Below are positions 1-44,600 of a DNA stretch of 44,600 bases, in pieces (position 1 is the stretch's first letter; each line of letters opens with the position of its first letter). The translations under genes were made by a program, and so were the position numbers. Source of the stretch: Fibrobacter sp. GTDB lineage: Bacteria > Fibrobacterota > Fibrobacteria > Fibrobacterales > Fibrobacteraceae. Where the stretch lies: assembly GCA_017642335.1 (NCBI GenBank), contig JAGCPF010000013.1, positions 1-44,600 of the forward strand, in the 5' to 3' direction. The notes beneath the pieces were generated by a model. It was not told where the DNA came from and searched no databases. It saw only the letters and a list, made by a program, of their open reading frames with translations.

Positions 1-186
1 ATCGAGGCCGCTAGGGAACGTGCCGCCGAGAGCCGGAAGAAGATGGTTTCCATTCGCATGGACTGCGACGACATCGACGGAATCAAGGCAAAGGCCGCGC
101 GAATGGGCGTGAACTACCAGACGCTTATCAACAGCCTGGTGCACCGATACCTCAACGGAACCGTCTCGTTCTCCGAGTCGTTCTAG
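1..186 (+). CDS. Ribbon-helix-helix (CopG/BrnA-type) antitoxin-like protein, C-terminal part
   Basis: The frame is open from the first base to a TAG at 184-186, giving 61 residues of a gene whose start lies outside the window. The visible part reads KKMVSIRMDCDDIDGIKAKA followed by ARMGVNYQTLINSLVHRYLNG. This is the pattern of RHH antitoxins of the BrnA/CopG type: a short strand (VSIRMD), a helix with alternating Ala/Lys, then the 'G-x-x-Y-Q-T-L-I' second helix. Such proteins bind operator DNA as dimers and often neutralise a toxin encoded just upstream, which would be off-window here. Whether it belongs to the phage or to flanking host DNA cannot be decided. Confident on the fold, unsure of the role. 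Confidence 0.7.
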   Translation: MEAARERAAESRKKMVSIRMDCDDIDGIKAKAARMGVNYQTLINSLVHRYLNGTVSFSESF

Positions 187-240
187 GCGTTGTGTGATCC
201 GTAAAATCTATTAGATGACCGCCGATGGTGGTTCAATGCA

Positions 241-266
241 AAAGGCTCGGGTGTTCCCGGGCCTTT
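241..266. terminator. Bidirectional hairpin terminator
   Basis: AAAGGCTCGGG (241-251) pairs with CCCGGGCCTTT (256-266) around the loop TGTT, with one T-G wobble. It lies between the convergent ends of the RHH gene (+) and the 37-aa gene (-). On the minus strand it is followed by TTTT, so it can end both transcripts. Confidence 0.75.
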
Positions 267-272
267 GGTGTT

Positions 273-386
273 TTATAGCGAGAGCAGTTCGCGGATGAGT
301 GTCATGGCCTCTTCGACGGTGAGGTCCTTTTGCGAGAGCTTGATTAGGATGGCGTAGATGTAGCCAAGTGTCTCTGCGTTTTTCAT
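273..386 (-). CDS. Small hypothetical protein (37 aa), divergent to the HTH regulator
   Basis: A 38-codon frame from ATG (386) to TAA (273-275), preceded on the minus strand by a Shine-Dalgarno-like AGGGAA and followed by a hairpin terminator. The peptide begins MKNAETLGYIYAILIKLSQK and ends MTLIRELLSL. It is predicted helical and amphipathic, with no membrane segment. It diverges from the HTH gene at 513, and the space between holds three operator-like repeats, an arrangement typical of a phage regulatory switch. No family is recognised. It could be a small repressor partner, an anti-repressor or a host-takeover peptide. Good start and terminator signals make it likely real despite its size. 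Confidence 0.55.
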   Translation of the reverse strand: MKNAETLGYIYAILIKLSQKDLTVEEAMTLIRELLSL

Positions 387-426
387 GCGTTCCCTGTAAA
401 TTCCTAGTGTTTTGGTGTAAATATAA

Positions 427-489
427 TACATTTTGTCTTAATTTTTGTACTTTTTGTGTTAAAAATTCAAAATTTTTATACATTTTGTC
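427..489. promoter_or_regulatory. Three phased operator-like repeats (TACATTTTGTC)
   Basis: TACATTTTGTC occurs at 427-437 and 479-489, with a variant TACTTTTTGTG at 448-458. Spacings are 21, 31 and 52 bp, close to 2, 3 and 5 helical turns, so all copies face the same side of the DNA. They fill the intergenic space between the divergent 37-aa gene (-) and the HTH gene (+). The last copy overlaps the expected -35 region of the rightward promoter. Binding of the HTH protein encoded next door is an inference. Confidence 0.6.
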
Positions 490-500
490 AAAAATAGTTC

Positions 501-512
501 TATATTGTGGAT
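501..512 (+). promoter_or_regulatory. Promoter -10 box giving a probable leaderless mRNA
   Basis: TATATT (501-506) is followed by six bases and then ATG (513). Transcription would start at or beside the start codon, and no Shine-Dalgarno sequence is present. The identical arrangement occurs at 1370-1382. No good -35 is seen; the operator repeat at 479-489 lies there instead. Confidence 0.5.
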
Positions 513-794
513 ATGGTAAAAGTAAAAGAGTTTATTGCGCGAGTCGGCATCAAGAGCCTGGATGAGCTTGCCGAAAAGCTGGAACTTTCGCCAGCAACCG
601 TCTATTCGTGGAGCCAGGGCAAACGCGCTCCTACTTACGATGTTTGTGTCAAACTCAGGCGACTGGGCATGACCAGCTACGAGCTGTTCGGAGAGGTTTT
701 CCCGACAGACGAAGAATTTTACAAGAATCGCGTGATGCGGTCGGTGGACCGCTTCTTGACGGATATCGGAATTTATACCAAGGAGAAAGTATGA
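513..794 (+). CDS. Helix-turn-helix (XRE-like) phage regulator
   Basis: A 93-aa protein starting MVKVKEFIARVGIKSLDELA. Residues about 10-45 form an HTH: 'SLDELAEKLELSPATVYSWSQGKRAPTYDV', with the recognition helix SPATVYSWSQG, as in Cro/C1-type repressors. A GTG two codons upstream (507) is possible, but ATG 513 fits the six-base distance from the -10 box and would be leaderless. It heads a three-gene operon whose members overlap by a few bases (791, 1029). It is divergent from the 37-aa gene and preceded by three phased repeats that it may bind. Probable role: lysis/lysogeny repressor or early regulator. Fold confident, role inferred. Confidence 0.7.
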   Translation: MVKVKEFIARVGIKSLDELAEKLELSPATVYSWSQGKRAPTYDVCVKLRRLGMTSYELFGEVFPTDEEFYKNRVMRSVDRFLTDIGIYTKEKV

Positions 795-1039
795 CTGGTG
801 AAGAAATGGAAGTGGCCTACTGTAAGTCCCGCAGAACGTGCATGAAGTCGTTCCTGATGTGGCTCGATGAACATGCCCAAACGGCAGAAGAAGCTCTCGA
901 AATGGGCTTGCCTGAGGACCAGGTGCTAAAACTTACAATCGGGGCCATGAAGAAAGCCGCCGACATGATCAGAAAAGACCTCGACAAGGGTGTCGAACTT
1001 ATATCCGAAATGGAAAACGACGGCCAGAATGCAAGATAG
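791..1039 (+). CDS. Hypothetical small phage protein (82 aa) in the regulator operon
   Basis: Starts at ATG 791, overlapping the stop of the HTH gene (ATGA), with AAGGAGAAAG just upstream as ribosome binding site. The product is acidic and mostly helical, with the stretch 'MKKAADMIRKDLDKGVELISEMEND' near the end. No DNA-binding motif or membrane segment is seen. Its last 11 bases overlap the start of the next gene at 1029, so the three genes are probably translated together. Position between two DNA-binding proteins suggests a regulatory accessory role. No family is recognised. Confidence 0.6.
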   Translation: MTGEEMEVAYCKSRRTCMKSFLMWLDEHAQTAEEALEMGLPEDQVLKLTIGAMKKAADMIRKDLDKGVELISEMENDGQNAR

Positions 1040-1346
1040 GCCCCTTTTCTGCATCGTGGCGAGCCGTGCCGAGGCTGCCAAGGCCAAGCCCGACCTGGGC
1101 AAGTATAGCCCAAAGGCGCTTGCCGCCAAGGAAGGCGTCAAGCCCAAGACCGTCTACACCTGGGTGCGCGCTGGGCTCCCGGCGCTACGCCACGGGCCCA
1201 AGGGCGACATCGAGATTTATTACCAGGATTACGTGCGCTGGATGATCGAGTGCGCCCGAAATCCGGAAAACGAGGTCAAGGGAGTGCCCGTGTGGGCCTA
1301 CTGGTTTGTCCGCGCTGAAGGCTGGAAAAGCCCGGTTACTGGATAG
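1029..1346 (+). CDS. Excisionase/MerR-like DNA-binding protein
   Basis: ATG 1029 is chosen because it overlaps the end of the preceding gene; longer frames lack a start signal. The 105-aa product contains a winged-helix-like motif: 'YSPKALAAKEGVKPKTVYTWVRAGLPALRHGPKGDIEIYYQDYVRWM' (split here only for description). The helix-turn-helix is AAKEGVKPKTVYTWVRAG, followed by a wing and the 'I-x-I-Y-Y-Q-D-Y' strand typical of HTH_17/excisionase proteins. Such proteins bend DNA in recombination or act as transcription regulators. Unlike classic excisionases it is far from the integrase at 34.4 kb, so a regulatory function is at least as likely. Confidence 0.6.
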   Translation: MQDRPLFCIVASRAEAAKAKPDLGKYSPKALAAKEGVKPKTVYTWVRAGLPALRHGPKGDIEIYYQDYVRWMIECARNPENEVKGVPVWAYWFVRAEGWKSPVTG

Positions 1347-1375
1347 TTGATTATCTTTACCTAAAAATGTATATT
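1347..1375 (+). promoter_or_regulatory. Sigma70-like promoter for the gene at 1382 (leaderless)
   Basis: TTGATT (1347-1352), a 17-bp spacer and TATATT (1370-1375), followed by six bases and ATG 1382. The predicted transcription start coincides with the start codon, so the message would lack a leader. No Shine-Dalgarno sequence is seen before either candidate ATG. Confidence 0.65.
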
Positions 1376-1381
1376 CTGGGC

Positions 1382-2146
1382 ATGGAAGAAGAATATCTTG
1401 ACATACACATATCGAACAACAGTATGGTTAGCCTTGCTGACCTTGCTGATTCGATGAACGCCATGGCGTCCGAGTTTCATGATTTCTGCAATTCGCACGA
1501 ATGTAACTGCAATGCAGAGCTCAAGGTAAAGGAAATCCGCAAGGGAAGTATCGAACTGCTGTTAGTGTCTTCTGTTCCTATGCTCGTTCCGATAGCCGAA
1601 AACTTTAACACGATTGTCCAATTCGGATGCTACTTGCGTGATGTGTTTACTTCGCTTGCAACAAGGTCGAGCGAACGGGAATCTATTTCGCTTTCTACTC
1701 TGGAGAACGTGAAGCGTATTGTTGCCACTACCGCGAAGGATGCTGGCGGCAGTACAGAAATATCCGTCAAGGGTAATAACAACACTATCAACGTCTACAG
1801 GTTTGGCGATGCGGATGGAAAAAATATCAGCGAAAGTGCGCAATATGTGATTGATACGGCCCGGCTTCCGGAAAAGAACGTGTTTGTCAAGCAGATTCTG
1901 TACTTCAAGCAGATTCGCGATTCCAAGGACAATATTGGCGATAGGGCCGTCATAGAAGATTTTTCAAAATCTCCAAAGAAAGTCGTGTACGTTGATCCGG
2001 ATTTCAAGAAAGCCGTAATCAGCTCTAGCGAGAACGTGTTTGATTACGCTTTTCTTGTGGATGCCGAGGTGTGCAGGGTGGCCGGTAAGGTCGTTGCCTA
2101 TAGGGTTCTCAAATTCCACGAACGATTCAAGATAGACGAAGATTGA
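1382..2146 (+). CDS. Unknown protein (254 aa), own promoter, leaderless
   Basis: Start chosen at ATG 1382, at the predicted transcription start; an upstream ATG at 1367 lies inside the -10 region. The N-terminal half has alternating strands and helices (MEEEYLDIHISNNSMVSLAD; 'LKVKEIRKGSIELLLVSSV') and a fairly hydrophobic stretch around residues 62-95. A central 'STEISVKGNNNTINVY' looks like a beta turn segment, and the C-terminal third ends with a beta-rich 'VFDYAFLVDAEVCRVAGKVVAYRVLKF'. No catalytic motif is recognised. Own promoter and own terminator (2176-2200) make it a monocistronic unit between the regulators and the packaging region, a common place for lysogeny-expressed accessory genes such as superinfection-exclusion or defence factors. 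That role is only an inference from position. Confidence 0.6.
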   Translation: MEEEYLDIHISNNSMVSLADLADSMNAMASEFHDFCNSHECNCNAELKVKEIRKGSIELLLVSSVPMLVPIAENFNTIVQFGCYLRDVFTSLATRSSERESISLSTLENVKRIVATTAKDAGGSTEISVKGNNNTINVYRFGDADGKNISESAQYVIDTARLPEKNVFVKQILYFKQIRDSKDNIGDRAVIEDFSKSPKKVVYVDPDFKKAVISSSENVFDYAFLVDAEVCRVAGKVVAYRVLKFHERFKIDED

Positions 2147-2175
2147 TTCAATTAGATCAGGTTTGTTTTTGAACA

Positions 2176-2200
2176 GGTCCCCGTTTCGGCGGGGCCTTTT
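2176..2200 (+). terminator. Rho-independent terminator after the gene at 1382
   Basis: CCCCG (2179-2183) pairs with CGGGG (2190-2194) around TTTCGG, with flanking imperfect pairs and TTTT at 2197-2200. Confidence 0.7.
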
Positions 2201-2259
2201 CTGTTTGCGGTCGGTTCGGCTGCCGATTGCCCGACCCACGCAAGAAAGAAAAAGCACCA

Positions 2260-2460
2260 AAAAGAAAGAAGTTTTATCAAATACTTTATTTTTCTTTATA
2301 TAAATAAATATTATCCTATACTATAAGTAAATAGTAAGAGTTCGCCCCCCTTTTTCGCAGGGCGGAAATTTTAAATTTAAAGTTTTATATTGTCCGAAAA
2401 TTGGCGTTTTTATGTAAAAAGTGAAAGAATTTAAATTTATTTCCGCAGGCGGAAATTTTG
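2260..2460. other. AT-rich non-coding segment with palindrome and repeats
   Basis: About 2260-2340 is A/T-rich (for example the run TTTCTTTATATAAATAAATA). A perfect palindrome ATTTCCGC-AG-GCGGAAAT lies at 2439-2456. Its right half is part of a direct repeat, CGCAGG(G)CGGAAATTTT, also found near 2356. TTAAATTTA flanks both copies. I see no credible gene: frames through here lack ribosome binding sites. It could be a DNA-unwinding element of an origin, or part of the cos/pac region with the GGTTAA array to its right. Confidence 0.5.
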
Positions 2461-2657
2461 TAATTATCAAAAATTTGCGGTGTTGGTGTTTGCGTGTGGC
2501 ATTCTGCCTGGTTCGATACCCTGTTTGCCGGGGTCTCGTTAGGCTCATGGCAAATTATAGCCTATACGCGCGTTCTGCGGCCCTCTTGCGTCTGGGCATG
2601 GTGTTAGGCGGGCAAAGTAAAAAGAGAGCGCTGCGGGCCGCGCTGGGTGGCCAAATC

Positions 2658-3120
2658 GGTTAAATTGCGCGGTTAACTGGTTAATCAAGTGGTCGCGCAC
2701 GGTGGCGTTTTCGTGGGTTAACGGCCCAAATAACCCCTCGATTGCGGCGGTTCTAAGCCCAAAACTTAACCTTGGCTGACGGTTATCTCTCCCGATTGGT
2801 TAATCGTCTGTTTGGCCTTGTACTGAACGCCTTCGCGCTTGGTAAAAACGGCTGTCAGTAGGCGGGTCGTATAGTCTAAAGTTAAGCGGTTAATCTCAAA
2901 GTTAAGCGGTTCAGGGCACCCCACCCCGCCCGGGTAGGCCCCCCGTCAAAAAGGGTTGCTAAGCCTGGGCAAGCAAATGGGGTTTTTGGCGACCCACTTT
3001 TGTCGCAAATTTTTGAGATTTTCGGGCGGGTTAACGGGTTCCTGGGTTTCGCTCGATTTTTTTTGTGTCTTTACTTAACCTTTAATGCAGTCTTTCGGTT
3101 AATCTTGGTTTAGAGGTTAA
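2658..3120. repeat. Array of eleven GGTTAA/TTAACC sites upstream of the small terminase
   Basis: GGTTAA on + at 2658, 2671, 2679, 2716, 2798, 2888, 3029, 3097 and 3115; the reverse complement TTAACC at 2766 and 3075. That is 11 hits in 463 bp, where chance would give well under one. The last copy abuts the start codon of the terminase small-subunit gene. No gene is seen here. The arrangement recalls the binding sites of lambda gpNu1 in cosB beside the terminase genes, or iterons of an origin. A GC-rich block at about 2914-2947 with CCCGGG is the most cos-like cutting-site candidate, which is speculative. Confidence 0.65.
2878..2911 (+). repeat. Tandem 14-bp repeat AAAGTTAAGCGGTT, 20-bp period
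   Basis: AAAGTTAAGCGGTT is perfect at 2878-2891 and 2898-2911. The 20-bp period is about two helical turns. It contains the GGTT core and lies within the GGTTAA array, so it is probably part of the same protein-binding region. Confidence 0.7.
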
Positions 3121-3123
3121 CAC

Positions 3124-3837
3124 ATGGACTACCAACGCCACCAACATTCCTACCCGGACGAAGAACTTGAAACAGGGGCCCAGTTTGCAAAGCAGATCGG
3201 TGTCTCTGGTGCGGCAGTATCGAAGGCGACCGCCAAGGGGCGTCTCGATACCTTCCGGAATTCGCGTGGCGAAAAGTGCTACCACAAGGTGGTTTCGGCG
3301 CAGCAGTGGACGCTCAAGAAGGACCGCAGCAAGGTCACTACTCCGACTCGCGGGCAAATGGCCGCCGGTTACGACAATTTGGACGCCCAGGCGACGGCCC
3401 ACATTCTCGGTAACGAGAATCCGCAGGCCCCGAAGCCTGTTTCGGCTCCTGTCCAGGGAATTGATTTCGGATCCGTGATGCAGGAACGCCAGGAATTTGA
3501 AATTTCGAGAGCGGAAAAAGAGTTCCATAACGCCAGAGTTGCCAAGTTTAAGGCCGACGAGATGGAGGGCCGCCTTGTCGATAAGCAGACGGTGTTCCTG
3601 AAGGCCTACCAGATGGGTGCCATGATCCAAGAAAAGGTCATGAACATGTACGTGCAGCTTGCTCCGAAGATTGTTGGCCATATCCAGGAGCAGTTAAGCA
3701 TGTCCGGAATCGAGGCTGAAAAACTCCGCGTGGCCATGAAAGACTCTAACCACGAAATTGGCGAAATCATCCGCAAGGAATCGATTACGGTGCTCAAGGA
3801 CTTGAGCGAACGCACTCCGGAGAACTTTTTCGACTGA
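3124..3837 (+). CDS. Terminase small subunit (Nu1-like, DNA recognition)
   Basis: A 237-aa protein that opens the packaging operon. Residues about 14-40 (LETGAQFAKQIGVSGAAVSK) form an HTH like that of lambda gpNu1, which recognises the packaging site. The middle and C-terminus are helical and charged (residues about 118-160 'RQEFEISRAEKEFHNARVAKFKADEM'), as in the oligomerisation and large-subunit-binding parts of small terminases. Start ATG 3124 has GAGG upstream overlapping the last GGTTAA site. The stop overlaps the ATG of the large subunit (TGATG). The neighbouring GGTTAA array is the natural candidate binding site. Family assignment rests on the HTH, position and the downstream GpA homologue. 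Confidence 0.8.
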   Translation: MDYQRHQHSYPDEELETGAQFAKQIGVSGAAVSKATAKGRLDTFRNSRGEKCYHKVVSAQQWTLKKDRSKVTTPTRGQMAAGYDNLDAQATAHILGNENPQAPKPVSAPVQGIDFGSVMQERQEFEISRAEKEFHNARVAKFKADEMEGRLVDKQTVFLKAYQMGAMIQEKVMNMYVQLAPKIVGHIQEQLSMSGIEAEKLRVAMKDSNHEIGEIIRKESITVLKDLSERTPENFFD

Positions 3838-5723
3838 TGGCTGAACAGCTGACAGAACCGACTGCCGTTGCGCAGAAATTCGAAAACACGCTACCTTATA
3901 CCGGCAACGTGGATTTCTGCCTTGGCGGTCTGATTCAGGGGCTCACGCCGCCAAAAGATCAGACGATTAGCCAGTGGGCGGCAGAAAACCGACTCTTGGC
4001 GGGCGAAGCGTCCGCTTCGAAGGGTAAGTGGACCAATGACCGCACGCCTTACCTGGTAGAAATCATGGATATGCTCAGCCCGCAAAGCCCCTGCAGCGAT
4101 GTGGCGTTCATGAAGGGCTCGCAGATTGGCGGCACCGAGTGCATGATCAACACGGCGCTTTACTACATGCTGCAAAGCCCGTGCCCGATTGGCCTTTATC
4201 AGACCACCGACGATGCCGCCGCCGATTTCGAGCGCCAACGATTGGCCCCGACTTTTGCGGCGATGAAGATGGACCAGTATTTCACTGGCGACACCGCCGG
4301 TTGCAAGGAATATCCGGGTGGCATCTTCTTTCTCGGTTCAGGTGGCTCCGCTTCGCAGTTGCGCTCGAAGCCCCTGCAGGTGGTGCTCTGTGACGAAATC
4401 TCGGGTTGGCCTCTCGACTGCAACGGCGAAGGTGATCCGTGCGACCTGGTGAAGCGTAGAACGACGAACTTTCCGCGCAGAAAGCGCTTCTGGAACTCGA
4501 CACCGACCATCAAGGGTAAGTGCCGCATTACCAAGAAATTCGAAATTGGCGACCAGCGCTACTACAATGTTCCTTGCCCGCATTGCGGCGAGCTGCACGT
4601 GTGGGAATTCAAGAACATGGTGTGGGACAAGGATGCCGACGGTAATAATTTGCCGTACACCGTGCGCATGAAGTGCCCGCATTGCGAAGGTGAATATCAG
4701 GAATGGCGAAAGACTGAACTGATGGCGCAGGGGCAGTGGGTGCCCACGAATCCGAATGGAGCTTACCCGAGCTACCATTTGAGCGCTTTCTATAGCCCGC
4801 TCGGGTGGTATTCCTGGGAAGAGGCCGTGACGGAGTTCCTGGAAGCGAAGGGTGACCCGCAAAAGCTGAAGGTGTGGACCAACAACGTGGAAGGCCGTGC
4901 TTGGGATGAAGAAAACCAGGTCCGGCACGATTTCTCGGAATTGTTCTTGCGTCGCGAAGAATATGGATGCGAAGTTCCGGATGATGTCGTGATTTTGACT
5001 GCGGGCGTAGACACCCAGGATGACCGATTGGAAGTGGAAATAGTCGGATGGGGCCGAGGGCTCGAAAGCTGGAGCATCGACTACAGGATTATTCCGGGTG
5101 ACCCTGACCGCTCGGAAGTGTGGGAAACTCTTGACGAAATCCTTATGGAATCGCACTACGAGAAAGCGGACGGTACACAACTTTACATTGCGGCCGCGCT
5201 TGTTGACTCTGGCGGACATAAGACTACATCCGTCTACAAGTATTGCGCAAAGCGTGAATGGCGGCGCATTTATGCCAGTATTGGTGCGCGTGGTCCGAAT
5301 AGGCCTGTCATCAGTCGCCCGGGATCCACGAAAAAATCCTCTGCAGAAAACGCCAAGCTTATTACCGTTGGCACGGATACTGTCAAGGATTGGTTCTTCA
5401 ATGTTCTTGCGTACAACAATCCTGGTCCGGGATATTGCCATTTTCCGATGAAAGATGTCTATGATCAGGAACATTTCAAGCAGCTTGCCGAATCGGAAGT
5501 GAAAAAATCACACATGAGTCGCGGTTTTCTGACCTATTCTTACGACAAGGTCAGAGATCGTAACGAGGCTCTTGACTGTAGGGTGTATTCGCGTGCGGCT
5601 CTCAATTTAGTTGGCGTCGATGTGGACAAGATGGCTGCTGCGGGTGTCAGTTATACAAGGAATCCGGCCCGAAAAGCGCCGGTTCGTAGAGGTTTTGTTG
5701 TCAACCAGGGAATGAAAATATGA
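3837..5723 (+). CDS. Terminase large subunit, GpA family (packaging ATPase/nuclease)
   Basis: A 628-aa protein close to lambda gpA in length (641 aa). It drives DNA into the prohead by ATP hydrolysis and cuts the concatemer. The N-terminal ATPase part has 'DVAFMKGSQIGGTE' (Walker A-like region, about residues 84-97) and 'LQVVLCDEISGW' (Walker B, about 180-191). A cysteine pair motif, 'CPHCGELHVWEF' and 'MKCPHCEGEY', matches the zinc-binding feature of GpA proteins. The C-terminal nuclease has 'AGVDTQDDRLEVEIVGWG', the typical GpA acidic motif. Translation is coupled to the small subunit by the TGATG overlap. GpA terminases normally make cohesive ends, supporting a cos site upstream. Confidence 0.93.
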   Translation: MAEQLTEPTAVAQKFENTLPYTGNVDFCLGGLIQGLTPPKDQTISQWAAENRLLAGEASASKGKWTNDRTPYLVEIMDMLSPQSPCSDVAFMKGSQIGGTECMINTALYYMLQSPCPIGLYQTTDDAAADFERQRLAPTFAAMKMDQYFTGDTAGCKEYPGGIFFLGSGGSASQLRSKPLQVVLCDEISGWPLDCNGEGDPCDLVKRRTTNFPRRKRFWNSTPTIKGKCRITKKFEIGDQRYYNVPCPHCGELHVWEFKNMVWDKDADGNNLPYTVRMKCPHCEGEYQEWRKTELMAQGQWVPTNPNGAYPSYHLSAFYSPLGWYSWEEAVTEFLEAKGDPQKLKVWTNNVEGRAWDEENQVRHDFSELFLRREEYGCEVPDDVVILTAGVDTQDDRLEVEIVGWGRGLESWSIDYRIIPGDPDRSEVWETLDEILMESHYEKADGTQLYIAAALVDSGGHKTTSVYKYCAKREWRRIYASIGARGPNRPVISRPGSTKKSSAENAKLITVGTDTVKDWFFNVLAYNNPGPGYCHFPMKDVYDQEHFKQLAESEVKKSHMSRGFLTYSYDKVRDRNEALDCRVYSRAALNLVGVDVDKMAAAGVSYTRNPARKAPVRRGFVVNQGMKI

Positions 5724-6385
5724 GTACAATCAACTGCACTTTGGAAAATCTGGCGAAAACGCTGGAAAAAGAAATCAAAAAGGAAATAAAGCAGGTTCAG
5801 TTTGCTGCTGTCGGTGCCCTGAACAGGTGCGCTTTTGACGCTCAAAAAGCTTTGCGTGGAGCCTATTCGGGTGCATTCCATGTCCGAAACAAGAGTTTGC
5901 CGCGAAAAATCGAGGTGACGAAGGCGACAAAGGAGAACCCCGTGGCCGTTGTAGCCCTGAACGCTCCAAGTACAGAATTTATGGAAATTCACACTACTGG
6001 CGGCGTGGCAAAACCTACCAAAAGCAAGGCGATGGCTATTCCGGACAAGAGCATCCAGGAGCCTGGCAGAACATCGATGGGTCGTATGAAACAATCGCTG
6101 AAACCGTCGAACTTGCTCAAGTACGCTGATACTCACCAGTCTAAAAAGCGTGGAAAAGTTGCGACCCCGCACGCCTTCAAGATGACGACAAAAGGTGGAG
6201 AGGTTGTTGTTGCTCGCAGGAACAAGGCCGACCGCTCGGAAATGGATTGGCTGTACCGTGAAGAAAAGGAAGCCGAGATCAAGAAGAGTTGGGACTTTAA
6301 GGGAGTAGTCCAAAAAGTGGTTGACCGAAGGATGGAAAAGTATTTTGATGAAAACCTGAAAAAAGCAATGGCCACCGCAAAATAA
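5720..6385 (+). CDS. Hypothetical phage structural or connector-type protein (221 aa)
   Basis: Starts ATGA-overlapped with the terminase stop and is followed by a hairpin. It is lysine-rich and basic, with a helical N-terminus (LAKTLEKEIKKEIKQVQFAA) and a beta-containing middle ('GAFHVRNKSLPRKIEVTKAT'). This pattern resembles HK97-gp10-like or minor tail/connector proteins, in which an N-terminal helix precedes a 'V-R-x-x-x-L-x-x-K-I' strand. I cannot assign it to a named family with certainty. It lies between the terminase and the gpW-like gene, a slot lambda does not fill. Confidence 0.6.
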   Translation: MSTINCTLENLAKTLEKEIKKEIKQVQFAAVGALNRCAFDAQKALRGAYSGAFHVRNKSLPRKIEVTKATKENPVAVVALNAPSTEFMEIHTTGGVAKPTKSKAMAIPDKSIQEPGRTSMGRMKQSLKPSNLLKYADTHQSKKRGKVATPHAFKMTTKGGEVVVARRNKADRSEMDWLYREEKEAEIKKSWDFKGVVQKVVDRRMEKYFDENLKKAMATAK

Positions 6386-6387
6386 GC

Positions 6388-6439
6388 AAAAAAATCTTGT
6401 GTCATTTTAGCCCTTTTGCTCTTGCAATAGGGCTATTTT
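6388..6439 (+). promoter_or_regulatory. Intergenic module A: A-run, TCTTGTGTCA, hairpin, TATTTT
   Basis: Seven A then TCTTGTGTCA (6395-6404), a hairpin at 6408-6435 (TAGCCCT and TTGC pairing with GCAA and AGGGCTA, loop TCTT), then TATTTT (6434-6439), six bases and ATG 6446. The same upstream 16-mer recurs at 20290-20305, again exactly 39 bp before a TATTTT. The hairpin may end the terminase transcript; TATTTT is a candidate -10 box for a leaderless message. No -35 box is visible, which suggests an activator bound at the upstream element. Confidence 0.5.
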
Positions 6440-6445
6440 ATGTGC

Positions 6446-6673
6446 ATGGCCGGTTTGTATTCTGTCGAACTCTGTGAACGGATGGTCGCTTCTGCCGAGG
6501 CGGCCCTCGCGAAGGCTATGGAAGCACAAAGCTACTCCATTGGGGGGCGTTCCTTGAGTCGCGCTTCCGTGGATGCGTGTCAGAAACAACTGGACTTATG
6601 GTTGGGTCGTCTTGCCACGGCGAAAGGTTTGCGTCGTGGCAAGGCGTTCTGCGTTGCGTCTATTCCGCATTAG
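6446..6673 (+). CDS. gpW/DUF6148-like head-tail joining protein
   Basis: A 75-aa protein. Residues about 15-60, 'VASAEAALAKAMEAQSYSI' followed by GGRSLSRASVDACQKQLDLW, match the gpW-like pattern of a helical hairpin with the 'Y-x-I-x-G-R-S-L-x-R' turn. Lambda gpW is 68 aa and seals the DNA-filled head for tail attachment; its gene also lies just before the portal gene. ATG 6440 is an alternative start; 6446 fits the six-base distance from TATTTT. No Shine-Dalgarno sequence is present, consistent with a leaderless start. Confidence 0.75.
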   Translation: MAGLYSVELCERMVASAEAALAKAMEAQSYSIGGRSLSRASVDACQKQLDLWLGRLATAKGLRRGKAFCVASIPH

Positions 6674-6678
6674 GGCTT

Positions 6679-8229
6679 ATGGCAAAGAATATTGTAGGTG
6701 CTCATGGAATCGCGTGGAAGGGAGCTTCGATTGTAACTGAAGCTCTCCGGGCGTTCTTTGCTCCGAACGGTTCTGCAGACCGCGATATTGCCGCCGACCT
6801 CGACATCTTGCGTCGCCGTAGCCGCCAACTTTTCCAGAACAACACTTTCAGCCGTGCCATGATCTCGAGTTTCGACACGAATGTCGTGGGAACCGGAATC
6901 AAGGCCCGTCCGGTTTTGATGCGGCCCGAAATGCTCGGGCTCACTAGCGAAGATGCTGAAGATTGGGCCGATAAGACCAAGGTGCTGTTCAATCTTTGGG
7001 CGACTGATAAAAAGTGCGACGCCGAAAAGACTAACAATTTCATGCAGTTGCAGGACCTTGCGCTCAAGACTTCGCTCCTGGGCGGAGACTGCTTTGCATT
7101 GTCTTGTTTCGACAAGAGTTTTGAATCTTTTGGCATGAATATCAAGCTGCTGGAAGGTGAACGCTGTCAAAATCCGATTGGCCAAATGAACTGCGATGCC
7201 ATTGCCGAAGGTATCGAGGTTGACCGAAATCATGCGCCGGTGGCTTACCATTTTACCCAGAAGCCTGTCTGGAGTTTTGATGATTATACGAATTTTGTGG
7301 ATTCCGTTCGGGTTCCTGCGTTCGATGCGTTTGGCAATCCGAACGTAATCCACGTTTTTACTTCCGACCGTACAGACCAGCGTCGCGGAGTTCCGCTACT
7401 TGCGCCGATTATCTGTCAGCTCAAGCAACAAGAACGTTACCAGGATGCGGAGCTCATGGCAGCTGTCATTAGCGCCTGCTTTACGGCCGTGCTCGAAAAC
7501 AATGTCCCGGACGAAGCGGAAGATCTGTACGGAAATGTCCCTGAAGATGAACGAGTCGAAAAGACCGACAGTTATGGCAATGTTATTCCTGGCGGAGCGC
7601 AGCCAGCTCTTGAAATGAAGCCTGGTGCCGTTTGGTCGCTTGCCCAGGGTCAAAAAATTAGCAGCCTGAACCCGCAACGTCCGAATGTCAATTACCAGCC
7701 GTTTGTCGAGAGTATTTTTGCCGAAGCTGCTGCCGCATGTGGCGTGAGTTTTGAAGTCGTGCTCCGGAAGTTCAACAGCAGCTATAACGCCGTGCGTGCG
7801 GCGCTCCTTGAAAGCCAAAAGACTTTCAATAAGATGTGCATGAACTTTGTCGCTGATTTTTGCAATCCGATTTACGAAAAGTGGCTTGCGAATGCGGTTA
7901 TCCTGGGAATAGTCGATGCACCGGGCTTTTTCGAAAATCCGATAAAGCGTAAACTGTGGAGCCAGTGCCTTTGGATTGGCGACGCTCCGTTCCTGCTTGA
8001 CCCGAAGAAAGAGACGGAAGCCATCAAGATGCAGATTGACGAGCAGCTTATTTCTCGCGATATGGCGTGCGCCAAGATTAACGGTGGTGACTACAGGACC
8101 GTTGCCGAAGCTCAGGCTTCGGAATACGCTCTGCGTAAGGAACTCGGTCTTGGCGAACCTGGTTCTGTGTCCAAGTCTGAAAATTTCAGCGTGACAAGCG
8201 ATAATCCCGAGGAATCGGCTTTGCAGTAG
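6679..8229 (+). CDS. Portal protein, lambda gpB family
   Basis: A 516-aa product (lambda gpB is 533), forming the dodecameric channel through which DNA enters and leaves the head. Family features include 'DLDILRRRSRQLFQNNTFSR' near residues 38-57, the 'NVVGTGIKARPV' segment, 'LGGDCFAL', 'GEVRCQNP'-like 'LEGERCQNP', and the C-terminal 'EVVLRKFNSSYNAVRAALLE' helix. Start ATG 6679 follows the gpW-like stop by five bases with a weak AGGG. The long upstream in-frame extension overlaps the gpW-like gene and is not used. Confidence 0.92.
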   Translation: MAKNIVGAHGIAWKGASIVTEALRAFFAPNGSADRDIAADLDILRRRSRQLFQNNTFSRAMISSFDTNVVGTGIKARPVLMRPEMLGLTSEDAEDWADKTKVLFNLWATDKKCDAEKTNNFMQLQDLALKTSLLGGDCFALSCFDKSFESFGMNIKLLEGERCQNPIGQMNCDAIAEGIEVDRNHAPVAYHFTQKPVWSFDDYTNFVDSVRVPAFDAFGNPNVIHVFTSDRTDQRRGVPLLAPIICQLKQQERYQDAELMAAVISACFTAVLENNVPDEAEDLYGNVPEDERVEKTDSYGNVIPGGAQPALEMKPGAVWSLAQGQKISSLNPQRPNVNYQPFVESIFAEAAAACGVSFEVVLRKFNSSYNAVRAALLESQKTFNKMCMNFVADFCNPIYEKWLANAVILGIVDAPGFFENPIKRKLWSQCLWIGDAPFLLDPKKETEAIKMQIDEQLISRDMACAKINGGDYRTVAEAQASEYALRKELGLGEPGSVSKSENFSVTSDNPEESALQ

Positions 8230-8234
8230 GTTTG

Positions 8235-9533
8235 ATGATGAAAAAAGGAATGTTGAATAGAATCTTGAGTGCCCGTTTGGCTATCCGCAAGGAAGATGCC
8301 GATGTCATGGCGTCAAATACCGTTACTTTCTTTGACGAAAAAGGTCACTGGACCGGTGGAAAGAAGGAAGACGGCGAATTTGACATGGTGAACAACGTGA
8401 CCCGTCGTGAAGATGGTATTGCCGTTATTCATGTTGACGGAGCGCTTTCTTATCGCAGCGACTGGCTTGCCTACTTTTTCGACGAAGATACCTACAATAG
8501 CATCGAGGCCGCCTTCGATGAATGCCTTGCCGACGAATCAGTGAAAGGAATTGTTTTTGACATCAATAGCCCTGGTGGCGAAGTGAACGGCTGTGCCGAC
8601 TTGGCCGACAAGATTTTCAACGCGCGTGGCAGCAAGCCCTATGGAATCGTGGCCCGCACTGGCGGAATGATGTGTTCTGCGGCCTACTGGCTCGGCTCAA
8701 GCTGTGAAAAGGTCTATACTGCAAGCAACGGGACTCTTGGCTCTATCGGCGTGCTTTGCGCGTTTACGAATTTCAGCAAGTCCATTGTCGAGACGACGGT
8801 TGTCGTTTCTGACCTGAGTCCGAACAAGGCCCCCTCTCCGGATGACCCGAAGGGCTTGCAGTTGATTAAGGAAGAATTGAACTCCCTCGCTGAAGTATTC
8901 ATTAATGCAGTGGCCCGCAATCGCGGCACCACGGCGGAAGATGTTAAGCAGAACTACGGCCAGGGAGGCGTGTTTATCGGTGACAAGGCTGTCGCCGCTA
9001 ACCTTGCGGACGGCGTTATATCCCTTGATGACGTCTGCGAAGAAATGAAACGCCAAGGGATCAGTAATGGAGGTGCCGTCATGGCAACTAACGTTAAAGG
9101 AGCCGAGGGCGCAGCAAAGCCCGAAGCTGTTGATATGGAAGCCGTGAAGGCCCAGGCTGTCGCCGATTACAAGGCCCGCGTCGCTTCTATCGAAGATGTC
9201 TTTGCTGGTCTCGATATTACCGGCGAAGAAAAGGCCGGATTCGTCGATGGCGACAAGACTGTTGCCGATGCGACGACTTTTGCTCTTGCTAAAGCGAAGG
9301 AAAAAATCAAGACCCAGGCTGAAGACCTTGTGAAGGTGCGTGCCGAACTTGACGAAGCCAAGAAAAAGCCTTCCGAAGCGAGCGAGAGAGAGCGTGCAAT
9401 TGATGCTCTTGAAAAGAGTAACGCTGCGCAGAACTCTGTTCAGGGTGGCTCTGATGCGTCCGCTTCCGACGAAACCAAGAAGCATTCCGAATGGGCTGCT
9501 GAAGTAAGTAACGAATTTTTCAAAAAGGGGTAA
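8235..9533 (+). CDS. Head maturation protease (S49/SppA-like) fused to scaffold
   Basis: A 432-aa protein like lambda gpC. Residues about 60-290 are an S49 peptidase: 'KGIVFDINSPGGEVNGC' (oxyanion region), 'GGMMCSAAYWLGS' with the probable catalytic Ser, and 'GTLGSIGVLCAF'. The C-terminal 150 residues are charged and helical (KAKEKIKTQAEDLVKVRAEL), typical of a scaffold. It processes the prohead from inside. Three possible starts (TTG 8232, ATG 8235, ATG 8238); ATG 8235 is taken. An internal start at 9081 with a strong ribosome binding site produces the separate scaffold. Confidence 0.88.
   Translation: MMKKGMLNRILSARLAIRKEDADVMASNTVTFFDEKGHWTGGKKEDGEFDMVNNVTRREDGIAVIHVDGALSYRSDWLAYFFDEDTYNSIEAAFDECLADESVKGIVFDINSPGGEVNGCADLADKIFNARGSKPYGIVARTGGMMCSAAYWLGSSCEKVYTASNGTLGSIGVLCAFTNFSKSIVETTVVVSDLSPNKAPSPDDPKGLQLIKEELNSLAEVFINAVARNRGTTAEDVKQNYGQGGVFIGDKAVAANLADGVISLDDVCEEMKRQGISNGGAVMATNVKGAEGAAKPEAVDMEAVKAQAVADYKARVASIEDVFAGLDITGEEKAGFVDGDKTVADATTFALAKAKEKIKTQAEDLVKVRAELDEAKKKPSEASERERAIDALEKSNAAQNSVQGGSDASASDETKKHSEWAAEVSNEFFKKG
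9081..9533 (+). CDS. Nested in-frame scaffolding protein (Nu3-like)
   Basis: ATG 9081 is in frame with the protease gene and preceded by GGAGG at 9069-9073 with optimal spacing. The 150-aa product (MATNVKGAEGAAKPEAVDME...) is the charged helical C-terminus alone. In lambda, gene Nu3 lies in exactly this relation to gene C, and its product is the prohead scaffold. The alanine/acid-rich start and the coiled-coil-like stretch at about residues 70-105 support this. Expression as an independent product is inferred from the signal and the lambda parallel. Confidence 0.7.
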   Translation: MATNVKGAEGAAKPEAVDMEAVKAQAVADYKARVASIEDVFAGLDITGEEKAGFVDGDKTVADATTFALAKAKEKIKTQAEDLVKVRAELDEAKKKPSEASERERAIDALEKSNAAQNSVQGGSDASASDETKKHSEWAAEVSNEFFKKG

Positions 9534-9536
9534 GAC

Positions 9537-10208
9537 ATGTCTGAACTCAAATTCGACAATGATATCGCTGGTGAATTCCCGATCCAGCGCGAAACTGTAA
9601 AAATCGGGAAGAACCAGAACCTCAAGCGTGGAACCATCCTTGTCGAACACATCGAGAGCGATGGCGCAAAGGCAAAGTATTCCTTCGCCCTGTCTGCTTA
9701 CACTGCCGCTGCAGACAAGACCGTGACTCTCACAATCGGTGCTGTCGAATATGTTGCAAACATTGGTGCGAGCGACACGACTGTTGCAGCCGTGCTTGGC
9801 AAGGTCGTGACCGCTGCAGCCGCAGACACGAAGTTCACCGTGACTGCCGACGCTACGAACGGCAAGTTGGTTCTCGAAGCCAAGGCTGTTGGTACCGATT
9901 CCACCACCATCACGCTCGAAACGACTGCGACCCTCACCATCGGCAATAAGTCCGAAGATGTCAAGGGTGCAGACGCCGTCGAAGGTGGCTTCTTCCCGAT
10001 TGCCGACGCAACCGAGGAACCTGTCGGCTACCTTCTCAAGGACATCAAGACCGCTGCTGATGAAGCGGGCTGTGCCGATATGGCACGCACTGGCTGCTTT
10101 GCCGATGCCGCCGCCATCATCGACGAAAACATCGATGCAAAAACCGTCAAGGACAAGCTTGCCGCACGTTGCCTTTTCTTCAAGGCCGTGGGCGCTGTCA
10201 AGGACTAA
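9537..10208 (+). CDS. Head decoration protein (gpD-like) with an inserted domain
   Basis: A 223-aa protein with AAGGGG before ATG 9537. Residues 1-43 (FPIQRETVKIGKNQNLKRGT) and 147-223 (FPIADATEEPVGYLLKD...) together make about 120 residues with the gpD pattern; lambda gpD is 110 aa. Such proteins cap the three-fold axes of the expanded capsid and stabilise it. Residues 44-146 (nt 9666-9974) are an extra domain starting AKAKYSFALSAYTAAADKT, which recurs in the sheath protein at 12763-13071 with roughly 70 of 103 identical residues. On a decoration protein this domain would be displayed on the capsid surface. Confidence 0.85.
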   Translation: MSELKFDNDIAGEFPIQRETVKIGKNQNLKRGTILVEHIESDGAKAKYSFALSAYTAAADKTVTLTIGAVEYVANIGASDTTVAAVLGKVVTAAAADTKFTVTADATNGKLVLEAKAVGTDSTTITLETTATLTIGNKSEDVKGADAVEGGFFPIADATEEPVGYLLKDIKTAADEAGCADMARTGCFADAAAIIDENIDAKTVKDKLAARCLFFKAVGAVKD

Positions 10209-10228
10209 CAACAAAAGGAGTATAAATC

Positions 10229-11266
10229 ATGCCTGAAGCAATTACTCTCGAAGATCGCCACGAACTGACGAAGCTCCTTGGCGAAAACTTCAAACCCTCG
10301 CAGTTCTTCCGCAAGATGTGCGCGACTGACCTGCACAAGACCAAGAACCTCATCCTCCAGCAGGAAAAGCAGACGCGCCTTATCGCTCCGTATGTCTCTG
10401 ACGATGACGAAGACGGCAAGGTGATTGGCCGCGACGGCTACGAACGCCTGGTCGTGACCGTGCCGACGCTGCATCCGAAACGCAATCTGACTCGCCGTGA
10501 CGTCGAGGTTGCCGCCAATGCCGAACAGGTATTTACCTACGACAACGGTGGTGCGACTCCGGAAAAGATTCAGTTCCAGAAGCTGATGAAGGATGCTCTT
10601 GACCTTCGCCAGTCCATCGAACGCCGCGAAGAGCAGCAGATTATCGAAGCTATGACTACCGGCAAGGTGGAAGTTATTTTCGATGCTGGCAAGCGCACTA
10701 TCAACCTGAACATCCCTGCAGGCAACTTGACCGCAGCCGCTGCCGGTGACAAGTTCGATGCCGAAAACTCCAACCCGATTACCTACCTCCTTGCGCAGAA
10801 GCGTCTTCTTGCCAAGAACGGTGGCGGCCGTGGATTCCTTTGCGTCATGGGCTCCGATGCCTATGAAGCCTTCATTCAGAACAAGGCCGTGAAGGAATAC
10901 ATGGATAATCGTCGCATGAACTTCGGCGAAATCGAACCGGGCGAGATGGACACCGACTACGTGACCCGCATGGCTCACATCCTCGGCATGGACATCGTCA
11001 CCTATGACGATTTCTTCTACTCCGAATCGGAGAAGAAGGATATCGAGATGTATCCGAAGGACAAGATCACCCTTATCGGTGCAGGTACAGGCTTCAAGAT
11101 GCACTATGGTGCCATTGCAGATGGTACCGACGGTTCGCTGAATGTCTGCCAGTCCTACGCCTACACCTGGATCAAGGACGGCAAGTCCAAGATCCTGGAA
11201 GAAGAATCCTGCCCGCTGTTTGTCCCGCAAGTCGGCGGCGGCATCATCTCCCGCAAGGTGGTGTAA
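10229..11266 (+). CDS. Major capsid protein, lambda gpE family
   Basis: A 345-aa protein (lambda gpE is 341). It follows a strong AAAGGAG site and the decoration gene, as D precedes E in lambda. Family signs: 'LIAPYV' and 'VPTLHPKRNLTRRDVEV' in the N-terminal half, 'ERREEQQIIEAMTTGKVEV' (spine helix region), 'CVMGSDAYEAF' and a C-terminal 'SYAYTWIKDGKSKILEEESCPL' region. It assembles the HK97-fold head shell. No odd features. Confidence 0.92.
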   Translation: MPEAITLEDRHELTKLLGENFKPSQFFRKMCATDLHKTKNLILQQEKQTRLIAPYVSDDDEDGKVIGRDGYERLVVTVPTLHPKRNLTRRDVEVAANAEQVFTYDNGGATPEKIQFQKLMKDALDLRQSIERREEQQIIEAMTTGKVEVIFDAGKRTINLNIPAGNLTAAAAGDKFDAENSNPITYLLAQKRLLAKNGGGRGFLCVMGSDAYEAFIQNKAVKEYMDNRRMNFGEIEPGEMDTDYVTRMAHILGMDIVTYDDFFYSESEKKDIEMYPKDKITLIGAGTGFKMHYGAIADGTDGSLNVCQSYAYTWIKDGKSKILEEESCPLFVPQVGGGIISRKVV

Positions 11267-11275
11267 GGATTGCCG

Positions 11276-11620
11276 ATGTCTTTCAAGGACGACCTCATGC
11301 AAGACCTCAACGATTCGTTCTTTAACGAGGACGAATTCGGCGAGGTCGTGACCCTGACTCGCGGTGGCGCAAGTTGCCAGATGAAGGGCTTGTTTGATAC
11401 GCCGGGGTTGTCCAATGAAAGCGTTGGTGAAGTTTCGGTGATTGCCCATACTCCGCGCCTGTTTGTGCGGTCTTCGGATCTCCCTGATTCGAAACCGCGC
11501 AAGGGTGACGTGTTTACGTTGGGTTCTACGCCTTTTCATCGTGCGATGAAACTTTCTGCTATTGATTTTGTGTTTGAAAAAGACGGGACCGTTGTTTACA
11601 GCCTAGAGGAATCTAAATGA
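11276..11620 (+). CDS. Head-tail connector, lambda FII-like
   Basis: A 114-aa protein. 'MKGLFDTPGLSNESVGEVSV' and 'HTPRLFVRSSDLPDSKPRKGD' followed by VFTLGSTPFH parallel lambda gpFII (G-V-F-D-x-P ... P-S-L-F-V-R-x-D-E-V ... R-G-D-T-L-T-I-G). FII-type proteins join the filled head to the preassembled tail. ATG 11276 is chosen over TTG 11270 because AAGGA at 11265-11269 is correctly spaced for it. The end overlaps the next gene (ATGA at 11617). Confidence 0.83.
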   Translation: MSFKDDLMQDLNDSFFNEDEFGEVVTLTRGGASCQMKGLFDTPGLSNESVGEVSVIAHTPRLFVRSSDLPDSKPRKGDVFTLGSTPFHRAMKLSAIDFVFEKDGTVVYSLEESK

Positions 11621-12249
11621 GTGTGACGCCAAGGACATTGAATTGCATCAAGACTTTTCGCCATGCCGTTGTCGATTCCTTGAAAGCGGCGAACCTTTTC
11701 GGTATAGGTCAGAATGTTTCTGCATCTCGCGAAATGAAGGCCTATCCGGATGAGGAATCGTTTATCGTAGTCAATGTGCCGAACATCGATTTTGACGATA
11801 AAAGTACAAGTCCCCGTTTTTATTTTGCAAAATCGGAACTGCGTATCGATATTTATGCGCGTAGCTTTTTGGACGACGAAAGAAATATTGAAGGCGTTAG
11901 TTCCGTATCTGATTTGAATGATTTTCTGGACGATACCATGCATGCTGTCGCTGCGGTGATAGACCCTTGCCCGTATTGGGATGGGCCCTATCAAGGACTT
12001 GTGACGAAATGCGTCTTGCGTTCTTACGTTAATAATCTTTCGGTTCGCTCTGAAACTACAAGAGGTGCGGCGACGATTACCTTTGAAGTTTCTTTTACTG
12101 CGAAAATCGACAGATCCGCTGCCACGAAAGATTTCTTGCGTGCGAACAACTCGATTAAGACTGGTAGTCAGTCTATGGATTTTCAAACTGTGCTGAGACC
12201 TGGCGAACAGGCCGAAGCCGAAACAGCGGATAATTCCGCAGGGAACTAA
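11617..12249 (+). CDS. Tail terminator/completion-type protein (Mu gp37 position)
   Basis: A 210-aa protein between the connector and the sheath. The middle 'SELRIDIYARSFLDDERNIE' followed by 'DLNDFLDDTMHAV' matches the alpha/beta pattern of tail terminator proteins (a strand 'x-x-x-I-D-I-Y' then a helix). These cap the tail tube and stop its growth. The C-terminal 50 residues look like a flexible tail (QSMDFQTVLRPGEQAEAETA). Function is deduced from gene order and weak pattern match, hence moderate confidence. Confidence 0.6.
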   Translation: MSVTPRTLNCIKTFRHAVVDSLKAANLFGIGQNVSASREMKAYPDEESFIVVNVPNIDFDDKSTSPRFYFAKSELRIDIYARSFLDDERNIEGVSSVSDLNDFLDDTMHAVAAVIDPCPYWDGPYQGLVTKCVLRSYVNNLSVRSETTRGAATITFEVSFTAKIDRSAATKDFLRANNSIKTGSQSMDFQTVLRPGEQAEAETADNSAGN

Positions 12250-12252
12250 GAA

Positions 12253-14061
12253 ATGAGTATTTCTTTTGAACAAATTCCTGCCGATAATATGTATCCAATC
12301 TTCGCTACGGAATTCGGCGGATCCATGTCTGTCAAGTCCGGTGCGATGCCTTGGAAAAACCTGATTGTCGGCCAGCCGCTCCGCTCCAAGATGAACGAGA
12401 ACGGTCCCCTTACCCTCATTACCAGCGACGAACAGGCTGACGCCTTGTTTGGGAGTGGCTCGCAGCTTGCCTTGATGTGCAAGGCCTTCCGCAAGAATAC
12501 CAAATCGAGCGAACTTTGGGCTCTCCCTGTGGCGGACGATTCGACCGCTGATGCGGCCGAGGGTTCCTTGACTTTCGAAATCGAAGGTGTGGAAGAAGCT
12601 CCGAAACTTGCCGCTGGTGGAACAGTCCGTCTGATGATTTCCGGACAGCCTTGCCCGGTGAATGTCTCTGCAGGTGATTCTGCCGGTGTTGTTGCCAGCA
12701 AGGTTGCGACAGCTATCAATGCGAAGATAAATCTTCCGGTAATTGCAACTTCAGACCCTGGGGCAAAGGCCAAGTATTCTTTCGCTGTGAGCGCTTATAC
12801 GGCGTCCGATGACAAAACGGCTACATTGACTATCGGTTCCTCGGTCTATACCGTAAATTTGTCTTCTTCGGATTCTACTATTTCAGCGGTACTTACGAAA
12901 GTTGAGACGGCTGCCGCAGGAAATGGAAAATTCAACGTTACAGCTGATACTGAGAACAATAAGCTTGTTATCGAAGCGAAAAATGTTGGCACAGATTCTA
13001 CGACAATCTCGCTGGAGTCTACCGCTACTATCACAATTGGTAACAAGGCAGTTGATGTTTCTGGAGCTAATCCTGGCAACGTTGTTACCTTGACTGCCAA
13101 GAACCTCGGCGCTTGTGGCAACGGCCTCGATATTCGCTGGAACCACAACCAGGGCGAAGTCCTTCCGAGTGGTTTGGGCATCACTCTTGCTGCAATGGCA
13201 AACGGCGGTGCGGATCCGCTTTACGAAGACGCACGTGTCAAGGAAACTTGTTCCGGAAACTGGTTCAACATGGTCGTTATCGGCTCTGCAGATACCGACA
13301 ACGTCAACTACATCAAGGAAATGCTTGACGAACGTTGGACGGCGATTGTCCAGCAGACTGGCGTGATGTGCTTCAGTCTCAATGGCGGTGCCGAAACTGA
13401 TTACACGGACAAGGCCAACGCGCTAAATTCACAGGAAATTGTTCTTGCTGCATTGCCGAAGTCCCCAACTTCCGGTGCCGAAAAAGCTTCCGCGTTGTTC
13501 GGCTGTGTGGCCCCCAAGGCACTGAACGACCCGGCGAAGCCGTTGCACAATTACGCTGTTGCGGGCGTTGTCGCACCCCGTCGCGACGACCGCGAGGACT
13601 ACTACGGCAACAACCGCCTTCTCGAGTCTGGCTGTGCCCCGATGGTCGCTGCCGAAGACGGTAGCGTGTTTACCAGCCGCATTGTGACGACTTACAAGCG
13701 TAATGCCCAGGGCGTGCAGGATAAGAGCTTCTTGCAGCTCGAAACGGTTCTGACTCTCAGCTACTTGCGTTGGGACTGGAACAACTATTTGGCTTTGAAG
13801 TATCCGCAAGCAAAACTTGCCCCGGATGGCAGTAAGTACGGCAAGGGACAGCAGGTGATGACTCCGTCTCTCGGCAAGGCGGAACTCATCAAATGCTATA
13901 AGGTCTGGGAAGAAAAAGGTCTCGTTTACGACAGTGCAGGTTTTGCCGCGAATGTCGTAGTCGAGCTTGACCCTGAAGATGAATACGCGATGAATTTCTT
14001 GATTCCGGCACACCTGATCAAGCAGTTCTTTGTTTCGAAAACCAAAATTGTTCATGACTAA
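12253..14061 (+). CDS. Tail sheath protein, Mu gpL family, with an inserted domain
   Basis: A 602-aa contractile sheath subunit, so the phage is a myovirus. Mu gpL is about 495 aa; removing the extra domain leaves 499. Conserved parts include 'KNLIVGQPL', 'ITSDEQADALFGSGSQLALM', 'GGADPLYEDARVKETCSGNW' and the C-terminal 'YMNFLIPAHLIKQF'-like region. A domain at about residues 103-170 and 275-295 is split by the insert at residues 171-273 (nt 12763-13071), which starts AKAKYSFAVSAYTASDDKTA. The insert is homologous to the one in the decoration protein. It also shares the 'L-x-I-G-x-x-x-V-x-V-...-D-S-...-A-V' pattern of the domain it interrupts, so it may be an old duplication. Confidence 0.92.
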   Translation: MSISFEQIPADNMYPIFATEFGGSMSVKSGAMPWKNLIVGQPLRSKMNENGPLTLITSDEQADALFGSGSQLALMCKAFRKNTKSSELWALPVADDSTADAAEGSLTFEIEGVEEAPKLAAGGTVRLMISGQPCPVNVSAGDSAGVVASKVATAINAKINLPVIATSDPGAKAKYSFAVSAYTASDDKTATLTIGSSVYTVNLSSSDSTISAVLTKVETAAAGNGKFNVTADTENNKLVIEAKNVGTDSTTISLESTATITIGNKAVDVSGANPGNVVTLTAKNLGACGNGLDIRWNHNQGEVLPSGLGITLAAMANGGADPLYEDARVKETCSGNWFNMVVIGSADTDNVNYIKEMLDERWTAIVQQTGVMCFSLNGGAETDYTDKANALNSQEIVLAALPKSPTSGAEKASALFGCVAPKALNDPAKPLHNYAVAGVVAPRRDDREDYYGNNRLLESGCAPMVAAEDGSVFTSRIVTTYKRNAQGVQDKSFLQLETVLTLSYLRWDWNNYLALKYPQAKLAPDGSKYGKGQQVMTPSLGKAELIKCYKVWEEKGLVYDSAGFAANVVVELDPEDEYAMNFLIPAHLIKQFFVSKTKIVHD

Positions 14062-14072
14062 GGAGGATTACG

Positions 14073-14450
14073 ATGGACGAAATTGAAGTTGTCGGCGGAG
14101 AGTACGAATTCAAGATAAATGGTTTCATTTACAACTTGAAGGGTCATCCGAATATTGAATATGGTGGCAAGCACTATGAACCGATTATCGGTCCTGGTGG
14201 AGTTGTCAACGGTTACAAGTGCGTGGGCGAAAACCCGAGCAAGATTTCTGTCACCTTGACTGATACGAGCGATCTTGACATTGTTGAACTTCAGCAAATC
14301 AAGAACGCTACAATCACGCTCAGAAAGCCTCAGGGAAAGACGTTCGTTATGACTGGTGCAAGTTGTAGCGCTCCTATTACCGAGTCTTGCGAAGAAGGCG
14401 AAGTGACGGTTGAATTCTCCGGAAAACCGGCAGATGACCAAAAGTCGTAG
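14073..14450 (+). CDS. Tail tube protein (Mu gpM-like)
   Basis: A 125-aa beta-rich protein directly after the sheath gene, behind a strong AAGGAGG site. It has 'GGEYEFKINGFIYNLKGHP' and 'TLTDTSDLDIVELQQIKNAT', with 'VTVEFSGKPADD' at the end, all strands expected for the hexameric tube of Mu-type tails. Mu gpM is 118 aa. About 136 bp follow before the next gene and contain only a small CGGGG/CCCCG hairpin. Confidence 0.85.
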   Translation: MDEIEVVGGEYEFKINGFIYNLKGHPNIEYGGKHYEPIIGPGGVVNGYKCVGENPSKISVTLTDTSDLDIVELQQIKNATITLRKPQGKTFVMTGASCSAPITESCEEGEVTVEFSGKPADDQKS

Positions 14451-14586
14451 TTCGATGCCTTATCTACGGCTTATATCCGCGTTACTTGGGTGACGGATTA
14501 CGGCGAGCTTGATTGCTAACCGCATTCCGGCGGGGATCGAGACCCCGGCGCGGCTTACCAACTCAAACCATAAAAGGGGTAAAAAT

Positions 14587-14838
14587 ATGGTATACAAACT
14601 GATTACGCCGGTTACCAAAGCTGACGGTACTAAAATTGAAACCGTGACCGTGAAGGAGTCTTTTCTTGGTCGTGACGTCCGTGCTGTTACAAACAGTAAG
14701 GGTGAAGGAGATGCGCAAATTAAGCTTGTCGCTTGTGCAACGGGTCTTTCTGAAAGCGTTGTCGACAATATGGATGCCCGTGACGTCCGTGCTCTCGTGA
14801 AGGTAGTCAAGCCTTTTTTCGAGCCTGGCGAAAATTAG
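14587..14838 (+). CDS. Tail assembly chaperone (Mu gp41/P2 E-like), zero-frame product
   Basis: An 83-aa product from ATG 14587 with AAAAGGGG upstream. 'KLITPVTKADGTKIETVTVK' is the opening seen in gp41/E-type tail chaperones, followed by a helical C-terminus ending VVKPFFEPGEN. These proteins coat the tape measure before tube assembly. Just before its stop lies the slippery heptamer T TTT TTC (14814-14820) in the correct frame, which would allow a longer product. An upstream in-frame extension lacks a start signal and is not used. Confidence 0.82.
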   Translation: MVYKLITPVTKADGTKIETVTVKESFLGRDVRAVTNSKGEGDAQIKLVACATGLSESVVDNMDARDVRALVKVVKPFFEPGEN

Positions 14839-14978
14839 GTCTTGATGACGGTTTTGCGACGTTGGCGGGGGTTTTTCACTGGTCGTATGATCAAATAATG
14901 AACCTTAACGCCGAGGAGTTCAAATTCAGCTTGACAGCAGCTGAAAAATTCACAAAATGGATTAGTCCGAAAAAGTGA
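14587..14978 (+). CDS. Frameshifted tail chaperone (E+E'-like), -1 at 14814-14820
   Basis: Slipping back one base on T TTT TTC (14814-14820; base 14820 is read twice) opens a frame to TGA at 14976-14978, giving about 130 aa. The extension reads RAWRKLGLDDGFATLAGVFH then WSYDQIMNLNAEEFKFSL and ends ISPKK. The core 'LAGVFHWSYDQIMNLNAEEF' is the GpE/E' pattern (an F-H-W followed by S/x-L-x-E-E/D-L). In P2 the E' product is made by the same -1 mechanism. The frame has no start of its own, which supports frameshifting. Not tested experimentally. Confidence 0.78.
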
Positions 14979-14996
14979 CCTGTTGGCCACTTTTTT
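14970..14996 (+). terminator. Terminator after the tail chaperone
   Basis: AAAAAGTG (14970-14977) pairs with CACTTTTT (14988-14995); inner CC/GG also pair. The T-run makes it a strong Rho-independent terminator. It overlaps the end of the frameshifted chaperone frame and isolates the cargo gene downstream. Confidence 0.75.
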
Positions 14997-15048
14997 ATTA
15001 CAACTTGGAATAATGAAAAGTTGATTTTTGCGCATTTTTTTTTTGTTT

Positions 15049-15076
15049 TTGACATGATTTTTGTATATATTATAGA
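15049..15076 (+). promoter_or_regulatory. Strong sigma70-type promoter for the cargo gene
   Basis: TTGACA (15049-15054, consensus -35), 16-bp spacer and TATAGA (15071-15076). It lies between a terminator and the membrane-protein gene. It is the only consensus -35 box I found in the window, suggesting expression by host polymerase during lysogeny. Confidence 0.75.
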
Positions 15077-15092
15077 TGTAGGGAGGCTTAAA

Positions 15093-15554
15093 ATGAAAAC
15101 GGTAAATGACATGAATGTCGACGTTGCTGGAAAGGCCGTCTTGAAACGCAAAATTTTTATGCTTTGCGCTGTCATTCCGTTCGTTCTGTTCTTGGCGGGT
15201 GTTTTGGCTCCTGTATGGACCGACAATTTTATTGTCTATGTATTCGCTTTGCTCCCGTATTATCTTTATACATTCTATGTGAGTAATGACTGGATTGACG
15301 GTAAGCGTCTTTATGACACCAAAATTGGCGAGTGTGCGTCCAGTGTGTGGGTGGTCGGTATAGCCGTTTGCGCATTTTTTAGCCTTTTCTTGGCGGTGAT
15401 GTTTTGGGATCGTCCGGAATCTTTCCTTTATGGGTCTTCCTGGATGGCTTTGTTAAATTGCGGCCCTGGCTTTGCTTGGGCTTTCTGGGCAATGTTCCTT
15501 CATAAAACTCGCTATTCTCGGTGGCCAGTTTTGTTTGCACCTCCTGCAAACTGA
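15093..15554 (+). CDS. Four-helix inner-membrane protein, independently expressed cargo (moron)
   Basis: A 153-aa protein with GGGAGG before ATG 15093 and its own promoter. It shows four hydrophobic segments: about residues 25-46 (FMLCAVIPFVLFLAGVLA), 50-70 (FIVYVFALLPYYLYTFYV), 88-110 (VWVVGIAVCAFFSLFLAVMF) and 118-142. No signal peptide or catalytic motif is seen. It interrupts the tail cluster between chaperone and tape measure, which otherwise follow each other in Mu-type phages. Autonomous promoter plus upstream terminator is the moron layout. Small membrane proteins in such places often block superinfection or change host surface traits, but the function here is unknown. Confidence 0.7.
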   Translation: MKTVNDMNVDVAGKAVLKRKIFMLCAVIPFVLFLAGVLAPVWTDNFIVYVFALLPYYLYTFYVSNDWIDGKRLYDTKIGECASSVWVVGIAVCAFFSLFLAVMFWDRPESFLYGSSWMALLNCGPGFAWAFWAMFLHKTRYSRWPVLFAPPAN

Positions 15555-15557
15555 GTT

Positions 15558-15606
15558 AAAAAAGTTGTTCCCAAAATAAGTTTTTTTATGGTCGTGCAAT
15601 TATTTT
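15558..15606 (+). promoter_or_regulatory. Intergenic module C: A-run and TATTTT before the tape measure gene
   Basis: Six A (15558-15563), GTTGTTCCCA, and then TATTTT (15601-15606; with the following bases TATTTTTG) six bases before ATG 15613. The spacing from A-run to TATTTT is 37 bp, versus 39 in modules A and B. No Shine-Dalgarno sequence. Probably a diverged member of the same late-promoter class. Confidence 0.4.
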
Positions 15607-15612
15607 TGTTGT

Positions 15613-17253
15613 ATGGCCAGTTTAAGTGTATCTATAAATTTTTTGTCTAACAATACCTTTGTGAAGACATCCAACGATATCAAGCTACTTAACTCAGAGC
15701 TTGGAAAAACGGGCGGAGTATTGGATAGCCTTAAAAATAAAATAGATCTTTCGCAAAAACTAACGGGATTAGCTTCGGCGTCGACTCTTTTTACCAATTT
15801 CACTTCTGGCGTGAAACGAGTTGTGGAGGGCTTTGGAAGTCTTGTCGGTGCCGTTGAAACTTACGCGTCCGAAGGTGACAGAATAGCGAAGACGTCGCGT
15901 TTGGTTGGTTTGTCTGTTAAGGATTACCAAGCTTTTGATGATGCTGCACGACACGCTGGAATGTCTACAGAAGAAATGGATGGTGCGCTTAAACGATTCA
16001 ATGTGAATCTTGGCAGAGCTCGTGCTGGAGATGCGAAGGCTTTTAAGGTTTTTGATTCAATTCTTGGGGGTCAAGATCTTTCAAAATTCAAGGATTCTAC
16101 TTCTCTTTTAAAAGAAATTGCTGAAGGCTATAATAGACTTGGTTCTGCTGAAGAAAAGGCTTTTGTTTCGCAAGAATTGTTTGGCAAGTCTGGTCTTAGA
16201 ATGTCGGAGTTGCTTGGTGAAGGCGGTGAAGCCTTGCAGAGAAAATTAGATTCTGCTAAAGCAGGGTATTCCGAACAAGGAGCGAAAGATGCTGAAGCTT
16301 TTGAAGACGCTTTGCAAGACGTAAATGGAACTATAAAGTCTATAAAAATTTCGTTGATGGAAGACTTGTTTCCTGTGTTTACGAATTTGTTTAAAACTGT
16401 GGAAGGATTTATAAAAGACAACGGGCCTCAAATAAAAAAACAGGTTGGTTTTGTCATTACGTCTATTTCTGATTTTATTAAAAAGGGGCTTCCTTATATT
16501 CCAAAAGTATTAGATGTCATTGTCAGTCTTGTTGATATGATTGGTCCAGGAACGTTGACGATCTTGGGTGGTGTTACGGCCATTGTTGGTGCTGTAGTTC
16601 CGTTGGTCCCTGCGTTGATTGCTGCTGCAGGAGTTATATCAGGTCCTGTTGTGTTGGGTATAGGCGCAGCAATAGTTGGAATAATAGCCTGGAAAAATGC
16701 GATTTACAGCATTATTGACAATTTAGATTTGCTTAAATCCTTTATTGTCGACGATGTGTGGGGAGCGGTCAAGGATTTTGGAAACCAGTTTGTTGCTGTA
16801 GCCGGATGGATGTGGGACGGGTTTGTGTCGATTTTTGTTGATCCGTGGCTGCAATTTTTCAAATTTTTGCCCGATGCTATTTCGAGTCTGTGGGAAGGGT
16901 TCAAGACGGGGATTTCTGAAATAGGAAACCTTCTTTATGACACTTTTATTGGCAGTGTAAAGTCGGCTGTTTCTGGAATAAAATCAATTTTAAAAGGTGT
17001 TCCAGTTTTAGGAAATCTTTTTGGTGGTGATGACCAGCCATTAATTAGTGACATTTCGTCGGCTTCTGCTGCTCCGGAAACTTCGTCCTCTAGCCTTGGG
17101 GCTTCTGTTGCCCAGACGGTTCGCGAATCCCACACGACAACTACCAGCCGCTTTGCGGTCGATTTCAAAAATATGCCGCGTGGGGTTCAGGTAACTCCGC
17201 CAGATCAGGGTGACTTTGACTGGTCCCGTGGCTACGTTCTCGGAGGTGTTTGA
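15613..17253 (+). CDS. Tail tape measure protein
   Basis: A 546-aa protein, short for this role. It sets tail length and helps DNA delivery. Residues about 85-130 'DRIAKTSRLVGLSVKDYQAF' and 'DDAARHAGMSTEEMDGALKRF' are the common phage tape-measure motif. Hydrophobic helices follow (about 310-365, 'LTILGGVTAIVGAVVPLVPA' and 'GIGAAIVGIIAWKNAI'). The C-terminus is Ser/Ala rich. It starts without a Shine-Dalgarno sequence, six bases after TATTTT. The first two thirds are more A/T-rich than neighbouring genes. A short tape measure predicts a short tail. Confidence 0.88.
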   Translation: MASLSVSINFLSNNTFVKTSNDIKLLNSELGKTGGVLDSLKNKIDLSQKLTGLASASTLFTNFTSGVKRVVEGFGSLVGAVETYASEGDRIAKTSRLVGLSVKDYQAFDDAARHAGMSTEEMDGALKRFNVNLGRARAGDAKAFKVFDSILGGQDLSKFKDSTSLLKEIAEGYNRLGSAEEKAFVSQELFGKSGLRMSELLGEGGEALQRKLDSAKAGYSEQGAKDAEAFEDALQDVNGTIKSIKISLMEDLFPVFTNLFKTVEGFIKDNGPQIKKQVGFVITSISDFIKKGLPYIPKVLDVIVSLVDMIGPGTLTILGGVTAIVGAVVPLVPALIAAAGVISGPVVLGIGAAIVGIIAWKNAIYSIIDNLDLLKSFIVDDVWGAVKDFGNQFVAVAGWMWDGFVSIFVDPWLQFFKFLPDAISSLWEGFKTGISEIGNLLYDTFIGSVKSAVSGIKSILKGVPVLGNLFGGDDQPLISDISSASAAPETSSSSLGASVAQTVRESHTTTTSRFAVDFKNMPRGVQVTPPDQGDFDWSRGYVLGGV

Positions 17254-18482
17254 TGGCGTGGCGCAACGAATATGCGGACTCTCTGCACAAAGTTCTTATC
17301 GATACTCCTAGCGGTACTATCGAGTGTGTCGGCGGTTCCTACGCCGGAGTTCCGTTTTTTGTGGAGGAAACTGCAAGTTCCGGTGGTCGCGAAGTCGTGA
17401 CCAAGCCGTTGCCTTTTTCTGATAGTCATGTAAACGAAGATGTCGGTAAAAAGGTTCTTTCGATTTCTTGCAACATTTACTTGACTGGAGCGGATTGCGA
17501 AACCAAGCGCGAACGCCTGGAAGAGGCGTTGAACAAGGAGGGCGCTTTCGAGTTCGTTCATCCGCATTATGGCCGCATGAACGCTCGCTGCACGGCGTAC
17601 AGCCTTTCTTTCAAAAAGGCTGAGCAGGAATTCATTTCAGGCGAAATCACGTTTGTTCCGGAACAGAATGTCGAGAAGCAGGCGCAAAGTGTTGCGGATC
17701 TGCGCGGGTCGGCAATAGGTAAATCTGATTCGACGTTGAGTTCTTCTAAGTCGATGTTTACCGAAGTTTTCAGTATTGCGGGCAAGGCAAAATCTGTTGT
17801 TGACTCGGTGGCGGCTTCTACCACCAAGATGCTTGACAATATTGAAAATGCGCGTGGTTCTATTCGTAGTGTTTCTGCGTTCGTCAATACGCTTTCGAGA
17901 ATTCGCGAAAACATTCGGCTAATTATGATGTCTCCAGCAGACTTTGCGAATCGTATCCAAAATCTGTTGACGTTGACTAAAGAAACGGTGTCTGACGATG
18001 ACGCTAATGGATACGTAAACGAAAGCCTGATCGTGATGCGATCAATAATGGCTAAGCGAAGAGGTTCCGCCTATTCTTCGGCAGATGAATTGAGTTCTGA
18101 AGTTGACCGATTGGCTCTCATGAGTGCTGCGGCAATGGCGGCCCGATCTGTGGTGGATTGCTCTTTCAAAAGTGTCGAAGAAGCCCGTGAAATGCAGGAT
18201 TCGCTCAGTTCTGTTTTTGATGATGCGGCCGAACAGGCCGGTTCTGTCGAAGATTATGTGACTTTGATGGATTTGCAGGCGACAGCGCTCAAGTATCTGC
18301 GTGACGAAATGTCGAAACTTGCGGTGGTCGTAGAATTGCCGTTGAATGGGACTCGCGATATTCTTTCGGTGTGCTTTGATTGTTACGGAAGCCTGGACCG
18401 AGTTGATGAAATCCTGGAACGCAACGCGGTTGGTGATCCGCTGGTAATGATCCGCGAAAGTTTGAGGGTGCTTTCCAAATGA
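17253..18482 (+). CDS. DNA circularisation N-terminal protein (Mu gpN/gp43-like)
   Basis: A 409-aa protein. The N-terminus (AWRNEYADSLHKVLIDTPSG; 'YAGVPFFVEETASSGGREVV'; 'HPHYGRMNARCTAYSLSF') matches the DNA-circulation N-terminal domain, which in Mu gpN is part of the baseplate/tail hub. The rest is helical. Start ATG 17253 overlaps the tape measure stop (TGATG) with GGAGG upstream. The end overlaps the next gene by four bases. In Mu-like phages this gene lies between tape measure and gp44, as here. Confidence 0.85.
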   Translation: MAWRNEYADSLHKVLIDTPSGTIECVGGSYAGVPFFVEETASSGGREVVTKPLPFSDSHVNEDVGKKVLSISCNIYLTGADCETKRERLEEALNKEGAFEFVHPHYGRMNARCTAYSLSFKKAEQEFISGEITFVPEQNVEKQAQSVADLRGSAIGKSDSTLSSSKSMFTEVFSIAGKAKSVVDSVAASTTKMLDNIENARGSIRSVSAFVNTLSRIRENIRLIMMSPADFANRIQNLLTLTKETVSDDDANGYVNESLIVMRSIMAKRRGSAYSSADELSSEVDRLALMSAAAMAARSVVDCSFKSVEEAREMQDSLSSVFDDAAEQAGSVEDYVTLMDLQATALKYLRDEMSKLAVVVELPLNGTRDILSVCFDCYGSLDRVDEILERNAVGDPLVMIRESLRVLSK

Positions 18483-19549
18483 TCGAGGTTTTCGCCAACG
18501 GCCGTAAGTTTTCGGAGTGGACGGAAGCCCGCGTGGTCCGTTCTCTTGACCATATTGCGGCGGCGTTTTCGCTCACATTGGTTGCCAGGAATTCGGACGG
18601 CGGCCGTGTACGTCTTTTCCCTGGGGATTCTGTCGAAGTGGCCGTCAACGGGACCAAGGTGATTTCCGGGTTTGTGGACCGTCTTTCGACATCGTTTTCC
18701 GCCGGTTCGCATTCTGTGAATGTTTCCGGAAGCGAATGTTCTGCAGATATTGCCGATTGCTGTATTGATAACCCCCTGGAGTGGGAAAACAAGAAAATGG
18801 ACGAAATTATCCGCATTGTCTGCGCTAATTTCGGTCTTTCTTTCTCAAATCGCATGAACGTAGATGTTGGCGGCCCGTTCCAGAAGTTTTCTGTTGAGCC
18901 TGGAGCCAAGGCGCTTGACACGATTACGAAACTTTGCAAGGAACGCGGAATCCTGTGCTGTTCCGACGGCATGGGCAAAGTGTATCTGCTAAAGCCTGAT
19001 TCGTGCCCGCGTGGGCCAGCCTTGAAGCAGGGTGAAAACCTGATGGCGGCAAGCGTAGATTTTTCGCTTGTTGATCGCTTTTCGACCTATACGGTTTACG
19101 GAACTGGCAAGGCGAAAAACAAAGTTGTGGCTACATCTTCGGATTCGGACTTTACTCGAAACCGCCCGCTGATTATCGTGGATTCCAATGCGGTCGAAAA
19201 AGACAAGGTGCAAGCCCGTGCGGATTGGGAGTGCCGTGTTCGCAGGGCTAAATCGATGGGGTTCAAGGCTACTGTTCATGGGTGGGAACATTCGTCTGGG
19301 CTGTGGGCTCCTGGAGTGATTTGTTCCTTTGAAGCTCCGGAGCTTTTCGTCGAGACTCCGCTTGATTTGCTGGTGTCTTCTGTAGAGTATTCCTGGGGAT
19401 CTTCGGGTGAGATGACGAATTTGACGCTGGTTCCGCCAGAAGTTTTTGAGCCTCAGCCGGAATCCAAGAAAGTCAAGGCGGTAAAATCGGCTAAAAGTCC
19501 TAAAGCGGATCCGTGGAAATCTATCAAGAAAGCGGTGCAAGGGAAATGA
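18479..19549 (+). CDS. Baseplate hub protein (Mu gp44/gpP, gpD-like)
   Basis: A 356-aa protein. 'SLDHIAAAFSLTLVARNSD' and 'PGDSVEVAVNGTKVISGFVD' form the N-terminal barrel of T4 gp27/P2 gpD-type hubs; 'GKDGMGKVYLL'-like 'CCSDGMGKVYLLKP' and 'YTVYGTGKAKNK' follow. Mu gp44 is 379 aa. The hub trimer closes the tail tube and holds the spike. It overlaps its neighbours at both ends (ATGA). The lysine-rich C-terminus (VKAVKSAKSPKADPWKSIKK) is a variable tail. Confidence 0.87.
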   Translation: MIEVFANGRKFSEWTEARVVRSLDHIAAAFSLTLVARNSDGGRVRLFPGDSVEVAVNGTKVISGFVDRLSTSFSAGSHSVNVSGSECSADIADCCIDNPLEWENKKMDEIIRIVCANFGLSFSNRMNVDVGGPFQKFSVEPGAKALDTITKLCKERGILCCSDGMGKVYLLKPDSCPRGPALKQGENLMAASVDFSLVDRFSTYTVYGTGKAKNKVVATSSDSDFTRNRPLIIVDSNAVEKDKVQARADWECRVRRAKSMGFKATVHGWEHSSGLWAPGVICSFEAPELFVETPLDLLVSSVEYSWGSSGEMTNLTLVPPEVFEPQPESKKVKAVKSAKSPKADPWKSIKKAVQGK

Positions 19550-20040
19550 ATTTCGAGTCTTTGATTGAGCCGCTGATGGCGAAACTTCGGCTGATGGTGG
19601 GCCGTTGCGTGATATCGGCTAGCCGTTACAAAAACGGTGAACTGTTGGCCGATATTGAGCTTGTTGCAGGCGAACGACGCCGAAATGTTGAATTTTTGCA
19701 GCAGTTCGGTTTTTCGAGTCGCCCCAAAGGTGATGTGGAAGGCGTTGCGCTTTTCATTGGCGGTTCCCGCGACAACGGAGTGGTTGTATCTACTCGGGGC
19801 GAATGCCCTGACCTGAAAGAAGGTGAAGTGCGCGTTCATTCACCGTTTGGGTCCAGTATCACCTTGAAAAAAGACGGGTCTGTCGAGCTGGTGACGAACT
19901 CGAAAAAATTCCGATTCGTTGGCGATATCGAAGCGACCGGCGAAGTGAAAGCGATGTGCGATTCTACCTTCGTGACTTTGACTGGGCACATCCATCCGAC
20001 TGGCGTCGGCCCGTCGTCAAAACCTACACCAGGACAATGA
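19546..20040 (+). CDS. Baseplate spike protein (Mu gp45-like)
   Basis: A 164-aa protein. 'FGFSSRPKGDVEGVALFIGG' and 'DNGVVVSTRGECPDLKEGEV' are the oligosaccharide-binding part of the Mu gp45 family, and 'VRVHSPFGSSITLKKDGSVE' begins the beta-helical spike. The C-terminal 'VTLTGHIHPTGVGPSSKPTP' is like the metal-binding tip region of membrane-piercing spikes (His-x-His). Mu gp45 is about 197 aa. GGGA precedes ATG 19546, which overlaps the previous stop. Confidence 0.87.
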   Translation: MNFESLIEPLMAKLRLMVGRCVISASRYKNGELLADIELVAGERRRNVEFLQQFGFSSRPKGDVEGVALFIGGSRDNGVVVSTRGECPDLKEGEVRVHSPFGSSITLKKDGSVELVTNSKKFRFVGDIEATGEVKAMCDSTFVTLTGHIHPTGVGPSSKPTPGQ

Positions 20041-20041
20041 T

Positions 20042-20287
20042 ATGGCTCTGAACAAGACTACTTTGAAGAATGATTTGAAGGCGATTTTTGAAAGCCGCCC
20101 TGCAAGCGACGAAGCTGCTGCAGAAGCTTTGGCGGATGTGATTTATGATTTTGTCAAGAGTGCCGAAGTTACGATTACTGCGCTCCCGAACGAAGTGTCT
20201 GTGGTTGGGTCCCCGACTGCACAGGCCAATGCCGTACCGTTAACTTTGAAGGGTGGTGACGCCACCCATACCGGCGGGCTTTCGTAG
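20042..20287 (+). CDS. Hypothetical small baseplate-region protein (81 aa)
   Basis: Starts two bases after the spike gene ends. The N-terminal half is a helix pair (LNKTTLKNDLKAIFESRPAS, 'AAAEALADVIYDFVKSAEV'), a pattern common in small phage proteins encoded next to spikes. The C-terminal half is Gly/Thr/Ser rich and ends GGDATHTGGLS. No named family. It precedes module B (20290-20340), so it ends its transcription unit. Confidence 0.6.
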   Translation: MALNKTTLKNDLKAIFESRPASDEAAAEALADVIYDFVKSAEVTITALPNEVSVVGSPTAQANAVPLTLKGGDATHTGGLS

Positions 20288-20289
20288 CT

Positions 20290-20340
20290 AAAAAATCTTG
20301 TGTCAAAATCGGCCTTTACTATGTAAGGGCTGTTTATTTT
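20290..20340 (+). promoter_or_regulatory. Intergenic module B: A-run, TCTTGTGTCA, hairpin, TATTTT
   Basis: AAAAAATCTTGTGTCA (20290-20305) is identical to 6389-6404. A hairpin follows: GCCTTTAC (20312-20319) with GTAAGGGC (20323-20330), one G-U pair. TATTTT at 20335-20340 begins 39 bp after the A-run, exactly as in module A, and ATG 20348 is seven bases further. The hairpin with following T-rich bases may terminate upstream transcription; the TATTTT may start the baseplate-to-fibre unit. Confidence 0.55.
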
Positions 20341-20347
20341 TATTGCG

Positions 20348-20806
20348 ATGAGCGACCTTGCTTTGTATCGCAGAAGTTCTGGTGATTTTGACCTTGCCTT
20401 CGATGAAGTCAAAGGTGATTTGCTGACTTCGGACAGCCTTGAAAATGCCGTCGTGATATCGATTGGAACTTACGCCCGCGAACGAAAACTTGGTAAAGTT
20501 GCGAATCTTAAGCCGAATGTCGGTGGATGGTGGGGTGATGCCCTTTCTGAAAAAGGGAATCTTGGCGGTTATCTTTACGAAGCTTTTCCTGGAAAACTGA
20601 CCGAGGTGACGGCAAGGTCTGTCGAAAATCTTGTGAACGAATCTTTGACTTGGATGGTTGAAGATGGCGTTGCTAAGTCTGTCGGCTGTAAAGCTGAAAT
20701 CGCCGATGAAGAAACGATGAATGTTACTATCACTATTCAGCGACCTGATGGTAGTGACGACGCTTATGCTTACGAAATAAAGTGGATGGCTACTGATGGA
20801 ATTTAA
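20348..20806 (+). CDS. Baseplate wedge protein (Mu gp46, gpW/gp25 family)
   Basis: A 152-aa protein. 'DLLTSDSLENAVVISIGTYA' and 'LKPNVGGWWGDAL' are the Mu gp46 family hallmarks ('G-W-W-G-D'). Gp25-type proteins form the core of baseplate wedges and start sheath polymerisation. There is no Shine-Dalgarno sequence; the start follows TATTTT by seven bases. It overlaps the next gene by 11 bp. Confidence 0.87.
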   Translation: MSDLALYRRSSGDFDLAFDEVKGDLLTSDSLENAVVISIGTYARERKLGKVANLKPNVGGWWGDALSEKGNLGGYLYEAFPGKLTEVTARSVENLVNESLTWMVEDGVAKSVGCKAEIADEETMNVTITIQRPDGSDDAYAYEIKWMATDGI

Positions 20807-21959
20807 GAGCTTGCAGGAACTTGTCCGTATCGTCGAAAATGCCTTGGCGATTCAGTTTTTCGGCCAGTCTACGGTGTTGCGCAAGACCGTGCTGAAGGTG
20901 CTTGCGCATGTGCTTGGCGGGGCTTTGTACATGGTGATTTTGATTGCAAAACGGATCTGGAAAAATCGCTTCGTTTCTACGTGCGATGTGTCTGCTCTCG
21001 AAGGCTTTGGTACTGAATACGGAATACCACACAAGGTGCCGTTGAAATCTTCCGGAACGGCTGCTGTTACTTTGGAAGAAGGTGTTTCTACGGTCACGAT
21101 TCCGCAGGGGACTGTTTTGGTCGATGAGGAATCGGGAATTGAGTATGAAGTACCTAACGATGTTATAGTCGACTCTGAACATGTCGGCATCCCTGTTGTT
21201 GCGTTGGATGTCGGTAAAGATTCCGACCTGGGCGAAGGCGTGCCTTTGGTGTTTAGGGATGGTGCAGTTGCTGGCGTCGCCTCTGTTGTGTCCGAGTTGA
21301 TATCCGGTGGCGTTGCGTATCCTGTTGAAGTTGACGGTGATATCCAGGTATGGGGCGAACTTGCCGAGGATTACCGTGCACGTCTTTTGAATCGTATCCA
21401 AAACCCTGTGCATGGTGGCGCTGTTAATGATTATTATGAATGGGCGACTCGATTCGCTTTCGTGACGGATGCTTTTGTTTTCGCAAATAAACCTGAAACG
21501 AATTCGGTAAGTATTGCCGTTGAAAATTACAACTCTGACAATGTAATATTGACGGAAAGCCAAATTGACGATGTGCGTGAGTATGTCAAATCCGATGTGC
21601 GTCGCCCAGTGACTGCTCATGTTCGTGTTTCGAATGTTACTCCGGTTGATGTTGAAGTGACGGCTGTTATAACTCCATATACGCAGGTTGTGCGTAATAG
21701 TGTTACGACCGCCGTTACGGCGTATCTCCGGCATCTTAAGCCAGGCTCGTCGTTAGACATGGATGATTTTGAAATAAATGTTCTGTCTAATTCCGGTGCG
21801 AAATCGTTTGTTGTCCAAAATGTGAAAAAGAACGGCTCTATTGTCGCGTCTCTTTCGCTTTTTTTGAGTTTTCCTGAAAACGAAGAGGATGAAGATTCTT
21901 TTGTCGCTGAAGTCGTTAAAATCGCCGATGGCGGCGTGAATCTTGTCAGTGGAGAATAG
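20796..21959 (+). CDS. Baseplate J-like protein (Mu gp47)
   Basis: A 387-aa protein. 'LKVLAHVLGGALYMVILIAK' and 'AEGFGTEYGI'-like 'ALEGFGTEYGIPHKVPLKSS' open the Baseplate_J domain; 'EDYRARLLNRIQNPVHGGAV' followed by NDYYEWATR is its signature; 'VRRPVTAHVRVSNVTPVDVE' is the domain III start. It forms the baseplate wedge arms. It overlaps the neighbouring genes at both ends. Confidence 0.9.
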   Translation: MEFKSLQELVRIVENALAIQFFGQSTVLRKTVLKVLAHVLGGALYMVILIAKRIWKNRFVSTCDVSALEGFGTEYGIPHKVPLKSSGTAAVTLEEGVSTVTIPQGTVLVDEESGIEYEVPNDVIVDSEHVGIPVVALDVGKDSDLGEGVPLVFRDGAVAGVASVVSELISGGVAYPVEVDGDIQVWGELAEDYRARLLNRIQNPVHGGAVNDYYEWATRFAFVTDAFVFANKPETNSVSIAVENYNSDNVILTESQIDDVREYVKSDVRRPVTAHVRVSNVTPVDVEVTAVITPYTQVVRNSVTTAVTAYLRHLKPGSSLDMDDFEINVLSNSGAKSFVVQNVKKNGSIVASLSLFLSFPENEEDEDSFVAEVVKIADGGVNLVSGE

Positions 21960-23122
21960 TGGTGCTGTCTGTTCAGAACATGAAACCTTCGATGGTTGCG
22001 AATGGAAATCCGGTGCATGTGTTTGGCACTGGATTCGATTCTCATTGTTCTGTGACTGTTTCTGAATATGGAAACTCAAGCTTGGCGTCTGTTTTGGATT
22101 ATAACGATTCCGAGCTTGTTTTTTCAGCGCCTGAATATATCGGCGAATACACGATAATGGTGTCCCGCGATGGCGTTTTGTATGCATCTTTTTCTCTGAA
22201 AGTTGTGAAGCTTGAAAAAAGCGATGTTTGGAAACTGCCTGCTCGCGATGATAAAGATTTTAGGCATGCACTTATAGGTCTTTTACCGCGTGGATTTGCT
22301 TGGTTTACTGGACGTGGTGGCAATTGGTGGAAATTGTTCGGTGGCTTTGGAGCCGGACTGCAATCTGTATACAATCTGTTATGTGATTTGGCGAAACAAA
22401 TGTCTCCTATGACAACGTCTTCGTTTGCCGAATGGGAAAATGAATTAGGATTGCCGAAAAAAGGTATAGTTCGCGATTCAAGTATCGGTGGTCGCCTTGA
22501 AGAAATTTACAGAATTTCTAGGAAAAAGGGCGGGAATACCGTGCCATATTTTAAAAGCGTAGCTTCTTTGTTTGGCCGGCACTCGGAGATCTATGAGTAT
22601 TGGAAAAATCCTGAAGTTTTTGAAGGTGTTGATTTTGGCGAAGATGATCCTAATTTCTATTGGATGGTCGCGATTGAATCTCGCCATGATGACTGGCATG
22701 TTTGCACATGCAACGATACGTGCAATGATTATTTGCAGGAGTGGTGGCTCGCTCCGCTTGAAGCTATGCTCGACCTGATTAAGCCGGCTCACACGAAATT
22801 GCTGTATAAGTATATCGATGTTGAGCATGAGCTTGTCGTTGTTGATGATGAGAATAATGTGATTTCTACACCTTCGGAACGCCCGATTGCGGCTGCGGTC
22901 AGAAGCGGCTCAATTGTCAATACAGGCGAGGCTGTCCTTGAAGATGGCACGATGGTTAGAACTATTCGCGTCAAGGATTTGCCTGATGCCGGTAGCGAAA
23001 ATGGCTACATGCTCCGCGATTCTGAAGAAGGTGGTACCGTGAAGGCGAAGGCAATGACAGAGCAGGAACTAGACCAGCTGTGGGAAGATACACCTGCCGA
23101 AGAGGAGGATGGCGATGGCTGA
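21959..23122 (+). CDS. Tail protein, Mu gp48/DUF2313-like with an N-terminal IPT/TIG-like domain
   Basis: A 387-aa protein from GTG 21959 (overlapping the gp47 TAG). Residues about 90-270 contain 'ALIGLLPRGFAWFTGRGGNW', 'MTTSSFAEWENELGLPKKGI' and 'LIKPAHTKLLYKY', the gp48/DUF2313 pattern, which links baseplate and tail fibres. Mu gp48 is about 180 aa; the extra N-terminal 80 residues ('VQNMKPSMVANGNPVHVFGT' with a GTGF-x-S-H turn) look like an IPT/TIG Ig-like domain fused in front. The acidic C-terminus is extra too. The fusion is unusual. Confidence 0.8.
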   Translation: MVLSVQNMKPSMVANGNPVHVFGTGFDSHCSVTVSEYGNSSLASVLDYNDSELVFSAPEYIGEYTIMVSRDGVLYASFSLKVVKLEKSDVWKLPARDDKDFRHALIGLLPRGFAWFTGRGGNWWKLFGGFGAGLQSVYNLLCDLAKQMSPMTTSSFAEWENELGLPKKGIVRDSSIGGRLEEIYRISRKKGGNTVPYFKSVASLFGRHSEIYEYWKNPEVFEGVDFGEDDPNFYWMVAIESRHDDWHVCTCNDTCNDYLQEWWLAPLEAMLDLIKPAHTKLLYKYIDVEHELVVVDDENNVISTPSERPIAAAVRSGSIVNTGEAVLEDGTMVRTIRVKDLPDAGSENGYMLRDSEEGGTVKAKAMTEQELDQLWEDTPAEEEDGDG

Positions 23123-23282
23123 CGAAGTGGAAAAGGTGCAGCCAATCGACACCGTGGCGACACGTAAGCTCATCGCCAAGGTGAAGAAGGGGTTTTCTGA
23201 ACTTGAAGATAAGATTTCGGAGCGTCGCGTCTTTGATGCGGACTTCGACAACGACGAACTTGTTATAACGAAGAGGGCTTGA
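23115..23282 (+). CDS. Small hypothetical protein (55 aa) between baseplate and fibre genes
   Basis: ATG 23115 overlaps the end of the gp48-like gene and has GGAGG upstream; ATG 23109 is an alternative. It reads MADEVEKVQPIDTVATRKLI and ends ELVITKRA. Charged and helical, no membrane segment. It ends just before the next ATG at 23284, so the genes are closely packed. No family recognised. Confidence 0.6.
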   Translation: MADEVEKVQPIDTVATRKLIAKVKKGFSELEDKISERRVFDADFDNDELVITKRA

Positions 23283-23283
23283 T

Positions 23284-24162
23284 ATGGCAAGACCGAATGA
23301 CGCCACGAGGCGAATAACTATAACTATTTATGCCGCTGACGGAATTACCGTCCTTGGCACGACAACCCGCACCATCTATGCTGCGGGTCTATGGAACACT
23401 CAAACCATCGCCATTACCGGCGATGTCGTTGGTCAAGGAACGACCGACTTTGCGGACGGCGCTGGTCTTACGTTCGGCGTAACGTTGCAGGCCGATACGG
23501 TCGGCACCGGAAACCTCAAGGTTGGCTCCGTGACGCTGAACAGGATTGCTTCTAGCGCCATGACCAGCGTCGCCACAGCCGGTGACGACAAGCTGATTAC
23601 TAGCGGTGGTGTTAGGACCGAAATCGACAATGCCCTCCTTAACAGGGGTATAGATTACGGCCCGAGAACTCCTGCTCAGATTAACGGTACCGCGACTGGA
23701 GATGCCGCGGCCCGCAACATCACCGGCACCATTCCTACCGGTTCTACAGTCCACGTTACGGCGGATGGCACCGTTACTGACGGTTACAAGGATGGCGAGC
23801 ACGCTTCGATTACTGTTCGAGAAGGCGAAGACCTGAGGTACTATTCCGAAGGCGGTGTCCACGGGTGGTACACGCTTGATGCCGAATTCAAGCTCAAGCA
23901 GGACCCGGTAACATCTTCCGACTTTGCGGAAGACGGTGACACTTCCGACTTCAAGTTTGTGTCTTCAGTCACGCAGGACGCGAATGGAGACATTGGCGTT
24001 ACCATCAAGACGATTCCGCTGGCGACGCCGAGCACCAATGGTTCCGGTGGCAAGGCTGGCCTTATGAGTGCCTCCGACAAGGAAAAGGTGAACGGTCTCG
24101 ATGACGAAATCACTGCGAATGACGTGGTAACTGCGTGGAACGCCTGGACGCCATCTACATAA
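23284..24162 (+). CDS. Tail fibre-like protein (292 aa) upstream of the DGR target
   Basis: A beta-rich protein with Thr/Gly/Ser repeats ('ITITIYAADGITVLGTTTRT', 'ITGTIPTGSTVHVTADGTVT'). It has a segment 'MTSVATAGDDKLITSGGVRT' like the 'S-x-A-V-R-T' connector motifs also found in the fibre at 27429 ('YPSEKAVRTELDKKA'). It ends with 'EITANDVVTAWNAWTPST'. Likely the proximal part of the fibre or adaptor that carries the variable tip. The next gene follows behind a separate AAGGAG site. Confidence 0.65.
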   Translation: MARPNDATRRITITIYAADGITVLGTTTRTIYAAGLWNTQTIAITGDVVGQGTTDFADGAGLTFGVTLQADTVGTGNLKVGSVTLNRIASSAMTSVATAGDDKLITSGGVRTEIDNALLNRGIDYGPRTPAQINGTATGDAAARNITGTIPTGSTVHVTADGTVTDGYKDGEHASITVREGEDLRYYSEGGVHGWYTLDAEFKLKQDPVTSSDFAEDGDTSDFKFVSSVTQDANGDIGVTIKTIPLATPSTNGSGGKAGLMSASDKEKVNGLDDEITANDVVTAWNAWTPST

Positions 24163-24174
24163 GGAGATTAAGAT

Positions 24175-25569
24175 ATGGCTGATTACTTGAACAAGTATGC
24201 TAACGACGGCACTGGTGCTGGAGGATACAACAATACCGATGAACAGTCGGCGCGCGCCGCGCTCGGGAATACGGTATCGCTTGTCGAATCTACTGGCGAG
24301 GTGCATTATGACGGAGTCAACGTCGAACGCCCTGCCAACAACCCGATGGAGGGTGACGTACTGTATCTTGACGCAAACGGAGGCAAGCACTTCGTTGACG
24401 AAGAGTCGCTTGTGGTGTCATCTATTCCTGCGAGCTGGAAGGCGGCTGGTGTCGTCGCTTACCGGGAAGGTAACAACGTGATGGTTATGGACCATCACGA
24501 CAGCGGAACGATGACGTTTACTTCCGGATGGATGCATGCCATTCTTGGAATGCAGCTCTCCGGAACGCAGACGATTACATTCCAACAGTGGAATGGTAGC
24601 GCGAATGCTGATGTTGGAACGTTCAGCACGAGTGCGACTACATTGGATGCTTTCGTCGAGGCCCTGGATTTGTGGCTTCGAACGACGGGGAACGATCCGA
24701 ACGGCTACAACTGGCATGCCGAGAAATTGGCTTTTGAGGACGGTTCTGAAATCTGTGTGGTTGTATCGGATACGATGTCGTCATATCAGCGTTCGAATTC
24801 GATTGTAAAAGAGTCTTCGCCAAGCGGTGTTACCGGAAATCTGTATCTGTGGAATCTTGTCGGTCAGACTACAAACTACCAAAATGTCCTTCGAGAAAAT
24901 GGCGGAAAAGGTTATAGGCCGGGTTGCAATCTTGACAGACTTATTGAATACTACCGTACCAATAATTCTACGACAACTCCGACGTCGATGGTGTCCGTGT
25001 CCAACGGTTCAGAAATTATGAATCTCGCTACATATCGTGACAACCAGTATTGCGCCGATTTACGGGCCAAGTATGGCGAAGGCGAAACGGGATGGCTGAA
25101 GTACATGGAGTCTCTCATGATGACATGGCCGGCTCGCAACGGAGATGCCTGGAATATGTACGGCACTGGCAAGAGCCTGACAATGCGGATGGCCGCTTTT
25201 ACGTACAAGAACAAATCCGGGACTAGTGTCGATACGTTCAGGGCTGCCGCATGGTCTGCGAAGACTCCGACAAGAAACAGCCTTCCCTATTCAGCAGGTC
25301 TTGCATACGGTGACTGGTACATGCCGGATATTGTCGAGATGAAGAAAATTTTTGGAAGGTGGAATACTTCCGGTACGTCTCCTGTCCAAAAGGCACTCGC
25401 CAAGGTTTCTCCTTCCGCTACGGATTTTCGCTCGTTGGCGGTTGCTCGTTGGGCTCCCGCGCGGAATTACTACTTTAACGCGTGTATATTGAGTTCCAAC
25501 GGTTACTTCAACTACGGCACCTTCTCCAACAGCTACAGGGCGGTGGCGGTCGCGCTCTTGAAACTTTGA
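24175..25569 (+). CDS. DGR target protein: tail tip adhesin with C-terminal variable lectin-like domain
   Basis: A 464-aa protein behind AAGGAGATTAAG. The C-terminal part from about residue 370 ('GLAYGDWYMPDIVEMKKIF', then 'RSLAVARWAPARN') has the look of C-type-lectin/formylglycine-enzyme-fold DGR targets: a W-x-x-P-x-x-x-E-x-x helix followed by a final strand region that holds the variable residues and ends in R-A-V-A-V. The variable repeat covers residues about 419-462, ending three codons before the stop. Twelve of the 17 Asn codons in the template are changed here. The N-terminal 350 residues are fibre or adaptor sequence. It sits with the tail fibre genes, so it probably binds the host surface. 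Confidence 0.9.
   Translation: MADYLNKYANDGTGAGGYNNTDEQSARAALGNTVSLVESTGEVHYDGVNVERPANNPMEGDVLYLDANGGKHFVDEESLVVSSIPASWKAAGVVAYREGNNVMVMDHHDSGTMTFTSGWMHAILGMQLSGTQTITFQQWNGSANADVGTFSTSATTLDAFVEALDLWLRTTGNDPNGYNWHAEKLAFEDGSEICVVVSDTMSSYQRSNSIVKESSPSGVTGNLYLWNLVGQTTNYQNVLRENGGKGYRPGCNLDRLIEYYRTNNSTTTPTSMVSVSNGSEIMNLATYRDNQYCADLRAKYGEGETGWLKYMESLMMTWPARNGDAWNMYGTGKSLTMRMAAFTYKNKSGTSVDTFRAAAWSAKTPTRNSLPYSAGLAYGDWYMPDIVEMKKIFGRWNTSGTSPVQKALAKVSPSATDFRSLAVARWAPARNYYFNACILSSNGYFNYGTFSNSYRAVAVALLKL
25428..25560 (+). repeat. DGR variable repeat (VR)
   Basis: Aligns without gaps to the template repeat at 26103-26235 (offset 675). There are 18 differences in 133 bp: 17 fall on template adenines (9 to T, 4 to C, 4 to G) and one is G to T at 25485. 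The first 37 bp are identical and the template there lacks adenine. The GC-rich AGGGCGGTGGCGGTCGCG near the end is identical, then an AAC codon is again changed (CTC 25555-25557). Similarity falls off after 25560. Confidence 0.95.
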
Positions 25570-25574
25570 CCTTT

Positions 25575-25597
25575 GGCGCGGCCTTGAAAGCCGCGCC
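25575..25597 (+). promoter_or_regulatory. GC-rich hairpin downstream of VR (retrohoming target structure)
   Basis: GGCGCGGC (25575-25582) pairs perfectly with GCCGCGCC (25590-25597) around CTTGAAA. It starts five bases after the target stop codon, 15 bp after the VR. In the Bordetella phage DGR an 8-bp hairpin at the matching place is needed for efficient homing. There is no T-run after it, so it is not a standard terminator. Assignment is by position and stem size. Confidence 0.75.
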
Positions 25598-25623
25598 TGC
25601 AACCTTGAACGGAGTAATGTAGA

Positions 25624-26070
25624 ATGGACTTGAAGATGAAAGGATTTCAGACGAACAAGCAGTCGATATACATTGACTGCAAGCAGCTGCTGCGCCGTCT
25701 GTACAGGCTCCGGTTCAAGGTGGCTAAACGTCATCGTGATAGTCTATTTGACAAGTGTCTTTTCCCGGCGTTGTTGGGTATGATTAGACATTTTCGCAGG
25801 GCGTATCGTTTCCGTGATGAAAGGGTCAAGGAACTGGATGAATTTCTTTTTTCGTTCGAAGATTTTAATTCATGGGTAGATGTTGCTTCTGAAGAGAAGG
25901 TGATTAACGATAAGGAGTACGCTTCGTTATTCGAATATATTGTAAGGATTTATGAAAGCGTGAACGCTTACAGAAATTCCGCAAGGAAGGCTAGGTCAAG
26001 CGCCGGTTCAAACGACGACGGCGCTTCCGAAAACAAAGATGATTCAAGAGGAGGCGACGGATTCATTTAA
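25624..26070 (+). CDS. avd: DGR accessory variability determinant (Avd-like)
   Basis: A 148-aa protein with GGAG before ATG 25624. The first 115 residues are helical and strongly basic (IDCKQLLRRLYRLRFKVAKR; 'GMIRHFRRAYRFRDERVKEL'), as in the five-helix pentameric barrel of Bordetella Avd (128 aa), which binds the RT and template RNA. The last 30 residues are a disordered acidic/Ser tail (SAGSNDDGASENKDDSRGGD). Placed between target and template repeat, the classical DGR order. Avd proteins vary widely, so the name rests on size, charge, helicity and location. Confidence 0.82.
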   Translation: MDLKMKGFQTNKQSIYIDCKQLLRRLYRLRFKVAKRHRDSLFDKCLFPALLGMIRHFRRAYRFRDERVKELDEFLFSFEDFNSWVDVASEEKVINDKEYASLFEYIVRIYESVNAYRNSARKARSSAGSNDDGASENKDDSRGGDGFI

Positions 26071-26102
26071 TCCAGTTCTGGCAGTGCGCCTTTTAGATCG
26101 GC

Positions 26103-26235
26103 TCGCTCGTTGGCGGTTGCTCGTTGGGCTCCCGCGCGGAATAACAACAATAACGCGTGGATATTGAATAACAACGGTTACTTCAACAACAACAACTTCA
26201 ACAACAACAACAGGGCGGTGGCGGTCGCGAACTTG
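26103..26235 (+). repeat. DGR template repeat (TR)
   Basis: Invariant template for the VR. The first 37 bases (26103-26139) contain no adenine. From 26140 to 26232 there are 38 adenines, nearly all in 17 AAC/AAT codons (26140-26154, 26167-26175, 26185-26196, 26200-26211, 26230-26232), which cannot become stop codons by adenine changes. The block GGGCGGTGGCGGTCGCG (26213-26229) lacks adenine and is the likely stable homing end. It lies in the Avd-RT intergenic region, so the transcript carrying it can come from the same operon. The reading frame is also open into the RT gene. Confidence 0.95.
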
Positions 26236-26262
26236 ATGCTTTGTATTCTGTTGGAATGCGTT

Positions 26263-27429
26263 ATGGTAAAGTTGGAAGACTTGGTTACGGTGTACTACAA
26301 GGCTCGCGCAAGCAAGCGCAGGTCTCGTGACTCTGTTCGCTTTGAAGTCAATTTCAAGGCTGTTCTTCTGCATTTGTGGAAGTCTATTAACGATAGAACT
26401 TTCGCGGCGCATTCCAACTACGCCTTCGTTGTCAGGACGCCGAAACCGCGTGAGATTTTCGCGACGGCGATGGAAACGCGTATTATCCATCATTACCTTG
26501 ACTGGCGTCTGCGCCCTATTTACGAGAGCGTGCTTTCTGGCCGGAGTTTTAACAACCGCAAGGGCAAGGGCCTACATGCGGCAATAAGGACTTATGCGAA
26601 AGACATCCGTGAACTGTCTTGCGGCTACACGAAGGATGCCTGGTGTATCCATCTTGACCTGAAGGGATATTTCCCGAATGCGGATGTCGAGATTGCGCTT
26701 GCGCAGCAGCTAGACCTTATCGAGCGTTACTACGAAGGCGAAGACAAGGATGATCTGAAGTACATGATGACGGTTTGCATGCGAGCGGACCCGGCGCGAC
26801 ATTGCGATATATTCGTGTCAAAATCAAACTGGGACTGCATCGCTCCTGAAAAGTCGCTATTCAATAAGCCTGTCGGTACTGGAGGTGCTATCGGTTTTCT
26901 CTGCTGGCAGAATGCGATGGGGCTGTATATCAATGAAGTGACGAAGTGGCTTCAGTCTTTCGATTTTTTGCGGGTGGTTGTTTTTGTGGACGATATTTAC
27001 ATCGCGACAAACGACAAGGCGAAGACTCTTGCCTTGATGCCGGAGCTTCGTTGTCGTCTAGCCAGGTTGAATGTTTGTCTTAACGAAAGTAAGTTCTATT
27101 GCCAGCATTACAGCAAGGGAATAATGTGCCTCGGAACGATGCTGAAGTTCGACAGAATGTATGTGTCAAACAAGACGGTCAAGAATTCCGTCAAGAGATT
27201 TTCTTCCTTGAATATTGAAAAACCTTTGCGGGTTTCTTTGCCGAAGATGCTGGCGTCTATAAATTCTACGCTCGGGATTTTCGCTCATAAGACAATGCGC
27301 AAGACGGTGTATGCACTTTGCGGAATCGTCGAAAAACGTGTCGGCAGATTCCTGGAACGGAATCCGGAAAATAACAGTTTCTTGATTCGTGAACAATTCA
27401 AAATAAATAGATTGAGGAGGGCTGCGTAA
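26263..27429 (+). CDS. DGR reverse transcriptase
   Basis: A 388-aa RT; start ATG 26263 (GGA eight bases upstream) is preferred over the in-frame ATG 26236 in the template end. Motifs in order: 'RIIHHYLDWRLRPIYESVLSG' (about 73-93), 'SFNNRKGKGLHAAI' (95-108), motif A 'CIHLDLKGYFPN' with D132, the DGR-type motif 'GTGGAIGFLCWQNAMGLY' (206-222) in place of the usual [I/L]GxxxSQ, the catalytic box 'VVVFVDDIYI' with DD at 243-244, and 'NESKFYCQHYSKGIMCLG' (274-291). It copies the TR RNA with adenine errors. Unusual: Trp at the position of the usual Ser in IGFLCWQ. Its stop overlaps the next fibre gene (TAATG). Confidence 0.95.
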   Translation: MVKLEDLVTVYYKARASKRRSRDSVRFEVNFKAVLLHLWKSINDRTFAAHSNYAFVVRTPKPREIFATAMETRIIHHYLDWRLRPIYESVLSGRSFNNRKGKGLHAAIRTYAKDIRELSCGYTKDAWCIHLDLKGYFPNADVEIALAQQLDLIERYYEGEDKDDLKYMMTVCMRADPARHCDIFVSKSNWDCIAPEKSLFNKPVGTGGAIGFLCWQNAMGLYINEVTKWLQSFDFLRVVVFVDDIYIATNDKAKTLALMPELRCRLARLNVCLNESKFYCQHYSKGIMCLGTMLKFDRMYVSNKTVKNSVKRFSSLNIEKPLRVSLPKMLASINSTLGIFAHKTMRKTVYALCGIVEKRVGRFLERNPENNSFLIREQFKINRLRRAA

Positions 27430-28070
27430 TGGCCTATTTCAAGAATGCGGCGATGAACCAACTCATCGACCTTGTGAGAACTGCAATATCGCAGATTAGC
27501 GGCAGCGGCACCGACCATGCGAAAGTGACTGCCGCCGCTCTCGTAGACCTGAATGCCCGGCTTGAGGCATTGGAAAATGCGGGTTCCGAAGACTTTGGCA
27601 ATATCGTTGCGGATACGATTGACCTCGTGGACTTCCCGAAGGTTGCCGGTGCGCCCACGGTTGTTATCGGATCTGGAGCTCCTGAGTCCGCTCCGGATTT
27701 TGCCGGTCAGTTCTACATCGATACTACCGGTACCCTTTACATGGCGTCCGGCAACAGCTCTGTAACAGACTGGAAGGCCTGCGAGATGGTTGCGAACAAA
27801 CGGATGTCTGTCCGGGGGGCATCCAGCGCAACGGATGCTGCCTACCCGTCGGAAAAGGCCGTGAGAACGGAGCTCGACAAGAAAGCTGACAAGAAAGTTC
27901 CCGCAGCTGATGGAAACCTTGCGTACCTTGACGCTGTTGGAAACTTGCAGGACAGCGGTAAGAAAGTGGGCGATTTTGTTCTTGATAGTAACCTTACGGA
28001 CTGGACAGTAACCGAACTCAAAACATTGTGGGACAATACACCCAGCACGCCTGTAGTGCCGACTACTTAA
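27429..28070 (+). CDS. Tail fibre module protein (213 aa), coupled to the RT
   Basis: ATG 27429 overlaps the RT stop (TAATG) with AGGAGG upstream, so translation is coupled. Features: 'ALVDLNARLEALENAGSEDF' (a coiled coil also found, in variant form, at the start of the 28290 fibre), 'IGSGAPESAPDFAGQFYIDT' (a carbohydrate-binding-like turn common in phage fibres), and 'SVRGASSATDAAYPSEKAVRTELDKKADK' with trimeric coiled coil. It likely forms a fibre shaft. That it lies right after the retroelement suggests the DGR cassette inserted within a fibre cluster. Confidence 0.65.
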   Translation: MAYFKNAAMNQLIDLVRTAISQISGSGTDHAKVTAAALVDLNARLEALENAGSEDFGNIVADTIDLVDFPKVAGAPTVVIGSGAPESAPDFAGQFYIDTTGTLYMASGNSSVTDWKACEMVANKRMSVRGASSATDAAYPSEKAVRTELDKKADKKVPAADGNLAYLDAVGNLQDSGKKVGDFVLDSNLTDWTVTELKTLWDNTPSTPVVPTT

Positions 28071-28083
28071 TGGAGGTTGATTT

Positions 28084-28290
28084 ATGGCTCATAACGGAAA
28101 ACTTACAACCAGCGCGGGCTGGAACGCGATATTCTCCTGGATCAAGGCGTTGGTGGCGACTAAGCACGACGCTACGCTCAGCGTGACGAAGGATAACTTC
28201 GTGGCCTCGGTGTCTGCCGGTAACGGCGAACAGACCGGAGACCTCAAGATAAGCGTTACGATGGGTCAGGCCGTCAAGGATGTTAGCTGA
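28084..28290 (+). CDS. Short fibre-associated protein (68 aa) with a GWNAIFSWIK motif
   Basis: ATG 28084 with GGAGG upstream. The N-terminal 'KLTTSAGWNAIFSWIKALVA' is shared with the next protein (NSSGWNAIFSWIKYALTGKR), and the DNA is nearly identical there. Both probably use it to attach to a common partner. It ends at TGA 28288-28290, overlapping the next ATG. A truncated fibre or adaptor. Confidence 0.6.
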   Translation: MAHNGKLTTSAGWNAIFSWIKALVATKHDATLSVTKDNFVASVSAGNGEQTGDLKISVTMGQAVKDVS

Positions 28291-30002
28291 TGGAGCACAG
28301 CGGAAAGACTACGAATTCTTCCGGGTGGAACGCGATATTCTCCTGGATTAAGTATGCCCTGACTGGCAAGCGCGACGAGACGAAGGCTGTGTCGCAGTCT
28401 TCCGTTTCGGCATCGTCACTGGTTGAGTTGAATGCACGTCTTGAATCTTTGGAAAAAATTATTGCTTCTGGAAAATTCGGCGATATGAAAGCTGAATCGC
28501 TGGATGCTCCTAATGTTATGATTGGAGGTGTACCTGCCAGCCCGGGCGACCACACTCACCAGGTAAAGATCAACGGCTCCACGAAAACAATCGCCAAGAC
28601 CGGCGGCACGCCCGTTGACCTTGGCACTTACCTTACGCAGCATCAGGATATTAGCGGAAAGGCCGACGTTTCCACCGTCGTAGATTCGGCAATCTACAAT
28701 TCTTCCAACCACACGATTGTGTTCAAGCACGGCTCTACGCAGCTTTTCACACTTGATGCGGCAGCGTTCGTCAAGGACGGGATGGTGGACTCCGTCGCCA
28801 TTAGCAACGGGAACCTTGTAATCACGTTCAACACGGACGCGGGCAAGCAGCCGATAAGCATTCCTCTTACAGATATTTTCAACCCGAACAACTACTATGA
28901 CAAGACACAGACAGATACATTGTTGGCGGGCAAACAGGATAATTTGCCATCGGCCGGAACGACGCCTACAGACACCTACGCCATCAACGTCAGCGGGTCA
29001 GCCAAGTCGGTAGCACCTGACGAGGCGCGATACAACACGGACAAGAACTGGCTGAAGGTTGGCACGTTTGTAAGCGAATTGCCCAACACGATGTTTAAGG
29101 GTGTAACGTTCTCTGTAGAATACAGGGCTAATGACGGCAATACGCAGAGCGGGCTGCTTTGGATTTCTGCAGGCGAACACAAGTCAAGCGGTGACTACGG
29201 AAATGACGATATTGTTGCCGAATACAGCACGATTGGAAGACGTACTAATACTTTAACTGATGACGTAAAATTTTACGTAAAGTCTCTCGGGACATCATCT
29301 ACCTCCGGCGTCGAAATCTACGCCTATCTTTACAATTACTCCGAACTGTCAATTACGCCTTTAAATGTACCCGAAAGGTCGTACACTCCAGACATGACGT
29401 ATGTCAGCGACGAGCCGTCGGGCAAAAAGGAAGTGACGTACAGCATGCTGTTGCGCGTACAATACGGGACTTCTAAGGGATCGCCGACTACCCCCGTTTA
29501 TGTCGACGATAAAGGAAATGTGCTACCGTGCGACAACGAATTGGTGGCCAACTCCAGTTCTAGCGACGGCTACGTGGCGAAAGGCGAAAATAATGCGAAC
29601 AAGGTGTGGAAGACGGATTCCAACGGCAACCCTGGTTGGCGTGATGACGCCGACACCACGTATGGAAGATTCTCGAATACTGATGACGGCCTGGTACCTC
29701 ATGGTGGAGAAAATAGTACCGAAAGATACTTGACAGGTGCTGGGACATGGACTGACAACGCAAATTTCAGTTCCGTTGTGACTGAAAATTCTGATTCAGG
29801 CACATATTGCCTCTTGTTCCGTTTCAGCACGAACAAAATCAATAACCAGGCCGGGGCGGCTAGAATAAACCAGCGTTTGTATTACGACCCGCACATCAAT
29901 ACTGTATATTGCAATATTTCCGGGAATGCGATGCAGTGGAACGGACTCTCGCTGTCGTTCGGTTCGTTCTCGACAGCCGACAATACTGTCAGTATAGTGT
30001 AG
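28290..30002 (+). CDS. Large tail fibre protein (570 aa)
   Basis: Starts with the GWNAIFSWIK module, then a coiled coil 'VELNARLESLEKIIASGKFG'. The middle has 'PNNYYDKTQTDTLLAGKQDN', a typical phage fibre repeat ('Y-x-K-x-x-x-D-x-L-L-x-x-K-Q'), and later many beta-rich segments ('YLTGAGTWTDNANFSS'). It is a modular fibre. The C-terminal 100 residues, 'SDSGTYCLLFRFSTNKINNQ', may form the receptor-binding head. No variable repeat is seen here. Confidence 0.75.
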   Translation: MEHSGKTTNSSGWNAIFSWIKYALTGKRDETKAVSQSSVSASSLVELNARLESLEKIIASGKFGDMKAESLDAPNVMIGGVPASPGDHTHQVKINGSTKTIAKTGGTPVDLGTYLTQHQDISGKADVSTVVDSAIYNSSNHTIVFKHGSTQLFTLDAAAFVKDGMVDSVAISNGNLVITFNTDAGKQPISIPLTDIFNPNNYYDKTQTDTLLAGKQDNLPSAGTTPTDTYAINVSGSAKSVAPDEARYNTDKNWLKVGTFVSELPNTMFKGVTFSVEYRANDGNTQSGLLWISAGEHKSSGDYGNDDIVAEYSTIGRRTNTLTDDVKFYVKSLGTSSTSGVEIYAYLYNYSELSITPLNVPERSYTPDMTYVSDEPSGKKEVTYSMLLRVQYGTSKGSPTTPVYVDDKGNVLPCDNELVANSSSSDGYVAKGENNANKVWKTDSNGNPGWRDDADTTYGRFSNTDDGLVPHGGENSTERYLTGAGTWTDNANFSSVVTENSDSGTYCLLFRFSTNKINNQAGAARINQRLYYDPHINTVYCNISGNAMQWNGLSLSFGSFSTADNTVSIV

Positions 30003-30010
30003 GAGTTGTA

Positions 30011-31102
30011 ATGGCTGATTTTAGATTGAAACAGTTCAGCAGTTCGGAGGGTCTCCTTTGGCTTACCGATAGCAGTTACAGGAAGACTTTGGGCGGCAGC
30101 ATGTACGGGCTTTGCTCGAAAAAGACATGGGATGCTTATTTAGACGGAACTTACAATTCCGGAGGGTTCCGAAGAACTCCGTTCCTGAAATCGGTGTCGT
30201 TCAAGTCCGGCGGGCAGGTTGTCCGAAAGATGCCAATTACGGCGGACTTCGCCCGTGGTTACGGGAGTGACAAGGCATATTTCCATCCATTGGTTGACAA
30301 GAATTACGGGATATGCTGCTACGGGCTGAATATCCAGGGTACGTCGATAGACAAAGACGTTCTTAGCGAACTGCCTTACGCCTCTGCAACCGCAGTATAT
30401 CAAGGGTGGGCGAAATCTGTTAGCGGAGCGGTTGCGTGGATGAATCCGGAAGGAACGCTCTTCAGCATGATGCCTTCAACTTTGACATCAAACAAGAAAA
30501 AAGGCCCTTTGTACGACTTGTTCGACAATACGCTGCACATCGGCAACGGTTTTGCTCCGATATACAATAACCACAACGTCATCGCCAGCGATGACGGGAC
30601 GTTCCCCTTTTATTATTACACTACGGCAACAAAGACTATTGCCCATCGGGAGCAAGTATGTCTTTTCCCGTCAATGTGGGCTGTAGTACATTGCGTAAAT
30701 TGTGCGCCTTATGGAATGGGTCGTGCTGTAGCATTGTCCGATTATTATGAGATGAATCAGTATTTCCCCGAAATGAACGTAAACGAGTTTGACAACGTTT
30801 ATTTCAGGGTTAGAGCGGGTAAAAATGTGACTGTCTACCCTGACTACAAGGTGAATGGTTCGGAGATATACCGCACGCAGTTACTTTGGTCGTATCCGCA
30901 TGATTCAAATGAGTCTGTTTGGTTCCTTTGGCGAGAGCCAACTGAAGCTCAGGGAACGTGGCCAATATCTTACGGTAACGTCGATACTGGCCCTGCATTT
31001 ATTTCACCACCGATAATAGGGGTAGTCCCTGCCCCGGTCCAGGAACTTGGGCAGAAAATGGAAGTACGGATTCTCCAGTACGGAGTCGAATTTAATCTTT
31101 AA
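30011..31102 (+). CDS. Unknown tail-fibre-region protein (363 aa)
   Basis: ATG 30011 with AGGAG upstream; the longer in-frame extension overlaps the previous gene and is not used. Rich in aromatic residues and Ser/Gly ('LLWLTDSSYRKTLGGSMYGL', 'AYFHPLVDKNYGICCYGLNI'), with several Cys. No coiled coil or transmembrane segment. Placed between two fibre genes, it is probably a fibre, adhesin or enzymatic tip. I do not recognise the family. Confidence 0.55.
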   Translation: MADFRLKQFSSSEGLLWLTDSSYRKTLGGSMYGLCSKKTWDAYLDGTYNSGGFRRTPFLKSVSFKSGGQVVRKMPITADFARGYGSDKAYFHPLVDKNYGICCYGLNIQGTSIDKDVLSELPYASATAVYQGWAKSVSGAVAWMNPEGTLFSMMPSTLTSNKKKGPLYDLFDNTLHIGNGFAPIYNNHNVIASDDGTFPFYYYTTATKTIAHREQVCLFPSMWAVVHCVNCAPYGMGRAVALSDYYEMNQYFPEMNVNEFDNVYFRVRAGKNVTVYPDYKVNGSEIYRTQLLWSYPHDSNESVWFLWREPTEAQGTWPISYGNVDTGPAFISPPIIGVVPAPVQELGQKMEVRILQYGVEFNL

Positions 31103-31117
31103 CAACAGAGGTAAAAT

Positions 31118-32179
31118 ATGAAAAGAATTAGCACTCCCACAGCAACAGATGATCACAAATTTAGGGATGGCAATGGTCAAGGCTTGAAAGGGACTCAGTT
31201 TAGCGCCGAATGGTGTAATAATGTACAAGAAGAGATTTGTGCTTTGATAAAAAAATGGACTGGAATGGAGCCTAACGGTTTATCGGATCACGAACTTGCG
31301 ACTGCATTCGAAAGATTGGAGTTGTTACGCCTTGTCGACGATGACGAATCTGATTACAGGACTGAATTTTTAGTCGATGTTGACGGGAATTTGAATAAAG
31401 GGTACGGTGCCAAACTTGAAATTACTAAGCGGTATGACGAAAGTACCGTCAAGAAATTGTCTATTGTTCTCGCACTTCTCGGCAGCGGACTTTCGAAGAT
31501 TTCTTTTGATGGAGAAGTTGAGTCGTACGACGTAAAGACTCCAGTCGTTAAGTCTGTCGACAATGTTGACGGTGCCGAGCAAGTTACAGGATACCAGATC
31601 AGCGACAACCTTTTAATGTTGGCAAGGCTGTTCAACAACCAGGGCACGCAGGCGTACCGTAAGTTCCGTCTAAAGTGGGATAATTCGGCTGGACGGTTCA
31701 ATCTCGACTACGATGGCGACATGAATGTCAACGATTTCATGTACATTCTCGATGACAAGAGAGTTGTGATTTCGCCGCTGTACAATCCTGCCACTAGAGA
31801 AACGAACATAAATGGAATTGTAATTGTATGGGACAACGTCAATAATAGATTCGATGCAAGGATCGACGGCAACGTCACAGTAAACGGAAAACTCAACGGA
31901 CTCATGGACCTTGACGCGTTGATAGTAAGCCCGTCTAACGACAACTGGCAAAAGTCCTCCGGATGGACAAACGCTGGCCAATCGAAGAGGGTGCTAAACA
32001 ATACTGCATCCGACATGTTTGTCACGTATTTTCCTTCTTCAAAGAATAGCAACGGGTGGCAAGTCGAAAGCACAACAAAGACCATCACGATACCGCCGCA
32101 CCATTACCGTACATTCACTTGGACCGGTGCGACACGTACTGTTGAAAGCAATACTATTGCCGGATTCCTTGTGGAGTAG
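31118..32179 (+). CDS. Tail fibre-like protein (353 aa)
   Basis: The N-terminus 'DDHKFRDGNGQGLKGTQFSA' followed by 'EWCNNVQEEICALIKKWTGM' is a common phage tail-fibre or adaptor opening ('T-x-L-x-A-x-W-L-N-x-V-Q-E-E-I'). Residues about 85-270 contain repeated beta segments (DGNLNKGYGAKLEI, 'RFNLDYDGDMNVNDFMYI', 'RFDARIDGNVTVNGKLNGLM'). The C-terminus, 'ASDMFVTYFPSSKNSNGWQV', may be a tip. It is the last gene in the fibre cluster before the lysis-type genes. Confidence 0.7.
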   Translation: MKRISTPTATDDHKFRDGNGQGLKGTQFSAEWCNNVQEEICALIKKWTGMEPNGLSDHELATAFERLELLRLVDDDESDYRTEFLVDVDGNLNKGYGAKLEITKRYDESTVKKLSIVLALLGSGLSKISFDGEVESYDVKTPVVKSVDNVDGAEQVTGYQISDNLLMLARLFNNQGTQAYRKFRLKWDNSAGRFNLDYDGDMNVNDFMYILDDKRVVISPLYNPATRETNINGIVIVWDNVNNRFDARIDGNVTVNGKLNGLMDLDALIVSPSNDNWQKSSGWTNAGQSKRVLNNTASDMFVTYFPSSKNSNGWQVESTTKTITIPPHHYRTFTWTGATRTVESNTIAGFLVE

Positions 32180-32183
32180 AAAA

Positions 32184-32444
32184 ATGGATATTACTGGGTT
32201 AGACATTGGTGCGCTTGTGGCTGGAATTGGAGCGGTTATTAAATCGTTTCATTCAGACCGCAAGTCTGACTCTGCAAAAAAAAGTCTTGATGAACGAATG
32301 TCGGTTATCGAGAATGACATTCGTCATCATGATAAACGTCTTGATGACGGGGATTCGAATTTCAAAATTCTTGACCAGAAAATTGATCGCAATAATGAAC
32401 TTTTGAACCAGCTTATTGGCGAAGTTCGCGCTGGAAGGAAGTGA
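32184..32444 (+). CDS. Haemolysin XhlA-like or lysis-accessory protein (86 aa)
   Basis: ATG 32184 with GGAG upstream. The N-terminus has a mildly hydrophobic 'LDIGALVAGIGAVIKSF', and the rest is a long charged coiled coil 'KSLDERMSVIENDIRHHDKR' to LLNQLIGEVRAGRK. Many phages place a coiled-coil protein of this kind (XhlA-like) beside the holin. The membrane segment is short, so assignment is uncertain. Confidence 0.5.
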   Translation: MDITGLDIGALVAGIGAVIKSFHSDRKSDSAKKSLDERMSVIENDIRHHDKRLDDGDSNFKILDQKIDRNNELLNQLIGEVRAGRK

Positions 32445-32445
32445 T

Positions 32446-32544
32446 ATGGAAGCTTTAGTGCTAGTAGTTTTCTTCGCGCTGATTATGACGCTTGACTGGA
32501 TTTTCTTTGACGAAGATGATTGGGGCAAACCGAATAACAAGTAG
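32446..32544 (+). CDS. Small single-span membrane peptide (32 aa), holin-region candidate
   Basis: ATG 32446, one base after the preceding stop, with AAGGAA upstream. MEALVLVVFFALIMTLDWIF is a strong membrane helix, followed by an acidic tail (FDEDDWGKPNNK). Between the coiled-coil protein and the DUF1353 gene, a lysis-region peptide or small holin is plausible. Good ribosome binding signal but very short. Confidence 0.5.
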   Translation: MEALVLVVFFALIMTLDWIFFDEDDWGKPNNK

Positions 32545-32553
32545 GAGTGAGAT

Positions 32554-33021
32554 ATGTCTGGAATAGTCCTTCGTAGCGCCGAAATCATCAAACCGATCCA
32601 GGTTGCGACCGGCAAACTGCATGGCGATTCCGTCTGTACTTTCGAGCGCGATTTTGAAATGCTGTTGCATACTAGCCGTGGCGATTATCTATGGTGGGTT
32701 GGCGAAGGGTATATTAGCAACTGCGGGTCCATCCCGTGGCTCGGCCAAAAGATTCTACGGGTGAAATCCTATGATCCGGATAATCCGTTGCAGAACGCCT
32801 TTTTCTTCTTGCATGACGACCTTTATCAAAAGAAAGGCTACAACATTTTTAGCCGTGACGATTCTGATGCGATTTGCCGTGGCGGTCTTAGAGTTTCTGG
32901 CTGCAGTCGGTTCCAGGCGTCTACAATCGACTTTTGTTTGGCGGTTGGTGCATGGGGTCATTGGGGCGACAACGCATACGGCAATTTCGAATTTTTAAGC
33001 AGTTTAGAAAAGTGTCATTAA
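32554..33021 (+). CDS. DUF1353-like phage protein (155 aa)
   Basis: AGGAGTGAGAT before ATG 32554. 'FEMLLHTSRGDYLWWVGEGY' then 'ISNCGSIPWLGQKIL' resembles the DUF1353 core ('V-P-x-G-F-x-T-D-x-A-S-I-P-W'), and 'NAFFFLHDDLYQKKGY' its 'H-D-x-L-Y' metal-like motif. Further 'SDAICRGGLRVSGCSRFQAS'. DUF1353 proteins are common near phage lysis genes; their biochemical activity is not known to me, though a hydrolase-like role has been suspected. No other endolysin candidate lies nearby. Confidence 0.7.
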   Translation: MSGIVLRSAEIIKPIQVATGKLHGDSVCTFERDFEMLLHTSRGDYLWWVGEGYISNCGSIPWLGQKILRVKSYDPDNPLQNAFFFLHDDLYQKKGYNIFSRDDSDAICRGGLRVSGCSRFQASTIDFCLAVGAWGHWGDNAYGNFEFLSSLEKCH

Positions 33022-33027
33022 TTGACT

Positions 33028-33052
33028 TGGCCAGAATCCTGGAATCTGGCCA
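33028..33052. other. Inverted repeat TGGCCAGA/TCTGGCCA
   Basis: Perfect 8-bp arms (33028-33035 and 33045-33052) seven bases after the DUF1353 stop. There is no T-run, so it may be a processing hairpin or an operator rather than a terminator. Confidence 0.5.
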
Positions 33053-33106
33053 TATCAGTAAATATATAGGTTCCTGTTAATTCGTTTATTTGTAATTTGT
33101 TTGCGT

Positions 33107-33132
33107 ACGGCTTCAAAGCCGTCTTTTTTTTT
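33107..33132 (+). terminator. Terminator ending the tail/lysis operon
   Basis: ACGGCT (33107-33112) pairs with AGCCGT (33117-33122), loop TCAA, followed by a run of nine T. Strong Rho-independent terminator. Confidence 0.85.
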
Positions 33133-33204
33133 GTCCAAAACTAAATTTGCACAAATTTTCCTAAAATACGATTCGAGCCGAATCTTCTTTTAGTTTTGAT
33201 GTAG

Positions 33205-33230
33205 ACCGCTGGGAAACTCCCGGCGGTTTT
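33205..33230 (+). terminator. Leader hairpin/attenuator before the 33254 operon
   Basis: ACCGC-T-GGG (33205-33213) pairs with CCC-G-GCGGT (33219-33227), one T-G wobble, loop AAACT, followed by TTTT. It lies 26 bp before a strong AAAAGGAG site and ATG 33254. It may be a terminator for upstream transcription or an attenuator for the operon. Confidence 0.6.
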
Positions 33231-33253
33231 CATTTATCCCAAAAGGAGATATT

Positions 33254-33748
33254 ATGGCTTACGAAAACAACGATTACACCAGCAAGGGTGTGGGAACCGC
33301 CGGTCTTACTCTCGGCGTTATCGGCACGGCGCTTGCTAGCGGCGTGCTCAACGGCAACGGCCTCGGAGGTCTTTTTGGCAACCAGAACCCGACTGCTAAC
33401 CCGGTTTACCAGTTGGCCCAAAAGGACAACGAAATTGCTCAGCTCAAGTCCGAAAAGTATGCTGACGCCAAGGTTGCAGCATTGACCGAACGTGTCGCAA
33501 ACCTTGAAGCTCGCGTTCTCGCCGACGAAAAGACTGACCCGCTGCGCGACCAAATCCTGGGTGACCGCATCGCCGGGCTTTCTGCAATCGTGAACCGCAT
33601 CAGCGCTCCGTTCGTGCCGAACTACGCTGTCGCTCCGGGCTGGGGGCCCGCTTTCGTGTCCCCGTTTCCGCCCGTGCCGCCCGTTGCAGCAGCTGGCGGA
33701 ACCGTCACTCCCGCCTCCACCTCCAACGGCACGTCGCAGGCGGCGTAA
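33254..33748 (+). CDS. Hypothetical phage protein with coiled coil and Pro-rich tail (164 aa)
   Basis: The N-terminus 'YTSKGVGTAGLTLGVIGTAL' plus ASGVLNGNGLGGLFG is a glycine-rich, mildly hydrophobic helix. Residues about 55-95 are a coiled coil ('QKDNEIAQLKSEKYADAKVA', 'ALTERVANLEARVLADEK'). The C-terminus is Pro/Ala/Gly rich. Proteins of this make-up occur in many phages of anaerobic gut bacteria, often followed by two small genes as here. Possible membrane-anchored or structural protein. Confidence 0.6.
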   Translation: MAYENNDYTSKGVGTAGLTLGVIGTALASGVLNGNGLGGLFGNQNPTANPVYQLAQKDNEIAQLKSEKYADAKVAALTERVANLEARVLADEKTDPLRDQILGDRIAGLSAIVNRISAPFVPNYAVAPGWGPAFVSPFPPVPPVAAAGGTVTPASTSNGTSQAA

Positions 33749-33764
33749 AAAAGGAGGATAGCCT

Positions 33765-34112
33765 ATGCAGATTTCTATTGACGATGCGATGAAGGCTGTG
33801 TCCGAGTTCATGACAGAACAGGTCCAGACAATCCGCGATCCGCTTAAGTATTCCATTGGACTTTTTGTTGTCGGGGCACTCTCCGAGAATCCCGAAGGGG
33901 TTCTTGCGAAGGCTCGACCCTGGCTCGAAATGTCCGGAATTCTTTCTGACGGAATTGTTGATGTAGACGTGTTTAAGGCTGGTCTCGACAATATGTTTGC
34001 CAAGGTTCCGAAATTGTCTTACCTCGGTTTCGGCATTACGGCTGACGAAGCTGCAACGCTTGTCGCGAAGATGCAGAAGGCTGTTCCCGTTGAAACTCCG
34101 GAGGTTGCATAA
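33765..34112 (+). CDS. Hypothetical conserved phage protein (115 aa)
   Basis: AAGGAGG before ATG 33765. Mostly helical; 'QISIDDAMKAVSEFMTEQVQ' and 'FGITADEAATLVAKMQKAVP' at the two ends. The central 'YSIGLFVVGALSENPEGVLA' is only weakly hydrophobic. It overlaps the next gene by one base (TAATG) and belongs to the 33254-34339 operon. Family not recognised. Confidence 0.6.
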   Translation: MQISIDDAMKAVSEFMTEQVQTIRDPLKYSIGLFVVGALSENPEGVLAKARPWLEMSGILSDGIVDVDVFKAGLDNMFAKVPKLSYLGFGITADEAATLVAKMQKAVPVETPEVA

Positions 34113-34339
34113 TGATGACCGAACGTATGAAAGCTGTTTTGGAGCGCACCGAAAAGACGCTCTGCCGTCACCTCGAAGATCTGAATGATGATGTCGATCG
34201 TGATGGTGGTCGCATCAAGGACCACATGACCATCGATGGCATTAGGGACTGTCTTGAATCCATCAAGTGCCATAATGAAATCGTGGGTAACGCCGAGGCT
34301 CTGAAGCAGCCCGCTGCTTCTACGGCCGTGGTGAAATAG
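34112..34339 (+). CDS. Hypothetical small phage protein (75 aa)
   Basis: ATG 34112 overlaps the preceding TAA, with GGAGG nearby. Charged helices ('RMKAVLERTEKTLCRHLEDL', 'HMTIDGIRDCLESIKCHNEI') and an Ala/Pro C-terminus. Last gene before the convergent integrase, followed by a bidirectional terminator. Family not recognised. Confidence 0.6.
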   Translation: MMTERMKAVLERTEKTLCRHLEDLNDDVDRDGGRIKDHMTIDGIRDCLESIKCHNEIVGNAEALKQPAASTAVVK

Positions 34340-34359
34340 TCCGTAGTGCGTTGCGAAAT

Positions 34360-34394
34360 AGGCGACCTGCAGGAATGTGGGCCGCCTTTTTTTT
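34360..34394. terminator. Bidirectional terminator between the 34112 gene and the integrase
   Basis: AGGCGACC (34360-34367) pairs with GGCCGCCT (34380-34387), one A/C mismatch, followed by eight T. It lies between convergent genes and overlaps the integrase stop codon. Confidence 0.75.
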
Positions 34395-35448
34395 ACAGCT
34401 CTGGAATCGCGTCAACTGCCTTGCGACGGCCTTCGTCGAGCACTTTTGCGTAAATTTGGGTTGTTTCTACAGATTTGTGACCAAGCAATTTGCTTACGGT
34501 GTAAAGTTCAGCACCGTGTTTTAGTGCTAGTGTGGCGAAAGTGTGGCGTGACATGTGAAAATGCAAGTTCTTTTTTATTCCCGCTTCTGCGGCCCAATTC
34601 TTAAGCTTTCTGTTCAACGAATTCAATGGGTCTATTTCGAAAACAAAACCTTTATGTTTTTTTTCTTGAGGCATAAATTTTCGGGCGTTTTCTGACAGCG
34701 GTACTCTGACGATTTCGTCGGTTTTTTCCATTCTCAAAATGATGATGCCTTTTTCGATGTTTTCCCATTTTAGCCGTTTTACGTCGGAAAACCTTAATCC
34801 GGTAAAGCAGCAAAATAAAAAAGGGTTCCTAACTTCTTCAGGTGCGTCTGCTTCTTGGAGTTTTCGCAGTTCGTCAATGTCGAGAAATTCTACATCTTTA
34901 GTCAACTTTTTGGGAGTTAGACCGTATAGGTCTGGATTTTGTGGGATCATCCCGTCTATATATGCATCGTGAAGACGTGCTTTTAACAGGACTGCGTAAA
35001 GACGAGCTGTATTGACGGATCGCTTTTCGAGTAAGTAATCGACAAAGGCTTTGAAAAAATCTCGGTTAATCTCTGCCAAAGTGGCGTTACGTTTGAAATC
35101 TTTCAACGCGTTGACCATTGTTTGGTTGTTTTGACGAGAATTTTCGGTCTTTATTGAAGAAATCTTCTTTTCAAAATAATCGGCGGCCAAGACCGTTTTA
35201 ATCTTCTTTGGCGTGGAAACGTTTAATTCTCCGGAATCAAGCTCTCTGATTCTCTTGTTTTTTATCTCGGTGGCCAGACGAATTGTTTCCTGATTTTTTA
35301 TCTTGTCGGCATGAGTCTTGGCTGGAACCAGGTAGAGTTTCAGGAACTCTCGAATCCTTTTTCCGCCGATCCGGTAGTCCAAGTGTAACGAAAAACCGCC
35401 ACCTTTTACAGGGCGCTGGTTAATGTGAACCTTCTCTTTAATCTTCAT
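34393..35448 (-). CDS. Tyrosine-family site-specific integrase
   Basis: A 351-aa phage integrase. The N-terminal arm/SAM-like domain has 'INQRPVKGGGFSLHLDYRIG', then 'RNATLAEINRDFFKAFVDYL' and 'LLKARLHDAYIDGMIPQNP'. The catalytic domain has 'FCCFTGLRFSDVKRLKWENI' (first Arg), 'FHMSRHTFATLALKHGAELY' (H-x-x-R box) and 'LLGHKSVETTQIYAKV' (last His and Tyr nucleophile). The order suits the phage/Bacteroidota type with arm-binding N-terminus. Its start is close to the GTGACC repeats, so it may regulate itself. It integrates the phage at attB by recombination with attP, which probably lies just upstream. Confidence 0.95.
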   Translation of the reverse strand: MKIKEKVHINQRPVKGGGFSLHLDYRIGGKRIREFLKLYLVPAKTHADKIKNQETIRLATEIKNKRIRELDSGELNVSTPKKIKTVLAADYFEKKISSIKTENSRQNNQTMVNALKDFKRNATLAEINRDFFKAFVDYLLEKRSVNTARLYAVLLKARLHDAYIDGMIPQNPDLYGLTPKKLTKDVEFLDIDELRKLQEADAPEEVRNPFLFCCFTGLRFSDVKRLKWENIEKGIIILRMEKTDEIVRVPLSENARKFMPQEKKHKGFVFEIDPLNSLNRKLKNWAAEAGIKKNLHFHMSRHTFATLALKHGAELYTVSKLLGHKSVETTQIYAKVLDEGRRKAVDAIPEL

Positions 35449-35453
35449 TTTGG

Positions 35454-35676
35454 GTGACCGAAAAGTGACCGTTTTTAGAAAATGATAGAAAAAAAAAGAA
35501 AGTGAACGAAAGCGAAATTATTGAAATTGCAATAAAAAAGCCGGTTCTTTCGAACCGGCTTTCTGCGAATTTCGCTTCTGGAATTACCTGGAGTAGTAAT
35601 ATTAACTTTCGTCAATGCCTTGTTATTACTGATGTCTAGCAGTTTTCCTGTTTTCCAAAGTGACCATTGAGTGACC
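35454..35676. other. Probable attP: paired GTGACC arm-type sites around a core
   Basis: Two pairs of GTGACC direct repeats, each 11 bp apart: 35454 and 35465, and 35660 and 35671. They flank about 190 bp that contains the inverted repeat AGTAATA (35595-35601)/TATTACT (35624-35630), a candidate core-type site. This is the layout expected for integrase arm sites around attP beside an integrase gene. A terminator hairpin (35537-35562) also lies inside. No gene is seen. Core cannot be fixed without attL/attR or attB. Confidence 0.55.
35537..35562. terminator. Perfect hairpin AAAGCCGGTTC/GAACCGGCTTT
   Basis: 11-bp perfect stem with loop TTTC, A-run before and T-rich after: a bidirectional terminator inside the attP region. 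Confidence 0.75.
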
Positions 35677-35704
35677 AAATCAATAAAACTACCAATGTAA
35701 ACAA

Positions 35705-35728
35705 AAAAGACGCTTGTTAGCGTCTTTT
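35705..35728 (-). terminator. Terminator of the leftward early operon
   Basis: AAAAGACGC (35705-35713) pairs with GCGTCTTTT (35720-35728), loop TTGTTA. On the minus strand it is followed by a T-run. It lies 17 bp after the stop codon of the last gene of the minus-strand operon. Confidence 0.8.
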
Positions 35729-35744
35729 GGAATTGGCCACTTGG

Positions 35745-35960
35745 TCATTTCGTCAACTCAAATCCTACAATATTTTCTTTTGGGCGTACATAGGTAAGTG
35801 CTTTTACGATTTTTCGTCTTCTTGCGTTTAGCTTGTTAGGGTGTTTCTTGTAGTATCTCAAACTAAAACGTTGCTTGTTCTTTACAGCGTGCATCGCTTC
35901 GTAGGCTATAATTTTTTTTAGTTCTCTTTTTATATTGTTGGATTTCAATTCGTCTGTCAT
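35745..35960 (-). CDS. Small basic protein (71 aa), last gene of the early operon
   Basis: ATG 35960, overlapping the previous stop, is preferred over 35981, since GGAGG is well spaced. Very basic ('NIKRELKKIIAYEAMHAVKN', 'YYKKHPNKLNARRRKIVKAL'), suggesting nucleic-acid binding. It is followed by a strong terminator. Could be an antiterminator-like or DNA-binding factor. Family not recognised. Confidence 0.6.
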   Translation of the reverse strand: MTDELKSNNIKRELKKIIAYEAMHAVKNKQRFSLRYYKKHPNKLNARRRKIVKALTYVRPKENIVGFELTK

Positions 35961-36253
35961 TAAACGCATCCTCCGCAGCATCCGAACGTTACGTTGTCGT
36001 TTACAAGCTCGGTGATTTCAGTCTTGAACGGTTTTAGTTCTTCGGGCAATTCGTAATATTCACAAATGCGCCAAGGCCCATTCGATATCGAATCTTCCCA
36101 ATTCTCGTCGAATGATACAGAACCGCCGGATTCAAGCACGTGCGGTCCAAGTTCGTATTCTTTGCCGTCAACGCGGATTTTAAGGATTCCGCTGCAAAGT
36201 GAAGGAAATTCTCCGTCGTAGCTTACAAATTCGAATGTTGGACATTCTTTCAT
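35960..36253 (-). CDS. Hypothetical acidic protein (97 aa) ending in a Cys cluster
   Basis: Begins MKECPTFEFVSYDGEFPSLC. The middle is beta-like ('GILKIRVDGKEYELGPHVLE', 'GGSVSFDENWEDSISNGPWR'). It ends VTFGCCGGCV, a CC-x-x-C cluster that could bind metal. Similar small proteins with a C-terminal CCGGC are scattered in phage and plasmid early regions. GGAACAG lies upstream of the start. Function unknown. Confidence 0.65.
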   Translation of the reverse strand: MKECPTFEFVSYDGEFPSLCSGILKIRVDGKEYELGPHVLESGGSVSFDENWEDSISNGPWRICEYYELPEELKPFKTEITELVNDNVTFGCCGGCV

Positions 36254-36344
36254 TTTGTCTGTTCCTTTTTATAAATTTACAACTTTACCAGGTGACCGTC
36301 AAGGTCAGAACCCCTGCGGCAATCCAGTAGACGATGTTTGCATC

Positions 36345-36647
36345 TTAGACTCCGTGAAGAATCGCTTTTGCTTCGATTTCTTCGTTGCTCGGTCTGCGTA
36401 GTCTTGCCAAGTAGCGGTTGAGATCGGATTCCCAGAACACGAGCGATTTGCCTACTTTTAGGTAAGCGAGTTCGCCGGAGCTTGTGAGCTTGTAAATAGT
36501 GCCGCGATTCTTGGCCTTGATGTGTTTGACGGCTTCGTCGATGTTCAGAGTGCGGTCCTTTGTTTTGACTTTGTCGAGAATTGCCTGGAGAATGTGGCGC
36601 TCCATTTCGGCAAGGTCCGCTTTGGTTGCGATTTCTTCGAATCCCAT
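36345..36647 (-). CDS. Excisionase-like helix-turn-helix protein (100 aa)
   Basis: Residues about 34-90 'LNIDEAVKHIKAKNRGTIYK' and 'LTSSGELAYLKVGKSLVFWE' plus SDLNRYLARLR are the HTH_17/excisionase pattern (HTH, then wing with 'K-x-G-K-S-x-x-F'). The N-terminus is a coiled coil ('EIATKADLAEMERHILQAIL'). Close to the integrase and attP, it is a good candidate for the excisionase. The gap of about 90 bp after it (36254-36344) contains no gene and one further GTGACC. Confidence 0.75.
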   Translation of the reverse strand: MGFEEIATKADLAEMERHILQAILDKVKTKDRTLNIDEAVKHIKAKNRGTIYKLTSSGELAYLKVGKSLVFWESDLNRYLARLRRPSNEEIEAKAILHGV

Positions 36648-36657
36648 GATTTTCCCC

Positions 36658-36825
36658 TTACAAAAGTTTGAATGTTGCGATTAACAGTAAAAACGTGATA
36701 TCGAGTGCGGTTGCGCAAAAAACCGCGAGCGCTCTTTCGTACTTTTCGCGAGTCCAGGCGAACGCCTGAGATGTACAGATGAACGCTACGACCAGGATTA
36801 TTGCCCAATCAGGATGGTATGTCAT
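36658..36825 (-). CDS. Small two-helix membrane protein (55 aa)
   Basis: ATG 36825, overlapping the preceding stop, with GGAGG upstream. Two hydrophobic segments: residues 7-24 (WAIILVVAFICTSQAFAW) and 33-54 (LAVFCATALDITFLLLIATF). It resembles small holin-like or superinfection-type phage membrane proteins. Located in the early operon, it is unlikely to be the main holin. Confidence 0.6.
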   Translation of the reverse strand: MTYHPDWAIILVVAFICTSQAFAWTREKYERALAVFCATALDITFLLLIATFKLL

Positions 36826-37262
36826 GTCCCGGCCTCCATTTCTTTCTGGATGAATTCCATGCAGCGGAAAACGACTGCTCCGACCTGCGCAAGTTCCTTA
36901 AGCGCTTGTTTTTTGTCGCCATGCTGGTATGCGTTGAATGCTTCGGCGATTTCTTCAAACAAGATGCTGTCTGCCGTCGGTTCCATCTTGGCGTTGCGGT
37001 TCTTTGCGTATTCTTCTCTGATTTGCCAAATTATTTCGGATTTTTCTTCTGTAAAATTGTCGCAGAACTTGGGATGCTTTGTGACGGCGTTGCGGAGTTC
37101 CTTTTCAATTTTGCCAAAGAACTTTTGCGTAATCAAATATCCGTCAATGTACGCCTTGAACTCTTCTTCGTTTTCGAAGATCATGTTACCGACGGTAGGC
37201 ATTTCTGCCAAGACTCGACCGTCATTCAGTTTCTGATAGGTGTATCCTTTGTGGTTGTTCAT
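36822..37262 (-). CDS. Hypothetical protein (146 aa)
   Basis: Begins MNNHKGYTYQKLNDGRVLAE. The body is helical and charged ('DGYLITQKFFGKIEKELRNA', 'HGDKKQALKELAQVGAVVFR'). Resembles phage early proteins with a MazG-like helical feel in its C-terminal half ('EEIAEAFNAYQHGDKKQALK' with E-E-x-x-E and 'ELAQVGAVVFRCMEFI'), where MazG-type NTP-binding helices have E-x-x-E and D. MazG similarity is weak and only suggestive. Ribosome binding site AAAGGAG. Confidence 0.6.
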   Translation of the reverse strand: MNNHKGYTYQKLNDGRVLAEMPTVGNMIFENEEEFKAYIDGYLITQKFFGKIEKELRNAVTKHPKFCDNFTEEKSEIIWQIREEYAKNRNAKMEPTADSILFEEIAEAFNAYQHGDKKQALKELAQVGAVVFRCMEFIQKEMEAGT

Positions 37263-37561
37263 GGTCTGCTCCTTTGTGGTTTGTGATGAATCGTTTTCAT
37301 TCTGTAGTTGTTTTCAAAACGTTCCAAAATTTCTTCCTTAGATGGGTTTCTTGAGGCAAAAGCGTTGATTTCGTCGATTGCGACTTTGGTTGTTGCGGCC
37401 ATATCTAAGGCTTTTCTGATATCGACCATATCCATTTCGCAAATGTCCATTGATGCGCCGCCAACAAATGTTACGGTATAACCAAGTCCTTTTTTTCTGG
37501 GAACGACGGCTGCAATGGCGTCGAGATTGATGTACCTTTTTCCAAGTTTTACAAAGTTCAT
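37259..37561 (-). CDS. Hypothetical protein (100 aa)
   Basis: 'MNFVKLGKRYINLDAIAAVV' and 'KGLGYTVTFVGGASMDICEM' suggest a beta-rich N-terminus like small phage proteins with a 'F-V-x-L-x-x-x-Y-I-N-x-x-x-I-x-x-V' PH-like start. The C-terminal half is helical, ending with basic residues. GAGGGA upstream. It overlaps the next gene by four bases. No family name. Confidence 0.6.
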   Translation of the reverse strand: MNFVKLGKRYINLDAIAAVVPRKKGLGYTVTFVGGASMDICEMDMVDIRKALDMAATTKVAIDEINAFASRNPSKEEILERFENNYRMKTIHHKPQRSRP

Positions 37562-37582
37562 TTTTCCCTCTTTTAGATTTAT

Positions 37583-37714
37583 TCGGCTGGCGGGAGTCGA
37601 ACCCGCATCCTGGCACCTTCTTCCGGCGTGTTACCAACTACACTATCGTACTTACTTCGCGGTTTCGAACCGTAATTCCGGTATAGCCCCACTTGACCAA
37701 TTAGCTACAGCCGA
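37583..37714 (-). other. tRNA-like element: two T-arms within one acceptor stem
   Basis: On the minus strand, TCGGCTG (37714-37708) and CAGCCGA (37589-37583) pair perfectly over 7 bp, as a tRNA acceptor. TCGGCTGTAGC resembles a tRNA start. Inside are two T-loop motifs: GGTTCGAAACC (about 37671-37661) and GCGGGTTCGACTCCCGC (about 37606-37590). A D-arm GTGT-AGTTGGTA-ACAC (about 37643-37628) is also present. I cannot fold either half into a full cloverleaf; anticodon arms are degenerate. Likely two decayed or fused phage tRNA genes. Confidence 0.45.
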
Positions 37715-37721
37715 TGTTTTT

Positions 37722-38009
37722 TTAGGTTTCGTCAAGCAGCGTCTTGATGCGCTTGGTAAGAACGTTTTTCTGTTCCTTCAGAGCGTCAATGCTCTTGTTG
37801 AGGAATTCGATATCGTCCTTGTCGTTAGATTCTTGGGCCTTTTCGAGTTCCTGTTTCTTGCGTTCGATCATATCGTAGGTGCAATCGCGTTCTTTCGCGA
37901 GCTTTACGATTTTTTCAGACGGAGTCGGTTCGCGATTAGCGAGTTTGTCAATAAGTGCGTTGAGAGACGGAAGGTCTTTCAAGTCGTTGTTTTTTTTTGC
38001 TTCACTCAT
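37722..38009 (-). CDS. Hypothetical coiled-coil protein (95 aa)
   Basis: Highly charged, helical throughout: 'NALIDKLANREPTPSEKIVK' and 'MIERKKQELEKAQESNDKDD', with 'LKEQKNVLTKRIKTLLDET' at the end. GGAAT upstream of ATG 38009. Encoded right before the tRNA-like element. No family recognised. Confidence 0.6.
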   Translation of the reverse strand: MSEAKKNNDLKDLPSLNALIDKLANREPTPSEKIVKLAKERDCTYDMIERKKQELEKAQESNDKDDIEFLNKSIDALKEQKNVLTKRIKTLLDET

Positions 38010-38025
38010 TTTGATTCCTTTGCCG

Positions 38026-38232
38026 TTAGGCGGTTTGTTTTTGGTTGATTAGGTTTTGGACTTTTTCGGCTTCGTTAATCCAAAGCTGCTGATTATAAGC
38101 TTCGTCGTTCCAGCCGCAACATGCGTTGAATTTGTTGCAGATTTTCAAGAGGATTTTAAGTTCTTCAAGGTCCATCTGCTCCGGCGTTTTCATGCCGTCT
38201 TTACATTTCCATTTCTTAGGCGGTCGTTTCAT
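38026..38232 (-). CDS. Hypothetical protein (68 aa)
   Basis: Basic N-terminus (MKRPPKKWKCKDGMKTPEQM) followed by helices (LEELKILLKICNKFNACCGW). Contains four Cys (including CC), perhaps metal-binding. AAAGGATT before the start. No family recognised. Confidence 0.55.
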   Translation of the reverse strand: MKRPPKKWKCKDGMKTPEQMDLEELKILLKICNKFNACCGWNDEAYNQQLWINEAEKVQNLINQKQTA

Positions 38233-38246
38233 GTCTTGTCAATCCT

Positions 38247-38450
38247 TTATTGAGGGTAGTCTATCCAATGTAAAGGTTGTTTGATTTCGGTTCTTTTGAG
38301 CCTTTTATTTGTTGGAATCCCTTTTTGTGAAGAATCCCAAAATTTACCGTCTTCATAAAAGCCAATGAAATGACATCTTAGTTTGACAATAAAGACAATT
38401 CTGTCGTTGTCAGGAACGTCTACTTCAGAATGCATCCATGAATCAGTCAT
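38247..38450 (-). CDS. DUF551-like protein (67 aa)
   Basis: MTDSWMHSEVDVPDNDRIVF followed by 'KLRCHFIGFYEDGKFWDSSQ' and ending HWIDYPQ matches the DUF551 pattern (W-x-x-x-x-x-x-P-...-x-G-x-x-x-x-x-F-x-...-H-W-x-x-x-P). Common in phage early regions, function unknown. ATG 38450 overlaps the preceding gene (ATGA) with AAGGAAA upstream. A longer in-frame start lies in another gene and is not used. Confidence 0.65.
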   Translation of the reverse strand: MTDSWMHSEVDVPDNDRIVFIVKLRCHFIGFYEDGKFWDSSQKGIPTNKRLKRTEIKQPLHWIDYPQ

Positions 38451-38608
38451 CGTGTTTCCTTGTTTATGTCTCCAATGATTCTGCAGGTGTATTCCGATTC
38501 CTGGTCGATAGTTTCGAGTGCGGCCTTGTAATCTGTAGCGCGGGCTGCATTGTCCGTTTTGTAAACCAGCTTTTCGCCGTCGGGCGTTTTCTTGTAGACT
38601 CCAATCAT
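38447..38608 (-). CDS. Hypothetical small protein (53 aa)
   Basis: Sequence begins MIGVYKKTPDGEKLVYKTDN and ends IIGDINKETR. GGAGATAAGGA precedes ATG 38608. Overlaps the DUF551-like gene by four bases. Short beta/alpha pattern, no family recognised. Too small to judge function. Confidence 0.6.
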   Translation of the reverse strand: MIGVYKKTPDGEKLVYKTDNAARATDYKAALETIDQESEYTCRIIGDINKETR

Positions 38609-38666
38609 TCCTTATCTCCAATGGGTTCCAGGTTTTTATCTTCACGGTATCGTGTGAGCGTCGTAA

Positions 38667-38909
38667 TTAAAATTGAACGGGTTTCCTTGCGACATAATTC
38701 CTCTTGGCTTCGTTGATGTGGCGAATGATTCGTTTAATCTTGTTGTGGAAAAGTTGTTGGTCTCGTTGATAGAGCTCGGCGATTCTGATGCATTCCTTTT
38801 GACAGATGTCGAGCTTTCGCTTGAGAGCGTCATATTCTGCCTTGGGTACGGTTGCATAGAGCGGTGCGGGGTGGTGGTTGGGTAGAAGGTGCTGTTTATC
38901 GATTGCCAT
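38667..38909 (-). CDS. Hypothetical basic coiled-coil protein (80 aa)
   Basis: ATG 38909 is chosen; the longer frame overlaps the zinc-ribbon gene. Starts MAIDKQHLLPNHHPAPLYAT; the rest is helical and basic ('YDALKRKLDICQKECIRIAE', 'LFHNKIKRIIRHINEAKRNY'). Possible nucleic-acid-binding protein. No family. Confidence 0.55.
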   Translation of the reverse strand: MAIDKQHLLPNHHPAPLYATVPKAEYDALKRKLDICQKECIRIAELYQRDQQLFHNKIKRIIRHINEAKRNYVARKPVQF

Positions 38910-39048
38910 AGGTGTTCTTGAATCTCGGGAAATTGCCGTGGTCGCAGGCGTAGCAGATGAATTTTTTGCCGTCTTCCCTGCAGAACTTCGTGAGCTTGCA
39001 GGTCGAACAGGTGACGTATTCTTTGTACTCCTTATGAAACAACGCCAT
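38896..39048 (-). CDS. Zinc-ribbon-like small protein (50 aa)
   Basis: From ATG 39048 to TAA (38896-38898); GGAAAAAG upstream. 'YVTCSTCKLTKFCREDGKKF' then 'ICYACDHGNF' has C-x-x-C, C and C-x-x-C, a zinc ribbon. It overlaps the AT-hook gene by 17 bp and the next by 14 bp. Small zinc ribbons in phage early operons often affect host transcription; here the role is unknown. Confidence 0.65.
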   Translation of the reverse strand: MALFHKEYKEYVTCSTCKLTKFCREDGKKFICYACDHGNFPRFKNTYGNR

Positions 39049-39463
39049 TTTTCTTTTTCCATTCCTTCAGGATCTTCTTGAATCTTTCCGGGACGTCTTC
39101 AGGCTTGACCTTTCCGCTGTTAAGACGTGTGCTCCAGTAAAGCCAGGAATTCATCTTGCATCCGTATTTCTTTTCGAACTTTTCCTTGTAGCGGGCGACG
39201 TAATCCTTGACCCGCTCCGGATGGTTGTGGTAGTATTGTCGGCAGCTCTTGCGGTTGTTAGCCTTTCCCTTTTCGGTGTGATAGTAACGGTTGACGGCTT
39301 CGCGATTCTTTTTTCTGGTGTTTTCGCTGGTCTTGAATTCGCCAGCTTCGTGGTCCAACTTTTTCGGCATTTGGCGCTCGACGGCATCTTCAAAGAGCGA
39401 TTCCATCTTTGCGCGAAGCATTTCGTTGAAGGTCTTTTTTTTCGGTCTGCCTCTTTTAGCCAT
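39032..39463 (-). CDS. Basic DNA-binding-type protein with AT-hook-like start (143 aa)
   Basis: Starts MAKRGRPKKKTFNEMLRAKM; RGRPKKK is an AT-hook-like motif. Then strongly basic, Arg/Lys/Tyr-rich helices ('NRKSCRQYYHNHPERVKDYV', 'RYKEKFEKKYGCKMNSWLYW'). 'YHTEKGKANNRKSCRQYYHN' resembles repeats seen in some phage HNH-associated proteins, but no HNH nuclease core is visible. GGAGAAC before ATG. Confidence 0.65.
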   Translation of the reverse strand: MAKRGRPKKKTFNEMLRAKMESLFEDAVERQMPKKLDHEAGEFKTSENTRKKNREAVNRYYHTEKGKANNRKSCRQYYHNHPERVKDYVARYKEKFEKKYGCKMNSWLYWSTRLNSGKVKPEDVPERFKKILKEWKKKNGVVS

Positions 39464-39601
39464 GTTGTTCTCCGTTAAAAGTTTGCCCTCCGGCGGCGGT
39501 ATAGTGTGTATGTTTACGTTTTTAGAAGAAGTTTGAATTTATGAGTTGTGTTTCAGTTGATGCTCGCCATCGGGCCAAAGGGTTGCCCGCGCACGGTTGG
39601 A

Positions 39602-39664
39602 TTATAGGGGAGTATCTACCATTGTGTTTGACATGATTTCGAATTCGGTTTTTTCTTTAGCCAT
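39602..39664 (-). CDS. Possible 20-aa leader or micro-protein
   Basis: MAKEKTEFEIMSNTMVDTPL with GAGGAATAAATC upstream. It lies between the ParB-like and AT-hook genes. The rest of 39464-39601 seems non-coding. Ribosome binding site is good but size is too small for confidence. Confidence 0.3.
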   Translation of the reverse strand: MAKEKTEFEIMSNTMVDTPL

Positions 39665-39667
39665 GAT

Positions 39668-41467
39668 TTATTCCTCTTCTTCGATGGATTCTTCGTCTTG
39701 GATTTCTTCGGAATCGCCGTCATCATCGTCGGCGTCTTCGTTTGCTCGCAGTTCGTCCTGGAGCTTGATTTCTGCCTGGATGTCTTCTTCGGTGACCTGG
39801 ATTCTTTCGATGTTGCCGACAAGAATCGTGTAGAGCTTTTTCAGCATTTTCATGTCGTTGATGCTTTTGACGATATTGCCGATGCAAAAACGAACGGCTT
39901 CAGCTACGTCGCGGTAAGTCTTGTCGGCAGGCATATCTTCAAGGGCCTTGTTGTAGCCGTCTTCGTTTTCTCCGTCGATGCCAAGCTTCTTTAAACCTTC
40001 TTCGTCAAAAAATTGATAGTAGTTGTCTGCAGCAAAAACAAGCAAAGTTACGATGATGTCAGCTTGAGACTTGAAATCCACGCAGATGTTGGCAATGCCG
40101 TCCTGCAGGCGTTCTCGCATAAGCTTTTCATGAATGCTCTTTTTGCGGGCGTTCATGTTTTCGATTTCAAGTCGCTGTTCGCGTTCTTCTTCAGTTTCTT
40201 CGTGATAATCGGGCAGGTCGCGCTTGTCGTAATATTCGAGCGTCTTGCCGGTGGCCGCATCGACAAGGATTCGTTTCTGAATGCCTGCTTCCTTGGCCTG
40301 TTCCTGGCCCTTGGTGTCCCAGGAGCTGATATCGTACTTGTCGGCTTCGTCTTCGTAACTGATGCATTTGCCGGAGAATTTGCCGAGCCTTGCATTCCTG
40401 CCTTCTTCCTGAAGCTTCTTCACCTTGGCTTCTGCGGCCTTCTTTGCCTTGCGTGCCCAGCAGTTAGGATCCAGGCAGTAGGCCTTCGGCTCGTTCTCGA
40501 ACAGGTCTGCCTGGCAGGCGCTGCACTTGGCGCACTGGAGGCAGGCATCGTGTTCGAACGGTGCGCGGCTCAGGTCCTTGTGGTAACGGTCGAGAACGCC
40601 GTCAATAAAATACTTGTCCGTGCGGTAGCAACTTTCGAGCTCGCGCTTGAATACGTTATCCGGGAGGTCTGCAATTTTTGCAGCCGCATCGAGACCGATT
40701 ACGCCTTCCTTGACTTTCTTCAGCACCTTGTCACCTGCGTCGGCAAGCTTCTTGCGGACCAGCACCCAGCGGAGCGTTCTGCCAAAATGCTTGGCGATTG
40801 CGGAGGGCGTCTTCTTCTTTCCGGAAAGTGCCTTCACGGCCATGCATTCTTCGTAGGGCGTCATGTCCATGCGGGTGATGTTTTCTGTAAGCGAGATTTC
40901 CTCGACGCCTTCGCGGTCCTTGAGCATTACGTGGCAGGGAATCTTCTTGAGCCCGAGCTGTACTGCGGCCGCAAATCGGCGGAATCCTGCGATGACCTTG
41001 AAACTCTGGTTGCCCTCGTCGAGCACGGTAATCGGGTTTACGATACCGTGTTCCTGGATGGAGGCAAGCAGGTCGTCGATGTCCTTGACTTCGCGGATGT
41101 TGTCGTTAGCCTTGACGTTCTTCGTGTCGATGACGCGGAAGTTGTAGACCCGTTCTTCGGACTTTTCAGCTGCAGGCTTGTCCACCTTTTGCTTTATGGC
41201 AGCGTTTGCATCCTTGATGCTCGCTGTGACGTATTTGGGTTTGTTTTCCTTTTTCATTTCGATGCCTTTTTCCTTGTGGTTGTTTTCAATTCTTTCGATC
41301 AGGGCTTCGACTTCGTCGATTTCGCGCTTGCCAGGGAACGGAATACCGTGGCGGTTGCAAAACACCCTGCATGCCTTGATGCTTCGGCCTTGCGGGCATA
41401 CCCCGCAGCGCATGATCTTCACGTCAATGTTGGTCCATGTCTTGAATGTCTTGTCGTACTTTTTCAT
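39668..41467 (-). CDS. ParB/Spo0J-like nuclease-type partition protein (599 aa)
   Basis: Residues about 108-220 hold the ParB N-terminal domain: 'ANDNIREVKDIDDLLASIQE', 'GNQSFKVIAGFRRFAAAVQL' (G-x-R-R box) and 'EISLTENITRMDMTPYEECM'. The HTH follows ('AIAKHFGRTLRWVLVRKKLA'). A second Cys-rich part, about 310-345 (CLQCAKCSACQADLF; 'KAYCLDPNCW'), is a zinc-binding region known from plasmid/phage ParB-like proteins. The C-terminus is very acidic. The first 70 residues carry a further Cys cluster (C21, C24, C33, C37). An internal ATG 41257 with AAGGAAAAAGG could give a shorter form. May act in plasmid-like partition or replication. Confidence 0.85.
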   Translation of the reverse strand: MKKYDKTFKTWTNIDVKIMRCGVCPQGRSIKACRVFCNRHGIPFPGKREIDEVEALIERIENNHKEKGIEMKKENKPKYVTASIKDANAAIKQKVDKPAAEKSEERVYNFRVIDTKNVKANDNIREVKDIDDLLASIQEHGIVNPITVLDEGNQSFKVIAGFRRFAAAVQLGLKKIPCHVMLKDREGVEEISLTENITRMDMTPYEECMAVKALSGKKKTPSAIAKHFGRTLRWVLVRKKLADAGDKVLKKVKEGVIGLDAAAKIADLPDNVFKRELESCYRTDKYFIDGVLDRYHKDLSRAPFEHDACLQCAKCSACQADLFENEPKAYCLDPNCWARKAKKAAEAKVKKLQEEGRNARLGKFSGKCISYEDEADKYDISSWDTKGQEQAKEAGIQKRILVDAATGKTLEYYDKRDLPDYHEETEEEREQRLEIENMNARKKSIHEKLMRERLQDGIANICVDFKSQADIIVTLLVFAADNYYQFFDEEGLKKLGIDGENEDGYNKALEDMPADKTYRDVAEAVRFCIGNIVKSINDMKMLKKLYTILVGNIERIQVTEEDIQAEIKLQDELRANEDADDDDGDSEEIQDEESIEEEE

Positions 41468-41485
41468 GCGTGCGGGCCCTTCGCT

Positions 41486-42028
41486 CTAGTCCTTTGTCAA
41501 GCTGTAGAACGCACGGAGTCCGCGCATCTGTGCCTTGGCGTCTTCGATTGCACAATGCTTTGACACGTTGCCTTCGCTCTGCTTGATGATGGGGAACAGG
41601 TTCTTGAGCGTCCTGTAATCGCGCTGCTTGTAATACGGCCACGGGCATCCCCTGAAACCGTATGCTTCGAAAAAGCGGTTGAGGATGGGGAAATCGAAGT
41701 CGATTCCGCAACTCCATACGCTGAACTTGTCGAACTTGCCGGTTTTAAAGTTCTGCATGACCCACTGCTTGAAATCGGCGATTCCCTTGATAGGGTCGGT
41801 GTCGCCGCCGAAGGCTTCTTCGAAGGCTTCCTTGCCTTGCCTGTTCCACCAGATCATCGTATCTTCGCTGTCGAAAAGGCCCTGGGCAATCTGCGACTTG
41901 GCGTCGAATCGGCAGTAGAATTCTACCTGGTTGCCGTCCTTGTCGAAGCCGAAGGCCCCGAGGCTCAAAACCTTGCAGCCGGGCTTGCTTCCGCTCGTTT
42001 CGATGTCTACCATGAGTTCGTTAGTCAT
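41486..42028 (-). CDS. 3'-5' exonuclease, Rv2179c-like (DnaQ fold)
   Basis: A 180-aa protein; start at ATG 42028. 'MTNELMVDIETSGSKPGCKV' has the ExoI D-x-E motif; 'DTMIWWNRQGKEAFEEAF' is the 'W-W-x-x-Q' hallmark of the Rv2179c-like family; 'VWSCGIDFDFPILNRFFEAY' is ExoII and 'HCAIEDAKAQ' ExoIII (H-x-x-x-x-D). Probably degrades DNA or RNA in phage replication. It overlaps the next gene by eight bases. Confidence 0.88.
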   Translation of the reverse strand: MTNELMVDIETSGSKPGCKVLSLGAFGFDKDGNQVEFYCRFDAKSQIAQGLFDSEDTMIWWNRQGKEAFEEAFGGDTDPIKGIADFKQWVMQNFKTGKFDKFSVWSCGIDFDFPILNRFFEAYGFRGCPWPYYKQRDYRTLKNLFPIIKQSEGNVSKHCAIEDAKAQMRGLRAFYSLTKD

Positions 42029-42257
42029 TCGTGTATCCTCTGTATTCGTTGTGTTTTGCCATTGTGATTTTGATTGCCTTGATGGTGTCGGCGACAAGCG
42101 TGGTGTGTGACTTGCTGAGCGATTCGCAGATTTCGGCGACACTTGGATGTGACTTGCCGTTAATCTCGATGCGGTCAATCCTGTCATTTTGGACAAAAAC
42201 GGCTACCACGTATGACCCGCAAAAGGTTTTGCCCTTCAGGCGTGTGACTTCGTTCAT
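42021..42257 (-). CDS. Hypothetical protein (78 aa)
   Basis: ATG 42257 with GGAGAG upstream. 'RLKGKTFCGSYVVAVFVQND' and 'IDRIEINGKSHPSVAEICES' suggest an alpha/beta small protein. It overlaps both neighbours, as is usual for this operon. No family recognised. Confidence 0.55.
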   Translation of the reverse strand: MNEVTRLKGKTFCGSYVVAVFVQNDRIDRIEINGKSHPSVAEICESLSKSHTTLVADTIKAIKITMAKHNEYRGYTND

Positions 42258-42577
42258 TGTTCTCTCCATTCCGGTGGGTAGCTGAGCGGTTCTGCTCCAG
42301 GTGTTCCGCTCGGCAAAAGTTTCTTGCTGAAGTTCGGGTTCGGGCGTCGGTGCACGTCGTAGTTGAAGCTGAGCAGCCGCACCATCTTGCGCTTGAATTC
42401 GCTAATCTGACCGATGGTCGCGTCAGGGTCGCGCCTGCGGATATACCAGCGGAACTCCTTAGCCTTGCCGACCTTGGTGCAGAGCATTTCGAGGGCCCGC
42501 CAGAAGTTATGGCGCTTCACGGCTTCCTCTGCCTGCGCGTCCGTCAGCGGGCGCTGTTGTCTCTTCGGTTTCCGCAT
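42254..42577 (-). CDS. Hypothetical basic protein (107 aa)
   Basis: Arg/Lys-rich, helical ('RHNFWRALEMLCTKVGKAKE', 'FRWYIRRRDPDATIGQISEF', 'KRKMVRLLSFNYDVHRRPNP'). Encoded between SSB-type and exonuclease genes, so a DNA-related role is plausible. The stop overlaps the next start. No family. Confidence 0.55.
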   Translation of the reverse strand: MRKPKRQQRPLTDAQAEEAVKRHNFWRALEMLCTKVGKAKEFRWYIRRRDPDATIGQISEFKRKMVRLLSFNYDVHRRPNPNFSKKLLPSGTPGAEPLSYPPEWREQ

Positions 42578-42586
42578 GGCGTGCTC

Positions 42587-42751
42587 CTAGACGGTTTCCA
42601 TCGGAGAGAGGTTCTTGACGGGCTCGAACGAGAGCGACACGTGCTGCCCTGCGGACTGACTCCAGCTCCAGCGGAATGCGTCGCGCATGGTCATGATACC
42701 GAGGTCTTCGCCGTTTGCGCGGACAAAGAAAAGCTTTTCTTCCTTATTCAT
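42587..42751 (-). CDS. Hypothetical small protein (54 aa)
   Basis: Sequence begins MNKEEKLFFVRANGEDLGIM with a strong AAAAGGAG upstream of ATG 42751. Ends VKNLSPMETV. It follows SSB by 12 bp. A short beta-rich peptide, function unknown. Confidence 0.65.
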   Translation of the reverse strand: MNKEEKLFFVRANGEDLGIMTMRDAFRWSWSQSAGQHVSLSFEPVKNLSPMETV

Positions 42752-42763
42752 GGTTTTCTCCTT

Positions 42764-43174
42764 TTAGAACGGCAAGTCTTCGTCGACTGCGGTGTTAGAT
42801 TCCGGATTGGTGGCGGCGGCACCTTCCTGTGCGGCCTGGTTCTTGTCGGTGGTGCGGTGGCCCGTGAGTTCGATGCCTGTGCAGTTCAGGGCCCCCGTCG
42901 TGCGCGGAATGCCGTCGTTGTCGGTCCAGTTGTTGATTTCCCAACGGCCAGTGACGCATACCTTGTCGCCCTTGCCCAGGTGGACCTTGCGGGCGTAATT
43001 TGCGGAGCCCCAAATGACGACCGGAATCCAGTCGGTGGGACGGCTGCCGTCTTCGCGCTTGTAGTTGCGGTCCACGGCGATGGAAAAACGCACGCGCTCC
43101 TTGCCGTTCGGCAGGGTGGTAATTTCGGGATTGTCGCCGAGGCGGCCGACAAAAGTGCATACATTCGTTGACAT
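42764..43174 (-). CDS. ssb: Single-stranded DNA-binding protein
   Basis: A 136-aa OB-fold protein. 'MSTNVCTFVGRLGDNPEITT', 'VRFSIAVDRNYKREDGSRPT', 'DWIPVVIWGSANYARKVHLG', 'KGDKVCVTGRWEINNW' are the standard SSB strands, and the C-terminal tip DEDLPF is the partner-binding tail. It coats single strands in phage replication and recombination. Confidence 0.95.
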   Translation of the reverse strand: MSTNVCTFVGRLGDNPEITTLPNGKERVRFSIAVDRNYKREDGSRPTDWIPVVIWGSANYARKVHLGKGDKVCVTGRWEINNWTDNDGIPRTTGALNCTGIELTGHRTTDKNQAAQEGAAATNPESNTAVDEDLPF

Positions 43175-43181
43175 AAAACTC

Positions 43182-43670
43182 CTATGCGGTGATTGCGTTA
43201 GAAACTTGGTTGATGATTGCCTGGGCCTCGCTAACTACGGCGCATTCGTCGACGGGCGGCAGGATTTTCTTGCCCGCCTGGATGAGCGGTGCGTAGACTT
43301 GCGCGAGCTGCTTGAATGCGGGGAGCCTGCGCAGGTCGGCGTCTTCCTTGTACGGGAGCCACGAATGCGCGATGCGCTGTTCGCACTGAAAGCCGATGTA
43401 GCGCTGCTTCATGCAGAATTCAAGGTCTGCGATGGTTGCTGCGTGCGGCATCATGCCCTTGGCTTCGTGCATGCGGTGCGCGTCGCGGAACAGCTCTGGG
43501 AGCTTGCGCGTGCAGCACGGAATCTTGTTGATGAGCTTGACGGTCATCATCAGGTCGGCATCGTTCAGGCGTTCGCCACGGAACTTGAAGATGTCTTCCT
43601 TCACCAGGTACTCGATGACCTGTACGCGGAGCAGCTTTGCAAGACTGTTGACTTGATCCTGGATATTCAT
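43182..43670 (-). CDS. Hypothetical early protein (162 aa)
   Basis: ATG 43670 with AAGGGA upstream. 'VNSLAKLLRVQVIEYLVKED' and 'LMMTVKLINKIPCCTRKLPE', then a C-terminal 'AFKQLAQVYAPLIQAGKKIL'. Helical with several Cys. It lies between replication-type proteins and SSB, so a replication-related helper is likely. No family. Confidence 0.55.
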   Translation of the reverse strand: MNIQDQVNSLAKLLRVQVIEYLVKEDIFKFRGERLNDADLMMTVKLINKIPCCTRKLPELFRDAHRMHEAKGMMPHAATIADLEFCMKQRYIGFQCEQRIAHSWLPYKEDADLRRLPAFKQLAQVYAPLIQAGKKILPPVDECAVVSEAQAIINQVSNAITA

Positions 43671-43671
43671 C

Positions 43672-44037
43672 TTACATTCCCTTCTCGAAAATCGACTTGC
43701 TGAAGAATTCGGTGCGGGCGTCAAGGTCTTGCTGCTTGAAGCTCTTGGCGGGGCGGTTCGCATTCTCGATGCGGGCCTCGACAAGCTTCTGCTTTCGGAT
43801 TTCTCGCCACACCCAGTTGCCCTTGCGCAGCACTGCCGCGTGGTTCTTGTAGTGCTTCGCTTCCTTGCCGTCGTTCTCGATGTAGGCATCAAGGATCTCG
43901 ATGGCGAGCTGCAAGTCGGCACCGTACACTTCGCGCAGGTGGTGGCCTTCCGCGTCGGTGAGCATCACGTGCCTGCAAGTGCCGTAAGCCTTCTTTTCTG
44001 CGGCGGGCAAAAGACTGGTCTGCCTGGCCTTCGTCAT
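43672..44037 (-). CDS. Replication-protein C-terminal domain-like protein (121 aa)
   Basis: ATG 44037 with GGAGG upstream, overlapping the previous stop. 'GTCRHVMLTDAEGHHLREVY' then 'GADLQLAIEILDAYIENDGK' and 'HYKNHAAVLRKGNWVWREIR' follow the pattern of phage replication-protein C-terminal domains (L-T-D-x-x-x-x-L-...-I-E-x-L-...-Y-x-x-...-W). It shares the ending 'KSFKQQDLDARTEFFSKSIF' with the next gene upstream; the two are tandem paralogues. Confidence 0.65.
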   Translation of the reverse strand: MTKARQTSLLPAAEKKAYGTCRHVMLTDAEGHHLREVYGADLQLAIEILDAYIENDGKEAKHYKNHAAVLRKGNWVWREIRKQKLVEARIENANRPAKSFKQQDLDARTEFFSKSIFEKGM

Positions 44038-44600
44038 ACCACCTCCTTGTCGAAAATCGACTTGCTGAAAAACTCGGTGCGGTCGTCGGCGTCCATCTGC
44101 TTGAAGCTCTTCGGGGTGCTGGTCGCCTTTTCGAGGCGGGCGTCTTCGGTCTTCGCGCGTTTGAGCGCACTGTCCACCCAGTTGTCCTTGCGCATCACGT
44201 AATAGTGGTTGCGCTTGCTGTATTCCTCGCGCCAGCACTTGTATTCACCCTTGTCGTCGCCGTCGGCCTTGCTCGGGAGCCCGAGCATGTAGTTTTCCAG
44301 AATGCCCACGGCGCGGTCGAAATCTGCGCCGTAATAGGTGCGCAATTTGTCGGCCTGGGTGTCCGTCAGGTGCACCAGGCCGTATTCGCCAAAGGAACGC
44401 ACGGGAGCCTTGCCGGAATGGCTTACCGGCTTGTCGTTTTTAACCCTCTCGGGAGCGGCCCCCGTGCGCTGACTCTGCCGAGCCTCGTCTGTGCTTATCG
44501 GGGTTGTGGTGACGGGTGTGGTAGCTAAAAGTTTGCCGGATTCGGGGCACGTGTCCGGCTGCACGTTACCAGTATTACTATCCCCTTGGGTCTTAGCGGA
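44034..44600 (-). CDS. Replication-type protein, C-terminal part (partial)
   Basis: The frame runs off the right edge without a start. A GTG at 44564 has no ribosome binding site, so the gene probably begins outside. 'FGEYGLVHLTDTQADKLRTY' followed by 'DFDRAVGILENYMLGLPSKA' and 'RNHYYVMRKDNWVDSALKRA' is the conserved C-terminal domain of phage replication initiators. It ends 'KSFKQMDADDRTEFFSKSIF'. The middle is a Ser/Thr/Pro linker. It would load helicase or act as initiator in the early operon. Confidence 0.65.
   Translation of the reverse strand, partial: SAKTQGDSNTGNVQPDTCPESGKLLATTPVTTTPISTDEARQSQRTGAAPERVKNDKPVSHSGKAPVRSFGEYGLVHLTDTQADKLRTYYGADFDRAVGILENYMLGLPSKADGDDKGEYKCWREEYSKRNHYYVMRKDNWVDSALKRAKTEDARLEKATSTPKSFKQMDADDRTEFFSKSIFDKEVV

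What the first reader, a model, noticed from the sequence alone, without database searches (positions are those of the whole stretch)
24175..27429. Complete diversity-generating retroelement in a phage tail fibre cluster
Seen: target gene, VR at its 3' end, hairpin, Avd-like gene, TR and RT in the classical order within 3.3 kb. VR and TR align without gaps over 133 bp; 17 of 18 differences are at template adenines. Known: DGRs use an error-prone RT to copy TR and replace VR (Bordetella phage BPP-1). Inference: the target is the host-binding tip of this contractile phage, and the system is or was active, since 12 of 17 Asn codons are changed with no stop.
Basis: partly seen in the sequence, partly recalled or inferred. 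Interest (0 to 1): 0.95.

Follow-up and report, generated by a model that had tools for sequence, protein, structure and literature searches.

The report
Phage tail mutator with RNA brackets
A virus of gut bacteria, binned with Fibrobacter, carries a complete diversity-generating retroelement that likely rewrites the end of a predicted tail protein (in pairs of related phages that stretch differs almost only where the template has an A), and its template RNA is predicted to fold into conserved hairpins and helices that would mark both ends of the copied stretch.

Summary
In detail: target, VR, hairpin, Avd, TR and RT lie in order in 24175-27429 of a 44.6-kb contractile-phage contig binned with Fibrobacter. 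It is a genuine diversity-generating retroelement (DGR), a known kind. One correction: the two most 3' 'adenine changes' (AA to CT, 25555-25556) are not mutagenesis. The same difference is present in 35 of 37 TR/VR pairs examined (window included), so it marks the 3' limit of copying. New here: the template RNA has a covariation-supported fold. A stem-loop in the avd 3' end (SL1), a hairpin shortly before the TR (SL2) and helices joining the avd tail to the ~30-nt TR-RT spacer (P1/P2) enclose the TR. SL2 and P2 came out again when a distant clade (three members in Bacteroidales MAGs) was folded on its own. Rfam has no match. Bordetella BPP-1 differs: a 144-nt spacer and a 4-nt hairpin loop. 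That SL2 and P2 set cDNA end and start is inference. New variant of a known kind.

The parts
24175..25569 (+). target gene, 464 aa, predicted tail-associated protein with VR at its C terminus
   Evidence: ORF; lies downstream of Baseplate_J and Mu Gp48-like genes; 19 homologues listed; AlphaFold mean pLDDT 81
25428..25554 (+). VR, mutagenised part
   Evidence: 15 of 16 mismatches to TR at template A
25555..25556 (+). CT of VR opposite AA of TR: fixed VR/TR difference, predicted 3' limit of transfer
   Evidence: AA>CT in 35 of 37 TR/VR pairs examined, window included; AT>CT in L079, none in L066
25575..25597 (+). hairpin after VR, 8-bp stem, 7-nt loop
   Evidence: equivalent with 8-13 bp stem in 17 of 19 loci, with stem letters changed on both sides
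25624..26070 (+). Avd, 148 aa
   Evidence: PHROG 3206 'Avd protein of DGR' E 4.4e-7
25998..26026 (+). SL1: stem-loop inside the avd 3' end (8 bp in the window, up to 9 in relatives), loop consensus GUCAAACNANG
   Evidence: 9 of 9 pairs with changes on both sides in 14 loci, 89.7% of cells paired; raised synonymous conservation of avd codons 121-148
26029..26036 (+). P1, 5' strand
   Evidence: pairs with 26241-26248; 6 of 7 pairs with changes on both sides, 97.7% of cells paired
26045..26048 (+). P2, 5' strand (CAAG)
   Evidence: pairs with 26232-26235; 100% of cells paired, but 3 of 4 pairs never vary within this clade
26051..26092 (+). SL2: hairpin 10 nt before the TR; outer stem 26051-26056/26087-26092, inner stem 26059-26063/26069-26073
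   Evidence: 7 of 11 pairs with changes on both sides; model R1/R2 matches
26103..26229 (+). TR, copied part (GC-rich IMH*-like segment 26215-26229)
26230..26231 (+). AA, fixed TR mark next to P2
26232..26235 (+). P2, 3' strand (CUUG)
26241..26248 (+). P1, 3' strand in the TR-RT spacer
26263..27429 (+). DGR reverse transcriptase, 388 aa; active site FVDD; IGFLCWQN motif
   Evidence: RVT_1 E 6e-11; first residues conserved; profile hits PDB 8ub7 E 3e-16

Best explanation
This is a complete phage diversity-generating retroelement whose relatives show VRs that differ almost only at template adenines, and it likely rewrites the C terminus of a predicted tail protein through a template RNA that is predicted to fold so that conserved helices bracket the TR. 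Shown by sequence: the VR-hairpin-Avd-TR-RT order, adenine-directed VR variation with constant TR in related phages, a fixed AA/CT mark at the TR 3' end, and covarying SL1, SL2 and P1 (P2 varies little within the clade but changes in step between clades). Inferred: the avd-TR-RT transcript folds with P1/P2 joining the avd tail to the short spacer, so the TR stands out as a loop; RT-Avd binds this fold, begins cDNA at the AA/P2 junction, misreads template A, and stops at SL2 upstream of the TR; the cDNA then replaces VR upstream of the fixed CT, helped by the hairpin downstream of VR, and phages with altered binding specificity result.
For: Anatomy and p-values. 17 of 17 IMG/VR relatives have a VR, an ORF in Avd's place, a TR and the RT in this order; 337 of 357 TR/VR mismatches at template A over 18 loci, window included (L014 and L016 are identical; the repeat diagonals were first found with a score that tolerates A mismatches, then re-extended with an even score). 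Pairs of related loci: TR 0 differences in 4 of 4 pairs, VR 103 of 105 at template A. Own target's relatives. RNA fold: RNAalifold found the helices without a given structure; 96.2% of 422 cells paired against 32-44% when partners are slid, covariation score 0.562 against 0.171 +/- 0.018 shuffled, 0 of 500. P1/P2 own against swapped partners: 0 of 5000 permutations (14 loci), 53 of 5000 (7 loci not in that alignment), 9 of 5000 (16 distant). The distant clade folded on its own gives P2 and SL2 again with other letters. Model R2 over 167 genomes of the phylum hits only 4, the same 4 that, of 80 of the genus searched, hold this RT clade.
Against: No wet-lab data: cDNA start and stop, adenine misreading and retrohoming in this phage are not observed. 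The window's RNA alone does not fold better than shuffles (z -0.10), and its truncated P1/P2 strands alone do not beat shuffles (236 of 500). The structure was picked on the alignment on which it was first counted (31 of RNAalifold's 35 pairs; four short-range pairs in the TR were left out). P2 has changes on both sides at only 1 of 4 pairs in the close clade and 1 of 5 in the distant one, and P1 was not in the distant fold. SL2 lies 7-37 nt before the detectable TR start in the 18 close loci, not exactly at it. The hairpin downstream of VR is missing in L013 and L018. The window's only non-A change in the copied part replaces a near-invariant Trp by Cys, which might impair this copy.
Confidence: 0.7

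Rival explanations
1. A BPP-1-type DGR in every respect: the priming and RT-recruiting element is a 3' structure that here overlaps the RT coding start, and SL1/SL2 only terminate the cDNA.
For: In BPP-1 the 3' spacer recruits bRT-Avd and an avd motif ends reverse transcription (PMC12875486, passages). BPP-1's avd tail can also pair with its spacer somewhat better than shuffles (21 of 500 as good).
Against: 31 nt lie between the AA mark and the RT start here, against a 144-nt spacer in BPP-1. RT codons 1-10 show only weak synonymous excess (0.086), within the range of other RT blocks (up to 0.189), while the avd 3' end shows 0.11-0.31 (its RT part included two short wrong-strand rows).
Confidence: 0.3
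2. A formerly active, now silent DGR in this particular phage copy.
For: VR differs from the conserved pattern by one non-A change that removes a near-invariant Trp; no population data for this exact phage.
Against: Target, avd and RT frames are open, FVDD is present, VR has no stop, and the AA/CT mark, hairpin and RNA elements are present; target relatives vary at template-A residues.
Confidence: 0.1
3. SL1, SL2, P1 and P2 are DNA or mRNA-regulation features (for example RT translation control) rather than parts of the template RNA.
For: P1's 3' strand ends 14 nt before the RT start, where it could mask the ribosome site.
Against: P2's 3' strand begins at, or one nt after, the fixed AA mark in both clades, and the helices enclose the TR; translation control would not need these positions.
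Confidence: 0.15
4. Chance repeat or gene duplication, no retroelement.
For: None found.
Against: p 6e-9 for adenine bias in the window; the 17 IMG/VR relatives share it.
Confidence: 0.001

Closest known systems
Bordetella phage BPP-1 DGR (mtd-avd-TR-brt)
   Same: Gene order, Avd, A-directed TR/VR differences, GC-rich 3' segment followed by fixed TR/VR mismatches, hairpin downstream of VR (PMC3240598 and PMC12875486, passages read).
   Different: BPP-1 TR abuts the avd stop and is followed by a 144-nt spacer; here a structured 5' element precedes the TR and about 30 nt follow it. The hairpin loop is 7 nt (6-7 nt in the other 16 loci with a hairpin) against a 4-nt GRNA loop, where 2 extra nt brought activity near background (PMC3240598). 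No R2 match in BPP-1.
Bacteroides uniformis phages F2/F4 DGR (MT806186, MT806185)
   Same: RT 33-35% identical; an ACTATCATTTATAGT hairpin between Avd and TR resembles SL2 (read by eye).
   Different: No R1/R2 match at E up to 1; the TR/VR ends do not show the AA/CT mark.
Distant rumen-type DGR clade (L065-L080, L106, L108, L109; the three last in MAGs named Bacteroidales or Bacteroidaceae)
   Same: SL2 match upstream of the TR in 17 of 19 loci with model R2 (12 of the 17 were in its training set; L078 and L109 are new at E about 1e-7, L079, L106 and L076 weak), AA/CT mark in 17 of 19, P2, short spacer.
   Different: RT 34-43% identical; P2 reads AGUAA/UUACU instead of CAAG/CUUG; SL1 weaker; P1 not called by RNAalifold.

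Membership tests
Diversity-generating retroelements | DGR-type reverse transcriptase | tested here: met
   RVT_1 E 6e-11, phrog_1423 E 4e-41; profile to PDB 8ub7 'Reverse transcriptase' E 3e-16. That 8ub7 belongs to the DGR RT cryo-EM series is recalled. The DGR GxxxSQ-type motif (recalled) reads IGFLCWQ here: Q present, W for S.
Diversity-generating retroelements | TR/VR repeat with differences confined to template adenines | tested here: met
   15 of 16 before the AA mark in the window; 337 of 357 over 18 loci
Diversity-generating retroelements | VR varies in populations, TR constant | tested here: met
   4 of 4 pairs of relatives; not tested on this exact phage
Diversity-generating retroelements | accessory protein (Avd) | tested here: met
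   PHROG 3206 E 4.4e-7; no Pfam hit
Diversity-generating retroelements | target with C-type lectin fold | tested here: inconclusive
Diversity-generating retroelements | adenine-mutagenic cDNA synthesis and retrohoming | not testable with these tools
   needs experiment
BPP-1-type target site | 7-10 bp stem with 4-nt GRNA loop after VR | tested here: not met
   8-bp stem but 7-nt loop CTTGAAA in the window; 6-7 nt in the other 16 loci with a hairpin; definition from PMC3240598 (passages)
BPP-1-type template RNA | long 3' spacer between TR and RT | tested here: not met
   31 nt between the AA and the RT start against 144 nt of spacer
Rfam families | match to a curated RNA family | tested here: not met
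   over 24000-27600 only one match up to E 1, E 0.32 and below its gathering score, at 24069-24096, outside the element

The most novel reading that the evidence does not exclude
A distinct subclass of DGR, spread through phages of Fibrobacter and Bacteroidales-type hosts, whose template RNA is self-bracketed: a 5' hairpin (SL2) and a long-range helix (P1/P2) hold the TR as a loop and set both cDNA ends, priming at the fixed AA next to P2 and stopping at SL2, a retron-like compact architecture that replaces the long 3' spacer of BPP-1.
Probability: 0.4. Interest if true: 0.8.

Novelty: new variant of a known kind. Interest (0 to 1): 0.55.

Why it matters
To my knowledge DGR mechanism rests largely on one phage, BPP-1. 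A covariation-backed RNA fold that encloses the TR and ends at a fixed TR/VR mark gives a testable account of how other DGRs choose where copying starts and stops, and an RNA profile for finding and delimiting such DGRs without relying on the RT. The natural pairs also show hypermutation in phages of a lineage found with fibre-degrading gut bacteria.

Tried and rejected
RT start at TTG 26110 inside TR: rejected; in 14 of 18 loci that frame is closed within or after the TR (window, L006, L007 and L017 are open), and first residues agree at 26263. C-terminal part of the target folded alone: poor model (mean pLDDT 48), not used further. Foldseek against PDB: no match at E <= 0.001; no C-type lectin was named among the rows shown, which is no evidence on the fold. 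Structured 3' spacer inside the RT gene: only weak synonymous signal. The window's single-sequence RNA energy is not unusual. BPP-1 avd-spacer pairing as a shared feature: inconclusive. A plasmid search failed for a wrong query type and was not repeated. Nothing on this fold was seen in the listings of ten searches of the held library; the two most relevant papers, Handa 2018 and 2025, are not held, and other Bordetella RNA papers (Naorem 2017, Handa 2021) were not looked up, so priority cannot be judged.

Rows dropped or weak: L023 and L024 were read on the wrong strand (left out of the adenine counts) and, as short rows, in the RT part; locus pairs with over 85% identical codons were skipped. 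L048 had no anchor in the P1 test. In one search the anchors used for the P1/P2 test of L072 and L073 fell on a later AA/CT; L066 has no AA/CT and L079 has AT/CT. L012's VR carries an indel, so its first piece alone entered. The 37 pairs contain near-identical phages (L006/L007, L008/L009, L014/L015 and others). The 21 'template-A residues' include residues 461 and 463, at or after the fixed mark.
Full report
What is there. The window is the whole 44,600-bp contig C3 of its assembly and reads as a temperate contractile-tailed phage: terminase, portal, protease, capsid, sheath, tube, tape measure, baseplate and Mu Gp48-like genes, then the retroelement, more tail genes, and an integrase. Host genus rests on binning: same-genus genomes G054 and G061 hold related contigs that coincide in length and coordinates with records named 'uncultured Fibrobacter sp.'.

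The DGR. Target 24175-25569, VR, hairpin 25575-25597, Avd 25624-26070, TR, RT 26263-27429. Over 133 bp 17 of 18 mismatches lie at template A. The own genome gives one match to this RT and one TR/VR pair.

The population test. 17 IMG/VR loci encode RTs 53-77% identical to the window's; all 17 have a VR 621-698 nt upstream of a TR that lies just before the RT. Over 18 loci, window included, 337 of 357 mismatches are at template A (L014 and L016 are identical). Four pairs: L014/L015 VR 32 differences, 32 at A, 2 elsewhere in 13,009 nt; L006/L007 20, 19 at A, 4 elsewhere in 11,116; L008/L009 28, 28 at A, 450 elsewhere in 6,519; L002/L003 25, 24 at A, 316 elsewhere in 9,066; TR 0 differences in all four. 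So VR change outruns the genome by far in the first two pairs, and the TR is constant. These phages are relatives, not the window's phage. For the window's own target, relatives P0001-P0005 differ at 13, 16, 10, 16, 14 of 21 template-A residues (two of the 21 lie at or after the fixed mark), at 1, 2, 3, 2, 3 of 25 other VR residues, and at 29/418, 41/418, 54/410, 81/418, 116/408 residues before VR.

A fixed mark at the 3' end. TR reads GCG-AAC-TTG where VR reads GCG-CTC-TTG. The AA/CT difference is present in 35 of 37 TR/VR pairs examined, the window and the distant clade included; L079 has AT/CT and L066 lacks it. Random adenine changes would not give the same dinucleotide each time, so this point most likely lies outside the copied segment and marks its 3' limit. 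The GC-rich 26215-26229 just before it resembles the (GC)14 of BPP-1's IMH, and the mismatches after it resemble IMH/IMH* (PMC3240598, passages).

The RNA fold. Avd codons 121-148 show excess synonymous identity (0.27, 0.11, 0.31 per block; 10 of the other 12 avd blocks are below zero) across 15 loci. In L004 and L017 the stretch just after the usual avd stop is inside the avd frame, yet its letters are kept. RNAalifold on 14 loci, given no structure, returns SL1, SL2 and two helices that join the avd tail with the spacer after TR. Counts on 31 of its 35 pairs: 23 of 31 have changes on both sides, 96.2% of 422 cells pair; sliding partners by 1-3 columns drops this to 32-44%; 0 of 500 shuffles reach any of the five measures. 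By helix, changes on both sides: SL1 9 of 9, P1 6 of 7, P2 1 of 4, SL2 7 of 11. The structure was chosen on this alignment, so I tested it elsewhere. A covariance model of the 5' element built from 11 loci matched all 15 other close-clade rows searched with E 5e-13 or better (L011, L012 and L025 of these had been in the RNAalifold alignment, and some rows are the same or nearly the same phage), and 12 of 19 distant loci (RT 34-43% identical) with E 8e-4 to 0.7, every one on the + strand about 180-290 nt before the RT match. The second model R2 (trained on those hits too) matches 17 of the 19; L078 and L109 are new at E about 1e-7, L079, L106 and L076 are weak (0.02-0.35), L065 and L066 are missed, and two extra off-position hits at E 0.39 and 0.62 look like chance. 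Other Fibrobacter DGRs (L026-L041), more remote RT loci (L083-L104, and L110-L121 from Firmicutes), F2/F4, BS-TP1, Haboob and BPP-1 give no R2 match. In 167 genomes of the phylum R2 hits 4 (with stricter filters); of 80 genomes of the genus searched with the RT, these are the four that hold this RT clade, and all four were in the training set, so the point is the absence of other hits. P1/P2 strands pair better with their own partner than with swapped ones: 0 of 5000 permutations in 14 loci, 53 of 5000 in 7 loci outside that alignment, 9 of 5000 in 16 distant ones. Folding 14 distant loci by themselves again gives SL2 and P2, now AGUAA/UUACU instead of CAAG/CUUG, one nt after the AA; only 1 of its 5 P2 pairs changes on both sides, and P1 was not called there. 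Rfam has nothing at this place.

Mechanism. SL2 lies 10 nt before the TR in the window, 7-37 nt before it in the 18 close loci, and 0-5 nt before it in 12 of the 17 distant loci with an R2 match, 19-62 nt in the other five, where hit or TR is weak, cut or split by an insert. P2 starts at, or one nt after, the AA mark. The simplest reading is that the helices hold the TR as a loop and set the cDNA limits: start at AA/P2, stop at SL2. This is inference. In BPP-1 a long 3' spacer does the recruiting and priming and an avd motif ends the cDNA (PMC12875486, passages); here the spacer is about 30 nt, so the 5' side likely carries part of that task.

Verdict. An ordinary DGR in gene content, confirmed with population evidence from relatives, plus a template-RNA architecture that I have not seen described in the held literature (search listings only for most papers; passages of PMC8144416, PMC3240598, PMC8867640 and PMC12875486 were seen).

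Noticed in passing
window 25483-25485 (TR 26158-26160): The only non-A change in the copied part, TGG to TGT, puts Cys at a position that is Trp in at least 90% of 34 aligned homologues.
   Followed up: partly
window 25624-27429: Avd, the TR (in target frame) and the RT share one reading frame in the window, separated only by the avd stop; the RT frame is open through the TR in only 4 of 18 loci.
   Followed up: partly
window 43680-43776 and 44045-44141: A 97-bp direct repeat, 81% identical, near the contig end; a 32-bp repeat lies at 28115 and 28322.
   Followed up: no
L029, L031, L034, L036, L037, L041: Other Fibrobacter-genus genomes hold distant DGRs (RT 27-34% identical) with TR/VR of about 147-199 bp and differences at template A only, or nearly so.
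   Followed up: no
L012 5199-5312: VR carries a one-base indel against TR and the target frame changes within VR.
   Followed up: partly
L122 2759-3004 (Bacteroides phage F2): The annotated 'hypothetical protein' QNO13181.1 lies over the TR and an SL2-like hairpin; probably not a gene.
   Followed up: partly
L125 (Pseudomonas phage Haboob) 1511-1610 and 2221-2323: One TR with two VR-like repeats.
   Followed up: no
window 34396-35448, 39671-41467, 42767-43174: Tyrosine integrase, ParB_N-domain protein and SSB on the - strand: probably a temperate phage.
   Followed up: no
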